From Massilia agilis (GTDB lineage: Bacteria; Pseudomonadota; Gammaproteobacteria; Burkholderiales; Burkholderiaceae_D), in contig NZ_JANUHB010000005.1 in NCBI RefSeq assembly GCF_024756255.1, forward strand, positions 124,001 to 188,000: a stretch of 64,000 bases of DNA, written 5' to 3'. Below, in pieces: positions 1 through 64,000 of the stretch (position 1 is its first letter; the number at the start of each line of letters is the position of its first letter). The notes under the pieces are model-generated. The model ran no database searches, was not told the origin of the DNA, and saw only the letters and a program-made list of their open reading frames with translations. A program made the position numbers and the translations under genes.

Positions 1-2
1 AC

Positions 3-368
3 GCCAACCCGGATTCGGTGCGCGCTGCGATCGACGTGCTCGCGCAGGCGTCTTCGCCACGCATCCTGGTGCTGGGCGACATGGGCGAAGTCGGCACGCA
101 GGGACAGCAGTTTCACGAAGAGATCGGTGCTTACGCTAACAGCCGCGGCATCGACAATGTGCTCGTTACCGGGGAACTGACCCGCCACATGGTCGGCTCG
201 GGCGCGCGGCACTTCGAGCAGTTCGACGAATTATTGGCAGCACTGGATACACAACTGGGCAGCGAATCAACCGCGACTGTGCTGGTGAAGGGCTCGCGCT
301 TCATGAAGATGGAGCGCGTGGTCCAGCACCTCATCGGATCACAAAACACAGGGAAGGAAGCCCACTGA
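3..368 (+). CDS. murF: UDP-N-acetylmuramoyl-tripeptide--D-Ala-D-Ala ligase, 3' part
   Basis: Only the last ~121 codons are present; the gene enters from the left edge, reading in frame from base 3 ([13 protein letters not shown]). MurF adds D-Ala-D-Ala to the UDP-MurNAc-tripeptide in the cytoplasm, the last soluble step of pentapeptide synthesis. The start of the fragment is the conserved N-x-N-P-D-S region of the Mur ligase C-terminal domain, followed by [10 protein letters not shown] and a [13 protein letters not shown] end typical of MurF. The stop is one base before the mraY start, so it is the upstream member of a dcw operon. Identity is supported both by these motifs and by position before mraY. 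Confidence 0.96.
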
Positions 369-369
369 C

Positions 370-1539
370 ATGCTGCTTTGGCTGGCACAATACTTTCAGC
401 AGGATTTTAGCTTCCTGCGCGTTTTTAACTACATCACCTTCCGTGCGGTGTTCGCCACCATCACGGCGATCACGCTCGGCCTGGGCTTTGGCCCGGCCGT
501 GATCCGCAAGCTGACCGCGATGAAGGTCGGCCAGGCGGTGCGTACCTACGGCCCGCAAACCCACCTGCAAAAGCACGGCACCCCGACCATGGGCGGCGTG
601 CTGATCCTCATTTCGATCGGCATCTCGACCCTGCTGTGGTGCGACCTGTCCAACCGCCTGATCTGGCCGGTGTTCGTCGTCACGCTCGGCTTTGGCGCGG
701 TCGGCTGGGTGGACGACTACCGCAAGGTGGTCTACAAGGACCCCGAGGGCATGCGCTCGGGCGAGAAGTATTTCTGGATGTCCCTGATCGGCATCACTTC
801 AGCGCTGTACCTGGCGTTCTCGGTGTCCGCCGCGACCCCGTGGCAGGTGTGGGAGCTGTTCTTCGCCTGGGTGCAGTCGGGCTTCTCGATGGACCTGCCG
901 CCCAAGGCCGACCTGATCGTCCCGTTCTTCAAGACCATCAGCTATCCGCTGGGCGTGTGGGGCTTCATCGCGCTGACCTACTGCGTGATCGTGGGCGCAT
1001 CGAACGCGGTCAACTTCACCGATGGCCTGGATGGCCTGGCCATCATGCCGACCGTGATGGTGGGCGGCGCACTGGGCCTGTTCGCCTACCTGACCGGTAG
1101 CGTCACCTATTCCAAGTACCTGTTCATCCCGCACATTCCGGGCGCCGGCGAGCTGCTGGTGTTCTGCGGCGCGATGGCGGGCGCCGGCCTGGCCTTCCTC
1201 TGGTATAACGCGCACCCCGCGCAGATGTTCATGGGCGACGTCGGCGCACTGGCGCTGGGCGGCGCGCTCGGCACCATCGCCGTCATCGTGCGCCAGGAGA
1301 TCGTCCTGTTCATCATGGGCGGCATTTTTGTTGCAGAGACGCTGTCGGTGATCATCCAGGTGGGCTGGTTCAAGTACACAAAGAAGCGTTACGGGCAGGG
1401 CCGCCGCGTGTTTTTGATGGCGCCGCTGCACCACCACTTCGAACAGAAGGGCTGGAAGGAAACGAAGGTCGTGGTCCGCTTCTGGATCGTGACCATGATG
1501 CTGGTACTGGTTGGTTTGTCGACCCTGAAACTGCGCTGA
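370..1539 (+). CDS. mraY: Phospho-N-acetylmuramoyl-pentapeptide-transferase
   Basis: 389 aa, a multi-spanning inner-membrane enzyme that transfers phospho-MurNAc-pentapeptide to undecaprenyl phosphate to form lipid I. Diagnostic motifs are all present: the acidic pair in VGWVDDYRK (D115, D116), [10 protein letters not shown] (about residues 215-224), the Mg-binding MGD (288-290) and the HHHFE loop (354-358). Around ten hydrophobic segments can be seen. Length is slightly above the E. coli protein (360 aa). It follows murF by one base and precedes murD by one base, consistent with translational coupling in the dcw operon. Confidence 0.98.
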
Positions 1540-1540
1540 C

Positions 1541-3040
1541 ATGAACTATCAAGGCAAATTCGCACTGGTGCTGGGGCTCGGGGAATCCGGCCTCGCGATG
1601 GCGCAATGGCTGGCCCGTTGCGGCGCGCGCCTGCGCGTTGCCGACACGCGCGCCACCCCTGATCGCCTGCCCACCTTGCGCGCGATCGCGGCCGACGCCG
1701 AATTCGTCGGCGGCCCGCTGGAAGCATCCCTGCTCGACGGCATCGACTTTGTCGCCGTCAGCCCGGGCCTGGGCCCGAACCGCGAGCTGGCCGCGATCAT
1801 GCCGGCAGCGGCCGAACGCGGCATCCCCGTGTGGGGCGAGATCGAACTGTTCGCGCAGGCGCTGGCCGTGCTGAAAGAAGAGCGCGGCTATGCGCCCAAG
1901 GTCATCGCCATCACCGGCACCAACGGCAAGACCACCGTCACTAGCCTGACCGGCCTGTTGTGCCGCCGCGCCGGCCTGACCACCAAGGTGGCCGGCAACA
2001 TCAGCCCGGCCGCGCTGGACGTGCTGCGCGAGGCGCTCAACCTGGACGAGCTGCCGCAGGCCTGGGTGCTGGAGCTGTCGAGCTTCCAGCTGCACACCAC
2101 CTATAGCCTCGACGCCGATGCCGCCACCGTGCTCAACGTGACCCAGGACCACCTGGACTGGCACGGCAGCATGGCGGCCTATGCGGCGGACAAGGCGCGC
2201 ATCTTCGGCCAGCACACCGTGCGCGTGCTCAACCGCGACGACGCGACCGTGATGCGCATGACCGCGCCGGACGCGAAGGTCGTCACCTTCGGCCTGGACG
2301 AGCCCGATGCGGCCGACAGCTTTGGCCTGGTCAACGAGCGCGGCGTGCTGTGGTTGTCCACGGCGGTCGCATCGAGCGACGAGCCGGAGAAAAAGCGCAA
2401 GAAAAACGAGCCCGCGCCGCCGGTGGAATTCACCGTCAGCCGCCTGATGCCGGCCGACGCGCTGCGCATTCGCGGCCTGCACAACGCCTCCAACGCGCTG
2501 GCCGCGCTGGCGCTGTGCCGCTCGGTCGGCCTGCCGCTGGCGCCGCTTTTGCACGGCCTGCGCGAGTACGCGGGCGAACCGCACCGCGTCGAGCTGGTCG
2601 CGTCGATCGACGGCGTGGATTACTACGACGACAGCAAGGGCACCAACGTGGGCGCCACCGTGGCCGCGCTGCAGGGCCTGGGCAAGGCCTTCACCGGCGA
2701 AGACCATCAGATCGTGCTGATCGCCGGCGGCGACGGCAAGGGCCAGGACTTCTCGCCGCTGGCCGAGCCGTGCTCGCGCTACGTGCGCGCGGTGCTGCTG
2801 ATCGGCCGTGATGCGCCGGCCGTGCGCGAGGGAATCGAGCCGTCCGGCGTGCCGATGTTCGACCTGCCGGGCCTGGCCGAAGCAGTGCGCCGCGCCAGCG
2901 GCCTGGCCAAGCCGGGCGACGCGGTGCTGCTGTCGCCGGCCTGCGCGAGCCTGGACATGTTCACCAACTACGCACACCGCGCGCAGGTGTTCGTCGAAGC
3001 CGTGCGCGAGCTCGCGCTGGAGAAGGGGCAGGACATCTGA
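1541..3040 (+). CDS. murD: UDP-N-acetylmuramoylalanine--D-glutamate ligase
   Basis: 499 aa cytoplasmic Mur ligase adding D-Glu to UDP-MurNAc-L-Ala. An N-terminal Rossmann-like start ([10 protein letters not shown]), the ATP-binding [11 protein letters not shown] loop (G126-T132), ELSSFQL and the [12 protein letters not shown] segment, and a C-terminal domain with [10 protein letters not shown] and [12 protein letters not shown] identify MurD. It is longer than E. coli MurD (438 aa); part of the excess is a charged stretch near residues 281-295 ([15 protein letters not shown]) between the central and C-terminal parts. The stop overlaps the ftsW start (TGATG). Confidence 0.97.
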
Positions 3041-4260
3041 TGGCCTTCCAGATCCCCTTCAGCTTCGGCGGCGGCTCAAACGATGCGGTGGCGGCTGCGA
3101 GCGCCGCCCGTCCGTCGCGCATGATGGAGTACGATCAGCTGCTGGTCTGGGTCACGGTCATCCTGATGCTGTTCGGGATGGTGATGGTGTATTCGGCCTC
3201 GATCGCGCTGCCGGACTCGCCCAAGTTCTCCTACCTTGGCAACAAGACCAGCTACTTCCTGGTCCGCCAGGCCCTGTTCATCGGCATTTCGCTGCTGGCC
3301 GGCCTGCTGGTGTTCCGCATCCCGATCGCCACCTGGCAGCGCATGGCGCCGCTGATGTTCGTGGCCACGCTGCTGCTGCTGGTGGTGGTGCTGGTGCCGG
3401 GCGTGGGCGTTTCGGTCAACGGCTCGCGCCGCTGGCTCTCGCTCAAGGTATTCAACCTGCAGCCTTCCGAAATCATGAAGATCGTCGCCGTGCTGTACGC
3501 GGCCGACTTCACGGTGCGCAAGCAGCAGTACATGCACAAGCTGACCAAGGGCTTCATGCCGATGGCGGTGGCCATGGGCGTGGTTGGCATGCTGCTCCTG
3601 CTCGAGCCCGACCTGGGCGCGTTCGGCGTCATCGTCTGCATCTCGATGGGCATCCTGTTCCTGGGCGGCTTCAACATGGTCTGGTTCGGCGGCATCGGCG
3701 CGATCCTGGTGCTGGTGTTCACCTCGATCATCGCGCTCTCGCCGTTTCGCCGCGCCCGCATGTTCGCCTACCTCGACCCCTGGCAGGAAGGGAACGCGCT
3801 GGACAAGGCATACCAGCTGACCCACTCGCTGATCGCCTTCGGCCGCGGCGAGATCTTCGGCGTCGGCCTTGGCAACAGCGTGGAAAAGCTGCACTACCTG
3901 CCCGAAGCGCACACCGACTTCTTGATGGCCGTGATCGGCGAGGAGCTCGGGCTGGTCGGCGTGCTGGTCGTCGTCGGCCTGTTCTACTGGCTGGTCAAGC
4001 GCGCCTTCGACATCGGCCGCCAGGCCATTGCGCTGGACCAGACCTTTGCCGGCCTGGCCGCGAAAGGCATCGGCATCTGGATCGGCGTGCAGACCTTCAT
4101 CAACATGGGCGTGAACCTGGGCCTGCTGCCGACCAAGGGCCTGACCCTCCCGCTGATGAGCTACGGCGGCTCGGGCGTGCTGTTCAACTGCGTGGGCCTG
4201 GCCATTTTGCTGCGCATCGACTACGAAAATCGCGTGCGCATGCGGGGAGGCCGCCAATGA
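3040..4260 (+). CDS. ftsW: Lipid II glycosyltransferase FtsW (SEDS family)
   Basis: 406 aa polytopic SEDS protein that polymerises septal peptidoglycan with its partner FtsI (expected upstream, outside the window). After a ~30-residue soluble N-terminus (MMEYDQLL) come about ten hydrophobic helices. Family signatures include NGSRRWL near residue 127, [37 protein letters not shown] and the C-terminal [19 protein letters not shown]. Start overlaps the murD stop by one base and the stop overlaps the murG start (ATGA). Confidence 0.97.
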
Positions 4261-5336
4261 AGCGCCTGATGATCATGGCAGCCGGCACCGGCGGCCACAT
4301 CTTCCCCGGCATCGCGATCGCGCAGACGATGCGCGAGCGCGGCTGGGAAGTGAGCTGGCTCGGCACCGCCCACGGCATGGAGCGCGACATCGTGCCGCGC
4401 CACGGCATCGAGATGGACGTGATCGACTTTGCCGGTATGCGCGGCAAGGGCATCGGCCACACGATCACCGGCGCCTTCAAGATGGCGGCCAGCTTCGGCG
4501 CGGTGCTCAAGTACCTGGGCCGCCGCAAGCCGGACGTGGTGCTGGGCATGGGCGGCTACGTTTGCGTCCCCGGCGGCATGATGGCGCGCCTGAAGGGGAT
4601 TCCGCTCGCGCTGGTCAACGCCGACGCCGCGCTGCTGTTGTCGAACAAGACGCTCGCGCCGATGGCGCAAAAGGTGCTGTTCGGCTTCCCGGCCGATTTC
4701 GGCGCCGCCGCCGGCAAGGCGGTCGTCACCGGCAACCCGGTGCGCAAGGAGATCCTCGAGATGCCGGCGCCCGCGCGCCGCTTCGCCAACCGCACCGGCC
4801 CGCTCAACGTGCTGGTGGTGGGCGGCAGCCTGGGCGCCAAGGTGCTCAACGACGCCGTGCCCGCCGCGCTGGCGATGATCCCGGAAGGCGAGCGCCCCGT
4901 GGTGACGCACCAGTCGGGCAAGAAGAACATCGACGCGCTGCGCGCGGCGTACGCCCAGGCGGGCGTGAAGGCGACCGTGCTCGACTTCATCGACGACATG
5001 GCGGCCGAATATGCCAATGCCGACCTGGTGATCTGCCGCGCCGGCGCGATCACGGTGTCGGAGCTGACGGCTGCGGGGGTGGCCAGTGTGCTGGTGCCGC
5101 TGATGGTGAGCACCACCAGCCACCAGCGCGACAACGCGACCTGGATGGAACAGCAGAAGGCATCGGTGCACCTGCCGCAGGCCGAACTGAACGCGGCGCG
5201 GCTGGCGCAGCTGCTGCAACAAACTTCGCGCGACGATTGCCTGCGCATGGCGGAAGCCGCGCAGGCAGTGGGTCAGCGCAACGCCAACGAGGCAATCGCT
5301 GGCGTACTCGAACAACTGGCGGGGCAGGGCGGATGA
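4257..5336 (+). CDS. murG: UDP-GlcNAc:lipid I N-acetylglucosaminyltransferase
   Basis: 359 aa GT28 glycosyltransferase that converts lipid I to lipid II on the inner face of the membrane. The start chosen is the ATG overlapping the ftsW stop (ATGA), giving [18 protein letters not shown] with the diagnostic GTGGH loop. Other landmarks are [37 protein letters not shown] and [11 protein letters not shown] followed by HQRDNA. The H-E-Q-N motif of E. coli MurG is replaced here by V-N-A-D, which is unusual relative to the textbook enzyme; the remaining motifs and the location make the identity secure. Confidence 0.96.
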
Positions 5337-6727
5337 AACACAAGATCAAGCACATTCACTTCGTCGGCATCGGCGGCAGCGGCATGAGCGGCATCGCCGA
5401 GGTGCTGCTCAACCTGGGCTACAAGGTGTCCGGCTCGGACCTGTCGAGCAACGCGGCCAGCCAGCGCCTGGCGCAGCTGGGCGCACGCGTGACCGTGGGA
5501 CACGCTGCCGAGAACATCCTGGGCGCCGATGCGGTGGTCACCTCGACCGCCGTCAACGAATCGAACCCCGAAGTCGTGGCCGCTCGCGCCGCCAAGATCC
5601 CGGTCGTGCCGCGCGCGATCATGCTGGGCGAACTGATGCGCTTAAAGCGTGGCATCGCGATCGCCGGCACCCACGGCAAGACCACCACCACCAGCCTGGT
5701 CGCGTCGGTGCTGGCCGAAGGCGGGCTCGATCCGACTTTCGTGATCGGCGGGCGCCTGAACAGCGCCGGCGCCAACGCCAAGCTCGGCTCGGGCGAATAC
5801 ATCGTGGCCGAGGCCGACGAATCGGACGCATCGTTCCTGAACCTGTCGCCGATGATCGAGGTGATCACCAACATCGACGCCGACCACATGGAAACCTATG
5901 AGCACGACTTCGAAAAGCTCAAGGCCGCGTTCGTGAACTTCACCCACCGCCTGCCGTTCTACGGCCGCGCGATGATGTGCATCGACGATCCGCACGTGCG
6001 CTCGATCCTGCCGCAGGTGACCAAGCCCGTGACCACCTACGGCTTCTCTGAAGACGCCGAGGTGCGCGCCCTGAACGCCCGCGCGGACGGCCTGCAGATG
6101 CGCTTTACCGTGCGCCAGCAGGGCTACCCGGATACCGAATTCGTGCTCAACCAGCCCGGCATGCACAACGTGCTCAATGCCTGCTCCGCGATCGCGATCG
6201 CGCGCGAGATCGGGCTGGACGACGCCGCCACCGCGCGCGGCCTGGCCGAGTTCCGCGGCGTGGGCCGGCGCTTCACCCGCTACGGCGATATTGCGCTGCC
6301 CGGCGGCGGCAGCTTTGCGCTGGTGGACGACTTTGGCCACCACCCGGTCGAAACCCGGGTCACGCTGGCCGCTGCCCGCGCCGCCTACCCGGGCCGCCGG
6401 CTGGTGCTGGCCTTCCAGCCGCACCGCTACACGCGCACCCGCGACCTGTTCGAGGATTTCGTGCACGTGCTTTCCAGCGTCGATGTGCTGCTGCTGGCCG
6501 ACGTGTATGCGGCCGGCGAAGCGCCCATCGTCGGCGCCGACGGCCGTTCCCTGGCGCGCGCGCTGCGCGCCGCCGGCAAGGTGGAACCGATTTTTGTGCA
6601 GGCGATTGCCGACATGCCGGCCGCGATACTGAACGCGGCACGTGACGGCGACGTCGTCATCACCATGGGCGCAGGCTCGATCAGCGGCGTCCCCCATCAA
6701 CTGACAACCCAAAAGGCTTCATCGTGA
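5333..6727 (+). CDS. murC: UDP-N-acetylmuramate--L-alanine ligase
   Basis: 464 aa cytoplasmic Mur ligase that adds the first amino acid (L-Ala) to UDP-MurNAc. Start is the ATG overlapping the murG stop. The N-terminal dinucleotide-like loop [17 protein letters not shown], the ATP-binding [11 protein letters not shown] (112-120), [22 protein letters not shown] and the C-terminal DDFGHHPVE and [10 protein letters not shown] are all MurC-specific. Length matches the family. murC stop overlaps the GTG start of ddl. Confidence 0.97.
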
Positions 6728-7689
6728 GTGTACTTTCTTCCACTGACGCCAAGTCGTTCGGCAAGGTCGGCGTGCTGTTCGGCGGCCGTTCGGCCGAACG
6801 CGACGTGTCGATCATGTCCGGCAACGGCGTGCTCGAGGCGCTGAAAAGCCGCGGCATCGATGCCCACGGCTTCGACCCGGCCGAGCGCTCGCTGGCGGAC
6901 CTGGCCGCCGAAAAATTCGACCGCGTGTTCATCGCGCTGCACGGCCGCTACGGCGAGGACGGCAGCCTGCAGGGCGTGCTCGAACAGCTCGGCATCCCGT
7001 ACACCGGCAGCGGCGTGATGGCTTCGTCCGTGGCCATGGACAAGATCACCACCAAGAAGATCTGGCTGCACCACGGCCTGCCGACCCCGCGCTTCGCGGT
7101 GCTGGAGGCCGACACCGACCTGGCCAAGGTCGCGGCCGAACTCGGCCTGCCGCTGATCGTCAAGCCACCCCACGAAGGTTCGACCATCGGCATCACCAAG
7201 GTCACCAAGGCCGAGGAGCTGAAGGCCGCCTACGACCTGGCCGCCGGCTTCGACGAGGAAGTGCTGGCCGAGGAATTCGTCGCCGGCCGCGAGCTGACCG
7301 TGACCGTGCTTGGCCGCGGCAAGACCGCGCGCGCCCTGCCGATCGTGGAGATCGTCGCGCCCGAGGGGAACTACGACTACCAGAACAAGTACTTCACCGA
7401 CGACACCAAGTACTACTGCCCGGCGCAGATCGACGAGGCCACCACCGCCCAGATCCAGCGCATCGCCGTGGACGCGTTCAACGCGCTCGGCTGCGAGGGC
7501 TGGGCGCGCCTGGACGTGCTGCTGCGCGCCTCGGACAACAAGCCGTTCCTGCTCGAGGCGAACACCGCGCCGGGCATGACCACCCACTCGCTGGTGCCGA
7601 TGTCCGGCCGCGCCATCGGGCTGGAGTATGCAGACCTGTGCGTCGAGATCTTGCGCGGTGCGCGCCTGAAGATCGGCGCGAACAAGTAA
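6724..7689 (+). CDS. ddl: D-alanine--D-alanine ligase
   Basis: 321 aa ATP-grasp ligase making D-Ala-D-Ala for MurF. Start is GTG overlapping the murC stop (GTGA). N-terminal [16 protein letters not shown], the [12 protein letters not shown] loop, [10 protein letters not shown], the ATP-grasp lysine segment [13 protein letters not shown] and the C-terminal [17 protein letters not shown] identify it. The length is close to DdlB of E. coli. It is followed by ftsQ after an 18-base gap, the usual ddl-ftsQ-ftsA-ftsZ order. Confidence 0.97.
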
Positions 7690-7707
7690 AGGGAAAAGCA
7701 CGAAGCT

Positions 7708-8532
7708 ATGTGGCACGACGTCCGAACCCTGAATGCGACCGCCAGCGGCCTGATGGCCCTGACGGTGCTCGCCTGTATCGCATCCGGGGTGTGGTGGCTG
7801 TCGCAGCGGCCGATGTTCACGCTGCGCACGGTGCGCGTGGAGAGCATGTACGGCATCGGCCTGAAGCACGTGAACGAACTGACGGTCCGCAACGGCGTCG
7901 TGGGGAAGCTCAAGGGGAACTTCTTCACCGCCAACCTGGACCAGGTACGCAACGTATTCGAGGCGGTGCCCTGGGTGCGCCGCGCGACCGTGCGCCGCGA
8001 GTGGCCGAACGAACTGATCGTGGACGTGGAAGAGCACGAGGCGCTGGGCACCTGGGGCGAGGACGGCCGGCTGCTGTCGGTGAAGGGCGACGTGTTCACC
8101 GCCAACCTGGCCGAGGCCGACGAGGACCGCACGCTGCCGCTGCCCGCGTTCGACGGGCCGCCCGGCAGCGAAAAGGAAGTGCTGGCGCGCTTTGCCGAGC
8201 TGCGCGGCTGGTTCGCACCGATCAAGCTGGCGCCCGAGGCGCTCAGCCTGTCGAGCCGCTACGCGTGGACGGTCAAGCTGGACAACGGCATGAGCGTGGC
8301 ACTGGGCCGCGAGCAGGACCGCACCACCCTGAAGAACCGGGTGCAGCGGCTGGTGGGGATCTATCCGCAGCTCGTCGCGCGGCTGCAGGAAGGACGCATC
8401 GACAGCATCGACATGCGCTACCCGAACGGGCTGGCGCTGGCATCGAGCGCGCTGATGGTGCCAAGTGACGCGACCAAGCCGGTGAAGCCGGCAAAGAAGA
8501 CCAATTCAAGCAAGACAACCAAGCATATTTAA
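7708..8532 (+). CDS. ftsQ: Cell division protein FtsQ
   Basis: 274 aa bitopic membrane protein of the divisome, linking early cytoplasmic and late periplasmic division proteins through FtsB/FtsL. A short cytoplasmic N-terminus is followed by one membrane helix (about residues 14-34), then a POTRA domain (from TLRTVRVES to VDVEEHEALGTW) and a beta domain ending near residue 250. The tail is lysine/threonine rich. The sequence is weakly conserved as usual for FtsQ; position between ddl and ftsA supports the call. Confidence 0.94.
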   Translation: MWHDVRTLNATASGLMALTVLACIASGVWWLSQRPMFTLRTVRVESMYGIGLKHVNELTVRNGVVGKLKGNFFTANLDQVRNVFEAVPWVRRATVRREWPNELIVDVEEHEALGTWGEDGRLLSVKGDVFTANLAEADEDRTLPLPAFDGPPGSEKEVLARFAELRGWFAPIKLAPEALSLSSRYAWTVKLDNGMSVALGREQDRTTLKNRVQRLVGIYPQLVARLQEGRIDSIDMRYPNGLALASSALMVPSDATKPVKPAKKTNSSKTTKHI

Positions 8533-8547
8533 AAACAGCAGGCGAAA

Positions 8548-9780
8548 ATGACAAAAGACGCGAAAAACCTGATCGTCGGCCTCGACATCGGCACCTCGAA
8601 GGTGGTGGCGGTGGTGGCCGAAGTGATGCCCGATGGGCGCCACGAGGTCATCGGACTGGGGCAGCACGAGTCCAAAGGGTTGAAGAAGGGCGTTGTCGTG
8701 AACATCGAGGCGACGGTCGAATCGATCCAGCGCGCGCTCGAAGAAGCGGAGCTCATGGCCGACTGCAAGATCCGCAACGTCTATGCGGGCATCGCCGGCA
8801 GTCATATCCGCTCGTTCAACTCGAGCGGCATGGTGGCGATCAAGGACAAGGAAGTCACCGCGACCGACGTGGCGCGCGTGATCGAAACGGCCAAGGCGGT
8901 CAACATCCCGACCGACCAGCAGCTGCTGCACACCGTGCCGCAGGAGTTCATCGTCGATAACCAGGAAGACGTGCGCGAGCCGATCGGCATGAGCGGCATT
9001 CGCCTGGAAGTGCGCGTGCACATCGTGACCGGCGCGGTCTCGGCGGTGCAGAACATCGTCAAGTGCGTGCGCCGCTGCGGCCTGGAAGTGTCGGACCTGA
9101 TCCTGCAGCCGATGGCCTCGGCCGACGCGGTGCTCACCCACGACGAGAAGGAACTGGGCGTGGTGCTGATCGACATTGGCGGCGGCACCACCGACATCGC
9201 CGTGTTCTCCGACGGCGCCATCCGCCACACCGCCGTGATCCCGATCGCGGGCGACCAGATCACCAGCGACATCGCCATGGCGCTGCGCACCCCGACCGGC
9301 GAGGCGGAAGAAATCAAGATCCGCTACGGCGTGGCCAAGCAGGTGCTGGCCGATCCGGGCGAAACGCTCGAAGTGCCGGGCATCGGCGACCGCGGCCCGC
9401 GTTCGCTGTCGCGCCAGGCACTGGCGGCCGTGATCGAGCCGCGCGTTGAAGAACTGTTCGCGATGGTGCACCAGGTGGTGCGCGACTCGGGCTACGAAGG
9501 CGTGCTCTCGTCGGGCATCGTGCTCACCGGCGGCAGCTCGATCATGCCGGGCATGATCGAAATGGCAGAAGACATTTTCCTGAAGCCGGCGCGCCTTGGA
9601 ACGCCGGACTATCGCGGCCAGCTGGCTGATGTCGTGCGCAGTCCGCGCTATGCGACTGTGCTCGGCCTGCTGCTGGAAGCGAAGAAGCAGTATTTGCGCG
9701 GGCATATCGTGACTCGTCAGGATGGCTCGATCAATGCGGTGTGGCAGCGGGTGAAGGAGTGGGTCTTGGGGAATTTTTAA
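8548..9780 (+). CDS. ftsA: Cell division protein FtsA
   Basis: 410 aa actin-like ATPase that anchors FtsZ to the membrane. The actin-fold phosphate loops are visible: VGLDIGTSKVVAVV at the N-terminus, LIDIGGGTTDIAVF in the middle and VLTGGSSIMPG towards the end. The last residues (INAVWQRVKEWVLGNF) form the amphipathic membrane-targeting helix typical of FtsA. It lies 15 bases after ftsQ and 137 bases before ftsZ. Confidence 0.98.
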   Translation: MTKDAKNLIVGLDIGTSKVVAVVAEVMPDGRHEVIGLGQHESKGLKKGVVVNIEATVESIQRALEEAELMADCKIRNVYAGIAGSHIRSFNSSGMVAIKDKEVTATDVARVIETAKAVNIPTDQQLLHTVPQEFIVDNQEDVREPIGMSGIRLEVRVHIVTGAVSAVQNIVKCVRRCGLEVSDLILQPMASADAVLTHDEKELGVVLIDIGGGTTDIAVFSDGAIRHTAVIPIAGDQITSDIAMALRTPTGEAEEIKIRYGVAKQVLADPGETLEVPGIGDRGPRSLSRQALAAVIEPRVEELFAMVHQVVRDSGYEGVLSSGIVLTGGSSIMPGMIEMAEDIFLKPARLGTPDYRGQLADVVRSPRYATVLGLLLEAKKQYLRGHIVTRQDGSINAVWQRVKEWVLGNF

Positions 9781-9917
9781 CGGCAGGCGGGTTCAAGAAT
9801 TAGGTAATACGGAATAAACAGTTTTTTAAAATAAAACCGCAGTTTTCAATCTCCAGGCCTGATAGAGGCTTATGAGACCTGGCGCTTGGAAACGGCATTT
9901 GATATCAGGAGCAAAAC

Positions 9918-11117
9918 ATGGAGTTCGATATGGTGGATAACGCAGCCCTCGGGACCATCATCAAGGTCGTTGGTGTCGGCGGCGCTGGTGGTAACGCGGT
10001 TCAGCACATGATCAACAAGGGTGTGTCCGGTGTCGAGTTCATCGCCGCAAACACGGACGCGCAGGCACTGGCGGCGTCCACCGCCCACAACATCATCCAG
10101 ATCGGCGATTCCGGCCTGGGCGCGGGCATGCGTCCGGACGTGGGCCGCCAGCTGGCCGAGCAAAGCCGCACCCGCATCGAAGACGCGCTGCGCGGCTCGC
10201 ACATGGTGTTCATCGCCGCCGGCATGGGCGGTGGCACCGGCACCGGCGCCGCGCCGGTGGTGGCGGAGGTTGCCAAGAACATGGGCGCGCTGACCGTGGC
10301 GGTCGTTTCCAAGCCGTTCTCGTACGAAGGCGGCAAGTGCATGGACATCGCCGAAACCGGCCTCGAGGAACTGTCCAAGTATGTCGATTCGCTGATCATC
10401 ATCCTGAATGAGAAGCTGGAAGACATCTACGAAGACGAGTCGATGCTCGACTGGATGAAGCATGCCGACGACGTGCTGAACAACGCCGTTGCCGGTATCG
10501 CCGAGATCATCAACGTGCCGGGCCACATCAACGTGGACTTCAACGACGTCAAGACCATCATGAGCGAGCAGGGCAAGGCCATGATGGGCACCGCGACCGC
10601 AGCCGGCGTGGACCGTGCGCGCATCGCGGCCGAGCAGGCGATCGCCTCGCCGCTGCTGGACGGCGTGGACCTGTCGGGTGCGCGCGGCGTGCTGGTCAAC
10701 GTGACCGCAAGCCGCAACCTGAAGGGCAAGGAGATCAAGGAAGTCATGGCTGCGGTGCGCGCGTTTGCCGCCCCGGACGCCGCGATCGCACAAGGTATCG
10801 CCTACGACGACAGCATGGGCGACGACCTGCGCGTGACCGTGGTGGCCACCGGCCTTGGCAAGGGCAAGAAGAACATCCAGCTGGTGCAGACCCCGGTGCT
10901 GCGCACGGGCACCCACAATGCCCCGATCATGGCTGCCGGCACTCCGTCGATGGGCAACGGCGTGACCATGGGTTCGGCCGGCGGCGACGCCATGGGCGGC
11001 ATGAAGCAGCCGGCCGTGTGGCGCCGCGAGCAGGCATCGGAGCAGGTGCAGGCGATGCAGCGCAACGGCGTCGAAACCTACGACATCCCGGCGTTCCTGC
11101 GCAAGCAGGCTGACTGA
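9918..11117 (+). CDS. ftsZ: Cell division protein FtsZ
   Basis: 399 aa tubulin-like GTPase forming the Z-ring. The tubulin signature GGGTGTGAAP is at residues 104-113, with KVVGVGGAGGNAV near the N-terminus and NVDFNDVKTIMSEQG (T7 loop). The linker is short and the C-terminal peptide DIPAFLRKQAD (389-399) is the conserved FtsA/ZapD-binding tail. A good Shine-Dalgarno (AGGAG) lies about 10 bases before the ATG. A 137-base A/T-rich gap upstream could hold an extra ftsZ promoter, but I cannot point to a clear one. Followed by a strong terminator. Confidence 0.98.
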   Translation: MEFDMVDNAALGTIIKVVGVGGAGGNAVQHMINKGVSGVEFIAANTDAQALAASTAHNIIQIGDSGLGAGMRPDVGRQLAEQSRTRIEDALRGSHMVFIAAGMGGGTGTGAAPVVAEVAKNMGALTVAVVSKPFSYEGGKCMDIAETGLEELSKYVDSLIIILNEKLEDIYEDESMLDWMKHADDVLNNAVAGIAEIINVPGHINVDFNDVKTIMSEQGKAMMGTATAAGVDRARIAAEQAIASPLLDGVDLSGARGVLVNVTASRNLKGKEIKEVMAAVRAFAAPDAAIAQGIAYDDSMGDDLRVTVVATGLGKGKKNIQLVQTPVLRTGTHNAPIMAAGTPSMGNGVTMGSAGGDAMGGMKQPAVWRREQASEQVQAMQRNGVETYDIPAFLRKQAD

Positions 11118-11136
11118 TTCCACGTCAGGCGTAAGC

Positions 11137-11169
11137 AAAACGGGACGGCGATGCCGTCCCGTTTTTTTT
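11137..11169 (+). terminator. Rho-independent terminator after ftsZ
   Basis: A 10-bp perfect stem ACGGGACGGC / GCCGTCCCGT with a 3-base loop (11140-11162) is followed by a run of T and preceded by A residues. It closes the dcw operon 20 bases after the ftsZ stop; the flanking A/T runs mean it could also act on the convergent methyltransferase transcript. Confidence 0.9.
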
Positions 11170-11174
11170 CGCCC

Positions 11175-11203
11175 GTAGGGTGGGCTCTCGAGCCCACGCG
11201 TTC
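11175..11203. repeat. GTAGGGTGGGC-type dispersed palindrome, copy 1
   Basis: GTAGGGTGGGCT, a short self-complementary centre and AGCCCACGCGTTC. It lies between the convergent ends of ftsZ and the methyltransferase gene. The same element recurs near 15.55, 19.2, 27.5, 40.9, 43.1 and 58.75 kb. Confidence 0.75.
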
Positions 11204-11225
11204 GCGCGTGCCGCGTGTCGCCGCG

Positions 11226-12512
11226 TTACGGCACCGATGAATGCCGCAGCAGGATGCGTTCGATCGCGTTGAGCAGCTCGTACACCGGTTTGAAGTCGGC
11301 GAACAGCGTCGCGTTGTCGGGCGACTGCGTCCGCACGGCGGGATCGGCCCGCACCAGGTCGAAGATCTGCCCGAAGCTGCGCTGGCCATCGATATGGCGC
11401 AGGATCTTGCCCGAGTACCGTCCAGCATCCACGGCGGCCGTCATGCCAAGGTGCGGATGGCGCAGCAGCGTCAGGCCGTCCTTGGGCGCAAACATGGTTT
11501 CGAGCGCGCGCGCATCCAGCGGCTCGTGGAAGTAGAGCGGCACGTACTCGGCATCTCCATACGGCGCCTTCGCTTGCGGCTCCCGCGTCAGGTACATGAG
11601 GTGGCGCGTGATGTCGCCCATCAGCAGCTCGGACATCGCGTAACGCGCGCGCTCGTCCATGTGTGCCAGCCGCGCGCGCATGCGCGAAGCTTCCAGCCCT
11701 AGTGTGAACTGCGGCAGGTACGGAAAGCGGCCGCGGCCCACGTCCGACAATTCGATGGTGAAGCCGTGCCCGTCGGCCAGCCACTCGTACAACTGGGGCA
11801 CGGTGTAGGCCCGGTCCTGCGAATGCAGCAGCGAGTCATAGATGCCGGCGTCGCTGTCCTTGTCGTTGTACAGGTCCCCCGCAAGGCCGTACCAGTTCCC
11901 GGGCGGGAGCGCCGCCAGCACCTCCTTGGCCTGTGCGATCTTCTCGCCCTCGGCGCAGCCCTGGTTCGCCAGCCGCAGCAGCTCCTGCATGTGATACACG
12001 CCGGTGCGCCCGATCGCACCATACACCATGAGGGCAATCGCGCCGCGCTCCTTGAGCACGCGCTTCAACGCGCACAGCCCCGCGTTTGGGTCGGCCAGGT
12101 GGTGCAGCACGCCCACGCAATTGATGTAGTCGAATTCGCCCAGCCCAAGCGAGGGCAGGTTGAGGATCGAATCCTGCACCCATTGGATGTTGGCGAGCTT
12201 GCGGATCGCGGCGCGTTCCTTCGCGATGGCGATGCTCGCCGATGACAGGTCCAAATGCACGATCTGCGCATCGGTTCCGCGCAGCTGTTCGGCCAGGAAG
12301 ATGGTCGCGTCGCCCGTGCCGCCGCCCGCTACCAGCACCCGGAACCCGTTGCTGAAGGTCTCGCGGCCCTGGAAGCAGTAGTGGTTCATCATCGGCAGGT
12401 CTTCCAGCCAGGTGCGCTGCAGCCGGTTGTATTCGTCCTTCGGGTCGCAAGGCGGGTAGGGCAGGTGCTCGTACTGCGCCTTCACGCCAGGCAGGTAGTT
12501 CTGGTTGTTCAT
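11226..12512 (-). CDS. SAM-dependent class I methyltransferase
   Basis: 428 aa with the start placed at the ATG giving MNNQNYLPGVKAQYEHLPYP; the open frame extends upstream but the longer N-terminus is arginine-rich and unlike a protein start. SAM-binding motif I is VLVAGGGTGDA (about residues 59-69), an acidic motif II follows in VHLDLSSASIAIAKERA, and FDYINCVGVLHHLADP is the post-motif III region common in methyltransferases. The C-terminal ~200 residues are family-specific and I do not recognise a substrate. Transcribed convergently with ftsZ and divergently from the peroxiredoxin. Confidence 0.85.
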   Translation of the reverse strand: MNNQNYLPGVKAQYEHLPYPPCDPKDEYNRLQRTWLEDLPMMNHYCFQGRETFSNGFRVLVAGGGTGDATIFLAEQLRGTDAQIVHLDLSSASIAIAKERAAIRKLANIQWVQDSILNLPSLGLGEFDYINCVGVLHHLADPNAGLCALKRVLKERGAIALMVYGAIGRTGVYHMQELLRLANQGCAEGEKIAQAKEVLAALPPGNWYGLAGDLYNDKDSDAGIYDSLLHSQDRAYTVPQLYEWLADGHGFTIELSDVGRGRFPYLPQFTLGLEASRMRARLAHMDERARYAMSELLMGDITRHLMYLTREPQAKAPYGDAEYVPLYFHEPLDARALETMFAPKDGLTLLRHPHLGMTAAVDAGRYSGKILRHIDGQRSFGQIFDLVRADPAVRTQSPDNATLFADFKPVYELLNAIERILLRHSSVP

Positions 12513-12655
12513 CGGGCCCACACGTGCGGTTAAGGTGGCCCATCTTCCGATCATTTGGCGGGGCGCGCAAGCGGAAATGGGGCGGTCCCTGCAAGGATCG
12601 CGGGGATCGGGCATACTTCGCGATCTTGGCAACTCATTAAGACAAGGAGACACTT

Positions 12656-13159
12656 ATGACCATCAAGATTGGCGACCGCCTGCCGGAAGGCACACTGTCC
12701 GAATTCATCGAGACCGAAACCGAAGGCTGCAGCCTTGGCCCGAACACCTTCAACGTGGCAGATCTGGTCAAGGGCAAGAAGATTGTGATCTTCGGCCTGC
12801 CGGGCGCATTCACCCCCACCTGCTCGGCCAAGCACGTGCCGGGCTACGTGCAGCACGCCGCCGAACTGAAAGCCAAAGGCGTCGATGAAATCTGGTGCAT
12901 CTCGGTGAACGACGCGTTCGTGATGGGCGCCTGGGGCCGCGAGCAAAAGGCAACCGGGATCGTGCGCATGATGGCGGACGGGAACGCGGCATTTTCGAAG
13001 GCGCTTGGCCTGGACGCGGACTTCTCCAAGTTCGGCATGGGCACGCGCTCGCAGCGCTACTCGATGCTGGTCGAGGACGGCGTGGTCAAGCAGCTGAACG
13101 TGGAGCAGGGCGGCTTCGAAGTGTCGAACGCCGAGACCATGCTCAAGCAGCTGGGCTGA
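12656..13159 (+). CDS. Peroxiredoxin, Prx5/type-II family
   Basis: 167 aa cytoplasmic thiol peroxidase. The peroxidatic motif PGAFTPTCS places the active cysteine at C56, with KKIVIFGLPG before it and the VNDAFVMGAWG segment typical of Prx5-like proteins; it reduces H2O2 or alkyl hydroperoxides using glutathione/glutaredoxin or thioredoxin. The ATG is preceded by AAGGAG at good spacing. A GC-rich hairpin plus T4 follows the gene. It stands alone, divergent from the methyltransferase. Confidence 0.93.
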   Translation: MTIKIGDRLPEGTLSEFIETETEGCSLGPNTFNVADLVKGKKIVIFGLPGAFTPTCSAKHVPGYVQHAAELKAKGVDEIWCISVNDAFVMGAWGREQKATGIVRMMADGNAAFSKALGLDADFSKFGMGTRSQRYSMLVEDGVVKQLNVEQGGFEVSNAETMLKQLG

Positions 13160-13169
13160 CAGCATGGCG

Positions 13170-13190
13170 CCGGGCGCAGCCCGGCTTTTG
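13170..13190 (+). terminator. Hairpin with T-run after the peroxiredoxin gene
   Basis: GCCGGGC / GCCCGGC stem with a three-base loop followed by TTTT, 10 bases after the stop codon. The U tract is short, so termination may be partial, allowing read-through into the acetyltransferase. Confidence 0.6.
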
Positions 13191-13205
13191 GACTTCTCAC
13201 CGACG

Positions 13206-13655
13206 ATGATCATCAACGCCGAATCCCCCAACCAGCCGGAAGTGCTGGCGATGCTCGAGCGCCTTGACGCCTATTGCGCGAGCCTGTATCCGGCCGAGAG
13301 CAACCACTTGATGGACCTGGCCTCGCTGATGCAGGGCGATGTCTTGTTCCTGGTCGCGCGCGACATCGATGGCGCGGCGGTCGGTTGCGGCGCGCTGGTC
13401 AATCGCGGTGGGTACGGCGAGATCAAGCGTATGTATGTGGACGAGCAGCGGCGCGGCCTGGGCACGGGCCGCCAGCTGGTCGAGCAGATCGTGCTGTTCG
13501 CCTCGATGGCCGGGCTGCGCGAGCTGAAGCTCGAGACTGGCATCCGCCAGGGCGAGGCGATCAGGTTGTATGAGCGGTGTGGCTTTGCGCGCTGCGAACC
13601 GTTTGGCGGCTATGCCCCGGATCCGCTCTCCGTCTTCATGGAACGGCGGCTGTGA
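13206..13655 (+). CDS. GNAT-family N-acetyltransferase
   Basis: 149 aa from the ATG giving MIINAESPNQPE; an in-frame ATG 42 bases earlier lies on the preceding hairpin and is less likely. The acetyl-CoA binding segment is YVDEQRRGLGTGRQLVEQI (R/Q-x-x-G-x-G/A pattern), followed by LKLETGIRQGEAIRLYERCGF. Substrate is unknown. Its stop overlaps the GTG start of the exporter gene, so the two are probably co-translated. Confidence 0.88.
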   Translation: MIINAESPNQPEVLAMLERLDAYCASLYPAESNHLMDLASLMQGDVLFLVARDIDGAAVGCGALVNRGGYGEIKRMYVDEQRRGLGTGRQLVEQIVLFASMAGLRELKLETGIRQGEAIRLYERCGFARCEPFGGYAPDPLSVFMERRL

Positions 13656-14533
13656 ACCGCCGCGAATCGAACCTGCGCAGCATCTACGCGATGCTGGTGG
13701 CCGTTGCCATGTTCTCGGTGATGGATACCACCATGAAGGTGCTGGCCGGGCACTTTCCAGCCATGCAGGTGGCGGCGCTGCGTTCGATCGCATCGCTGCC
13801 GCTGGTGTTCGCGTGGGTCGGCTGGCGCGGCGCGTTCGGCTCGGCCCTGCGCGTGAACTGGAAGCTGCAGGTGCTGCGCGCCGCCCTTGGCATCGTGATG
13901 CTGGCGCTGTTCGCGTTCGGGGTCAAGCAGCTGTCGCTCGCATCGGCCTACACGATCTTCTTCATCGGGCCGATCCTGATCACCGCGCTGTCGGTCTTCA
14001 TCCTCAAGGAGAAGGTCGAGACGGCGCGCTGGATCGCCATCGGCACCGGCATGATCGGCGTGCTGGTCGTGCTGCGGCCCGACGGCTCGGGATTCCTGAG
14101 CATCGGCGGGCTGGCCATCTTGGCCGCGGCCGTGATGTACGCGGTGTCCGCGATTGCCGCGCGCCTCCTGGCGCGCACCGATCGCGCCGAGCACATGATG
14201 CTCTGGCTGATGCTCATGATGGCAATCGGCGCCTCGGTGCTTGCGCTGCCGGGCTGGATCCCGGTCGCTGCCTCGCACCTGCCGGTCCTGTGCACGCTCG
14301 CGGTCAGCGGCTTCTTCGCCCAGCTCGCCATCAACGAGGCGTTCAGCCACGGCGAGGCCTCGGTCGTGGCGCCGTTCGAATATTCGGCGCTGGCGTGGGG
14401 CGTGGCGATCGATTGGCTGCTCTGGCACACGCTGCCGGACCGGTACACAATGATCGGCGCGGCGATCATCATTGGCAGCGGCTTGTACCTGATTCGCCAC
14501 GAGCGGGTGCATGCCGAGGCCGAGCATCCATAA
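13652..14533 (+). CDS. DMT-superfamily (EamA) transporter
   Basis: 293 aa integral membrane protein with about ten hydrophobic segments organised as two EamA halves; the first starts MLVAVAMFSVMDTTMKVLAG and the second near ILAAAVMYAVSAIAARLL. The start is taken as the GTG overlapping the acetyltransferase stop (GTGA), giving VNRRESNLRSIYAML. EamA proteins export metabolites or drugs by a proton-coupled mechanism; the substrate is not predictable here. Confidence 0.87.
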   Translation: MNRRESNLRSIYAMLVAVAMFSVMDTTMKVLAGHFPAMQVAALRSIASLPLVFAWVGWRGAFGSALRVNWKLQVLRAALGIVMLALFAFGVKQLSLASAYTIFFIGPILITALSVFILKEKVETARWIAIGTGMIGVLVVLRPDGSGFLSIGGLAILAAAVMYAVSAIAARLLARTDRAEHMMLWLMLMMAIGASVLALPGWIPVAASHLPVLCTLAVSGFFAQLAINEAFSHGEASVVAPFEYSALAWGVAIDWLLWHTLPDRYTMIGAAIIIGSGLYLIRHERVHAEAEHP

Positions 14534-14535
14534 AA

Positions 14536-14588
14536 AGCGTCGCATCGGCGCTACCGCCGAGGCCGGGCCGGGCGACATAGCCGACGCT
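14536..14588. repeat. GC-rich imperfect palindrome upstream of lpxC
   Basis: AGCGTCG (14536-14542) pairs with CGACGCT (14582-14588), with nested CGGCG / CGCCG and GGCCGGGCC inside. It could end the exporter transcript, or be a REP-like element; it also covers the place where the -35 of lpxC would lie. Confidence 0.5.
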
Positions 14589-14592
14589 ACGA

Positions 14593-14598
14593 TATAAT
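14593..14598 (+). promoter_or_regulatory. -10 box of lpxC, positioned for a leaderless transcript
   Basis: A perfect TATAAT ends 6 bases before the lpxC ATG. With the usual 6-7 base spacing, transcription would begin at or beside the A of the start codon. No Shine-Dalgarno precedes the ATG and no good -35 is visible. Confidence 0.6.
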
Positions 14599-14604
14599 CG
14601 GCCA

Positions 14605-15540
14605 ATGCTCAAACAACGAACCGTCAAACAGGTAGTGCGCACCACTGGCGTGGGCCTGCACTCGGGTACCAAGGTCGAGCTGACCTTGCGTCCGGCCCCG
14701 GTCGACACCGGCATCGTGTTCCGCCGTGTCGATCTCGACCCGGTGGTCGAATTCCCCGCCAGCGCCGAAGTGGTCGGCGACACCCGCATGGCCTCGGTCC
14801 TGGTGCGGGACGGCGCGCGCGTTTCCACCGTCGAGCACCTGATGTCCGCCTGCGCGGGCCTTGGCATCGACAACCTGTACGTGGACGTGTCGGCCGAAGA
14901 GATCCCGATCATGGACGGTTCGGCATCCTCGTTCGTGTTCCTGCTGCAGCAGGCCGGCGTGCAGGAGCAGGCGGCGCCCAAGAAGTTCATCCGCGTGCTC
15001 AAGGACGTCGAGGTGCGCCAGGGCAGCGGCGCCAACGAGAAGTGGGCGCGCCTGTCGCCGTACGACGGCTTCAAGCTCGACTTTTTCATCGAATTCAACC
15101 ATCCGGCAGTGGACGGCACCTCGCAGCGTGCCAGTGTCGATTTCGGCACCGTCTCGTACGTGCACGACGTGGCGCGCGCCCGCACCTTCGGCTTCATGCA
15201 GGACGTGGAAAGCCTGCGCGGCATGGGCCTGGCCCGCGGCGGCTCGCTCGAGAACGCCATCGTCATGGACGAGTACCGCATCCTCAACGCCGACGGCCTG
15301 CGCTACGACGACGAGTTCGTGCGCCACAAGATCCTCGACGCGATCGGCGACCTGTACCTGGTGGGCTACCCGCTGCTGGCCCATTACACCGCGCACAAGT
15401 CCGGCCACGCGCTCAACAACGACCTGCTGCGCGCCCTGCTGGCCGACCGCGAGGCCTACGAAATCGTCTCGTTCGACGCGCCGGGCACGGCGCCGGTGTC
15501 CTATGTGCGCCAGATGGCGCGCGAGTGGGCGCTGACCTGA
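14605..15540 (+). CDS. lpxC: UDP-3-O-acyl-N-acetylglucosamine deacetylase
   Basis: 311 aa zinc amidase catalysing the committed step of lipid A synthesis in the cytoplasm. It aligns from its first residues with E. coli LpxC ([21 protein letters not shown]). Zinc ligands are the His of [12 protein letters not shown] and the His/Asp of [28 protein letters not shown] and KSGHALNN are also conserved. The C-terminus is slightly shorter than in some relatives. The TATAAT directly before the ATG suggests its own promoter rather than read-through from the dcw operon. Confidence 0.98.
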
Positions 15541-15550
15541 GCCCGCTCTG

Positions 15551-15644
15551 GTAGGGTGGGCAGGTCTCCTGCCCACGCGTTCAGGCACACGGCGCGTCAA
15601 CGCAGCTTCTGTTTGGACGCGTGGGCAGAATCTGCCCACCCTAC
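15551..15644. repeat. GTAGGGTGGGC-type palindromes, inverted pair (copy 2)
   Basis: One element in forward orientation (15551-15582, ending CCCACGCGTTC) and one in reverse (15616-15644, ending CCCACCCTAC). It fills the gap between the convergent lpxC and dciA-like genes and may act as a bidirectional terminator. Confidence 0.75.
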
Positions 15645-15648
15645 GAAA

Positions 15649-16149
15649 TCAACCCTGCTGCTTGCGCTTGGCCGCCAGCGACTTGATCGCCGCGATCAGG
15701 TCCGCATTTTGCGCCGTCTGCGGCAGCGCATCGCCCAGATCCTCAAACGCCTGCACCGCCGTCGGCGGCAGTTCGAGCGTGCGCATCTTCATCTGTTCCG
15801 GAACCGGGCGCGTCACCTGGACCTTCAGCTTGATCGAGTCCACCTGCCAGCCGCGCTGCAGCAGCCCGTTCTGCAGCTTGAGCGTCTGCTGCTTGAGCCG
15901 CGCCGCCAGTGCCGAACTGGGCACGGCCAGCACCAGCGCGCCCTCCTGGAACGAGAGCACGTCGCACGCCGAGAACATCGCCGGCAGCAGGGCCGCGCAG
16001 TCGCTCTGCAGGCGCGCCATGCGCATGGCGGCCGGCAGCAGGGCGGCCATCCTGTCGTTCGCGCGCAGGAACTCGGTGGCGCCGAAGGATGTCTTGTTGG
16101 TCCGGGTGCCATAAATGTGGACCGGACGGGCATTGTGGGAGAACTGCAT
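15649..16149 (-). CDS. DciA-like protein (DUF721)
   Basis: 166 aa small protein with the DUF721/DciA features: a helical N-terminal half (RANDRMAALLPAAMRM) and a KH-like core with LSFQEGALVLAVPSSALAARLKQQ. DciA proteins load the replicative helicase DnaB in bacteria lacking DnaC. The position between lpxC and secA, on the opposite strand, is typical for this family in betaproteobacteria. Function is assigned by family; the sequence itself has no catalytic motif. Confidence 0.8.
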   Translation of the reverse strand: MQFSHNARPVHIYGTRTNKTSFGATEFLRANDRMAALLPAAMRMARLQSDCAALLPAMFSACDVLSFQEGALVLAVPSSALAARLKQQTLKLQNGLLQRGWQVDSIKLKVQVTRPVPEQMKMRTLELPPTAVQAFEDLGDALPQTAQNADLIAAIKSLAAKRKQQG

Positions 16150-16367
16150 CCCGTCAACATACCACAGCCGGGACCGTCTGGCAGCACCGGCTGGCAGGGC
16201 AGTTCAGTTTGATAACTTTCTTTGACCCCAAGTACTTGTTATCCCGGCTGTAGTCCCCAAGTGTGGCGACGCCGCATGCTAAAATCAACGGTTTGCGGCC
16301 ACAGGCGGTCTTCGAGTGATATCATTTTGATATCTATCCCGGCGCGTATTTTTGAAGAATTCCAAGC

Positions 16368-19145
<2,778 letters not shown>

Positions 19146-19165
19146 TCCGCTAGCAGGGCAAAGCA

Positions 19166-19198
19166 AAAACGGCAGGTTGCGACCTGCCGTTTTTTTTT
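19166..19198 (+). terminator. Rho-independent terminator after secA
   Basis: A 9-bp perfect stem ACGGCAGGT / ACCTGCCGT with loop TGCG (19169-19190) is followed by nine T. It starts about 20 bases after the secA stop. Confidence 0.92.
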
Positions 19199-19214
19199 CG
19201 GCTTCCGTGACAAC

Positions 19215-19248
19215 GTAGGGTGGGCAGGTCTCCCTGCCCACGCGTTCA
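19215..19248. repeat. GTAGGGTGGGC-type palindrome, copy 3
   Basis: GTAGGGTGGGCAGG / CCTGCCCACGCGTTC in the gap between the secA terminator and the convergent tyrosinase gene. Confidence 0.75.
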
Positions 19249-19287
19249 GTCAGTGCCGGCGTGATCCGGTATCGTGCGCGCCCACAA

Positions 19288-20961
19288 TCAGTACACCTCC
19301 ACGTTCACCGCCAGCAGCTCCACAGCGCCCCCATGGTCCATGCCCTCGTGTGCCGCATGCATCGGCACGATGCGCAGACGCACGTTGCCATCCGCCGCCA
19401 CCTGGCCGAGCTTCTGCCCGAGAGGTATCACGTACGACAGCGCCGCGCCGTGCGCGTGGTGGCCGAACATGGCGATCGCGCCCACGTAGAACGGGCTGGC
19501 CGCATCCACCTGTGACAGGTCCTCGGGACCGTTGACGACGATGACATAGTCGTTGTGTTCCGAATGCGGGAAGTTCAGCGTCAGGTTCGCGACCAGTACG
19601 CTGCCCGCGGCCGTGGCCTGCTCGATGGTGCCGGCCGGGAGCTGCACAAGACCACTGGCTGCTTGTCCGCCCCGGCCCAGCCGGTCGACGACTTTGCCGC
19701 TGAACACGCGCCGCGCAGCCAGCCGGCCTTTCGGCTTGCCCTTCGCTTGCGCGACCACATCCTCGCCCGACCCGGGCTCATAGTCGTAGTTGAAGGCCTC
19801 CATCGCCTCGTAGTCGCCGCCGCGCGTCTTCGCCACCGGCGCGCCCTTGCTGTCCACAAAGAACAGCATCGGCTCGCTGGCCCAGCGGAAGTAATCGGTG
19901 TTCTTTTCCTCGGGCGATTTCTGGTCGTCCGGCAGGTCGGTCCGCAATTCTGAACCGGCGGGCAATGTCGGCAGGCCAAGTGCCTGTTGCTTGCGCGTCC
20001 ACACGTCCCACAGGCGGTCCATGTTGCCGTGGTGCAGGAAGAAGATCGGGTCGACCGGCGACAGCATGTCCGTCATGAAGCCCATGGCATCGACAAAATT
20101 GCAGTCGCGCGAGCCGACGCAGCGGTGCACCAGGTTGTGCGGCTGGGCTTCGAGGATGCCGAAGCCGGCCATGGCGCTGTGGTTCGGCGCCTTGAAACTG
20201 CCAAAGGCGGGAAAGTCCTGCGCCGCGAGCGCCGCGTGAACGGTCCCGATCGACACCGCGGCCGCCGTCATCGGCGAAAACTCGGGATGCTCGCGCCGCA
20301 GCCCGCGCGCGCCCGGCTGGTCGTAGAACAGGCGGCCGGACGGGTCGGTGACGATGTCGAACATCAGATCGGGGTCGAAGCGCATCCGGCGCATCAGGAG
20401 CTGGCCGTATTGCGAGCGTGTCTGGAACACGCCGCCCGGCGAGGTCCAGTAGCCGGAGTTTTCGATCGCGCGCTTGAGGCGCGCTTCGAAGTCGGGCGCG
20501 GTCGGGATGTAGGCGCTGTGGTTCGGGTCGAGCACGTCGTCGAACATGCCGTCGGGCACCTTTGGCTCCGCGGTCCAGTCCCAGTACGGCAGTGCGAACT
20601 GGGGATCGCCGCTCAGTTCACGGCAGATCTGCTCGAACCAGCCGAGGTAGCCGCGATGCCAGGGCAGGAACCACCAGTTGCCGTGCGGGCAGTCCACCGT
20701 GTGGACGATCGCGTGGCGATACCAGTTGCGTGGATCTTCCGGCGGCAATGCGAGCATCGCCCGGACTGCTTTCGCGTAGCTCTTAAGCATGCGCGGTCCG
20801 TGCGGACCGGTCGCGTTGTAGCGCCGGTAGCGCACGCCATTGGCCACCGGCTGTCCCATCGATGAGGCCAGCGGAAGCATGCTGGCACAGAGGGCGATAC
20901 CAGTTTTCTTCAGCGCATCGCGGCGCGACACGCTCAACACATTGCTCGGCGTTTTGATCAT
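19288..20961 (-). CDS. Tat-exported tyrosinase-family copper oxidase
   Basis: 557 aa from the ATG preceded by GGAG at six bases (MIKTPSNVLSVSRRDALKKTG); an ATG four codons earlier has no ribosome site. The N-terminus is a twin-arginine signal (SRRDALKK plus a hydrophobic stretch to about residue 36). The CuA site is in the segment HAIVHTVDCPHGNWWFLPWH (about residues 83-102) and CuB in HNLVHRCV plus SPVDPIFFLHHGNMDRLWDVW. The C-terminal ~170 residues form an extra domain of the kind that covers the site in pro-tyrosinases. Likely oxidises phenols to quinones outside the cytoplasm. It sits between secA and argJ, normally neighbours, so it looks like an insertion into a conserved order. Confidence 0.88.
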   Translation of the reverse strand: MIKTPSNVLSVSRRDALKKTGIALCASMLPLASSMGQPVANGVRYRRYNATGPHGPRMLKSYAKAVRAMLALPPEDPRNWYRHAIVHTVDCPHGNWWFLPWHRGYLGWFEQICRELSGDPQFALPYWDWTAEPKVPDGMFDDVLDPNHSAYIPTAPDFEARLKRAIENSGYWTSPGGVFQTRSQYGQLLMRRMRFDPDLMFDIVTDPSGRLFYDQPGARGLRREHPEFSPMTAAAVSIGTVHAALAAQDFPAFGSFKAPNHSAMAGFGILEAQPHNLVHRCVGSRDCNFVDAMGFMTDMLSPVDPIFFLHHGNMDRLWDVWTRKQQALGLPTLPAGSELRTDLPDDQKSPEEKNTDYFRWASEPMLFFVDSKGAPVAKTRGGDYEAMEAFNYDYEPGSGEDVVAQAKGKPKGRLAARRVFSGKVVDRLGRGGQAASGLVQLPAGTIEQATAAGSVLVANLTLNFPHSEHNDYVIVVNGPEDLSQVDAASPFYVGAIAMFGHHAHGAALSYVIPLGQKLGQVAADGNVRLRIVPMHAAHEGMDHGGAVELLAVNVEVY

Positions 20962-21118
20962 GGGTTGCTCCATTTGAGTGCAGGGCTGGGATACGAGCTC
21001 AGCCTAGCGTGCGCGGGCGAGTCGTCCGTGCCAAAGCTCAAACGGCCCGATCAGCAAGGCCAAGGTTTGGTGTCGCACCTGCGGAAATGTCGCTAAGGAT
21101 TTCCCGAGGTCAGCAGTT

Positions 21119-22177
21119 TCAGCGCGCCGGGTGGCGGAACATCTTTTCCTCGTGCCACAGGGTCACGAACAGCGTCATCACCACCGGACCCACAAACAGT
21201 CCGATCAGCCCGAGCGTCTCCACGCCGCCGAGAATGCCCAGCAGCACGGCCAGGAACGGCAGCTTGGTCGCGTTGCCGATCATCGTTGGACGCACGAAAT
21301 GGTCGGCCACGAACAACACGACTGCACCCCAGGCGATGATGGCCGCGGCGCCGACGGTGTTGCCGTTGTAGAACAGCAGCGCCGCCACGCTGCCGAATGC
21401 GAGCGGCGCGCCAAACGGGATGATCGCGAGCACGCCGGTGGCCGCCGTCCATAGTACCGCGGACGGCACCCCGGCAAATTCGTACGCGATTCCGAGCAGG
21501 ATGCCTTCGGCCAGCCCAACCAGCACCAGGCCGTTCACGGTGGCGCGAATCGCGATTGGCACGCGGTTCGAATACAGCGCCCAGCGCTGGTTGCCGATCA
21601 GGTGGTTGCCGATTGCGTCCAGCTGCGACAGCAGGGCCGCACCGTCCTTGTAGAAGAAGAACAGGCACAGGAAGGCGAACAGCACGTCGATCATGCGGTG
21701 CATGACGCCACTGCCGAAAGTGCGCAGCACCTCGCTCGCGGTATGCATGCGCGTGACCGAGCCGTCGGTGAGCAGGTGCGTCAGGCCGTGCGGCTGGCTG
21801 AGCGTGGTCTGCCACCAATCCAGGACGGCATTGCCGATCAGGGGAATGCGCACCAGCCAGTCCGGCGCGGCCAGTCCTTCGTTGTTGGCGCTGGCCACCA
21901 GCGCGGCCAGCGCCGGCGCCTGTTTGGCGGCCTGCATGATGCCCAAGGCGAGCGGCGTGATGAACACGACCGCACACATCACCGTAACCACGAGCGCGGC
22001 GCCGATCTCGCGCCCTCCCAGCGAGCGCAGCGCCCGTTTGTACAACGGCCAGGTCGCAATCGCCAGGATGGCGGCCCACAGCAAGGGCAGCACGAAACGC
22101 TGGGTCACGAAAATGGCAAAGCCGATGATCGCGAGCGAAAAGACGGCACTGAGCACACTGCGTTGGGTTTCGGACAT
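21119..22177 (-). CDS. AI-2E family transporter (putative permease)
   Basis: 352 aa membrane protein of the PerM/TqsA/YdiK type: about eight hydrophobic segments, with the C-terminal conserved GLIGLFVGPVVMTLFVTLW. The start MSETQRSVLSAV is chosen because GGAG lies six bases upstream, and because the upstream in-frame ATG falls on a TATAAT box (22206-22211). Members export autoinducer-2 or other small molecules or act as Na+/H+ antiporters; the substrate here is unknown. Confidence 0.86.
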   Translation of the reverse strand: MSETQRSVLSAVFSLAIIGFAIFVTQRFVLPLLWAAILAIATWPLYKRALRSLGGREIGAALVVTVMCAVVFITPLALGIMQAAKQAPALAALVASANNEGLAAPDWLVRIPLIGNAVLDWWQTTLSQPHGLTHLLTDGSVTRMHTASEVLRTFGSGVMHRMIDVLFAFLCLFFFYKDGAALLSQLDAIGNHLIGNQRWALYSNRVPIAIRATVNGLVLVGLAEGILLGIAYEFAGVPSAVLWTAATGVLAIIPFGAPLAFGSVAALLFYNGNTVGAAAIIAWGAVVLFVADHFVRPTMIGNATKLPFLAVLLGILGGVETLGLIGLFVGPVVMTLFVTLWHEEKMFRHPAR

Positions 22178-22205
22178 CCGGTTCTCCATGCGAAAGGCTG
22201 CAGGC

Positions 22206-22211
22206 ATTATA
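22206..22211 (-). promoter_or_regulatory. -10 box upstream of the AI-2E family gene
   Basis: TATAAT on the minus strand, placing a start of transcription near 22199 and a leader of about 20 bases before the chosen ATG. It supports the shorter reading frame. Confidence 0.5.
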
Positions 22212-22360
22212 AAGATTTCATGTCCTGGTGGCCCTTGTTAAGCCATTAGCTCAGGTTAAGCGCGACCGCACAATCGCTATTGCCGGGAAAAGCTGCACGG
22301 CTCTCATTGTTTCGTGGTGGCGGTACAATATCGGATTTCCTATATCCACCTGAGAACGCC

Positions 22361-23587
22361 ATGGCCGTCAATTCTCCCCTGCCTGTCGCGGCAGACCTGA
22401 AACCTGTCAACGGTATTGAACTGGGCTTTGCGCAAGCCGGCATCAAGAAGCCGAACCGCAAGGATGTGCTGGTGATGAAGCTGGCCGAAGGCGCCACCGT
22501 CGCCGGCGTCTTCACCAAGAACCGCTTCTGCGCCGCCCCGGTCCTGGTGAGCAGGGAGCATCTTGCGGCCGGCAAGCCGATCCGCGCACTGGTGGTCAAC
22601 ACCGGCAACGCCAACGCCGGCACCGGCGAGCCGGGCCTGGCCAATGCGCGCCAGACCTGCGCCGAAGTGGCCAAACTGCTCGGGCTGGACGCGCAGCAGG
22701 TGCTGCCGTTTTCGACCGGCGTGATCCTCGAGCCGCTGCCGGTAGAGAAAATCATCGCCGGCCTGCCCGCGGCCGTGGCCAACCTCAAGGCGGACAACTG
22801 GTTCAACGCCGCCGAGTCGATCATGACCACCGACACGCAGCCCAAGGCCGCATCGGCCACCGTGACCATCGGCGGCCACACGGTCACCATGACCGGCATC
22901 AGCAAAGGCGCCGGCATGATCCGTCCGAACATGGCCACCATGCTGGGCTTCTTGGCGATCGACGCCAAGGTGGCGCAGCCGGTGCTGAACGAACTGGTCA
23001 AGCACGCGGCCGACGATTCGTTCAACTGCATCACCATCGACGGCGACACCTCGACCAACGACTCGTTCATCGTCATGGCCACCGGCGCCGGCGCGCTGGA
23101 AGTGAACAGCCTCGATACGCCCGAATACGCGGCGCTGCGCGATGCCGTCACCGAGATCTCGCGCAACCTGGCGCACCAGATCATTCGCGATGGCGAAGGC
23201 GCCACCAAGTTCATCACCGTGACCGTGGATGGCGGCCGCAACGTGGAGGAGTGCCGCACGGTGGCCTACGCGATTGCCCACTCGCCGCTGATCAAGACCG
23301 CGTTCTTCGCATCCGACCCGAACCTGGGCCGCATCCTGTGCGCGATCGGCTACGCCGGCATCGACGACCTCGACACTTCCAAACTCGACCTGTACCTGGA
23401 CGACGTGCTGGTGGTGAAGGCCGGTGGCCGCAACCCGGGCTACCAGGAAGAAGACGGCCAGCGCGTGATGAACAAGCCGGAGATCCTGGTCAACGTGAAG
23501 CTCGCGCGCGGCGACGCCAGCGCAACCGTCTGGACCTGCGACCTGTCGCACGACTACGTGAGCATCAACGCCGACTACCGCTCGTAA
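22361..23587 (+). CDS. argJ: Bifunctional glutamate N-acetyltransferase/ornithine acetyltransferase
   Basis: 408 aa arginine-biosynthesis enzyme that recycles the acetyl group from N-acetylornithine to glutamate. The frame is open further upstream, but similarity to ArgJ starts at [22 protein letters not shown]. The self-cleavage site [14 protein letters not shown] is present (K182-L195), cutting before T193, which becomes the nucleophile of the beta chain. [12 protein letters not shown] and the C-terminal [17 protein letters not shown] are also characteristic. A weak TACAAT lies 31 bases before the ATG. The DUF815 ATPase follows after four bases. Confidence 0.97.
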
Positions 23588-23591
23588 TCCC

Positions 23592-24482
23592 ATGTCCCAG
23601 CTCGAACAGTTCCTGCAGCGCGCCGAGGCCATGCTGGCGCGCGTGGAGGCGATGCTGCCACCGCCGGTGCCGCGCGAGCCGGACTGGAAGCGCAGCGTTG
23701 CCTTCCGCTGGCGCAAGCGCGCGAGCGGCGGCGGCAAGTACCTGCAGCCGGTGCTGCATGCCTCCACCATCCGGCTCGACGACCTGCAGCACGTGCAAGC
23801 GCAGAAGCAGGCGATCGAGCAGAACACCCGCCAGTTCGTGCGCAAGAAGCCGGCCAACAACGTGCTGCTGACCGGCGCGCGCGGCACCGGCAAGTCTTCG
23901 CTCATCAAGGCCTGCCTGAACCAGTTCGCCGATGACGGCCTGCGCCTGATCGAGGTGGACAAGGCCGACCTGGCCGACCTGCCGGACATCGTGGACCTGG
24001 TGGCCGGCCGGCCGGAGCGCTTCGTGATCTTCTGCGACGACCTGTCGTTCGAAGAAGGCGAGGCTGGCTACAAGGCGCTCAAGGTGGCGCTCGATGGCAG
24101 CATCGCCGCGCAGTCGGACAACGTGCTGATCTACGCAACCTCGAACCGGCGCCACCTGATGCCGGAGAAGATGTCGGACAACGCCGGCTACACGCACGGC
24201 GACGATGGCGACCTGCATCCCGGCGAAACCGTGGAAGAGAAGATCTCGCTGTCCGAGCGCTTTGGGCTGTGGGTGTCGTTCTACTCGTTCAAGCAGGACG
24301 ATTACCTCGACATCGTGGCGCACTGGCTGGGCAGCTTCGGCTGCACGCCGCAGCAGATCGAGGGCGCGCGCGCCGACGCGCTGCGCTGGGCCCTGCAGCG
24401 CGGTTCGCGCTCGGGCCGGGTGGCCTGGCAGTTCGCCAAGGACTATGCCGGCAAACTGGCGGACGGGCAGGCCGATGGTTGA
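23592..24482 (+). CDS. DUF815-family P-loop ATPase
   Basis: 296 aa AAA+ protein. Walker A is TGARGTGKSS (about 94-103), Walker B FVIFCDDLSFEE (about 143-154), and a sensor-like asparagine follows in NVLIYATSNRRHLMPEKM. The family (DUF815) is widespread and of unclear biochemical role; in this order of bacteria it lies between argJ and mutT, as here. Its last eight bases overlap the mutT start, suggesting translational coupling. Confidence 0.9.
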   Translation: MSQLEQFLQRAEAMLARVEAMLPPPVPREPDWKRSVAFRWRKRASGGGKYLQPVLHASTIRLDDLQHVQAQKQAIEQNTRQFVRKKPANNVLLTGARGTGKSSLIKACLNQFADDGLRLIEVDKADLADLPDIVDLVAGRPERFVIFCDDLSFEEGEAGYKALKVALDGSIAAQSDNVLIYATSNRRHLMPEKMSDNAGYTHGDDGDLHPGETVEEKISLSERFGLWVSFYSFKQDDYLDIVAHWLGSFGCTPQQIEGARADALRWALQRGSRSGRVAWQFAKDYAGKLADGQADG

Positions 24483-24915
24483 AGCGAAGCGGCCGGTCGA
24501 TGTCGCGGTCGGCATCCTGTTGCGTCCCAACGGCGATGTGCTGCTCGGCCAGCGGCCGGACGGCAAGCCGTACGCCGGCTACTGGGAATTCCCGGGCGGG
24601 AAAGTGGAGCCGGGCGAGGACATCCTGGCCGCGCTCAAGCGCGAATTCGTCGAGGAGCTCGGCATCGAGGTCATCTCGGCCGAAGAGTGGTGCGGCGTCG
24701 AATACGTATATCCGCATGCGCACGTGCGCCTGCATTTTTTCATCAGCCGCGAATGGCGCGGCGAACCGCAAAGCCTGGAAGGCCAGGCCTTTGCGTGGCA
24801 GGGGCAAGTGGCGGTGACCCCGCTGCTTCCCGCAACCATCCCCTTGCTTGAATGGCTCGATCAGCTGCGCTATGCAAGGCAGGCAGTTAACCAATCTGTT
24901 GAAGGACCGCTGTGA
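24475..24915 (+). CDS. mutT: NUDIX hydrolase, MutT-like (8-oxo-dGTP diphosphatase)
   Basis: 146 aa. The complete Nudix box G-x5-E-x7-R-E-x2-E-E-x-G is at residues 42-63 (GKVEPGE, then REFVEELGI), preceded by YWEFPGG as in E. coli MutT, and [16 protein letters not shown] matches the MutT core. It would remove oxidised dGTP from the nucleotide pool. The ATG overlaps the ATPase gene and the stop overlaps the GTG of dadA. Confidence 0.87.
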
Positions 24916-26213
24916 AAATCATCGTTTTGGGTAGTGGCGTCATCGGCACGACTTCCGCGTATTACCTGGCGAAGGCTGGCCACGAGGTGACCGTCATCGA
25001 TCGCCAGCCGGCTGCCGGCATGGAGACCAGTTATGGCAACGCCGGCGAAATCTCGCCGGGCTATGCGACGCCGTGGGCCGGCCCCGGCGTGCCGGCCAAG
25101 GCCGTGAAGTGGCTGCTGATGAAGCACAGCCCGCTGGTGGTGCGCGCCAGGTTCGATCCGGACATGTGGAGCTGGATGCTGCAGATGCTCGCCAACTGCA
25201 ACCACAAGAGCTACGAGATCAACAAGCGCCGCATGGTGCGCATCGCCGAGTACAGCCGCGACGTGCTCAAGCAGCTGCGCGCGGACACGGGCATCACCTA
25301 CGACGATCGTGCGATGGGCACGCTGCAGCTGTTCCGCACCCAGAAGCAGCTCGATGCCGCCGCCACCGACATCGCCGTGCTGCAGCAGTCGGGCGTGCCG
25401 TACAACGTGCTCGACCCGAAGGGTTGCGAGCTGGCCGAGCCGGCGCTGGCCAAAGTGCGCGGCAGCTTTGTCGGCGGCCTGCAGCTGCCGGGCGACGAGA
25501 CTGGCGACTGCTTCAAGTTCACCCAGAAGCTGGCCGAGATGGCCAAGGAGCTGGGCGTCACGTTCCGCCACGAGGTCACCATCGAGAACCTGGTCACCGA
25601 AGGCGACAGGATCGTCGGCGTGAAGACCTCGAAAGGGGAGCTCAAGGCCGACCACTACGTGCTGGCGCTGGGCAGCTATTCGCCCTTCCTGCTGCGCCGG
25701 ATCGGCATCAAGATCCCGGTGTACCCGGTCAAGGGCTACTCGATCACGGTGCCGATTCTTGACGCCAGCGGCGCGCCGGAATCGACGGTGATGGACGAGA
25801 CCTACAAGGTGGCGATCACGCGCCTGGGCGACCGCATCCGCGTGGGTGGCACGGCCGAGCTGACCGGCTTTGACCTGACCCTGCGCCAGGCCCGCCGCGA
25901 GACGCTGGAGCACTCGGTGACCTCGCTGTTCCCGCAAGGCGGCGACGTGTCCAAGGCCGAGTTCTGGTGCGGCCTGCGCCCGAATACGCCGGACGGCACG
26001 CCGATCGTCGGCCCCACGCCGTACCGCAACCTGTTCCTCAACACCGGCCACGGCACGCTGGGCTGGACCATGTCCTGCGGCTCGGCGCGCGTGACGGCCG
26101 ACATCCTGTCGGGCCGCCAGCCGGACATCTCGCTCGAAGGCCTGTTCATGGACCGCTACGGCAGCATCAACAAGCCGGTGCAGGTGCCGAGCGGGATCGT
26201 GGTCGCGGCGTAA
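24912..26213 (+). CDS. dadA: D-amino acid dehydrogenase small subunit
   Basis: 433 aa FAD-dependent dehydrogenase that oxidises D-amino acids such as D-alanine and passes electrons to the respiratory chain at the inner membrane. The N-terminal FAD fold is [44 protein letters not shown] and the C-terminal [17 protein letters not shown] and [14 protein letters not shown] are DadA landmarks. The start is GTG overlapping the mutT stop. Directly followed by an inverted pair of REP-like repeats and a convergent LysR gene, which may regulate it, though LysR regulators are more often divergent. Confidence 0.95.
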
Positions 26214-26235
26214 GCAGCACTGCTAAAGAAAGCAC

Positions 26236-26339
26236 GTCGTCCCCGCGAAGGCGGGGACCCATGCTGAGCCAGTAAACACGCGATCAGCTGGTCTGGTGCT
26301 GCAAACGGTCCATGGGTCCCCGCCTGCGCGGGGACGACG
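26236..26339. repeat. GTCGTCCCCGCG-type REP-like inverted pair
   Basis: A forward unit GTCGTCCCCGCGAAGGCG...ACCCAT (26236-26262) and a reverse unit ATGGGTCCCCGCC...GGGGACGAC (26312-26338) separated by about 50 bases. Each unit is itself a small palindrome (CCCCGC / GCGGGG). It lies between the convergent ends of dadA and the LysR gene. Confidence 0.85.
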
Positions 26340-26351
26340 TAGCAGGGGGGC

Positions 26352-27293
26352 TCAGTCGTGCTCCGACACCGCCGGAATGCGCGTGACCGTCTCGCGCACC
26401 CACTTGTGCACCGGATGGCGCATGTCGCGCTCGTGCCAGAGCATGTCCACGTACACGATGGGCAGCTGGAACGGCAGCACTTTCACCTCCAGCTGGTCGG
26501 CGAAGTTCGACGCCTCGATCAGGTGATGCGGCACCACCGCGATCAGGTCGCTGCACGCGACCATGTGGAAGGCCGTGGAAAACTGGTTCACCGTCAGCGC
26601 GATGCGGCGCGACTTGCCCAGCGTGGCCAGCACGTCGTCCGCCGGCCCGGACGGGCTGCCGGAAAAGCTCACCAGCAGGTGCAGCGCCTCGCAGTAGCGG
26701 TCGATCGTCAGTTCCTGGTCCGCCAGCGGATGCCCCTTGCGCATGATGCACATCGGCTCGCCGCTGTACAGGCGCAGGTGGTGCAGCGTCACGTCGCGCT
26801 GCTGGCCTTCGCGCAGCTGCGCCACAATGCCGGGGAAGGAGCCGACCGCAAGGTCGGCGTCGGCGTTGAGCAGCATCGGCCGCGGGTCGCGTCCGGGCAG
26901 CGGGATCATGCGGATGTCGATGCCCGGCGCCTGCTTGCGAATGCGCTCCATCAGCTGCGGCAGCAGCAGGTTGGCGGTGGAGTCGGCCATCGCGATGCGC
27001 AGGCTGGCCTTGGCGGTGGAGATGTCGAAGTGCTCCGGCGCCAGCACGTTTTCCAGGCTGGCCAGCGCGGCGCGCACCGTGGGCCACAGTTCTTCGGCGC
27101 GCGGGGTCGGCTTCATGCCGCGCGCGGTGCGCACCAGGATGTCGTCGTTGGCTGCTTCGCGCAGGCGCTTGAGTGCGTTCGAAACGGCCGGCTGGGTGGT
27201 GGACAAGCGCTCGGCGGCGCGAGTGATGTTTTGCTCGGTCATGACCGCATCGAAAATGCGGAGCAGGTTCAGGTCGAACGTCTGGAAGTTCAT
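26352..27293 (-). CDS. LysR-family transcriptional regulator
   Basis: 313 aa from MNFQTFDLNLLRIF, the usual LysR start; the frame stays open upstream without coding character. The winged helix-turn-helix is at about residues 21-42 (QNITRAAERLSTTQPAVSNALKRLR), followed by a periplasmic-binding-protein-like effector domain (ASLRIAMADSTANLLLPQLM onward). The closest recognisable group is the NodD/SyrM/LeuO-like LysR branch. Effector and targets are unknown; it is convergent with dadA. Confidence 0.9.
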   Translation of the reverse strand: MNFQTFDLNLLRIFDAVMTEQNITRAAERLSTTQPAVSNALKRLREAANDDILVRTARGMKPTPRAEELWPTVRAALASLENVLAPEHFDISTAKASLRIAMADSTANLLLPQLMERIRKQAPGIDIRMIPLPGRDPRPMLLNADADLAVGSFPGIVAQLREGQQRDVTLHHLRLYSGEPMCIMRKGHPLADQELTIDRYCEALHLLVSFSGSPSGPADDVLATLGKSRRIALTVNQFSTAFHMVACSDLIAVVPHHLIEASNFADQLEVKVLPFQLPIVYVDMLWHERDMRHPVHKWVRETVTRIPAVSEHD

Positions 27294-27457
27294 CGATAAA
27301 GATCCCGGCCGGTGAAAGACTATCCTTGGATTGAATAGCGCGGACGACCAATGATGTGGTCGCTGGCAGCCCGTCTCATTATGATGACTCCGGCGACTTT
27401 TAACAAATGCGCTGGAATCATGTGGATATGCGATTCGCGCGCGGTGCTGGCGTTGCT

Positions 27458-27511
27458 TGAACGCGTGGGCAGGGAGAGGCTGGGCAGTGCCCAGCCGAGC
27501 GCCCACCCTAC
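27458..27511. repeat. GTAGGGTGGGC-type palindrome, copy 4 (diverged)
   Basis: Reverse-oriented copy starting TGAACGCGTGGGC and ending GCCCACCCTAC, with an expanded centre containing CTGGGC / GCCCAG. Located between the LysR and yacG genes, which are both on the minus strand. Confidence 0.65.
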
Positions 27512-27531
27512 CGAAGCCGGGTGGAACGGGC

Positions 27532-27714
27532 TTACTCGTCCGCCAGCGGATCGTCCTGCTTGTCGGTGGGATTGGCAGCGGGGATGGTGTACTTTTCCTC
27601 GGCCCAGGCGCCAAGGTCGATCTGCTTGCAGCGTTCGGAGCAGAACGGGCGGTATTTGTTCTTTTCCGTCCACTCGACCTTGTTGCCGCAGGTCGGGCAG
27701 GAGACAACGGTCAT
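27532..27714 (-). CDS. yacG: DNA gyrase inhibitor YacG (zinc-binding)
   Basis: 60 aa zinc-finger protein. The four metal-binding cysteines are C6, C9, C25 and C29 ([12 protein letters not shown] and [19 protein letters not shown]). YacG binds GyrB and inhibits gyrase. It ends the pilD-coaE-zapD-yacG group, starting 10 bases after zapD. Confidence 0.95.
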
Positions 27715-27724
27715 CGCAAAAACC

Positions 27725-28480
27725 TCAGAAGTTGCAGAGCGTGAGCTCGAACGGCACGTCTTCTTCCAGCGACTTGGGCTTCAGGTCGCCGCCCTGGGTG
27801 GTAAAGCGCACCCACAGCATGTACTTGTTCGCCGAAATCTCGGGAATCGCGCCCAGCGTTTCGTCCAGCGACAGCCGCAGCATCTGGTATACCTTGCCCT
27901 GCAGCATTTGCTGGTAGCTGCCGGCCACCGCGATCATCTTGACCGGACGGCCCGAGTCGCGCAGCAGGCGCAGCACCAGGCCGAGCGCGTCGAACAGCGG
28001 GGTCAGCGGCGCGAACCAGTTCATGATGTCCTGGAAGCGCTGCTCGGCCGGGCGCTTTTGCCATGCGTAGTAAGAGGGTAGATCAAATTCGCAGGCGCCG
28101 CCGGGGATGATCGTGCGGCCCCGGATGCTCATCAGCCATTCGTTGTCGCGCACGTTCTGGCCGGTCTTGCCTTGGGCGTTGACCAGCGCGCTGCTGACCG
28201 CGTCCAGCTCGGCCAGCACGGCGTCCAGCGCCTCGGTGGCCACGTTCGGGTTGCTGCGGTAGGAAAGCAGGCTCTGCTTCTGGCGCTCCAGCTCCTGCAG
28301 CAGGTCGGATTTGAGGTCGGCTCGTCCAGCCACTTCCAGCATGTCGAAGATCGTCGACAGCGCCACGTGATGCTGCATCGCGTGCTCTTGATGCACGAAG
28401 AACTTGAACTTCTCGTACAGGTCTTCCAGCCGCAACAACGTGCGAATGCGCTCGTTGAAAGGGTATTCGTAGACGATCAA
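27725..28480 (-). CDS. zapD: Cell division protein ZapD
   Basis: 251 aa FtsZ-bundling factor (formerly YacF/DUF1342) that stabilises the Z-ring through the FtsZ C-terminal tail. The frame is open well upstream, but the family begins at [18 protein letters not shown], so I place the start at TTG (28480), eight bases after AGAGGA. No in-frame ATG or GTG fits. [20 protein letters not shown] is the conserved core. Between coaE and yacG, as in other betaproteobacteria. Confidence 0.9.
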
Positions 28481-28559
28481 AATAACATTCCTCTGAATGT
28501 AGGCTGGCGAGCAACCCCGTGATTCTGAACCAAGCGGCGCAAAATTACAAACTCTGACG

Positions 28560-29207
28560 TTACATTGTTGCCATTCTGGCTGCCTGGGCCAGGTAGAACG
28601 CGTGTGCGCGCTCGATCTGGGGGGCCAGCAGCTCCATTCCATCGTCGTTCAGGATGACGTCGTCGGCCGCATCCAGCCGCTGTTGCCGGCTCGCCTGCGC
28701 CGCCATGATGGCCCGCACCTGGCCCTCCGGCAGGCGGCTGCGCGCCATCACCCGCTGCACCTGCAGCTCCTCGGGGCAGTCGATCACCAGGATGCGGCTG
28801 ACGCGCCCGGCCCACGTGCCGGACTCGATCAGCAGCGGCACCACGAACATGACGTAAGGGCCGGTGGCGATCGCAGCCGCCGCAATGGTCGCTTCGCGGA
28901 TCTTCGGGTGCAGGATCGCTTCCAGGCGCGTGCGTGCGCCCGGGTCGGTAAATACGAGGTTGCGCATCCGGGCGCGGTCGAGGGCGCCGTCGGCGGTGGC
29001 GAATTCCTGTCCGAACTCGGCCAGCAGGGCGGGCATGGCGGCGCCGTGCGGCGCGGTGAGGGCGTGGGCGATCTGGTCGGTGTCGATGACCGAGGCGCCG
29101 CGGGCGGCAAACTGGTCGGCCACGGTGGTCTTGCCGCAGCCGATGCCGCCGGTCAGGCCGACGGTGAACAGTTTTCCTTGGCCAGGTTCCATTGACGGTT
29201 CAGGCAC
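28560..29207 (-). CDS. coaE: Dephospho-CoA kinase
   Basis: 215 aa enzyme for the last step of CoA synthesis. The P-loop is GGIGCGKTT (20-28), followed by [10 protein letters not shown] and the LID segment [16 protein letters not shown]. The start used is GTG overlapping the pilD stop by eight bases; an ATG five codons later ([13 protein letters not shown]) is an alternative. Downstream zapD begins after a 79-base gap. Confidence 0.96.
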
Positions 29208-30072
29208 CCAACAGGGTCTGCGTATAGCGCGCGATCGGGCCGCCGTACAGCAGGGCGATCAGGCCCGCCGCCGCCAGGTAGGGGCCGAACGGGATCGGCT
29301 TGTCGCGCCCACGTTTGGCAAAGACGATCAGGCTGATGCCGACCAGCGCGCCCACCACCGACGACAGCAGGATGATGGTCGGCAGCGCCTTCCAGCCCAG
29401 CCAGGCGCCCAGCGCCGCGAGCAGCTTGAAGTCACCATAGCCCATTCCTTCCTTGCCCGTCGCAAGCTTGAAGAGCCAGTACACCGACCACAGCGCCAGG
29501 TAACCGGCCGCCGCGCCGATCACCGCATCGGCCAGCGGCACGAAGGTGCCATTCAGGTTCAGCAGCAGCCCGGCCCACAGCAGCGGGTAGGTCAGGTCGT
29601 CCGGCAGCAACTGGGTGTCGTAGTCGATGAAGGTCATCGCCACCAGCAGGTAGGTAAACAGCAGGGTGGCCAGGCCCATCCAGCCGCTGCCGAAGGTCCA
29701 CACCATCAGCCCCGACAGCAGCCCGGTGAGCAGCTCGATCGCCGGGTAGCGCGCCGAAATCGGGGCCTTGCAGGCGCTGCACTTGCCGCGCAGGACCAGC
29801 CAGCTGATGACCGGGATGTTTTCCAGCGCCGTGATCTGGTGGCCGCAATGCGGGCAGCGCGAGCGCGGCACCATCAAATTGAAGCGGTCGGTGTGCGGCA
29901 GCTCCTTGCCCATCTCGTGCGCGACGTAGTTGTCCGACTCGCGCTGCATCATCACCGGGATGCGGTGGATCACCACGTTCAGGAAACTGCCGATCAACAG
30001 TCCCAGCACCACCGCGGCGATGGTCGGCGCAAGCGAGGTGGGCGCGGCGAAGAGTAGCGATTCCGGTGGCAT
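29200..30072 (-). CDS. pilD: Type IV prepilin peptidase/N-methyltransferase
   Basis: 290 aa polytopic aspartyl protease that cleaves and methylates type IV pilins and related pseudopilins. Zinc-binding cysteine pairs are C73-x2-C76 and C98-x2-C101; the catalytic aspartates are in FIDYDTQLLPD (D150 region) and GMGYGDFKLL (D214). The start MPPESLLFAAP is chosen over an upstream in-frame ATG because the extra N-terminus is not membrane-like. pilD normally follows pilB-pilC directly; here it is 7.6 kb away from pilC. Confidence 0.95.
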   Translation of the reverse strand: MPPESLLFAAPTSLAPTIAAVVLGLLIGSFLNVVIHRIPVMMQRESDNYVAHEMGKELPHTDRFNLMVPRSRCPHCGHQITALENIPVISWLVLRGKCSACKAPISARYPAIELLTGLLSGLMVWTFGSGWMGLATLLFTYLLVAMTFIDYDTQLLPDDLTYPLLWAGLLLNLNGTFVPLADAVIGAAAGYLALWSVYWLFKLATGKEGMGYGDFKLLAALGAWLGWKALPTIILLSSVVGALVGISLIVFAKRGRDKPIPFGPYLAAAGLIALLYGGPIARYTQTLLGA

Positions 30073-30274
30073 ACGGCTCCAGTCTGGTCGAGAAATAATT
30101 CTTGTAATCAATCTTATTGTAGGGGGTTTTGGCTGGTTTGGCGAAGCCGGGTTTAGCGGGCTCATCCTTGTTGAGCGGGCGCCGCCGACAGATCGAACCC
30201 GTTTGTCCGAGATCAGCCGTACCGGCGCCCGGCCCCGCTACGCTGCACTCATGCCAACTGCATCGGGGCGGTCC

Positions 30275-30775
30275 ATGACTACGTTAGCAGGGGAGGCACT
30301 GGCTCCCGATTTCGATACCGATTATTTCCGCGCCGCGCTGTCGCAGTTTGCGACCGGCATCACGGTGGTGATGACCCGCGCACCGGACGGCAACCTGCAC
30401 GGGCTGACCGTCAATTCGTTCAACTCCGTCTCGCTGCAGCCGCCGCTGGTGCTGTGGAGCCTGGCCAACACGGCGCGCAGCATGGCCGCCTTCAGCACCG
30501 CATCGCACTACACCGTCAACGTGCTGGCCGCCAGCCAGCTCGACCTGGCGCTGCGTTTTTCGCGCAACGTGGGCAACCGCTTCGAGGCGCTCGACTACCT
30601 GTGTTCCGACAAGGGCATGCCCATCTTGCCCGGCGTGGCCGCGTGGTTCGAGTGCCGCAACCGCAGCCGCTACCTGGAGGGCGACCACGTCATCTTCGTC
30701 GGCCAGGTCGAGCGCTGCCACGTCAACCCGACCAAGCCGCTCGGCTTTCACGGCGGTAAATTCATCGCCATCTGA
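30275..30775 (+). CDS. Flavin reductase-like domain protein
   Basis: 166 aa with the flavin-reductase (DIM6/NTAB) fold: FRAALSQFATGITVVMTRAPDG at the N-terminus, GLTVNSFNSVSLQPPLVLWSL, and GDHVIFVGQVERC near the C-terminus. Such proteins reduce FMN/FAD for a partner oxygenase or act as flavoproteins. The ATG chosen is preceded by GGGGCGG; an in-frame ATG 24 bases earlier is possible. Only 15 bases separate it from the next gene, so the two form an operon. Confidence 0.85.
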   Translation: MTTLAGEALAPDFDTDYFRAALSQFATGITVVMTRAPDGNLHGLTVNSFNSVSLQPPLVLWSLANTARSMAAFSTASHYTVNVLAASQLDLALRFSRNVGNRFEALDYLCSDKGMPILPGVAAWFECRNRSRYLEGDHVIFVGQVERCHVNPTKPLGFHGGKFIAI

Positions 30776-30790
30776 CCCTGGGACGCCATC

Positions 30791-32167
30791 ATGCAACGAA
30801 ATCGCCTCAGCTTCGTCAACCACGCCAGCTTCATCGTCGAAAACGACAGCGCCCTGTTGCTGGTCGATCCATGGCTGGAAGGCCCGGCCTTCAACAACGG
30901 CTGGAGCCTGCTCGACCAGTCCACCAGCAGCGAGGCGCTCATCGCGCGCCTGAACAAGGCGGGCCTGCCGGTCTTCATCTGGTTTTCGCACGAGCACCCG
31001 GACCATTTCTCGATACCTTTCCTCAAGAAATTCAAGGAACAGTTCCGCGGCATCGCCACCTTCCTGTTCCAGCACACGCTGGACAAGCGCGTGGTCGGCT
31101 ACCTGCGCAAGAACGGCCTGGACGTGGCCGAGTGCAAAGAAGGCGTGGCGGTCGCGCTCGGGCACGACATGCGGATCACAGTGTTCCCGTTCAGCGATGG
31201 CGACTCCTGGTGCCTGATCAACAGCGGCGGGCGCACCATCGTCAACCTGAACGACTGCGCGCTGACCACCGACAAGCACTGCCGGGCCGTCAAGTCCAGG
31301 CTGGATGCGCTGGCGCCGCGGGTGGATTATCTGTTCACGCAGTTCGGGTATGCCAATTGGGTCGGCAATCCGGGGCAGTCCAGCCTGCACCGCGCTGCCG
31401 CGCGCGAAAAGATCGGCCGGATCGCGCTGCAGCTGGAGCACCTCAAGCCCAGGGTGACCGTGCCGTTTGCCTCGTTCGTGTATTTCAGCGCAACGGACAA
31501 CGCCTACCTGAACGAGCAGCAGAACACGCCGCAGGACATCGTGGCCGCGCCTGCGCTGTCGCGCTGGTCGCACACGATCCGGTTCCTACGGCCGGGCAGC
31601 ACGGTGGACCTGGACAGCGACAGCGCGGCCAGCCTCACGCGCGAGCACGAGCTGGCGCTGGCGCACTGGACCGGGCGGCTTGACCAGCGCACGCGCCTGC
31701 TGCCGGCGGCGCCCGAAGTGCCGCTGGCCGACATCAAGTCTGCCTTCCTCAAGTATCGATCGTCGATGGCCGAAAGCCTGCACGGGCTGCCGGCGGCGCT
31801 GGAATTTGCGCGGCGCATCCAGCCGCTGGTGATCCATGTGTCCGACCTGCAGCAGACGGTGCAGGTCTCGTACCGGCAGGGGTGGAAGGTGTTGCAGCGC
31901 GACGCGGCCTTCCACGTGGCGATGAGCTCGAATAACGCCGCCTTCCTGTTCAAGAACGAATACGGCTTCGACACGACCCAGGTGAACGGGCGCTTTCGCA
32001 CCGCGCATGCGCAGGCGCTGGGCGTGTTCAGCCGCTTCTTCCTGCCGCAGCGAATGGCAAAGAACGGCTACGACCGGCGCCGGCCGCTGCACACCGTGCG
32101 CTACCTCGCGCGCAACGCGCTGGCGCGGGCCGGGCGCCAGTTGCAGACGGCCTTGCGGCTGTCCTGA
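30791..32167 (+). CDS. MBL-fold metallohydrolase-like protein
   Basis: 458 aa. The N-terminal half has a metallo-beta-lactamase core: an early ALLLVDPWLEGPAF strand and the metal motif H67-E-H-P-D-H72, with later DYLFTQFGYANW. The C-terminal ~200 residues are helical and lack a motif I can name. Overall organisation resembles the UlaG/CmaH-like branch of the superfamily. The reaction is unknown; co-transcription with a flavin reductase suggests a redox or oxygenase-related pathway, which is only inference. Confidence 0.75.
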   Translation: MQRNRLSFVNHASFIVENDSALLLVDPWLEGPAFNNGWSLLDQSTSSEALIARLNKAGLPVFIWFSHEHPDHFSIPFLKKFKEQFRGIATFLFQHTLDKRVVGYLRKNGLDVAECKEGVAVALGHDMRITVFPFSDGDSWCLINSGGRTIVNLNDCALTTDKHCRAVKSRLDALAPRVDYLFTQFGYANWVGNPGQSSLHRAAAREKIGRIALQLEHLKPRVTVPFASFVYFSATDNAYLNEQQNTPQDIVAAPALSRWSHTIRFLRPGSTVDLDSDSAASLTREHELALAHWTGRLDQRTRLLPAAPEVPLADIKSAFLKYRSSMAESLHGLPAALEFARRIQPLVIHVSDLQQTVQVSYRQGWKVLQRDAAFHVAMSSNNAAFLFKNEYGFDTTQVNGRFRTAHAQALGVFSRFFLPQRMAKNGYDRRRPLHTVRYLARNALARAGRQLQTALRLS

Positions 32168-32177
32168 GTTAAGGTTC

Positions 32178-32218
32178 GCCGCGCGCGGAGCACGGCGTCA
32201 CGGCAAAGCGCGCGCGGC
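32178..32218. terminator. Bidirectional hairpin between convergent genes
   Basis: GCCGCGCGCG (32178-32187) and CGCGCGCGGC (32209-32218) are perfect 10-bp inverted repeats lying exactly between the two convergent stop codons. There is no T-run, so it may instead be Rho-assisted or simply structural. Confidence 0.4.
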
Positions 32219-33856
32219 TCAGGCAGCCTTGCGCTGGTCTGCCGCGCCGTCCGGCGCCGTGTTGCCTGCGCTGGCCCGCTGCGGCATGTCGAGCACCTGC
32301 CCCTCGGCCGCCTGGTGCAGACGGAAGCAGGCGGCCAGGCGCGCCAGCTCCTCGGCCAGGCTGCGCATCTGGGCCGAGGATGCCGCCGCCTGTTCCACCA
32401 GCGCGGCGTTCTGCTGGGTCGCGCCGTCCATCTGGATGATGGCCTGGTTGACCTGCTCGATGCCTTGGCTCTGCTCACGGCTGGCGCTGCAGATGTCGCT
32501 CATGTAGAGCGCGACGCGCTCGACCTGGCCGACGATCTGCTCCATCGTCTGGCCGGCCTGCTCGACCGAGCTTGCGCCATCGTCCACGTGCCCCGAGGCG
32601 TCGCGGATCAGGTGCTTGATTTCCTTGGCCGCGGTCGCCGAGCGCTGTGCCAGGTTGCGCACTTCGGCGGCCACGACCGCGAAACCACGGCCTTGTTCGC
32701 CCGCGCGTGCCGCCTCCACCGAGGCATTGAGCGCCAGGATGTTGGTCTGGAACGCGATATCGTCCACCACCGAGATGATCTCTTCGATCCGGCGCGAGCT
32801 TTCGCGGATCAGCTGCATCTTGTTGACCACTTCGCTCACGGCCTGGCCGCCTTTGCCCGCCATCTGCGCGGCGGTGGCGATCTCGGCTTGCGCGCGGTGC
32901 GCATTGTCCTCGTTGCCCTTGACGGTGGAAGTGAGCTGGTTCATCGACGCAGCCGTCTCTTCCAGCGCTGCCGCCTGCCCCTCGGTGCGCGCGGCCAGGT
33001 CGGCATTGCCCGAGGCGATGCCGGCGGTACCTTGTGCCACCACCAAGGTCGCTTCCCGGATCTGCCCGATCAGCACCTTGACGTTGGTTTGCAGCACCCG
33101 CAGCGTTTCGGCCAGCTGTCCCGCCTCGTCCTTGCCATCGACGCGGATGTGGCCGGCCATGTCGCCACTGCTCATCCGTGCCACGTCCTCGCGCAGGCTT
33201 TGCAGCGGCCGCAGCACGGCGCGCACCAGCAATGCGGCGGACACGGCGCAGATGGTGATGCCCAGCACGCCGGCAACGCGCAGGCCAGTGCCGGCGCCGT
33301 CCGACAGCACGCTTGGCACAAACATCGCTCCCAGCAGCAGATGTGGGGCCATGATCTTGGCGCGGACCGACCACTGCCCCAGCCGCGACAGCGGGGTGCG
33401 CCAGCTGCGCCGGATCACGGCGCCCTCGCGTATCAGGATGTCTTCGCTGCCGGCGTTGATTGCGTGGTAGATCTGCTGCGCGGCCTCGACCTGTTCACGC
33501 GCCGGCTTGCTGCGGATCGAGGTGTAACCGACGAGCTGGCCGTTTTCGTACAGCGGCGCCGCGTTCGCCTGCACCCAATAGAAGTTCCCGTTCTTGCAGC
33601 GGTTTTTCACCAGGCCCGACCACGCCTTGCCGGATTTCAACGTCGCCCACATGTCCGCGAACGCCGCGGGCGGCATGTCCGGGTGGCGCACCAGGTTGTG
33701 CGGAGACCCGAGCAACTCTTCGGCGGAAAAGCCGGAAATGTCGATGAACTCCTGGTTGGCGTAGGTGATTTTTCCCTTGAGATCAGTCTTGCTGACAATT
33801 GTCTCGTGATCTTTCAGGACGTACTCAACGTCTGTCACTGGCAGGTTGCGTCGCAT
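32219..33856 (-). CDS. PAS-containing methyl-accepting chemotaxis protein, Aer-like
   Basis: 545 aa energy/redox taxis receptor candidate. It has no periplasmic sensor: an N-terminal PAS domain (about residues 10-120, with the Aer-like ITYANQEFIDISGFSAEELLG and NLVRHPDMP segments), a hydrophobic region with two possible membrane passes (about 170-215), a HAMP region, and the MA signalling domain with RAGEQGRGFAVVAAEVRNLAQRS, the tip that contacts CheA/CheW. In Aer the PAS domain binds FAD. The start is preceded by AGAGGA. A consensus FNR box about 90 bases upstream suggests anaerobic control. Confidence 0.92.
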   Translation of the reverse strand: MRRNLPVTDVEYVLKDHETIVSKTDLKGKITYANQEFIDISGFSAEELLGSPHNLVRHPDMPPAAFADMWATLKSGKAWSGLVKNRCKNGNFYWVQANAAPLYENGQLVGYTSIRSKPAREQVEAAQQIYHAINAGSEDILIREGAVIRRSWRTPLSRLGQWSVRAKIMAPHLLLGAMFVPSVLSDGAGTGLRVAGVLGITICAVSAALLVRAVLRPLQSLREDVARMSSGDMAGHIRVDGKDEAGQLAETLRVLQTNVKVLIGQIREATLVVAQGTAGIASGNADLAARTEGQAAALEETAASMNQLTSTVKGNEDNAHRAQAEIATAAQMAGKGGQAVSEVVNKMQLIRESSRRIEEIISVVDDIAFQTNILALNASVEAARAGEQGRGFAVVAAEVRNLAQRSATAAKEIKHLIRDASGHVDDGASSVEQAGQTMEQIVGQVERVALYMSDICSASREQSQGIEQVNQAIIQMDGATQQNAALVEQAAASSAQMRSLAEELARLAACFRLHQAAEGQVLDMPQRASAGNTAPDGAADQRKAA

Positions 33857-34595
33857 GGCTTCCTCTTAAACCTTGTGTGGCACGGCATGCTGAACGGCAG
33901 CATTCGAATGGCCGCGAGGTTAGCAGCGCTGCAACTTGTGTGTACTTGATGTCCATCAAATAGGTACCAAAAGTACCCACGGGAAACAGCCCGGGAAGCG
34001 CACCGCTTGGGTGCGTTTGCCGGGCCGCTGAGGAAGCAGGAGAAGAAAAAGGGGAGCGTTGGAACCCAGCATATCTCGCACTAACATTCATATATCTCTA
34101 GAGGATTTTCCTGCCTCTTCTCACGCAGGCGGCAGTACTTTTTCTCATAAACTTCCGAGTTCTTACAAATAGCGAACCAGGAGAGGCTAGCTAGATGTGA
34201 TGTTGCAAGACATCGTTGACGCGCGCTCGAGCATGGACGTCCAGTTGCCGGCGGCCAGTAGGGAGCTGTCTTCCGGAAGAGAGCGGGACGACGCACTACA
34301 CTCGTTTTCGCATGTCGATGAGCTGGCCGCGCTCAGATTGATCAGCCTTTCTCTGAACATCGAGATCGTCGTGCAGTCGGAAAATCTAGCTGTTATCAAT
34401 CGGGCGCCCGCAGCGCACCAAGATTGAAACACTGTTATTCATTAGAACGAACAATTGGTGATGGAACGACGGACGGCTCCCGTCGCGCTCGTTCCGGCCG
34501 TGGAGCCGCAGGTTTACCTCGTCCACTACGGCGAAAAGGCAACGCGCCTGTCAAATTTCATTGTGGCGCTGAGGGGTGCTTTCCGGGGAATTTTG
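33857..34595. other. Gap between the chemoreceptor and the HNH gene
   Basis: The first ~250 bases are G+C-rich and hold the chemoreceptor leader and FNR site. From about 34070 the sequence becomes visibly richer in A/T and stays so to about 37690. I see no convincing gene between 34112 and 34595; short open frames on both strands (34187-34432) lack coding character or recognisable motifs and might be remnants. The 34112-34150 stretch has repeats discussed as a possible element end. Confidence 0.5.
33946..33959 (-). promoter_or_regulatory. FNR/ANR-type binding site upstream of the Aer-like receptor
   Basis: TTGAT-GTCC-ATCAA matches the FNR consensus TTGAT-N4-ATCAA at every defined position. 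The centre is near 33952.5; a -10-like TAACCT on the minus strand at 33922-33917 would place the transcript start about 41 bases from the centre, the geometry of a class II FNR-activated promoter. Confidence 0.65.
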
Positions 34596-35432
34596 TTACG
34601 TTCCGCCGCCCAGCCGTAAAGTTGCTGCTCTTAATACCCGATTAGCTTTCTCCAACTCGGCCAGATCAATCGATTTCATAGAGTTGGCGGTAATCTTTAG
34701 TAAATCATTCGCTTCAGTACGGTCTAATCCTGGGTATTTCTCAATTAACACGTCCACGGATGCTTCAATGGACTGGGTTTTTGTAGAAATGCTATTAGCA
34801 AGTGTGCGAACTTCATGAGGGAAACCGTCTGCTCGCGCCATGAGGGCACTAGCTCGTAACTTACATAACTCCGTTAAGTTATTAATATCAGAAAGCTTGC
34901 ACGTCTCAATTAAATACTTGCCCTCGTCGGTCAACTCGGTGTAAGTCCAACAGGATGTGTTCAATCTAACGTGGTCCGAATAACTATGTTCATGCGGGCT
35001 CACCCATAAAACGCGAGCGGCTGAAGGATATCTCACGATGCTTCTTCGGCGGTCCTTCAAGGCATCGAAGGTTCCCTTATTGTTATTGCAAACCTTGCAA
35101 GCGATTACGAGATTTCTTGGTTCGAATCTGAAATTCGGGTACCCATTCGTATGGCGTCTATCGTCAAATTGATTGCTCACACGCTTTGCGGGACTGTTCC
35201 AAGGTGACGCCCCTTTCGGGAGTATATGATCCAGTTCGCGATGCCCATTTTCGTCGGCTTGTATCGGATTTTGGCAGTAAGCACATCGCCATTTTTGAAG
35301 AATCAACAACCTGCGCCGCAACGAAACGATCTCCGTGAAATCGGTCGACCATTCGCTGTCTTTCAAAGCTCGGACGCTCTTGAAAAGATCTTTGTCGGCA
35401 TCCTCGAGAATCAAACGCTCGAACATCTGCAT
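34596..35432 (-). CDS. HNH endonuclease, PtuB-like (Septu) candidate
   Basis: 278 aa. The HNH core is C50-x2-C53, H64-R-E-L-D68-H69-I-L-P, N107 (RNLVIACKVCNNNKG) and C112-x2-C115: a zinc-stabilised HNH domain with the metal/catalytic D-H pair intact. The C-terminal ~120 residues are helical without a known motif. The ATG abuts the stop of the upstream ATPase gene with no gap (TAG-ATG), so the two are translationally coupled. ATPase plus HNH is the composition of Septu anti-phage systems, where PtuB is the nuclease. Codon use is more A/T-rich than in the flanking genes. A stand-alone HNH nuclease or another ATPase/HNH system is the alternative. Confidence 0.78.
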   Translation of the reverse strand: MQMFERLILEDADKDLFKSVRALKDSEWSTDFTEIVSLRRRLLILQKWRCAYCQNPIQADENGHRELDHILPKGASPWNSPAKRVSNQFDDRRHTNGYPNFRFEPRNLVIACKVCNNNKGTFDALKDRRRSIVRYPSAARVLWVSPHEHSYSDHVRLNTSCWTYTELTDEGKYLIETCKLSDINNLTELCKLRASALMARADGFPHEVRTLANSISTKTQSIEASVDVLIEKYPGLDRTEANDLLKITANSMKSIDLAELEKANRVLRAATLRLGGGT

Positions 35433-36881
35433 CTAGGTGTTCCCCGGGTTGCTCAAGCGCGAGAGTGATGTGCGCACTTGTAGTAAGACGTCTCGCATCG
35501 GATCATATGGCGGCAACATCTCGGCGTCTTGGAGGAGGTACTCCGAAAGAAAATCCATTTCTTCCGACTCCACAGGAACGCCGATTTTGATAATTTCAAG
35601 TGCGCGCGCCGCGTTCACGCCGAAATCTCGAGCTCGAGGAGGCGTCTGGAACACCTTTTCATAAACGTCACTTGCTGTCCAGCCATAAGAAGAGTCGAGT
35701 TCGACCGCTTCAATTAGCGGTTTTCCCTTGATCATCGTTCTCTTCAACATAGTGACATTGCCCCATTGCGGCGCGACACCTGAAGCAATTAGCGGAGAGT
35801 GAGTTGCAATGATGACTTGGCATTTGGCAGACTCACGGCAAATAGATTCAAGAACGGGTACGTAATCAAGCTGCCAATCGGGATGCAAGCTATTCTCAGG
35901 TTCATCAATTAATACAAGCGTTCCAGGGATTAACTCCAATGACAACCCTACAAAGCTGCTTAACCAATTCCATTGCCCGGAGCTCAAATCGTCCCCTGAA
36001 ATATCAAGCTTTTGTAACTTCCCTTCGTTTGTTTCGGACAACTTCCAGAACCTAGTTTCTTGCACTTCAACAATTCCAAAGCGAAGAAGTGCTTCCCATT
36101 CCGCCATCTTTAGGCCGTTGGATCGGCTACGACCGGGACCGATAGAAAGGGTTATTGTGGGTGCCCGGCCCTCCAACTGGCCCAATCGATCCATCAACGC
36201 GACGGCTCGATTTTTGGTCACCATCTCATCAATGATTCCTTTCGCCTCAACAAGCCGTTCGTCATGATCACCCGTTCGTAAGAGACGTTCGACCTCATCC
36301 TTGATCTTTGCTGATACCAAAGAGACAAAGGTCTTTGAACTTCGCCGAAGGGCCGCTTCGTAAATTTCATCGTCCGCAACGATCAACGTAATGCGCAAGG
36401 TTGCCATTAGCCCCAGCTTCTTGAAGACTGAAGCCAAGAATTCGCCTCGCTCCGGAAGAAGATGCCGATTTGAAATCACCGCTGCTACTAAAGTTCTCTC
36501 GCATTGAGCAACGCCAGACATTCCATTGCTCGCTCGCTGGCCGAGATAAACAAATCGATCGCGATACCTTTTGGTGCGCCGTATCGCTTTAACGTTCAAA
36601 TTACCCGCACGCGGAAAGCGATCGAGCGGCGTGCCGGAGATGGCGATTATTTTGGTCGGCAGTCGTCGCGCCCCTTCTGGCGCGAATGTTATTGATTTCC
36701 CACGTGAGTTGTAACGTGAGCCGCCTAGTGCAAATTCCGTTATGAGGCGGAGGAGCAAGCTTTTGCGAGAGCCGTTTTCACCAATTATAACTGTTGTCCA
36801 ACGACCGTCGTTAGATGTCTCTGGCGCTATCTTTATGGGAGAACTAAAACCGCCATTCGTCACCAACATTTCTGTAATCAT
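35433..36881 (-). CDS. AAA/ABC-type ATPase, PtuA-like (Septu) candidate
   Basis: 482 aa P-loop ATPase of the AAA_15/AAA_21 (OLD/SMC-like) type: Walker A region IIGENGSRKSLLLR (G34-S41), an ABC-like signature DLSSGQWN (298-305), Walker B TLVLIDEPENSLHPDWQ (321-337) and the switch histidine in IIATHSP (H361). The helical insert between Walker A and the signature fits a coiled arm. Walker A has arginine (R39) where G is usual before K-S. No Toprim domain follows, which argues against an OLD nuclease. AGAGGA precedes the ATG. With the coupled HNH gene it matches PtuA-PtuB; no reverse transcriptase is nearby, so a retron version is not supported. Confidence 0.78.
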   Translation of the reverse strand: MITEMLVTNGGFSSPIKIAPETSNDGRWTTVIIGENGSRKSLLLRLITEFALGGSRYNSRGKSITFAPEGARRLPTKIIAISGTPLDRFPRAGNLNVKAIRRTKRYRDRFVYLGQRASNGMSGVAQCERTLVAAVISNRHLLPERGEFLASVFKKLGLMATLRITLIVADDEIYEAALRRSSKTFVSLVSAKIKDEVERLLRTGDHDERLVEAKGIIDEMVTKNRAVALMDRLGQLEGRAPTITLSIGPGRSRSNGLKMAEWEALLRFGIVEVQETRFWKLSETNEGKLQKLDISGDDLSSGQWNWLSSFVGLSLELIPGTLVLIDEPENSLHPDWQLDYVPVLESICRESAKCQVIIATHSPLIASGVAPQWGNVTMLKRTMIKGKPLIEAVELDSSYGWTASDVYEKVFQTPPRARDFGVNAARALEIIKIGVPVESEEMDFLSEYLLQDAEMLPPYDPMRDVLLQVRTSLSRLSNPGNT

Positions 36882-37695
36882 CTATTCCTCTAACTCAATA
36901 AGTCGCGTTATGGATAACCAACGAAGGACTCGGCAACCTAAGGCCTACGGACGCTTGTTATCGCCGACGATACAATTTGGCATCGCGACCAATTGTTGTT
37001 GTCCGCCGGAGGTATGTCAGGAGAGCGAGCATATATCTCGAGCCTGTTGCTCGGAGCATTTGGAAGCTCCGTCACAAAAAAACAACATCGTTAATGCATG
37101 CCAGAGTTTGGCGATTCTATTTGCCGCTAATACCGCCATTTCTCGACGCGGCTTAGCAGTGCCATGTCTGGTTCTATTGAACTATTGTGATCCGTAAAGA
37201 GCAAGAAGACAACAGGCAGATCGTATGAGGGATCGCAAAGGGGAGTTTCTTGCGGTCGTCACCCACACTTAAAAATGGCGATTAGAAAAACGCGCGGGGC
37301 CGCAACCGGTGCGGGTAAGGCCTGGCGCTCTATCGCCCCAATGCGTGCCGGCGCACGATGCCAGGCAAGAATAAAGATCTTCCGGCCAAGCTTAGGCTGA
37401 TCTAAGGCCTCACAAAATCTGGCGTTTTTTGCGGGCGAAGTAGGGAAGCCTGCAGGCAGGCATTGGGGGGGAAGGTCGCAGCGGCCTTATCGCAGATTAA
37501 CGTAGTTGGCCCCGCAGTCTTCCTTGCCCAACTAAAGGGTTCTCACTTAGTTGAGCTCAGCCTGCGTTGCGGCGCAGTAGTTTGTGCGTGCGCACGGTGA
37601 GCAGAAGCTACTGCGAACAATCTGAGAACTCTGCGAATTCACCTCGAAGTTTTTTGAGACACTGCGAAGTATCCTGAGAACCTACAGGACGGAGC
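36882..37695. other. Non-coding part of the island upstream of the ATPase gene
   Basis: About 800 bases with no convincing gene. The part next to the ATPase start presumably contains its promoter, which I cannot pin down. From 37528 there is dense inverted symmetry: CAACTAA / TTAGTTG (37529-37553), CGCAGTAG / CTACTGCG (37573-37580 and 37608-37615) enclosing GTGCGTGCGCAC, then three CTGCGAA copies (37611, 37631, 37662) and two TGAGAAC copies (37623, 37675) up to 37686. Confidence 0.55.
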
Positions 37696-38928
37696 TTACA
37701 CCACCGAGCCGAGCTTGAAGATCGGCAGGTACATCGCGACCACCAGGCCGCCGATCAGCACGCCGAGCACGACCATGATCAGCGGTTCCATCAGCGACGA
37801 CAAAGATGCGACGGCTTCGTCCACCTCTTCCTCGAAGAAGTCGGCCACCTTGCCGAGCATGCCGTCCAACGCGCCCGATTCTTCGCCGATCGCCACCATC
37901 TGGGTGACCAGGCTCGGGAACACGTCGGCGTTCTGCATCGCGACCGTGAGGCTGGTGCCGGTGGACACCTCGTTCTGGATGCGCTTGGTCGCCTCGACGT
38001 ACACGAAGTTGCCGGACGCGCCGCCCACCGAGTCCAGCGCCTCGACCAGCGGCACGCCGGCCGCGAACATGGTGGCCAGGGTGCGGGTCCAGCGCGCGAT
38101 GGTGGCCTTGCGTATCACGTCGCCGAACACGGGCAGGCGCAGCAGCAGGCGGTCCATCGCGTTCTGCACCTTGACCGAGCGGCGCCACGCCTGGAAGAAA
38201 AAGTACAGCGCGCCGAACAGCGACCCGAAGATCAGGTACCACCATTTGACGAAGAATTCCGAGATGCCCATCACGATCAGGGTCGGGGCAGGCAGGTCGG
38301 CGCCAAAGCTGGAGAACACCTGCTTGAACGCCGGCACCACCCAGATCATGATCACCGCCGTGACCACGAACGCGATCGCCAGGATCGCGCACGGGTACAT
38401 CAGCGCCGATTTGATCTTGGCCTTGAGCGCGAGCGTCTTTTCCTTGTACACCGCCAGGCGCGCCAGCAGGTCTTCCAGGATACCGGCCTGCTCGCCGGCG
38501 CCCACCAGGTTGCAGAACAGGGCGTCGAAGTAGAGCGGGTACTTGCGGAAGGCGTTGTTCAGTGCCGTGCCGGTCTCGACGTCGGAGCGCAGGTCCATGA
38601 TCAGCTTGGCCATCGACGGGTTGGCGTGGCCGCGGCCAACGATGTCGAACGATTGCAGCAGCGGCACGCCGGCCTTCATCATGGTCGCGAGCTGGCGCGT
38701 GAACATGGTCAGGTCCTTGTCCGTGATCTTCTTCCCGGCGCGGTAGGCCTTCTTCTTGACCTTGGTGACGAGCACGCCCTGGCGGCGCAGCGTGACGTTC
38801 ACGATCGATTCGCTGGCCGCGCGGATTTCCCCGCGCACGGTGCGGCCGGACTTGTCCTTGCCTTCCCAGGCAAAGACGGTTTCCTTGGTGGCGCCGGCGG
38901 CGCTGCGCGATGGTGCGGAAGTGGCCAT
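37696..38928 (-). CDS. pilC: Type IV pilus inner-membrane platform protein PilC
   Basis: 410 aa with two T2SF domains. A soluble N-terminus (FAWEGKDKSGRTVRGEIRA) precedes FTRQLATMMKAGVPLLQSFDIV, and the second repeat is RWTRTLATMFAAGVPLVEALDSVG; hydrophobic helices occur near residues 175-195, 220-245 and at the C-terminus. PilC couples the PilB/PilT motors to pilus assembly. It follows pilB by seven bases. Its stop lies nine bases from the edge of the candidate island, so the usual downstream neighbour pilD has been separated. Confidence 0.96.
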   Translation of the reverse strand: MATSAPSRSAAGATKETVFAWEGKDKSGRTVRGEIRAASESIVNVTLRRQGVLVTKVKKKAYRAGKKITDKDLTMFTRQLATMMKAGVPLLQSFDIVGRGHANPSMAKLIMDLRSDVETGTALNNAFRKYPLYFDALFCNLVGAGEQAGILEDLLARLAVYKEKTLALKAKIKSALMYPCAILAIAFVVTAVIMIWVVPAFKQVFSSFGADLPAPTLIVMGISEFFVKWWYLIFGSLFGALYFFFQAWRRSVKVQNAMDRLLLRLPVFGDVIRKATIARWTRTLATMFAAGVPLVEALDSVGGASGNFVYVEATKRIQNEVSTGTSLTVAMQNADVFPSLVTQMVAIGEESGALDGMLGKVADFFEEEVDEAVASLSSLMEPLIMVVLGVLIGGLVVAMYLPIFKLGSVV

Positions 38929-38935
38929 GGGTTCC

Positions 38936-40663
38936 TTATTCGTTGGTGCAGCCGAGCACTTCTTCGAGGCTGGTCAGCCCCTGCTTCACTTTCATCAGCC
39001 CGGAGCGGCGCAGCGAGTTCACGCCCTCCGCCTCGGCCTGCGCGGCAATCTGCATCGAGTTGCCGTTTGCGAGAATCAGTTTTTCAATTGCCGGCGTGAT
39101 CGGCATCACCTGGTAGATGCCGACCCGGCCCTTGTAGCCCGACCCCAGGCAGCGCTCGCAGCCGACCGGGCCGTACGGTTTCCAGTCGCCTTCCAGGTCG
39201 GACTCGCGAAAGCCCGCCGCCAGCAGCGCCTCGCGCTCGGTCTCGAGCGGCTGCTTGCAGCTGCACAGGCGGCGCGCCAGGCGCTGCGCCGTGATCAGGA
39301 TGACCGACGAGGCGATGTTGAACGGTGCCACCCCCATGTTCATCAGGCGCGTCAGCGTGGACGGGCCGTCGTTGGTGTGCAGGGTGGAGAACACCATGTG
39401 GCCGGTCTGCGCGGCCTTGATCGCGATGTCGGCCGTTTCGAGGTCGCGGATCTCGCCGACCATGATCACGTCCGGGTCCTGGCGCAGGAAGGACTTGAGC
39501 GCGGCGGCGAAGGTCAGGCCCGCTTTGTCGTTGACGTTGACCTGGTTCACGCCGGGCAGGTTGATCTCGGCCGGGTCTTCGGCGGTCGAGATGTTGATGC
39601 CCGGCTTGTTGATCACGTTCAGGCACGAGTACAGCGACACCGTCTTGCCCGAGCCGGTCGGGCCGGTCACCAGCACCATGCCGTACGGCCGCTGGATCGC
39701 GTCCAGCAGCAGCGCCTTCTGGTCCGGGTCATAGCCGAGCGAGTCGATGCCCATCTGCGCCTGGGTCGAGTCCAGGATACGCATCACGGTCTTTTCGCCG
39801 AACAGTGTGGGCAGGGTAGAGACGCGAAAGTCGATGGTCTTGGTCGGCGAGACGATCAGGCGCAGGCGGCCGTCCTGCGGCACGCGCTTTTCCGAAATGT
39901 CGAGCTTGGACAGCACCTTGATGCGCGAGACCAGCTTGTCGCGGATCGCCAGCGGCGGCTGGGCGTGGTCGCGCAGCACGCCGTCCACCCGCATGCGGAT
40001 GCGGTAGAACTTTTCGTACGGCTCGAAGTGGATGTCCGAGGCGCCCAGGTTGACCGCATCCATCAGGATCTTGTTGAGGAACTTGACGATCGGCGCGTCC
40101 TCGACCTCGGCCTGCGGCTCGGGCGCGGCCGCCTGCTGGGCTTCCTCTTCGGCAAACTCGATCTCGGCATCCTCGCCGGCCAGCTCGTTCAGCGCCTCCT
40201 CCGCGCTCTTGCTCAGGCTTGCCAGCAGCGCGAGCAGCGACTCGTGCGCCACGATCACCGGTTCGACCGTGGCCTCGCTCTGGAACTTGATCTGGTCGAG
40301 CGCCTGGGTGTTGGTCGGGTCCGACAGCGCCACCGACATCTTGTTGCCGCGCTTGGCCAGCGCGATCACGCGCTGCGCCTGCATCAGCTTGGCGTCGATC
40401 GCGCCGGACGGGATCGCGCCCGGGTTGAACGCGGACAGGTCGAGCTGGGGATAGCCGAAGGTCTCGGCACAGAAGCTCGCCAGCGACGCGCTGTCGATGC
40501 TCTTGCTCGCGATTAGCGCGTCGATGAACTGGACCTTTTCCGCGCTCGCGGCCTTTTGCAGCGCGTCGGCCTGCGGCATGGTCAGGCGCCCCGCCTGCAC
40601 CAGCGCGCGGGCCAGGCCGGACATCGGCGTACCTGTAGTCGCGGTAGGGAGGACTGCTGCCAT
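38936..40663 (-). CDS. pilB: Type IV pilus assembly ATPase PilB
   Basis: 575 aa hexameric extension motor. An N-terminal GspE/MshEN-type domain (FIDALIASKSIDSASLASFCAETFGYP) precedes the secretion ATPase domain with Walker A GPTGSGKTVSLYS (near residue 331), Walker B PDVIMVGEIRDLETA, the His box STLHTNDGPSTLTRL, and a zinc-binding C-x-C ... C-x2-C set (LCSCKQPL, GCERCLGSGYKG). Length is typical. It forms an operon with pilC. Confidence 0.97.
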   Translation of the reverse strand: MAAVLPTATTGTPMSGLARALVQAGRLTMPQADALQKAASAEKVQFIDALIASKSIDSASLASFCAETFGYPQLDLSAFNPGAIPSGAIDAKLMQAQRVIALAKRGNKMSVALSDPTNTQALDQIKFQSEATVEPVIVAHESLLALLASLSKSAEEALNELAGEDAEIEFAEEEAQQAAAPEPQAEVEDAPIVKFLNKILMDAVNLGASDIHFEPYEKFYRIRMRVDGVLRDHAQPPLAIRDKLVSRIKVLSKLDISEKRVPQDGRLRLIVSPTKTIDFRVSTLPTLFGEKTVMRILDSTQAQMGIDSLGYDPDQKALLLDAIQRPYGMVLVTGPTGSGKTVSLYSCLNVINKPGINISTAEDPAEINLPGVNQVNVNDKAGLTFAAALKSFLRQDPDVIMVGEIRDLETADIAIKAAQTGHMVFSTLHTNDGPSTLTRLMNMGVAPFNIASSVILITAQRLARRLCSCKQPLETEREALLAAGFRESDLEGDWKPYGPVGCERCLGSGYKGRVGIYQVMPITPAIEKLILANGNSMQIAAQAEAEGVNSLRRSGLMKVKQGLTSLEEVLGCTNE

Positions 40664-40887
40664 AAGAGCCGTTTTACAAAACCAGTGGCGGAAAAAACGC
40701 CGGGCAGGGCCAAAGCCGCCCGGACGGACTCTTGGATGATGCCTTTGGGAAAAATATTTGTAAAGCGTTGCAGCGCGGGAAGATGCGCTCCTGCCACGCA
40801 GACAAAATGGCTATGGTGCGGCGCGCAAGCGGGCAGGGCTTTGCATAAGGTCAACTGAGCTGGCAGTTCGACAACGCGGTGGCGGGC
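40664..40887. other. Upstream region of pilB
   Basis: Presumed pilB promoter region on the minus strand, up to the repeat pair at 40888. I see no confident -35/-10 or sigma-54 site, and no gene. Confidence 0.4.
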
Positions 40888-40993
40888 GTAGGGTGGGCAC
40901 TTGTGCCCACGCGGTGATACGAATCGCTCGTGCAGCCGTTACGGCCGCTCACACGGTACGTATCTCCGCGTGGGCACAGTGTGCCCACCCTAC
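40888..40993. repeat. GTAGGGTGGGC-type palindromes, inverted pair (copy 5)
   Basis: Forward unit GTAGGGTGGGCAC / GTGCCCACGCGG (from 40888) and reverse unit CCGCGTGGGCAC / GTGCCCACCCTAC (to 40993), separated by about 45 bases that carry a partial inverted symmetry of their own (ATACGAATC / GGTACGTAT). Lies after the CorC-like gene and upstream of pilB. Confidence 0.75.
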
Positions 40994-40996
40994 GGA

Positions 40997-42295
40997 TCAA
41001 GCGGCCAGTTGCTGGCGCCGTCCCGCCGGCCGCAACAGCTTGACCACCTTGATCGCCTGGTCCTGCGCCTGCACCACCTCGATCACGCAATTGCCGATCT
41101 TGAGCGAAATCGGCGCGTCGGGAATCTCCTGCAGCAGTTCGAGCAGCAAGCCGTTGACTGTCTTCGGCCCGTCGGTGGGCAGGTTCAGGCCGAGGCGCTT
41201 GTTGATGTCGCGCAGTGGCGTGGTCCCTTCGAGCAGGCACTCGCCCTGCGCATTCCACGCGAAGCCGTCGCTGCCGCCCGCGCCCGGCATGGACGTAGTG
41301 AAGTCGCCGATCATCTCCTCGATGATGTCTTCCAGCGTGACCAAGCCCTGCACCTCGCCGTACTCGTCCACGATGATGCCGAGCCGCTCGCGGTTTTCCT
41401 GGAAATACTGCAGCTGGGTGAACACGCCCGTGTCCTGCGGAATGTAATAGGGCTCGGTCAGCAGTTCGCGGATGTGTTCGACCTCGAGTTCCTCGGCCAG
41501 GTTCAGCAGGCCGACGGCGTTGCGCACGTGCAGGATGCCGACGATCTTGTTGATCTCGCCTTCATAGACTGGCAGCTTGTTGTGGTAGCAGGTGGCCAGC
41601 TCGTTCTTGATGTCCTCGATCGGCAGCGCGAGGTTGATCGCCTCGATCTGGGCGCGCGGGGTCATGATGTCCTCGACCGAAATCTTTTCCAGGTCGAACA
41701 GGTTGAGCAGGATGCTCTTGTGCTTTTGCGGGATGAAATTGCCGCCCTCCAGCACGATCGAGCGCAGTTCCTCGGGCGACAGCCGGTGCTGGTGCGCATT
41801 GGCCCCCGCGCGCACGCCCAGCGGGCGCAGGATGATTGCGACGAACAGGTTGACGAACCAGATGACCGGCTTGGCCACGCTCATCAGTGCCTTGAGGATA
41901 AAACTCGCGCCGAGCGAAATATTTTCCGGATAGGTGGCGCCGATGACCTTGGGCGAGATTTCGGCAAACACGATCAGGAGGAAGGCGACGACGGCGGTGG
42001 CCACCGTGATCACGCTTTCCTCGTGGCCGAAGAACAAAATGGCGATAGCGGTGACCAGCGCGGTGGCCATGGCGTTGATCGCGGTGTTTGCGATCAGCAC
42101 CAGCGACAGCAGCTTGTCGGTGCGGTCGAGCAGCCACAGCGTCGTGATCGCGCCCCGGTTGCCGCGTTTGGCAAGGTGGCGCAGGCGGTATTTGTTGGCT
42201 GCCATCAGGGCCGTTTCCGCCATCGCGAAAAAGGCCGAGCAGAGAATCAGGAAGACGAGTGCAAGGACAAGCACCCAAAGCGGTACGGTATCCAA
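40997..42295 (-). CDS. HlyC/CorC (CNNM/DUF21) family membrane protein
   Basis: 432 aa. N-terminal DUF21 membrane domain with about four helices (VLVLALVFLILCSAFFAMAETALMAANKYRL), a tandem CBS pair (EDIMTPRAQIEAINLAL and VTLEDIIEEMIGDF) and a C-terminal CorC_HlyC domain. The family is linked to Mg2+/Co2+ efflux or membrane homeostasis. The ligand is not shown by the sequence. It stands at the outer end of the pil gene group, as in related genomes. Confidence 0.92.
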   Translation of the reverse strand: MDTVPLWVLVLALVFLILCSAFFAMAETALMAANKYRLRHLAKRGNRGAITTLWLLDRTDKLLSLVLIANTAINAMATALVTAIAILFFGHEESVITVATAVVAFLLIVFAEISPKVIGATYPENISLGASFILKALMSVAKPVIWFVNLFVAIILRPLGVRAGANAHQHRLSPEELRSIVLEGGNFIPQKHKSILLNLFDLEKISVEDIMTPRAQIEAINLALPIEDIKNELATCYHNKLPVYEGEINKIVGILHVRNAVGLLNLAEELEVEHIRELLTEPYYIPQDTGVFTQLQYFQENRERLGIIVDEYGEVQGLVTLEDIIEEMIGDFTTSMPGAGGSDGFAWNAQGECLLEGTTPLRDINKRLGLNLPTDGPKTVNGLLLELLQEIPDAPISLKIGNCVIEVVQAQDQAIKVVKLLRPAGRRQQLAA

Positions 42296-42453
42296 GGCTC
42301 ACCGTAAAGGAAAAGGGAATTCTGGGGCAATGCGCAAAGCATTGCTTGCCAGCACTGGGCGGATCAAAAGCGAAGCCGCAGAGGCCGATTCTAAGTCAAG
42401 CTTAATAGGTGTGCAAGTTTGCCGAAGCAACACCAGAGCGCTCCATGACCGTG

Positions 42454-43011
42454 TCAGTTCCACCAATGCGAGGTTGTTCCTGCCTCCGGCAGCCTTGCCT
42501 GCACCACCTGGTGCACGATGCCCGCTTCCAGCGCCTGCTCGGCGTCGAAGATGCGGGCGTTGCCGGTCAGGTTGCCGCGGATGTTGGCCTTCAGCCCCGC
42601 GCCGTCGGTCGCTTCCTCGAAGATGCGGGCGTAGCGCTCGGCATCGAAATCGAGGCAATCGCGCCACTCCGAGACCCGCGAGTGATCCGCCGCGACAAGG
42701 TTGCCGAAGCCCCAGTGCAGGGGATGCACGAGAAAGCGCGTGCCCGGGCAGGCGTAGCGCTTGCCGGCCGCAAGGAAGATCGGCACCCCGACCGATTCGA
42801 CGCTGCCGATGTTGTGGGTGGTGAGCGGCAGCGGCAGCGACTTCAGGAAGAAATACAGCGCGAAGCCGGCTGTCATGTTGCCGCCTTCGGTGGACATGTG
42901 CAGCTCGATCTCACTGGCCCCTCTTTGCAGCGCCTGCAGGCACAGGTTGCGCACCGTGCACACCGAGTGCTGGTTGATGGGGCCGATGAAATGGACGATG
43001 TGCAAGGACAA
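42454..43011 (-). CDS. ClpP-like serine protease
   Basis: 185 aa with the start placed at TTG preceded by GGGAGA (MSLHIVHFIGPINQHSV). A longer form starting at ATG 43050 exists, but that ATG and the extra 13 residues (MGGTPPPTGREKP) come from a dispersed palindrome. The ClpP fold is seen in ELHMSTEGGNMTAGFALYFFL, the probable nucleophile serine in GSVESVGVPIFLAAGKRY and the histidine in TRFLVHPLHWG. It is divergent from the housekeeping ClpP and no Clp ATPase is adjacent; it may be ATP-independent or serve a special partner. Confidence 0.8.
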   Translation of the reverse strand: MSLHIVHFIGPINQHSVCTVRNLCLQALQRGASEIELHMSTEGGNMTAGFALYFFLKSLPLPLTTHNIGSVESVGVPIFLAAGKRYACPGTRFLVHPLHWGFGNLVAADHSRVSEWRDCLDFDAERYARIFEEATDGAGLKANIRGNLTGNARIFDAEQALEAGIVHQVVQARLPEAGTTSHWWN

Positions 43012-43027
43012 TGGTTTCTCCCGACCG

Positions 43028-43108
43028 GTGGGGGGCGGGGTTCCGCCCATGCGTTCAGACTGTTCATGTGCCGCTTGAACGCGTGGGCAGGAGACCTGCC
43101 CACCCTAC
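43028..43108. repeat. GTAGGGTGGGC-type palindromes, inverted pair (copy 6)
   Basis: Reverse-oriented copy GAACGCGTGGGCAGG...CCTGCCCACCCTAC (43077-43108) plus a degenerate forward copy GTGGGGGGCGGGGTTCCGCCC followed by ATGCGTTC (43028-43056). In the latter the usual CACGCGTTC has become CATGCGTTC, creating an ATG on the opposite strand ahead of the ClpP-like gene. Confidence 0.65.
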
Positions 43109-43151
43109 GGGCAAGGATAGCAACTTTGGCTATATCAGAGCGTCCTGCTGG

Positions 43152-43505
43152 CTAACTGCCGCGATAGGTCGAGTACGACCACGGCGTGACCACCAGCGGC
43201 ACATGGTAGTTCTGGGCCGCATCGGCAATACCGAAGGCAATGGTCACGCGGTCGATGAAGCGTGGTTGCGGCATCTGGACCCCCTGGCCGGCAAAGTAGT
43301 CGCCTGCATGGAACACCAGCTCGTACTGTCCGGCGCGCATTGCCTCGCCCTCCATCAGCGGCGCGCCGCAGCGCCCGTCCTGGTTGGTCGTGTCGGTCTT
43401 CACCAGTCGCCGGCCCGCCGCGCCCACTTCGTACAGTTCCACTTTCACGCCCGCGCCCGGCTTGCCGTGGGCGGTGTCGAGTACATGGGTGCTGAGTTTT
43501 CCCAT
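43152..43505 (-). CDS. uraH: 5-hydroxyisourate hydrolase (transthyretin-like)
   Basis: 117 aa enzyme that hydrolyses 5-hydroxyisourate, the product of urate oxidase, to OHCU. N-terminal STHVLDTAHGKPGAGVKVELY, central RCGAPLM and the invariant C-terminal YRGS are all present. No signal peptide, so cytoplasmic. It is divergent from puuE across a 107-base region with a perfect inverted repeat, indicating shared control. Uricase and OHCU decarboxylase are not seen nearby. Confidence 0.96.
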   Translation of the reverse strand: MGKLSTHVLDTAHGKPGAGVKVELYEVGAAGRRLVKTDTTNQDGRCGAPLMEGEAMRAGQYELVFHAGDYFAGQGVQMPQPRFIDRVTIAFGIADAAQNYHVPLVVTPWSYSTYRGS

Positions 43506-43545
43506 CGCCTGTCCCTATATAGAAAACATGAAATGACTTATGCGA

Positions 43546-43585
43546 CCGATCATATACCGATGTGCTTCTGACAATATATGATCGG
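43546..43585. promoter_or_regulatory. Inverted-repeat operator between uraH and puuE
   Basis: CCGATCATATA (43546-43556) and TATATGATCGG (43575-43585) are perfect 11-bp inverted repeats separated by 18 bases, in the only intergenic space between the divergent genes. A dimeric regulator of purine catabolism (GntR or LysR type) is the likely binder. A related half-site, AATATAAGCTCATCGGGG, lies upstream of xdhA near 44611. Confidence 0.65.
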
Positions 43586-43612
43586 GGATATACCCGCTCC
43601 AGGCCCGCACCA

Positions 43613-44566
43613 ATGACCACCTACGACAACTACCCGCGCGACATGATCGGCTACGGCCGCACTCCACCGCATGCAAAGTGGCCCGGGCAGGCCCGGATCG
43701 CCCTGCAGTTCGTGCTCAATTATGAAGAGGGCGCCGAGAACAACGTGCTGCACGGCGACCCCGCGTCCGAGACCTTCCTGTCCGAGATCGTCGGCGCGGC
43801 GGCCTTCCCGATGCGGCACATGAGCATGGAATCGCTCTACGAATACGGTTCGCGCGCGGGGCTGTGGCGGCTGCTGCGCATCTTCGAACAGCGCCATTTG
43901 CCGCTGACGGTCTTTGGCGTGTCGATGGCCTTGAAGCGCAACCCCGAAGCGGTCGCCGCCTTCCGCGAGCTGGGCCACGAGATCGCTTGCCACGGTCTGC
44001 GCTGGATCTCGTACCAGAACGTCGACGAGGCCACCGAGCGCGCGCACATGCGCGAGGCGGTCGAGATCATCCGCGAACTGACCGGCGCGCCGCCGCTGGG
44101 CTGGTACACGGGGCGCGACTCGCCCAACACGCGCCGGCTGGTGGTCGAGCACGGCGGCTTCGAGTACGACGCCGACCACTACGGCGACGACCTGCCGTTC
44201 TGGGAGCGGGTGGATTATGTGGACGCCGCCGGCGGCCGCCAGACCCGGCCGCACCTGGTGGTGCCGTACACGCTGGACACGAACGACATGCGCTTTGCCG
44301 CCATGCAGGGCTTTAACTCGGGCACCCAGTTCTTCGACTACCTGAAGGATGCCTTCGACGTGCTGTACCAGGAGGGCGATCCGCACGGCCTGGACCGGCC
44401 CAAGATGCTGTCGATCGGCCTGCACTGCCGCCTTGCGGGACGCCCGGCGCGCGCGGCTGCGCTGGCGCGCTTCCTCGATTACGTGCTGCAGCACCAGCAT
44501 GTCTGGATCACGCGCCGGATCGATATCGCCAGGCACTGGAAATCGGCGCATCCTTACAAAGGCTAA
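43613..44566 (+). CDS. puuE: Allantoinase PuuE (polysaccharide-deacetylase fold)
   Basis: 317 aa from MTTYDNYPRDMIGYGR, the family start; 17 upstream codons are open but unlike the family. PuuE is the metal-independent allantoinase related to polysaccharide deacetylases. Landmarks are IALQFVLNYEEGAENNVLHGD, ESLYEYGSRAG, FGVSMALKRNPE, GHEIACHGLRWI and YDADHYGDDLPFW. It converts (S)-allantoin to allantoate. Divergent from uraH and upstream of the xdh operon. Confidence 0.95.
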   Translation: MTTYDNYPRDMIGYGRTPPHAKWPGQARIALQFVLNYEEGAENNVLHGDPASETFLSEIVGAAAFPMRHMSMESLYEYGSRAGLWRLLRIFEQRHLPLTVFGVSMALKRNPEAVAAFRELGHEIACHGLRWISYQNVDEATERAHMREAVEIIRELTGAPPLGWYTGRDSPNTRRLVVEHGGFEYDADHYGDDLPFWERVDYVDAAGGRQTRPHLVVPYTLDTNDMRFAAMQGFNSGTQFFDYLKDAFDVLYQEGDPHGLDRPKMLSIGLHCRLAGRPARAAALARFLDYVLQHQHVWITRRIDIARHWKSAHPYKG

Positions 44567-44670
44567 GTACTGGCATATAGTGAAGCAAATATAAGTTACA
44601 TCATCTCGTCAATATAAGCTCATCGGGGACGGATGTTAACCTTGCGCCTTGGGTTAAAAGCGAGACAACA

Positions 44671-46143
44671 ATGTCAGATCCGATCCGTTTCTACTACCGG
44701 GGCGAAGTGCATGAAGTGAACGATGCAGCGCCCACGCGCACGATCCTGCAGCACCTGCGGGAGGACTTGCATTGCACCGGCACCAAGGAAGGCTGTGGTG
44801 AAGGCGATTGCGGCGCGTGCACGGTGGTGGTGGGCTCGATCGAAAACGGGCAGCTGGAACTGAAGACGGTGAACTCGTGCATCCAGTTCCTGCCGACGCT
44901 GGACGGCAAGGCGCTGTTCACGGTGGAGGATTTGCAGCAGCCGAACGGAATGCTGCATCCGGTGCAGCAGGCGCTGGTCGAATGCCACGGGTCGCAGTGC
45001 GGCTTCTGCACGCCCGGCTTTGCCATGTCCCTGTGGGGCATGTACCTCAAGCACGACGGCAAGGCGCCGACCCGCGCGCAGATCGACGATGCGCTTTCCG
45101 GCAACCTGTGCCGCTGCACCGGCTACCGTCCCATCATCGACGCGGCGCAGCGCATGACCGAGCTGCCGCGGGTGGATTTCGATGGCGATGCACTAGCGGG
45201 ACAACTGCGCGGCTTGCAGCGCGATGCGGGCTTCGACTACGCCGGCGCGGGCAAGCGCTTCCACGCGCCGCGCACACTGGACGAACTGGTGCGCCTGCGC
45301 GCCGACTACCCGCACGCGCTGCTGCTGGCCGGCTCCACTGACGTGGGCCTGTGGGTGACCAAGCAGATGCGCGAGCTGGACGACATCATCTACCTGGGCC
45401 AGGTCGAGGAGCTGAAACGGATCGCCGAACGCGACGGCATGATCGAGATCGGCGCCGGGGCCACGCTCAATGACGCCTACGCGGCCGTGTGCCGCCACTA
45501 TCCGGACGAGCTGTCCGAGCTGTGGCAGCGCTTTGCCTCGCTCCCGATCCGCAACGCCGGCACGCTGGGCGGCAACGTGGCCAACGGCTCGCCGATCGGC
45601 GACTCGATGCCATGGCTGATCGCACTGGACAGCCAGGTCGTGCTGCGCGGCCCCGATGGCGAGCGCGTGCTGGCGCTGGAAGACTTCTACCTCGGCTACC
45701 AGCAGAAGGACCTGCGCCCTGGTGAGTTCGTGCAGGCGGTGCGCGTGCCGCTGCCGTATGCCGGGCTGCGGCTGCGGACCTACAAACTGTCCAAGCGCTT
45801 TGACCAGGACATCTCGGCGGTGTGCGCGGCGTTCGCGATCACGCTGGAAGCAGGGCGCATCACGCGCGCCCGCATTGCGTTCGGCGGCATGGCCGCCACG
45901 CCGAAGCGCGCTGCCGCGGCCGAAGCCATGCTGGCCGGCCGCGCCTGGACCGAGGACGTGCTGGCCGAGGCAATGGCGGCGCTGGAACGGGACTACGCGC
46001 CGCTGACCGACATGCGCGCCTCGTCCGCATACCGGATGCAGGCGGCGCGCAACCTGCTGCGCCGCTTCTGGCTCGAGACGCGACCGGCCGATCCGCTGCC
46101 GCGCGAGGCAGTGAATGCGTTCGCGCTGGGAGGGAACGTATGA
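44671..46143 (+). CDS. xdhA: Xanthine dehydrogenase small subunit (2Fe-2S/FAD)
   Basis: 490 aa. The plant-type 2Fe-2S domain has [16 protein letters not shown] (C35-C50), and the second cluster is bound by CGFC and CRC motifs ([14 protein letters not shown] and [10 protein letters not shown]). From about residue 200 an FAD domain follows ([37 protein letters not shown]) with the CO-dehydrogenase flavoprotein C-terminal part. It passes electrons from the XdhB molybdenum site to NAD+. First gene of xdhABC; the stop overlaps the xdhB ATG. The 104-base upstream gap contains a half-site like the uraH/puuE operator. Confidence 0.97.
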
Positions 46144-48473
46144 ACGACGCAGGTACTTCGGTATTGCAGACGGCTGGGTGGACGGCGGTTGGCGTGGCGC
46201 AGCCGCACGAGTCGGCCGCGCTGCATGTGCTCGGCCAGGCCAACTACACGGACGACATCCCGGAAGTGCGCGGCACGCTGCATGCTGCGCTTGGCCTGTC
46301 CAGCAAGCCGCACGCGCGCATCACGGCGATCGACCTGGCGCCCGTGCGCGCGAGCCGCGGCGTGGTGGCAGTGCTGACGGCTGCCGACATCCCCGGCGCC
46401 AACGACTGCGGCCCGATCATCCATGACGACCCGATTCTGGCCGATGGGCTGGTGCAGTATGTTGGCCAGCCGATCTTCGTCGTGGTGGCGGACACCCACG
46501 ACAACGCACGCCGCGCGGCCCGGCTGGCACAGGTGACGTATGAAGAGCTGCCCGCGATCCTCACGCCGCAAGCCGCGCGCGCCGCGCACAGCTACGTGCT
46601 GCCGCCAATGCGGCTGGTGCGGGGCGATGTGGCCGCGGCTTTCGCGCGCGCGCCGCACAAGGTCAGCGGCCAGCTGTACGTCGGCGGCCAGGAGCAGTTC
46701 TACCTCGAGGGCCAGATCGCCTACGCGATTCCGAAGGAAGACCACGGCATGCAGGTGCTGTGCTCGACCCAGCACCCGAGCGAGATGCAGCACGTGGTCG
46801 CGCATGCGCTCGGCCTGCACTCGCATCACGTTGCGGTCGAATGCCGGCGCATGGGCGGCGGCTTCGGCGGCAAGGAATCGCAGTCGGCGCTGTGGGCGGC
46901 GGCAGCGGCAGTGGCGGCGGCGCGGCTCAAGCGCCCGGTCAAGCTGCGCGCGGACCGCGACGACGACATGCTCGTCACCGGCAAGCGCCACTGCTTCCAT
47001 TACGAGTACGAGGTCGGCTACGACGACGAGGGCCGGATCATCGCGGCGAAGGTCGACATGGTGTCGCGCGCGGGGTTTTCGGCCGACCTGTCCGGGCCGG
47101 TGGCCACGCGTGCCGTCTGCCATTTCGACAATACCTACTACCTGTCCGACGTCGAGATTCGCGCGGCCTGCGGCAAGACCAACACCCAGTCCAACACGGC
47201 GTTTCGCGGCTTTGGCGGACCGCAGGGCGCGATCGCGCTCGAATACGTGATCGACGAGATCGCGCGCAAGCTGGGCCGCGACGCGCTGGACATCCGCAAG
47301 CGCAATTTCTACGGCGTCGGCGAGCGCGACCTTACCCCGTACGGGCAGCGCGTCGTGGACAACGTGATCCACGAACTGGTGGCCGAGCTGGAAGCATCGA
47401 GCGAATACCGCGCGCGGCGCGACGCCATCGAATCGTTCAATGCCGCCAGCCCGGTGCTCAAGAAGGGACTGGCGCTCACGCCGGTCAAATTCGGCATCGC
47501 GTTCAACGTGAGCCACCTGAACCAGGCCGGCGCGCTGGTGCACGTTTATGTGGACGGCTCGGTGCTGGTCAACCACGGCGGCACCGAGATGGGGCAGGGC
47601 GTCAACACCAAGGTGATGCAGGTGGTGGCGCACGAACTGGGCGTGGATATGGCACGCGTGCGCATCAGCGCCACCGACACCAGCAAGGTCGCCAACACCT
47701 CGGCCACGGCCGCCTCGACCGGCGCGGACCTGAACGGCAAGGCTGCGCAGGACGCGGCGCGCCAGATCCGCGAGCGGCTGGCGGCATTCGCGGCCAGGGC
47801 GCATGGCGGCAATGCGGAGGACGTGCGCTTTGCGGCCGACACCGTGTTCGTCAATGGCCGCGAGCTGCCGTTCAAGGAGCTGGTGCAGGCCGCCTACCTC
47901 ACCCGCGTGCAGTTGTGGTCCGACGGCTACTACGCCACGCCAGGCTTGTCGTGGGACGCCTCGACCATGACCGGCAACCCGTTCCAGTATTTTGCGTACG
48001 GGGCGGCGGTATCCGAGGTGGTGGTCGACACGCTGACCGGCGAGTGGAAGCTGCTGCGCGCCGACTGTCTGTACGACGCCGGCAATTCGCTCAACCCGGC
48101 GATCGACATCGGCCAGGTGGAAGGCGCCTTCATCCAGGGCATGGGCTGGCTCACGACCGAGGAACTGTGGTGGAACGCGGGCGGCAAGCTGATGACGCAT
48201 GCGCCGTCCACGTACAAGATCCCGGCTGTGTCGGACTGTCCGCAGGACTTCCGCGTGCGCCTCTTCAAGAACACGAACGTGGCCGACTCGATCCACCGTT
48301 CCAAGGCGGTGGGCGAGCCGCCGCTGCTGCTGCCGTTCTCGGTGTTCTTTGCCATTCGCGATGCGATTTCGGCCGTGGGCGGCCATCAGGTCAACCCGCC
48401 GCTGAACGCGCCCGCGACCAGCGAAGAGATCCTGAAGGCGATCACCGCCGTGCAGGCGGCAAGGACCGCATGA
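46140..48473 (+). CDS. xdhB: Xanthine dehydrogenase molybdopterin-binding subunit
   Basis: 777 aa Moco subunit that hydroxylates hypoxanthine and xanthine to urate. Start is the ATG overlapping the xdhA stop. Landmarks: [63 protein letters not shown] and the substrate arginine in that loop, [13 protein letters not shown], and the catalytic glutamate segment [11 protein letters not shown] near the C-terminus. Length matches the bacterial large subunit. Its stop overlaps the xdhC start. Confidence 0.97.
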
Positions 48474-50095
48474 TGGAAGCCTGGCTGGCACAAGCAGGCG
48501 CAACGCCCGCGGTGCTGGTGACCGTGGCGATCGTCGAAGGGTCCGGGCCGCGCGAGCCGGGAGCGAAGATGCTCGTGGATGCGCGCGCCATGCATGGCAC
48601 CATCGGCGGCGGGCATCTGGAGCTGCGCGCGGCACAGGTCGCGCGCGCGATGCTGGCGGCAGGCGAGACGCGCCGGCTGGAGCGTTTCGCACTGGGCCCG
48701 AGCCTGGGCCAGTGCTGCGGGGGTGTGGTGCACCTGGCGTTCGAGCTTTTCGACCACGAGCAAGGCGCGCTGCTGAAGGAACGCAGCAATGAGGACACGT
48801 GGCGCCTGGTCGCACTCGATGGAGCTCCCGGCCGGGCGCTCTTTGACGCCAACGGATCTGTAGTCGTCCCGGCGGAAGCCGGGACCCATAGGCCATCTGA
48901 GCAGCCGCACCGTAATCGATCGGACTGCCACTCCAGCACCGTCGTCCCCGCGCAGGCGGGGACCCATGGACCGCTTGGGCAGCCGCCCAGCGGCAACCCC
49001 GCAGCTGGCCTCACCCCCGTCGTCCCGGCGAAAGCCGGGACCCATAGACCATCTGAGCAGCCGCACCGTAATCGATCGGACTGCCACACTAGCACCGTCG
49101 TCCCCGCGCAGGCGGGGACCCATGGACCGTTTGGGCGGCCGGAAAGTGAGCATTCACAGCGCGACCTCAGCATGGGTCCCGGCCTGCGCCGGGACGACGG
49201 GCTTAGGGAGCGGGCAGAGAACGAGCTGGCGCAGCACGAGCTCAGCATGGGTCCCCGCCTGCGCGGGGACGACGGGCTTGGGGAGCGGGCAGGGTACGAG
49301 CTGCCGCAGCGCGACCTCAGCATGGGTCCCGGCGTGCGCCGGGACGACGGGCTTGGGGAGCGGGCAGAGAACGAGCTGGCGCAGCACGAGCTCAGCATGG
49401 GTCCCCGCCTGCGCGGGGACGACGGGCTTGGGGAGCGCGCAGGGTACGAGCTGCCGCAGCGCGACCTCAGCACGGGCCCCGACACGCCGCCGGTCTTTGA
49501 CCGCCGCCGGGGCACGCACGTGATGCAGGAACAGGACGGCCGCCGCTGGCTGGTGGACCTGGTTGCCGCCCCGCGCGCGCAGCTGGTGCTGTTCGGCGCC
49601 GGCCACGTGGGCGCGGCCATCGTGCGGGCGCTCGCCGACTTGCCTTGCCGCGTCACCTGGGTGGACGAGCGCGACGAGCTGTTCCCGCCAGCCGTTCCGT
49701 CCAACGTCACGATCGAGGCCACCGACACGCCTGAAGCCGTGGTGGCCAGCGCGCCGGACAACGCAACGTATCTGGTCATGACCCACAGCCACGCACTTGA
49801 CCAGCGCCTGTCGGAAGCGATACTGTCGCGCCCCGGCGTCGGCTGGTTCGGACTGATCGGCTCGCACACGAAGCGCAAGCAGTTCGAGCACCGCCTGCGT
49901 GCGCGCGGCATCGATGACCGGCGCATCGCGGCGATGGCCTGCCCGGTCGGCGTGCCCGGCATCGAAGGCAAGCAGCCGGCGGTGATCGCCGCCGCGGTCG
50001 CCGCGCAGCTGCTGCAGGTGTGGGAGGCGCAGGCCGCGCAGCAGAGCGCCACGCCCGTCGCCATGAAACTCGTCGCATCCTCAGAAAGAATTTGA
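48470..50095 (+). CDS. xdhC: Xanthine dehydrogenase accessory protein XdhC with an in-frame repeat array
   Basis: 541 aa; typical XdhC proteins are roughly 250-350 aa. XdhC binds and sulfurates molybdenum cofactor and delivers it to XdhB. The N-terminal domain is intact (VTVAIVEGSGPREPGAKMLVD, GTIGGGHLELRAAQ, GQCCGGVVHL, to about residue 130) and so is the C-terminal Rossmann domain from about residue 370 (LVLFGAGHVGAAIVRAL, LIGSHTKRKQFEHRL, CPVG..GIEGKQPAVIAAAVAAQLL). Between them residues ~132-338 are encoded by palindromic repeats: VVPAQAGTH-type units, then four 25-residue units starting MGPxLRxDDG. No stop interrupts the array. Start and stop overlap xdhB and guaD, so the operon is preserved. 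Whether the protein works, or the linker is removed, is unknown. Confidence 0.9.
   Translation: MMEAWLAQAGATPAVLVTVAIVEGSGPREPGAKMLVDARAMHGTIGGGHLELRAAQVARAMLAAGETRRLERFALGPSLGQCCGGVVHLAFELFDHEQGALLKERSNEDTWRLVALDGAPGRALFDANGSVVVPAEAGTHRPSEQPHRNRSDCHSSTVVPAQAGTHGPLGQPPSGNPAAGLTPVVPAKAGTHRPSEQPHRNRSDCHTSTVVPAQAGTHGPFGRPESEHSQRDLSMGPGLRRDDGLRERAENELAQHELSMGPRLRGDDGLGERAGYELPQRDLSMGPGVRRDDGLGERAENELAQHELSMGPRLRGDDGLGERAGYELPQRDLSTGPDTPPVFDRRRGTHVMQEQDGRRWLVDLVAAPRAQLVLFGAGHVGAAIVRALADLPCRVTWVDERDELFPPAVPSNVTIEATDTPEAVVASAPDNATYLVMTHSHALDQRLSEAILSRPGVGWFGLIGSHTKRKQFEHRLRARGIDDRRIAAMACPVGVPGIEGKQPAVIAAAVAAQLLQVWEAQAAQQSATPVAMKLVASSERI
48863..49485. repeat. Array of nine GTCGTCCCCGCG-type palindromes inside xdhC
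   Basis: Four forward units start at 48863, 48941, 49019 and 49097 (78 bp apart); four reverse units start at 49171, 49246, 49321 and 49396 (75 bp apart), with a decayed ninth at 49471. Units 1 and 3 with their following spacers are nearly identical, and 49171-49320 is repeated at 49321-49470. All spacings within each half are multiples of three. The same unit occurs between genes at 26.24 and 61.23 kb. Confidence 0.93.
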
Positions 50096-51411
50096 TGTCA
50101 ACCGCAACAGAGAACCTGCAGGCCTTTCGCGCAAGCCTGCTGTACTTCCGCGCCGACCCGGCGTTCGACGACCAGGCCCACGTGTGGCACGAGGACGGCC
50201 TGCTGCTCGTCGAGGGCGGCCGGATCAAGGCTGCGGGCGACCACCAGGCGCTGGCCGCAAGCCTGCCGCCGGGCATGCCTGTGCACGACTACCGCGGCAT
50301 GGTCATCACGCCGGGCTTCATCGACACCCACCTGCATTATCCGCAGACGGACATGATCGCCTCGCCCGCGCCGGGCCTGCTGCCGTGGCTGGAGACCTAC
50401 ACCTTCCCGACCGAACGCCGCTTCGGCGACCCCGCCCATGCGCGCGCGGTGGCCGAGTTTTTCCTCGACGAGCTGCTGCGCTGCGGGACCACCACCGCCA
50501 TGGTCTACTGCAGCGTGCACCGCGAGTCGGTGGACGCGTTCTTCGAGGCGAGCGAGGCACGCGAGCTGCGCATGGTGGCCGGCAAGGTGCTGATGGACCG
50601 CCACTGCCCCGAGTTCCTGCGCGATCCCGTCGATGCCGGCGCGCGCGAGAGCGAAGCGCTGATCGGCAAATGGCACAAGCGCGGCCGCAACCTGTACGCG
50701 ATCACGCCACGCTTTGCGCCCACCTCCAGCGAGGACCAGCTGCGCCTGGCCGGCGAGCTGGCGCGCGCCCATCCGGACACCTTCATCCAGACCCACGTAT
50801 CGGAGAACGAGGACGAATGCGCCTGGGTGCGCTCGCTGTTCCCGTCCGCGCGCAGCTACCTGCACGTGTACGACCACTACGGCCTGATGCGCCCGCGCGC
50901 CATGTTCGGCCACTGCATCTGGCTGGACGAGAACGACTTCGCGCGCATGGCCGACACGCAATCGGCGGCCGCCGTGTGCCCGACCTCGAACCTGTTCCTG
51001 GGCAGCGGCCTGTTCGACTTCGACAAGGCCGATTGCGCCCGCGCGCTGCTGGCGCTGGGCACGGACGTGGGCGCCGGCACCTCGTTCTCGATGTTGCAAA
51101 CAATGAATGAAGCGTATAAAGTTGCGCGACTGAAAGGCAGCTACCTGCCGGCGCTGCGGATGTTCTACCTCGCCACGCTCGGCGCTGCACGCAGCATGCA
51201 ACTCGAAGGCGCGATCGGCAGCCTGGCGCCGGGGAACGAGGCCGACTTCATCGTGCTCGACCCCAAGGCCACGCCGCTGCTGGCGCGTCGTACTTCACAC
51301 TGTGACACGCTCGAGGAACTGCTGTTTGCGCTGGCGCTGCTGGGCGACGACCGCGCCGTGCGCGCGACCTTTGCGGCAGGACGCAAGGTGCACGAACGCG
51401 CGGCATCCTGA
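50095..51411 (+). CDS. guaD: Guanine deaminase
   Basis: 438 aa amidohydrolase converting guanine to xanthine, the substrate of XdhAB. Start is the ATG overlapping the xdhC stop (TGATG). Zinc-site motif FIDTHLHYPQTDM, the CSVHRESVDAFFE region, THVSENEDEC, FGHCIWL and the aspartate segment LGTDVGAGTSFSML are characteristic of GuaD. No signal peptide, so cytoplasmic. Followed after 21 bases by the adenosine deaminase gene. Confidence 0.96.
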   Translation: MSTATENLQAFRASLLYFRADPAFDDQAHVWHEDGLLLVEGGRIKAAGDHQALAASLPPGMPVHDYRGMVITPGFIDTHLHYPQTDMIASPAPGLLPWLETYTFPTERRFGDPAHARAVAEFFLDELLRCGTTTAMVYCSVHRESVDAFFEASEARELRMVAGKVLMDRHCPEFLRDPVDAGARESEALIGKWHKRGRNLYAITPRFAPTSSEDQLRLAGELARAHPDTFIQTHVSENEDECAWVRSLFPSARSYLHVYDHYGLMRPRAMFGHCIWLDENDFARMADTQSAAAVCPTSNLFLGSGLFDFDKADCARALLALGTDVGAGTSFSMLQTMNEAYKVARLKGSYLPALRMFYLATLGAARSMQLEGAIGSLAPGNEADFIVLDPKATPLLARRTSHCDTLEELLFALALLGDDRAVRATFAAGRKVHERAAS

Positions 51412-51432
51412 CCACTCGAGAGAACACGATCT

Positions 51433-52923
51433 ATGCAGAAGAAACTGAGCAGCGGCGCGCTGCTGATCGCGCTGGCCTTCGCCGGCGCGGCCAATGCGGC
51501 TTCCCCGAAATCGAACGAGGCCGCAACAAGCCGTCATTACGCCGCGCTCGTGGCCGGCAGCGAGCCGAAGCTGGCCGAGCTGACCCTGTTCTTCTCGCAA
51601 ATGCCCAAGGGCGGCGACCTGCACCACCACTATTCGGGCGCGATCTACGCCGAGCAGTACCTGGACTTCCTCGACAAGGATGGCTGGTGCGTCAACAAGG
51701 CCACCTACAAGATCGAGACCGACAAGGCGGTGATCGACGCCGAGCGCGCCAAGCCGGCCGGCGAGCGGGCCTGCCTGTCCAAGTCCGAGGTGTATGCGGA
51801 CGACTTCACCTGGCGCGAGCTGCTGCAGCGCTGGTCGAGCAAGGACTTCAAGAACCACAGCACCCTGCAGCCGCCGCCGGACCGCCAGTTTTTCCAGACC
51901 TTCGGTTATTTTGGCCCGGTCTCGAGCACCAACTTCCATGATGGCCTGTTGAAGCTCAAGGAGCGCGCCATCGCGGAGAACGTCAGCTACATCGAGACGA
52001 TGTTCAAGATGTCGCCGTCCGTCGTCAACAAGCAGTTCGACGAAGAGGCGTGGAAGAACGCGCACGACGACGCCGCGCTCGATGCGCAGATGCGCAGCTG
52101 GATGGCGGCGCTCGACCAGGACCCGGCATTCCAGCACTCGATCGCCGACTTCGTGGCCAGGATCGACGAGGCCGCGCAAGGCATCGACGACCAGAACTTC
52201 ACGATGCGCTACCAGACCTACGTGCTGCGCCTGCTGAACCCGTCGCAGGTGTTCTCGTCGATGGTGGCCGGCTTCAAGGCCGCATCGATGAGCGACAAGA
52301 TCGTGGGCGTGAACATCGTCGGCCAGGAGAGCACGGCGGTGTCGATGCGCGACTACACGCTGCACATGAAGATGTTCCGCCTCCTCAAGTCCAAGTATCC
52401 GGATGTGCAGGTGGCGCTGCACGCGGGCGAGCTGGCGCTGGGCGACGTGCCGCCCGAGGGCCTGCAGTTCCACATCGAGCAGGCCATCACGCTCGGCCAC
52501 GCCAACCGCATCGGCCACGGCATCGACCTGGCGCACGAGACCAACGCGGTGGCGGTGATGAAAACCATGCGCGAGAAGGGCATCCCGGTCGAGATCAACC
52601 TGACCTCGAACGGCTTCATCAACGGCATCTCTGGCGAGAACCATCCGGTGACGCTGTACCGTAAATACGGCGTGCCTTACGTGATCTCGACCGACGACGC
52701 CGGTGTCACGCGCCACAACCTGGCCAACGAATACGTGCTGTTCGCAAGCCGCTACAAGCCTTCGTATGCGGAGGTGAAGAAGGCCTCGTACAACAGCATC
52801 CGCTATTCGTTCCTGTCGGCCGCCGACAAGGAACGCCTGCGCCGGCAGCTGGACGAACGCTACGCCCGGTTCGAGGCGGAAATCGCCAGCCTCGACCGGA
52901 CGGCAGCTCAGGCGAAACGCTAA
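51433..52923 (+). CDS. Exported adenosine deaminase-family protein
   Basis: 496 aa. A signal peptide (MQKKLSSGALLIALAFAGAANA, residues 1-22) indicates periplasmic or outer location, unlike cytoplasmic Add. The metal and catalytic motifs of the ADA family are present: GGDLHHHYSGAIY, VALHAGEL, RIGHGIDLAHE and STDDAGVTRHNLANEY. The long N-terminal region (residues 70-200) resembles ADA-like growth-factor-type proteins. It would deaminate adenosine or deoxyadenosine outside the cytoplasm. Last gene of the xdhABC-guaD run. Confidence 0.9.
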   Translation: MQKKLSSGALLIALAFAGAANAASPKSNEAATSRHYAALVAGSEPKLAELTLFFSQMPKGGDLHHHYSGAIYAEQYLDFLDKDGWCVNKATYKIETDKAVIDAERAKPAGERACLSKSEVYADDFTWRELLQRWSSKDFKNHSTLQPPPDRQFFQTFGYFGPVSSTNFHDGLLKLKERAIAENVSYIETMFKMSPSVVNKQFDEEAWKNAHDDAALDAQMRSWMAALDQDPAFQHSIADFVARIDEAAQGIDDQNFTMRYQTYVLRLLNPSQVFSSMVAGFKAASMSDKIVGVNIVGQESTAVSMRDYTLHMKMFRLLKSKYPDVQVALHAGELALGDVPPEGLQFHIEQAITLGHANRIGHGIDLAHETNAVAVMKTMREKGIPVEINLTSNGFINGISGENHPVTLYRKYGVPYVISTDDAGVTRHNLANEYVLFASRYKPSYAEVKKASYNSIRYSFLSAADKERLRRQLDERYARFEAEIASLDRTAAQAKR

Positions 52924-53438
52924 CCGACGCGGCTCACCGTGGCCCTGGGCGGGCGGCATTTTGCCGCTCGCCGGCGAGTGTCGGACGGGCTCGCCCAAGA
53001 CGTTAAATTTCCTTCAACAAGCCGTGCCGGGATGTCGCCTTCTTGCGACAAATTTTCCACGCGCCGCACCGGTTTGTCCGATTTCCCGCCGAAAGAGTTT
53101 CCGTGTTGACGGCTGATCTATAGAATCGCGGGGTTATGTTCGCTTGGCAAAGGCTACGGCTGAAGGGCAACAAGCGCCGAAGCCTTGGAATTATATGTAT
53201 AACGTATAAATTCCCAAGCGAAAACATATTTGCCACACACCCAGGGCTCATGCAATATCGAAACGGGAATGAATTCTTTTGCAACTTCCTGTTGCGCCTA
53301 AGAGCTTGCCGAGCTGTCACGGGTTTGACATATCTGCACCTTAAACTGCTGCGCTGGACAACTGCTTCGAAGAAAGTGATGTCCAGCGGACAAAAGCTTG
53401 CCGTTGTCGTTTCATAATAAAACTTTAGGGAGTTTTCA
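52924..53438. other. Structured, A/T-richer leader region upstream of the TonB-dependent receptor
   Basis: 515 bases without a convincing gene. It contains an imperfect inverted repeat CCTTGGAATT / AATTCCCAAG around an A/T-rich centre (53184-53219) and a 9-bp perfect inverted repeat CGCTGGACA / TGTCCAGCG (53352-53388) about 50 bases before the receptor start. TTGACA occurs at 53324-53329 without a good -10. This may be a long 5' leader; I cannot assign it to a known riboswitch. Confidence 0.5.
53352..53388 (+). promoter_or_regulatory. Hairpin in the 5' leader of the TonB-dependent receptor gene
   Basis: CGCTGGACA and TGTCCAGCG form a perfect 9-bp stem around a 19-base loop, ending 50 bases before the ATG. 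Could be an operator or an RNA regulatory hairpin. Confidence 0.45.
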
Positions 53439-55838
53439 ATGCATTTCAATCAACAGCCGAAGCTGCGTCTGAGCATGATCGCTCTGGCATGCCAGCTGGC
53501 ATGCCTGGCCGGCACGGCCAGCGCACAGGTGACGGACAGCACCACTGTTCCGCCGGAAGACCCGAAAAAAACCGTGGTCATCGTCGGCAAGAAGATCGGT
53601 ATGGGCCTGATGGTGACGGAAGACGCTCCGAAGGCGCGTTCGACCATCACCGCCGAGGAACTGGAAAAGCAGCGTCCGACCGGCAATGCATATGAAGCTC
53701 TCGAAATGCTGCCGTCCGTCAACAGCTACAACAACGACGCGACCGGCCTGTTCGGCGGCGGCCTGACCCTGCGCGGCTTCAACAGCGACCAGATCGGCGC
53801 CACCATCAACGGCGTGCCGGTCAACGACTCGGGTAACTTCGCCGTGTACCCGCAAGAGTACGTGGACCAGGAAAACACCTGCTCCGAATTCGTGACCCAA
53901 GGTTCGACCGACGTCGATTCGCCGCAAGTGGGCGCATCGGGCGGTAACTTCGGCATCGTCACCTGCAACCCGGAAAATGCCAGCCGCGTGCGCGTGATGC
54001 AGACGCTGGGCCAGCTGAACATGTACAAGACCTTCGTGCGCTACGACACCGGCCTGTGGGCCGACAAGCGCTCGAAGATGTTCGTCTCGGTGTCCAACGC
54101 CAAGGCTGACAAGTGGAAGGGCCAGGGCGAGGCCAAGCGCCAGCACCTGGACGCCGGCTTCAACTACGACTGGGACCGCTTCAACTACGTCCACGCAACC
54201 CTGCTGTGGAACGAAGCCCACAACAACAGCATCAACAACCTGACGCTGGACGAGCTGAACAAGAACGGCTACTACTACGACACCAGCTCGACCTTCGCCG
54301 GCCACCTGACCCCGGTCAAAGGCACCGCGCAGAACGAAGTGCTGAACACCCCGCCGTACTATGGCCTGTACCTGAACCCGTTCAAGAACGCCATCTTCTC
54401 GGCCACCGCCAAGTTCCGCCTGGCTGACAACACCGACCTGAAGATCGTGCCGTACTACTGGTATGGCTTCGGCAACGGCGGCATCCAGCAGAAAGCCGTG
54501 AAGGAAGCCGGCTCGTTCCTGCCGTACGACACCGCAAGCAAGAAGATGACCGGCAGCGTCGACCTGAACGGCGACGGCGACACGCTCGACACCGTCATCA
54601 TGGCAAACGCCAGCGTCACCCGCACCAACCGTCCGGGCCTGAGCGTTTCGCTGACCCACACCATCGGCGAACACGTCCTGCTGGGCGGCCTGTGGTACGA
54701 GCGCGCCTCGCACAAGCAGACCGGCGAGATGGTCCCGGTGACCGCCAAGGGCGATCCGGTGGATGACTACCTGCAGAACCAGAAAGTGATCGGCCCGACC
54801 GGCGCTGCTTACGAGAGCCGCAACTCGAAGACGATCTCGACCGCTTACCAGGCGTTCTTGCAGGACACCTTCAGCGTGGGCGAGAAGGCCATGTTCAACG
54901 TCGGCCTGCGCACCCCGTACGTCAAGCGTGACGTGACCAACTACGCCAACGAAGGCGCAGCTGCCTACGGCACCTTCAACATCGAGCGCACCTACCACAC
55001 CCTGCTGCCGCAGCTGGGTGCCCGCTACCGCCTGACCGCCGACGACCAGCTGTTCGCCAGCGTCGCCCGCAACATGCGCGCTCCGGCCAACTACGTGTTC
55101 ACCAACACCGGTTCGAACGTGCAGCTGGTGGGCGGCGTGCCGACCCTGATGAAGGACGTGCAGGCTGAAACCTCGTACAACACCGACATCGGCTACCGTC
55201 ACCAGGACAGCAAGTACATCGCCACCCTGACCGTGTTCGACGTGAACTTCAAGAACCGCCAGGGCAACGCGTATGATCCGTTCACCGGTGCCAACACCTA
55301 TACCAACATCGGTTCGGTGCGCAACCGCGGCTTCGAGATCGAGGCGAACAACATGCCGATCCACGGCTGGTCGTTCTACGGCTCGATCGGTTACCAGAAG
55401 AGCGAGATCAAGAACGACATCGTGGTCGGCTCGACCGCCGCGAACTCGGGCACGCTGGCAACCAACGGCAAGGAAATGATCAACACGCCGCGCTGGAAGG
55501 GCGGCCTGTCGGCTGAATACCAGGACGGCGCGTTCTGGGTCCGTGCCAAGGCCAAGGCCACCAGCAAGCAGATGGCCTCGCTGATGAACGACGAAGTCGC
55601 TCCGGGTTACACCACCTTCGGTATCGATGGCGGCTACACCTTCGCGGACCTGGGCCTGCTGAAGCGTCCGAAGCTGACCTTCAACATCAGCAACATCACC
55701 AACAAGCAGTACCGCAACCCGTCGAGCACCTCGTCGACCAACGCCCTGAAGTACCCGGGCGTGAGCAGCGTCTCGACGATCCGCTACTACCTCGGCGCAC
55801 CGCGCTTTGCGTCGGCCACCCTGTCGGTCGACTTCTAA
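53439..55838 (+). CDS. TonB-dependent outer-membrane receptor
   Basis: 799 aa. Signal peptide to about residue 30 (ends GTASAQ), a TonB-box-like KKTVVIVG, a plug domain (RSTITAEELEKQRPTGNAYEALEMLPSVN, TLRGFNSDQIGATINGVPVNDSG) and a beta barrel ending in the aromatic SATLSVDF. It takes up a substrate across the outer membrane using TonB/ExbB/ExbD energy. The ligand is not evident; its place between the purine genes and the 5'-nucleotidase/nuclease genes suggests nucleotides, nucleosides or nucleic-acid fragments, which is inference. A terminator follows. Confidence 0.93.
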   Translation: MHFNQQPKLRLSMIALACQLACLAGTASAQVTDSTTVPPEDPKKTVVIVGKKIGMGLMVTEDAPKARSTITAEELEKQRPTGNAYEALEMLPSVNSYNNDATGLFGGGLTLRGFNSDQIGATINGVPVNDSGNFAVYPQEYVDQENTCSEFVTQGSTDVDSPQVGASGGNFGIVTCNPENASRVRVMQTLGQLNMYKTFVRYDTGLWADKRSKMFVSVSNAKADKWKGQGEAKRQHLDAGFNYDWDRFNYVHATLLWNEAHNNSINNLTLDELNKNGYYYDTSSTFAGHLTPVKGTAQNEVLNTPPYYGLYLNPFKNAIFSATAKFRLADNTDLKIVPYYWYGFGNGGIQQKAVKEAGSFLPYDTASKKMTGSVDLNGDGDTLDTVIMANASVTRTNRPGLSVSLTHTIGEHVLLGGLWYERASHKQTGEMVPVTAKGDPVDDYLQNQKVIGPTGAAYESRNSKTISTAYQAFLQDTFSVGEKAMFNVGLRTPYVKRDVTNYANEGAAAYGTFNIERTYHTLLPQLGARYRLTADDQLFASVARNMRAPANYVFTNTGSNVQLVGGVPTLMKDVQAETSYNTDIGYRHQDSKYIATLTVFDVNFKNRQGNAYDPFTGANTYTNIGSVRNRGFEIEANNMPIHGWSFYGSIGYQKSEIKNDIVVGSTAANSGTLATNGKEMINTPRWKGGLSAEYQDGAFWVRAKAKATSKQMASLMNDEVAPGYTTFGIDGGYTFADLGLLKRPKLTFNISNITNKQYRNPSSTSSTNALKYPGVSSVSTIRYYLGAPRFASATLSVDF

Positions 55839-55892
55839 GCGAGGCGACCCCGCCTGTTGCCCGCCGGGCAGCAGGCGGCACAAGCCGATCAA

Positions 55893-55915
55893 CAACAGGC
55901 CTTCGGGCCTGTTTT
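55893..55915 (+). terminator. Rho-independent terminator after the TonB-dependent receptor
   Basis: Stem AACAGGCC / GGCCTGTT with a TTCG tetraloop, followed by TT. It lies between the receptor stop and the 5'-nucleotidase start. Confidence 0.8.
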
Positions 55916-55943
55916 CACATCCGCTTTCGTAAAGTATTTACCT

Positions 55944-57623
55944 ATGCCATCCCGTCGTTCCCCCCTTGCGCTGCTGCTGGCGCTGGCGCTGGCCGGCTGC
56001 GCCACCGCCCCGCGCGCCCCGGTCGAGCTCAACATCGTCGCGCTGAACGACTTCCACGGCAACCTGGAGCCGAGCAAGTACACCTACAAGGGCGCCGACG
56101 GCAAGACCCAAACCCTGCGCGCGGGCGGCATCGAGGTGCTGTCCGGCGCGCTCAAGGCCTGGCGCGCCGAGGACAAGGACCTGCTGGTGGTCGGCGCCGG
56201 CGACCTGGTGGGCGCCAGCCCGGCGCTGTCGTCGATGTGGGCCGACGAGCCGAGCATCGACGCGATGAACATGCTGGGCCTGTCCGCGAGCGCGCTGGGC
56301 AACCACGAGTTCGACGCCGGCCGCAAGGAACTGCTGCGCCAGCAGAACGGCGGCTGCGATTCGCCCCGTCCGGACAAGGCATGCAAACTCGCCCCCGGTT
56401 TCGGCGGCGCGCGCTTTGCCTACCTGGCCACCAACGTGACTGACAGCGCCACCGGCAAGCTGTTGGTGCCGGGCTGGCGCATCGAAGACGTCAAGGGCAT
56501 CAAGGTGGGCCTGGTGGGCGCCGTGCTGCAAGGGACTGCATCGGTGGCCATGTCCAGCGCCATCGCCGGCCTGACGTTCGCGGACGAGGCAGAATCGATC
56601 AACAAGGCCGTGCCGCAGATGCGCGCGGCCGGCGCGCAGGTCTTGATTGCGCTGATCCACGAGGGCGGTTCGACCGTCGATGCACCGGACCAGCCTGACT
56701 GCGCCAACCTGAAAGGCGCCATCGTCGATATCGCCAGGAAGCTCGATCCGGCGATCCGCGTCGTCGTCAGTGGGCACTCGCACACCGGCTACCTGTGCAA
56801 GGTCGATGGCCGCCTGGTCAGCCAGGCCGATGCCGCCGGCCACCTGCTTACGCGCATCAGGATGACGGTCGATCCCGCCAGCGGCGCGGTGCAGTCGGTG
56901 ACTGCGCGCAACATCATCCTCAAGCCGGGCGATTACGCGCCACAGCCGCAGGTCTCGGCCTTCCTCGCCAATGTGAAGGAACGCAGCCGCGAGCAGCTGG
57001 CGCGCCCGATCGCGCGGCTGGGCGTGGCCATGGTCGCGCGCAAGGGAAGCGAGGCGGGCGAATCGCCGCTGGGCGACCTGATCGCCGATGCGATCGTGGC
57101 CAAGATGCGCGACCAGGGCGCGCAGATCGGTTTCATGAACCCGGGCGGCATCCGCAAGGACCTCGAGGCCAACGCCGACACCACCACCACCTACGGTCAC
57201 GCGCAGGCGGTGCTACCGTTCGGGAACACGCTGGACCTGATGGACCTGACCGGGGCCCAGATCCGGCAGTTGCTGGAGCAGCAGTGGGCGCGCCCGGCAG
57301 CATCCGACCCGATGGTGCTGCAGGTGTCCAAGGGCTTTTCCTACCGCTGGGACGAGAAGCAGCCCAAGGGCAGCCGCATCGTGCCCGGCAGCGTCAAGCT
57401 GAACGGCGTGCCGCTCGACGACGACAAAACCTACCGCGTGGTTGCCAACAACTTCCTGGCCGAAGGGGGCGACAACTTCCCCGAATTTGCCAAGGGAACC
57501 AACCGCGTCGCCACGCCGATCCGCGACCTCGATGCGCTGATCGAATACCTCGGCAAGACGCCGGATGCGCTGGCGCCGGCCGCTTCGCTGGCAGGCAGCG
57601 CACGCATCGAAAAAGTGCGCTGA
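55944..57623 (+). CDS. Lipoprotein 5'-nucleotidase (UshA-like)
   Basis: 559 aa. The start MPSRRSPLALLLALALAGCATAP gives a lipoprotein signal with the lipobox LAGC; upstream in-frame codons overlap the terminator. Metallophosphatase motifs are NDFHGNLEP, GDLVGASP, GNHEFDAG and SGHSHTGYLC; the C-terminal 5'-nucleotidase domain has MNPGGIRKDLEA, VLPFGNTL and the substrate-stacking segment FSYRWDEKQPKG. It would dephosphorylate nucleotides at the cell envelope, feeding nucleosides to uptake. Followed after 45 bases by the S1/P1 nuclease gene. Confidence 0.93.
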   Translation: MPSRRSPLALLLALALAGCATAPRAPVELNIVALNDFHGNLEPSKYTYKGADGKTQTLRAGGIEVLSGALKAWRAEDKDLLVVGAGDLVGASPALSSMWADEPSIDAMNMLGLSASALGNHEFDAGRKELLRQQNGGCDSPRPDKACKLAPGFGGARFAYLATNVTDSATGKLLVPGWRIEDVKGIKVGLVGAVLQGTASVAMSSAIAGLTFADEAESINKAVPQMRAAGAQVLIALIHEGGSTVDAPDQPDCANLKGAIVDIARKLDPAIRVVVSGHSHTGYLCKVDGRLVSQADAAGHLLTRIRMTVDPASGAVQSVTARNIILKPGDYAPQPQVSAFLANVKERSREQLARPIARLGVAMVARKGSEAGESPLGDLIADAIVAKMRDQGAQIGFMNPGGIRKDLEANADTTTTYGHAQAVLPFGNTLDLMDLTGAQIRQLLEQQWARPAASDPMVLQVSKGFSYRWDEKQPKGSRIVPGSVKLNGVPLDDDKTYRVVANNFLAEGGDNFPEFAKGTNRVATPIRDLDALIEYLGKTPDALAPAASLAGSARIEKVR

Positions 57624-57668
57624 GCCGAACGCATACAATACGAGCAGTCCAATCCAAGGAACCAGACC

Positions 57669-58724
57669 ATGAAAAAACTCGCATTCGTCCTGGCGCTGTC
57701 CGGCGCTTTCGTGTCCACCAGCGCGCTGGCGTGGGGGCCGGACGGCCACCGCGCCGTGGGTGCCATTGCCGACAAGCTGATCAAGGGCACCAACGCCGAG
57801 AAGCACGTCAAGGAGCTGTTGCAGCCGGGCGAGTCGCTCGAGGGCGTGGCCAACTGGCCGGACTGCGTCAAGGGCAATTACTGCGGCCCGCAGTCGCCCG
57901 AAATGGTCGAGTACGTCAACGCCAACCCCAAGCACCAGGAGTACCACTACACTGACGTGCCGTTCCAGTTCGACCACTATCATGACGGCGACGTCGGCAC
58001 GGCGGACGACGACATCGTGCAGACGCTGAAGCAGGCGATTGCCGTGCTGCAGGGCAAGGACACGCCGCAGACCAACCCGCACCACTTCACCCGCCGCCAG
58101 GCGCTGATCCTGATCACGCACATGACCGGCGACATCCACCAGCCGCTGCACGTGGGCGCCGCCTACGTGAGCAAGGACGGCACGTTCGTGGTGCCCAAGA
58201 AGCATGGCGACATCGACGCGGTGGGGATCTTCGACTCGCGCGGCGGCAACAACTTCCTGGTGGACGACGCCAAGATCGAAAAGCTGGCACTGGCCAATGA
58301 CATCCCGCCGGGCGAGCCCAAGCCGGAAAAGCCGGGCGTGCCGAAGAACTTGACCAAGCCGTTCCACTCATACTGGGACGGCACCACGGTCAACTACGCG
58401 TTCCGCCGCCTGCGCACCAAGACGCCGGACCAGTTCGCGCAGACCGTCATCGCTAGCCACCCGGCGGTGACGATGAACACCGGCGACGTATCCACCTGGC
58501 CGTACCAATGGGCGGACGACACGCTGATCTATTCGAAGCAGGCGTACGCCGACGTGACGGTCGGCCCCTTGACGCCGCAGGTGTCGAAGAAGGGCGAGAC
58601 GTACTACACCTGGACGATGGAAGTGCCGGCCAACTATCCGGTGCCCAGCTCCGCGATTGCCAAGAACCAGCTGATCAAGGGCGGCTACCACCTGGCCGCA
58701 TTGCTCGAGGCAATCTGGCCGTAA
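57669..58724 (+). CDS. S1/P1-family zinc nuclease
   Basis: 351 aa exported single-strand nuclease/3'-nucleotidase. Signal peptide cleavage after A21 leaves W22 as the mature N-terminus (ALA then WGPDGHRAVG), as required because the N-terminal Trp binds zinc in this family. Other ligands lie in YTDVPF, LILITHMTGDIHQPLHVG and GGNNFLVDD. It degrades RNA and single-stranded DNA to nucleotides that the preceding 5'-nucleotidase can use. Confidence 0.94.
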   Translation: MKKLAFVLALSGAFVSTSALAWGPDGHRAVGAIADKLIKGTNAEKHVKELLQPGESLEGVANWPDCVKGNYCGPQSPEMVEYVNANPKHQEYHYTDVPFQFDHYHDGDVGTADDDIVQTLKQAIAVLQGKDTPQTNPHHFTRRQALILITHMTGDIHQPLHVGAAYVSKDGTFVVPKKHGDIDAVGIFDSRGGNNFLVDDAKIEKLALANDIPPGEPKPEKPGVPKNLTKPFHSYWDGTTVNYAFRRLRTKTPDQFAQTVIASHPAVTMNTGDVSTWPYQWADDTLIYSKQAYADVTVGPLTPQVSKKGETYYTWTMEVPANYPVPSSAIAKNQLIKGGYHLAALLEAIWP

Positions 58725-58744
58725 GTCGCGGCGGGCGACTTTTC

Positions 58745-58777
58745 GTAGGGTGGGCGGGTTTCCCGCCCACGCGTTCC
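58745..58777. repeat. GTAGGGTGGGC-type palindrome, copy 7
   Basis: GTAGGGTGGGCGGG / CCCGCCCACGCGTTC in the gap after the nuclease gene. Confidence 0.75.
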
Positions 58778-58915
58778 GATCACGCCCGCACCGAGGCGAA
58801 AGATGCCGTGCCTGGACGCGAATCGCGCGGGTTCGCCAGCCCGGCCTGCGCACGACGCCACTCAGCGGTGCGCGGCTGAGTACCGCTAGAATAGCCCTTC
58901 GTCCCTCCACCCGGC

Positions 58916-59740
58916 ATGCGCATGAACCTCAGGACATTTCTATTGCTGGTCGCCGCCAGCGCTTCTCTTTCCGCCGCTGCTGCCGAGCGCACGCAGCCGC
59001 TGTGGGAAGCCGGCATCGGCGCCGGTGGCGTTTCCACCCCGGCCTACCCGGGCGCGCACACTCAGTCGAATCGCGCGCTGGTGCTGCCTTTCCTCATCTA
59101 CCGCGGTGAAGTGCTGCGCTCGGACCAGTCGGGCATCGGCGCGCGCCTGCTGCACAGCGACACCACCGAATTCGACGTCGGCTTTGCCGCCTCGCTGCCG
59201 GCCCATTCCAAGGACGTGGACGCACGGCGCGGCATGCCGGACCTGGGCACGCTCATCGAGTTCGGGCCGCGCCTGAAGGTGAAAGTGGCCGAGTTCGACG
59301 CCAACAGGCGGCTGCGCTTCGAATTGCCGGTGCGCGCCGTGATCGAGGTGAAAAGCGGCCTGCGCCGCCAGGGCTGGACCACCGAGCCGCGCCTGGTCTA
59401 CGAGGTGCGCGACGGCGGCGTCTGGACCTGGGATGCGCAGCTGGGCGCGGTGGTGGGCGACGAGCGCATCAACCGCTATTTCTACGAAGTGGCGCCGCAG
59501 TTCGCCACGGCCACGCGTCCCGCATACCACGCCAAATCGGGGCTCATGCTGGTGCGCACGGGTCTGTTTGCCTATCGCAAGCTCACCCCGGACTGGCGCT
59601 TCTTCGGCTTCGTGCGCTACGAGTCCTACGCGGGCGCGGCCAACGACAACAGTCCCTTGATGCGCAAAGCCAACGGCGCGTCGGCCGGGTTCGGCTTTGC
59701 GTGGACGCTCGCGCGTTCACGCGAACTTGCCCACGATTGA
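58916..59740 (+). CDS. MipA/OmpV family outer-membrane protein
   Basis: 274 aa with a signal peptide (ending SLSAAAAERTQ) and the MipA/OmpV pattern: EAGIGAGGVSTPAYPGA near the mature N-terminus, RALVLPFLIYRGEVLRSD, and a C-terminal barrel strand ending SAGFGFAWTLARS. A second in-frame ATG two codons later is equally possible. MipA in E. coli scaffolds murein enzymes; many homologues are porin-like or antibiotic-associated. Its role beside nuclease genes is unknown. Confidence 0.85.
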   Translation: MRMNLRTFLLLVAASASLSAAAAERTQPLWEAGIGAGGVSTPAYPGAHTQSNRALVLPFLIYRGEVLRSDQSGIGARLLHSDTTEFDVGFAASLPAHSKDVDARRGMPDLGTLIEFGPRLKVKVAEFDANRRLRFELPVRAVIEVKSGLRRQGWTTEPRLVYEVRDGGVWTWDAQLGAVVGDERINRYFYEVAPQFATATRPAYHAKSGLMLVRTGLFAYRKLTPDWRFFGFVRYESYAGAANDNSPLMRKANGASAGFGFAWTLARSRELAHD

Positions 59741-59830
59741 TAAATCAACGAAAGATTGCGCGATAACAAGTTCCCGGCAGGGTAGCGCACCAAGAATGAA
59801 CACTTCGCGATTCCTTCACGGAGGCATGAC

Positions 59831-61195
59831 ATGTTCATTCGGCGCTTCTGCCTGGGCCTTGGCGGAACCTTGTTCGCGCTGGCCGCGCACGCGGCAGCAG
59901 TCGATCCTTTTGCCGACCACAACGGCATCGTCCCGTCGCGTGCCGACTACAACGGCGCGCTGTTCCGGCTGAGCTATCACTACCCGTCGGGCCTGCCTGC
60001 GCCGGCCATGCCGTGGCGCAGCGCCATCCACGGGCGCCAGATCTCGGTGCAGAACGCGCGCTACTACGTGGCCGCGCTCAAGGACACGGTGGCAAAGGAC
60101 ATGCACGAGCTGCTGCAGGACTACGACAGCTGGGACGCCGACCGGCGCGGCTGGTACAACGATCCCTGGCTCGGCGCCCAGCGCGAGGCGATCCACGGGC
60201 TGTCGGTGGCGGTGGCCTCGGTGGAGCCGGCGCTGTTCCCCAGAAGCCGCCTGTCCAAGCCGTTCACCACCTACACGGTCACCTACTACAACAAGACCGC
60301 CGCGCAAACGCTCGGCAAGATCTGGGGTACGAGCGCGATGAGCCCGATTGTGGACCAGGCCTCGACCCAGTATGCGGAAGGCTCGATCACGGTGAAGCTC
60401 GCCTTTACCACCGCCGACCCGAGCGTGTGGCCGGCGATGGAAGGCTCGCTGGTGTGGCCGGCCATGGTGACGGCCAACGCCACCACCGGCCAGTTCGACG
60501 AACCCACGCTGCACGGCCTGCGCCTGATGCAGGTGGACGTGGTGGTGAAGGACACGCAGTCCGCGCCCAAGACGGGCTGGGTGTTCACCACCTTCGTGTA
60601 TGACCGCGACGCGCGCGAAGGCGCGAACGGGATCTGGGACAAGATGGTGCCGCTGGGCGCGCAGTGGGGTCTGGACCCGCAGGTGAACAGCGCCATCGAC
60701 CCGGACGCGCCGCTGCGCGAATCCTGGATCAATCCGCGTGCACCGCGCTATGCGACGGAGACGCTGGGCTGGGGAGGGCGGCTGTCAGGGCCGAACGACC
60801 ACGGCAAGAACGACATCTCGTTCGTGGACGAGGGCGCGCGCACGCTGGTGCGCAGCGCCGGCAACACGGCCTGCCTGTCCTGCCACGGCACCTCGCAGTG
60901 GAACGCGAACAAGCAGGGCATGCCGTCGTTTATCCTGCCGCTGTCGCCGCCGATTGGCGGGCGCGGTTCGCCCTATCTGAATTCGCCGGCGCCAGGTTCA
61001 GTCGAGTGGCTGCGCTGGTTCCAGAACCGGCCCGGGAACGTGCCGATGGACGAGGGCAGCATTGCGGGGGACTTCGACCTGGCGCTCACGTTCCGCGTGC
61101 TGCCGGCGTGGCAGCAGGCGATGACGGGCAACGCGCATGCGCTGCAGTCGTTTGACGCGAGCGGGAAGAAGCTGGAGAGGGTGGGGACGGAGTAG
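59831..61195 (+). CDS. Exported mono-haem protein of unknown function
   Basis: 454 aa. A signal peptide (MFIRRFCLGLGGTLFALAAHA) precedes a mature protein without a domain I recognise. One c-type haem motif, C-L-S-C-H, occurs at about residue 353 (NTACLSCHGTSQW), and GKIWGTSAM, NPRAPRYATETLGWGGRLSGPNDHGKND are other distinctive segments. GGAGG precedes the ATG. It could be a periplasmic electron carrier or a haem-containing enzyme. Location after the nuclease and MipA genes gives no firm hint. Confidence 0.75.
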   Translation: MFIRRFCLGLGGTLFALAAHAAAVDPFADHNGIVPSRADYNGALFRLSYHYPSGLPAPAMPWRSAIHGRQISVQNARYYVAALKDTVAKDMHELLQDYDSWDADRRGWYNDPWLGAQREAIHGLSVAVASVEPALFPRSRLSKPFTTYTVTYYNKTAAQTLGKIWGTSAMSPIVDQASTQYAEGSITVKLAFTTADPSVWPAMEGSLVWPAMVTANATTGQFDEPTLHGLRLMQVDVVVKDTQSAPKTGWVFTTFVYDRDAREGANGIWDKMVPLGAQWGLDPQVNSAIDPDAPLRESWINPRAPRYATETLGWGGRLSGPNDHGKNDISFVDEGARTLVRSAGNTACLSCHGTSQWNANKQGMPSFILPLSPPIGGRGSPYLNSPAPGSVEWLRWFQNRPGNVPMDEGSIAGDFDLALTFRVLPAWQQAMTGNAHALQSFDASGKKLERVGTE

Positions 61196-61226
61196 CAGAC
61201 CCCTGCATGGTAGTACAGCAACCGAC

Positions 61227-61320
61227 GTCGTCCCCGCGAAGGCGGGGACCCATAGAACGATTGAATCTATGGCAGCGTTCCAGCGCGCTCAGCATGGGTC
61301 CCCGCCTTCGCGGGGACGAC
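61227..61320. repeat. GTCGTCCCCGCG-type REP-like inverted pair
   Basis: Forward unit (61227-61253) and reverse unit (61294-61320) separated by 40 bases, between the convergent mono-haem protein and ABC permease genes. Same family as 26.24 kb and the xdhC array. Confidence 0.85.
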
Positions 61321-61348
61321 GTAGTTTGGGGCTGGTGGTAGGACGGAC

Positions 61349-62317
61349 CTAGCGCGACTTGACGAACGGCGTACCCAGCGCCTTCGGCGCCACCGATTTG
61401 GCCATCAACCCCGCCAGCACCACCACGGTGACCACGTACGGAATCATCTGGATCAGCGCGCCCGGAATGCGGCCCACCACCGGCAGGTCCACGCCTTCGA
61501 GCTGGATCTGCACCGCTTGGAACAGCGCGAACATCAGGCAGCCCAGCACCGTGTGCAGCGGACGCCAGTTGCCGAACACGAGCGCGGTCAGCGCCAGGTA
61601 GCCGGCGCCGGCCGACATGTCGCGCAAGAAGAACCCGCTCTGCACGATCGCCAGGTACGAGCCCGAGAACGAGCACAGCACCCCGGCAGTGAACATGGCC
61701 AGGTAGCGCGTCTTTGCCACCGACACGCCGGCCGCATCGGCCGCATGCGGGTTTTCGCCGCAGGCGCGCAGGCGCAGGCCAAAGCGGCTGTGGAACACGA
61801 CCCAGTGCACCAGCGGCAGCAGGATGAAGGCCAGGTACACCAGCACCGAATGCCCGCCGATCACGTGGCCGTACAGCCAGCCAACGAACGGAATGTTCTC
61901 CAGCGCCGCCGTGCCGGGCAGGACGATCTCGGAAAAGCGCGCGTCGCCCAGGTCCGGCGTGCGTCCGCCCTGCTGGAAGAAGAACTGCGCCAGCACGAAC
62001 GTCAATCCGCTCATGGCGATGTTGATCGCGATGCCCGCCACCAGCTGGTTGCCTTTCTGGGTGATCGAGACGAAGGCCTGCACCATCGCGATGGCAGCGG
62101 ACACCGCCACCGCGGCAGCCACGCCCCACCAGGGGTTCTGGGTCGCGTAGGCCACGCCGGCCGAGACGAAGGCGGAGGCGAGGATCTTGCCTTCCAGGCC
62201 AATGTCCACCACGCCGCTGCGCTCGGCGAACAGGCCGGCCAGCGCGGCGAACATCAGCACCGGCGCGTTGCGGATCGTGGAGACGACGATACTGGCAATA
62301 TGGAGATCTTCCAGCAT
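61349..62317 (-). CDS. ABC transporter permease, nucleoside type (second permease)
   Basis: 322 aa, about eight to ten hydrophobic helices, BPD_transp_2 family. APVLMFAALAGLFAERSGVVDIGLEGKIL is typical of the NupQ/YufQ-like permeases of the nucleoside/BMP-dependent ABC systems, as are RLRACGENPHAADAAGVSV and PALVFGNW-like loops (LTALVFGNWRPLHT). It follows its partner permease by three bases. Purine nucleoside specificity is inferred from family and context. Confidence 0.9.
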   Translation of the reverse strand: MLEDLHIASIVVSTIRNAPVLMFAALAGLFAERSGVVDIGLEGKILASAFVSAGVAYATQNPWWGVAAAVAVSAAIAMVQAFVSITQKGNQLVAGIAINIAMSGLTFVLAQFFFQQGGRTPDLGDARFSEIVLPGTAALENIPFVGWLYGHVIGGHSVLVYLAFILLPLVHWVVFHSRFGLRLRACGENPHAADAAGVSVAKTRYLAMFTAGVLCSFSGSYLAIVQSGFFLRDMSAGAGYLALTALVFGNWRPLHTVLGCLMFALFQAVQIQLEGVDLPVVGRIPGALIQMIPYVVTVVVLAGLMAKSVAPKALGTPFVKSR

Positions 62318-62320
62318 GGC

Positions 62321-63427
62321 TTATCCTTTGGAACGAGTCAGGTTGACCAGCTTGAGCACGGCGGGAGCGTACAGGTTCTCCATCGCGCCGCAGAACAGGA
62401 TGATCAGGCCCTGGATGAAAATGAAGGTCTCTTGCGGAATGTTCGGTTTTTCCAGCGACAGGTCAAATCCGCCCTGGATCAGCGCGCCGAACAGCACCGA
62501 CGACAGGAAGATGCCGACCGGGTGCTGGCGTCCCATCAGCGCGATCGCGATGCCCACAAAACCGGCGCCGGCCGGGAAGTTGAGCGACAGGTAGTGGGTC
62601 GAGCCCATGACCGAGTTGACCGCGCCCAGCCCCGCCAGCGCGCCGGAGATGAGCATGGTCACGATGATCATGCGGCTGATCGACACGCCCGCGTAGTGTG
62701 CCGCGTGCTGGTTCAGGCCCGTGGCGCGCAGCTTGTAGCCGAACGACGAGCGCCACACCACCACGCCGTAGATCACCAGTGCAGCAATCGCGACCAGGAA
62801 GGTGATGTTGAGCGGCGCGTCGCCCAGCGGCGAGGTGCCGTCCGCGCCGGCGAACCAGCTCGAGATGCGCGGCATTTCGCCGGCTGCCGCAAACGGGCGG
62901 CTGGCCGGGTTCTGCTCGCCTTCGGGCACCAGGTACTTCACGATCAGGAAGTTCATCAGGCTGGCGGCGATGAAGTTGAACATGATGGTCGTGACCACCA
63001 CGTGGCTGCCGCGCTTGGCCTGCAGGTAGCCGGGGATGAAGGCCCACAGCGCGCCGAACACGGCGGCGCCCAGCATCGCCAGCGGCACCAGCAAAAAGGC
63101 GGGCAGCGAATGGTCGAACGAGAGCATCACCAGCGTCAGGCCCAGGCCGCCCACGTACATCTGGCCTTCGGCGCCAATGTTGAACAGGCCCGCCTTCATC
63201 GCGATCGAGACCGCAAGGCCGGTAAAGATGAAGGTGCTGGCGTAGAACAGCGTGTAGGCCAGGCCTTCCGGATTGAGCACGGCGCTGTTGACCAGGATGC
63301 CGAGCGATTCGAGCGGGCTTTCGCCGAGCAGGTGGATCACCAGCGCGGCGACCAGCAGCGCCGACAGCAGGTTCAGGATGGGCAGGACGAAGCCGGTGGC
63401 CCAGCGTGGCAGTTCGGTGGTTTTCAT
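62321..63427 (-). CDS. ABC transporter permease, nucleoside type (first permease)
   Basis: 368 aa BPD_transp_2 permease of the NupP/YufP type, with LAYTLFYASTFIFTGLAVSIAMKAGLFNIGAEGQMYVG, KRGSHVVVTTIMFNFIAASLMNFL, and RATGLNQHAAHYAGVS. It forms the membrane channel with the next gene product. The start overlaps the stop of the ATPase gene by four bases (ATGA), showing one operon. Confidence 0.92.
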   Translation of the reverse strand: MKTTELPRWATGFVLPILNLLSALLVAALVIHLLGESPLESLGILVNSAVLNPEGLAYTLFYASTFIFTGLAVSIAMKAGLFNIGAEGQMYVGGLGLTLVMLSFDHSLPAFLLVPLAMLGAAVFGALWAFIPGYLQAKRGSHVVVTTIMFNFIAASLMNFLIVKYLVPEGEQNPASRPFAAAGEMPRISSWFAGADGTSPLGDAPLNITFLVAIAALVIYGVVVWRSSFGYKLRATGLNQHAAHYAGVSISRMIIVTMLISGALAGLGAVNSVMGSTHYLSLNFPAGAGFVGIAIALMGRQHPVGIFLSSVLFGALIQGGFDLSLEKPNIPQETFIFIQGLIILFCGAMENLYAPAVLKLVNLTRSKG

Positions 63428-64000
63428 GATTTGTGCATCCCGCCCATCAACAGACCAATGCGGGTCGTATCGAATTCTTCAACTTTGAGTTCGCCCGTGA
63501 TGCGCCCGCCCGACATGACGACGATGCGGTCCGCGAGGGCGCGCACTTCTTCCAGCTCCACCGACACCAGGAGGATCGCCACGCCTTCGTCGCGCAGGCG
63601 CAGGAGCTGGGTGTGGATGCTCTCGATGGTGCCGATGTCCACGCCGCGCGTGGGCTGGCCGACCAGCATGAGCTTGGGGCTGGCCGACACTTCACGCGCG
63701 ATCACCACCTTCTGCTGGTTGCCGCCCGAGAGCAGGCCAATGCGCACGTTAGGGTCCTTCGGGCGCACGTCGAATTCTTCGAGCAGGTGCGCGCAGCGCT
63801 TGGCGATGGCGTCGAAATCGAACAGGCCAAGCCCGTTCGTCACGCGGTCCTGGTAGCCGAACACGGTGTTCTGCATGACCGAGAAGTCCTTGATCACGCC
63901 GTCGCGCAGGCGGTCTTCGGGCACGTGCGCAATGCCCATGTCGCGGAATACCGCGGGCAGGCCGTCGGCGTTCGAACGGCCGGCGATCGGCATCTCCTTG
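63424..64000 (-). CDS. ABC transporter ATP-binding protein, C-terminal part
   Basis: About 192 codons of the 3' end; the gene continues past the right edge. It is the second nucleotide-binding domain of a tandem sugar/nucleoside-type ATPase (NupO/YufO/RbsA-like): HVPEDRLRDGVIKDFSVMQN, signature LLSGGNQQKVVIARE, and the degenerate Walker B PKLMLVGQPTRGVDIG that lacks the usual catalytic acidic pair, which is common in this family. A substrate-binding lipoprotein gene was not seen in the window. Confidence 0.93.
   Translation of the reverse strand, partial: KEMPIAGRSNADGLPAVFRDMGIAHVPEDRLRDGVIKDFSVMQNTVFGYQDRVTNGLGLFDFDAIAKRCAHLLEEFDVRPKDPNVRIGLLSGGNQQKVVIAREVSASPKLMLVGQPTRGVDIGTIESIHTQLLRLRDEGVAILLVSVELEEVRALADRIVVMSGGRITGELKVEEFDTTRIGLLMGGMHKS

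Follow-up and report, generated by a model that had tools for sequence, protein, structure and literature searches.

In the soil bacterium Massilia agilis, the xanthine dehydrogenase helper gene xdhC lies between xdhB and a guanine deaminase gene and carries an array of palindromic REP units in frame. We analyzed a window of 64,000 nucleotides (the whole stretch of DNA, to which all positions refer unless another locus is named) from a draft genome assembly of 5.16 Mb in 32 contigs. The XdhC product, with a mass of 57.7 kDa computed from its 541 aa, scores 305.6 bits against TIGR02964 (curated cut-off 161.6) and both domains are present. Proteins of the TIGR02964 (XdhC) family bind molybdenum cofactor and act in xanthine dehydrogenase maturation, a putative role for the 541-aa protein. 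As stated in an initial annotation made from the sequence alone, the overlaps with both neighboring genes are kept: the xdhB stop at 48471-48473 overlaps the xdhC start, and the guanine deaminase gene begins at 50095, within the xdhC stop (50093-50095). The domains on either side of the array were also described as intact, and Pfam matches place PF02625 at residues 10-73 and PF13478 at residues 372-514. A PDB sequence search with XdhC gave matches limited to the C-terminal part (2we7, 3on5). The features of the locus are as follows.

46137..48473, plus strand: xdhB, stop overlapping the xdhC start (TIGR02965, 1294.4 bits)
48470..50095, plus strand: xdhC, 541 aa, with the in-frame REP array (open reading frame and profile matches)
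48497..48688, plus strand: PF02625 (XdhC_CoxI domain), residues 10-73 (Pfam match)
48854..49507, plus strand: expanded linker, residues 129-346 (218 aa), from span comparison with the empty linker of M. horti (15 aa)
48863..49169, plus strand: forward half of the array, 156-bp period, 2.0 copies (Tandem Repeats Finder)
48863..48889, plus strand: REP unit F1, CCGG-type stem, tag AGTC (core match)
48941..48967, plus strand: REP unit F2, CCCC-type stem (core match)
49019..49045, plus strand: REP unit F3, CCGG-type stem (core match)
49097..49123, plus strand: REP unit F4, CCCC-type stem (core match)
49157..49481, plus strand: reverse half of the array, 75/150-bp period, 150-bp unit with 97% matches (Tandem Repeats Finder)
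49172..49198, minus strand: REP unit R1, CCGG-type stem (core match)
49247..49273, minus strand: REP unit R2, CCCC-type stem (core match)
49322..49348, minus strand: REP unit R3, CCGG-type stem (core match)
49397..49423, minus strand: REP unit R4, CCCC-type stem (core match)
49457..49490, minus strand: decayed ninth unit, limits approximate (periodicity ends near 49481)
49583..50011, plus strand: PF13478 (XdhC Rossmann domain), residues 372-514 (Pfam match)
50095..51411, plus strand: guanine deaminase gene, start overlapping the xdhC stop (TIGR02967, 576.3 bits)

A degenerate REP core matches all eight array units with zero mismatches, and at up to three mismatches it matches 12 times in the 64-kb window and never in 100 shuffled windows. 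Elsewhere in the window, at 26236-26338 and 61227-61320, the same CGTC family is represented by two inverted dimers of the ordinary kind. Core matches and Tandem Repeats Finder agree on the arrangement first described, namely four forward and four reverse units plus a decayed ninth, and the unit starts confirm steps of 78 bp between forward units and 75 bp between reverse units; the distance from F4 to R1 is 75 bp. Units with CCGG-type and CCCC-type stems alternate along the array. Tandem Repeats Finder detects a period of 78 over 48863-49141, of 156 over 48863-49169, and of both 75 and 150 over 49157-49481, and its 150-bp unit with 97% matches bears out the reported tandem duplication. The reading frame remains open through the array, giving the 541-aa product. 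We therefore confirm that the array seen in the initial annotation is real; the interpretation placed on it is partly supported, as described below.

The units follow the layout CGTC-GTCCCCGC-GCAG-GCGGGGAC-CCA, or a CCGG variant of it. An unpaired CGTC tag stands at one end of seven of the eight array units (AGTC in F1), a CCA tail is present in all eight, and the stem-loop GTCCCCGC-GCAG-GCGGGGAC has the 8-9 bp stem and 4-5 nt loop of CGTC-tagged REPs, a class that, in the portions of the survey of Di Nocera et al. 2013 (PMC3733652) used here, includes neisserial dRS3 and Rickettsia RPE-4/RPE-6. According to the same portions, CGTC REPs have A-T at the first and second stem positions 'almost invariably', and here the first stem pair is G-C and the second T-A. 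The G-C pair weakens membership in the CGTC class but does not exclude it, because that paper calls A-T usual and not obligatory. The M. agilis genome contains 324 copies at up to three mismatches (159 forward and 165 reverse), as opposed to none for a reversed-pattern control, and a pair of one forward and one reverse unit accounts for 78 of its 110 REP clusters. Matches to the CGTC-type REP were found in 22 of 46 genomes, 21 of them from the same genus. A search for the Y1_Tnp family revealed no dedicated transposase beside the CGTC repeats. The sole Y1_Tnp match in the genome (L186, G000:C29:93826-94149) is RAYT-like and has a GTAG-type repeat remnant just downstream, and the 3.3 kb around it contain no CGTC-type unit. 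The CGTC-type repeat thus lacks the REPIN/RAYT arrangement, in which a RAYT gene is flanked by the same repeat, and we rejected the RAYT of this genome as mobilizer of the element on these grounds.

We compared XdhC in 81 rows, made up of M. agilis and 80 named loci (the best 80 of 526 relatives), and at all 80 related loci both domains are encoded in one open reading frame. Most rows (59) have no long insert, while CGTC REPs are present in three, a GTAG-type REP in nine and other long linkers (at least 105 residues by that measure) in ten. This argues against the region being a true domain conserved in close relatives, a possibility raised at the outset that we rejected both on the 59 rows and on the lack of constraint inside the insert. 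The three CGTC carriers form a single clade (98/81) in the tree of the 81 rows, and by the C-terminal domain M. solisilvae JCM 31607 (97%) and M. terrae JCM 31606 (85%) are the closest named relatives among the best 80 of 526. Between LFDAN and RGTHVMQ the span is 15 aa in M. horti, where the linker is empty, 40 aa in M. terrae, 75 aa in M. solisilvae and 218 aa in M. agilis. The unit number also differs between the three sister species, from two in M. terrae (one forward and one reverse) to three in M. solisilvae (two forward, one of them with 12 extra bases, and one reverse) and eight in M. agilis, all from draft assemblies in which the count may err by one or more entire units. All three carriers encode VVPAxAGTH and MGPxxRxDDG peptides in their REPs.

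The same linker holds a GTAG-type REP, in frame and slightly upstream, in nine of the 81 rows (L087, L091, L093, L094, L097, L098, L101, L119 and L124; Massilia/Telluria), with only half a GTAG dimer in L119. Because these carriers belong to a different clade, where empty rows are interspersed among them, gains are not separable from losses, but GTAG-REP gains or clean losses were repeated. At another locus (L061, G012:C1:776000-780000), the xdhC linker has an Ala-rich insert of ~59 residues with no recognisable REP.

The spacers between units record part of the history of the array. Seven of the eight resemble another spacer of the xdhC array (E <= 0.01): F1 and F3 are identical over 39 nt, R1/R3 and R2/R4 are 98% alike and R1/R2 88%. 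The F4 spacer has 15 nt in common with those of R2 and R4, and the F2 spacer gave no match in the array or at any other locus compared (E <= 0.01). Outside the array, the F4-R1 spacer alone gave a match among the loci compared (E <= 0.01), at xdhC of M. solisilvae (88% over 34 nt); the arrival of extra units from other loci is therefore not supported. Spacer likeness within the array is thus consistent with an initial dimer that was duplicated locally, the 75-bp duplications being probably older than the 150-bp one.

Selection differs between the insert and its flanks. In the comparison with M. solisilvae, the N part of xdhC (118 codons) has a dN/dS of 0.179 and the C part (192 codons) one of 0.080, close to the 0.079 of xdhB (778 codons). 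Comparisons with M. terrae, M. horti and M. agrisoli give 0.10-0.20 for the N part and 0.24-0.28 for the C part, so the C-part value of 0.08 is not typical of greater distances. The alignable insert, in which possible homogenisation of REP cores would distort the counts, has a dN/dS of 1.34 over 62 codons relative to M. solisilvae (26 nonsynonymous and 7 synonymous changes; 0.93 and 2.27 for its two pieces), compared with 30 nonsynonymous and 63 synonymous changes in the flanks (Fisher p = 4.5e-6). Values of 0.69 and 0.67 were obtained when duplicated halves within the array were compared with each other. A constrained second half lying behind 600 bp that drift yet stay in phase is most simply explained by straight-through translation of a tolerated linker. 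The earlier suggestion that copy number tunes XdhC finds no support here, with an insert peptide that shows no purifying selection between constrained flanks.

How often such units enter genes was examined in 110 distinct REP clusters of M. agilis (the window and 122 loci, with clusters near locus ends dropped), 64 of M. solisilvae (G002, sampled without its copies of L187, L202 and L236) and 71 of genome G012. A cluster was called intragenic when a coding-like open frame spanned it, using a codon-usage test that was trained on genes around xdhC and is crude, in that it can miss cases near gene ends. In-frame intragenic clusters number four of 110 in M. agilis (0/46 in the first version of the test, 3/110 in the second and 4/110 in the final one, whose threshold was loosened after the L202 reading frame had been seen), one of 64 in M. 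solisilvae (xdhC itself) and none of 71 in G012. An open frame through the array is unremarkable by itself, because the REP core is stop-free in all six frames and 430 of the 660 cluster-by-frame combinations of M. agilis remain open throughout the cluster. For the same reasons we rejected the idea that frames open in both orientations are a special property. In the four intragenic loci of M. agilis, the frame used for the forward units is always the one giving VVPAxAGTH, never either of the two Arg-rich ones, four loci being too few for a claim of bias. A one-sided strand orientation of the REP in G012 was rejected, as exact copies occur on both strands.

Codon-multiple spacing means more than the open frame. 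All ten spacings in the two coding arrays (seven in xdhC, three in L202) are multiples of three, compared with 10 of 30 in other M. agilis arrays of at least three units (Fisher p = 4e-4), with the caveat that duplicated units are not independent. When dimers are included, 50 of all 111 non-coding spacings are multiples of three, which is above one third (p = 0.011), and the ten of ten differ from those as well (p = 6e-4). Codon-multiple spacings make up 4/9 in M. solisilvae arrays and 0/2 in G012 arrays, and one intergenic array (L070) has them throughout. The repeat had been described as a family that can enter coding sequence without frameshift; this is true of xdhC, but it overstates a family property, given four intragenic clusters in 110 and 10 codon-multiple spacings in 30.

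The other genes with in-frame units vary in how clearly they record insertion. L202 (G000:C12:1320700-1323900, minus strand) encodes a putative membrane protein with no Pfam match and four in-frame REP units 75 bp apart, and its copy in M. solisilvae (L254), with two units, is shorter by exactly 50 residues. The sequence after the array has a dN/dS of 0.18 over 253 codons. L202 shows the same kind of unit-number change as xdhC in a second gene. L236 (G000:C12:1197700-1200700, minus strand 711-2465) combines PF05114 (MbnB/TglH/ChrH, 34-295) and DUF2063 (323-414) in one open reading frame, with a REP unit at residue 305, between the two, that encodes VVPAQAGTH and is decayed in M. solisilvae. 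It is not a clear insertion, because in four other relatives a linker of about equal length contains no REP. Among five relatives examined at L187, three are gapped and one differs in sequence, and in M. solisilvae the copy is decayed and longer by 7 residues.

Overall, we consider it likely (probability roughly 0.8) that the xdhC array is a tolerated selfish insertion in the XdhC interdomain linker, enlarged by local tandem duplication and held in frame by selection. The insertion would have begun with a CGTC-tagged REP dimer, composed of a forward and a reverse unit, that entered the linker in frame in an ancestor shared by M. terrae, M. solisilvae and M. agilis. Three circumstances would account for its being tolerated: no reading frame of the element contains a stop codon, its length chanced to preserve phase, and the insertion point falls in neither recognised domain. 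Tandem duplications at the site, of 75-78 bp units and then of 150-156 bp, would have enlarged the array to eight or nine units in the M. agilis lineage, with slippage or recombination as the probable mechanism, and only whole-codon changes would have been kept because the downstream XdhC domain was still needed. The array would be translated as a polar linker of ~200 residues, rich in Gly, Arg and Pro and probably disordered, whose own sequence drifts. This reading draws on computed results, namely the ladder of unit numbers within a single clade, the spacer similarity inside the array, the codon-multiple lengths, and purifying selection that acts on the flanks and is absent inside; translation of the insert, its disorder and neutrality and the order of duplications are what we infer.

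Alternatively, the linker may be adaptive, with unit number tuning the distance or flexibility between the XdhC domains and hence xanthine dehydrogenase maturation. In its favor are the whole-codon steps in unit number between species and the presence, in 9 of 81 rows, of another REP superfamily at almost this position, but the encoded peptide drifts with no visible constraint and length varies anyway, 59 of the 81 rows being without a long insert and ten more being long without a recognised REP. We regard this explanation as quite improbable. Much the same applies to a damaged or split gene, in which the array blocks translation and the C domain is made from an internal start, or to an incipient pseudogene. 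The reverse units read ATGGGTCCC in frame and so supply in-frame ATG codons, and the predicted mRNA fold of the array is very stable, at -403.1 kcal/mol. Against this, three species keep an open frame with lengths in whole codons, both domains share one reading frame at every one of the 80 related loci, and purifying selection acts on either side of the array, with the C part constrained to the same degree as xdhB in the comparison with M. solisilvae. The only other XdhC_C-like match in the M. agilis genome, the sole one among the matches listed, is just 28% identical. A split or failing gene is therefore very unlikely.

The palindromes could instead serve as nucleic acid, the coding effect being secondary, through a hairpin in mRNA or DNA that acts in attenuation between xdhB and the guanine deaminase gene, in mRNA stability or in protein binding. 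A large hairpin formed by the two oppositely oriented halves, as first proposed, is possible: the RNA fold has z = -11.36 (20 shuffles), and the predicted structure nests long-range pairs between matching unit types (F2-R4, F3-R3 and F4-R2), with F1 and R1 self-folded. Any use of this hairpin is putative, and the strong z-score is expected of inverted REP arrays. Since 106 of 110 clusters have the same palindromes without spanning a coding frame, and M. terrae has one dimer only at the xdhC site, we give this function little weight. Least probable is an assembly artefact, with a false join or a copy number that was collapsed or expanded. The region is a repetitive 600 bp in a 32-contig draft, but most neighboring spacers can be told apart, phase is kept, and xdhC of M. 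solisilvae, from a separate assembly, also carries an insert at this position, one of whose spacers is clearly homologous. In addition to the tolerated insertion that we favor, a broader proposal is speculative and rather doubtful: that the XdhC linker in Massilia is a recurrent landing site at which CGTC and GTAG palindromes are made into protein, with codon-step expansion yielding disordered sequence whose length may affect cofactor delivery.

The xdhC array is an extreme form of a known phenomenon. In the portions of PMC3733652 used here, intragenic CGTC and GTAG REPs in frame are already described, Thauera and R. conorii having clusters that encode 43-82 residues, and REP insertions are said to be possibly neutral in flexible linkers. 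The Massilia repeats resemble the CGTC REPs of these portions in their CGTC tag, 8-bp stem, 4-nt loop and CCA tail and in occurring mostly as dimers, mainly intergenic with some in-frame intragenic copies and with no adjoining transposase gene. They differ in the first stem pair, which is G-C here and usually A-T there, and in that clusters are rare there and the largest REP-encoded regions reach 43-82 aa, compared with ~200 here; Massilia is absent from the main text of that paper. A literature search, mostly outside subscription journals, gave no match for the peptide PAQAGTH and, among the titles and opening lines of abstracts listed, no description of the xdhC array. Rickettsia palindromic elements (RPE) are likewise palindromic mobile DNA in frame inside conserved genes, and a guanylate kinase containing an RPE is translated into an active enzyme whose substrate affinity is altered, the insertion being judged neutral or slightly detrimental in the sections of PMC2229807 drawn on here. 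RPEs are 105-146 bp in these sections, whereas the units here are short, tandem, in both orientations and different in number between species. As in the REPINs and tandem REP arrays of Pseudomonas fluorescens SBW25 (Bertels and Rainey 2011, PMC3116915, in the sections considered), inverted pairs are the basic unit and tandem clusters are ordered, but clusters there are extragenic and repeats lie near RAYT genes, while the array here is coding. Compared with the REP-encoded regions in those portions of the Di Nocera survey, the xdhC array is longer, contains both orientations and varies in unit number between sister species. In-frame REPs appear in the same portions of the survey as single states; what is new is a history, with empty, two-, three- and eight-unit states in sister species, a second gene that behaves alike, and constrained flanks set against an unconstrained insert. 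The effect of mobile palindromes on host proteins thereby becomes directly testable, with growth on xanthine as a scorable phenotype.
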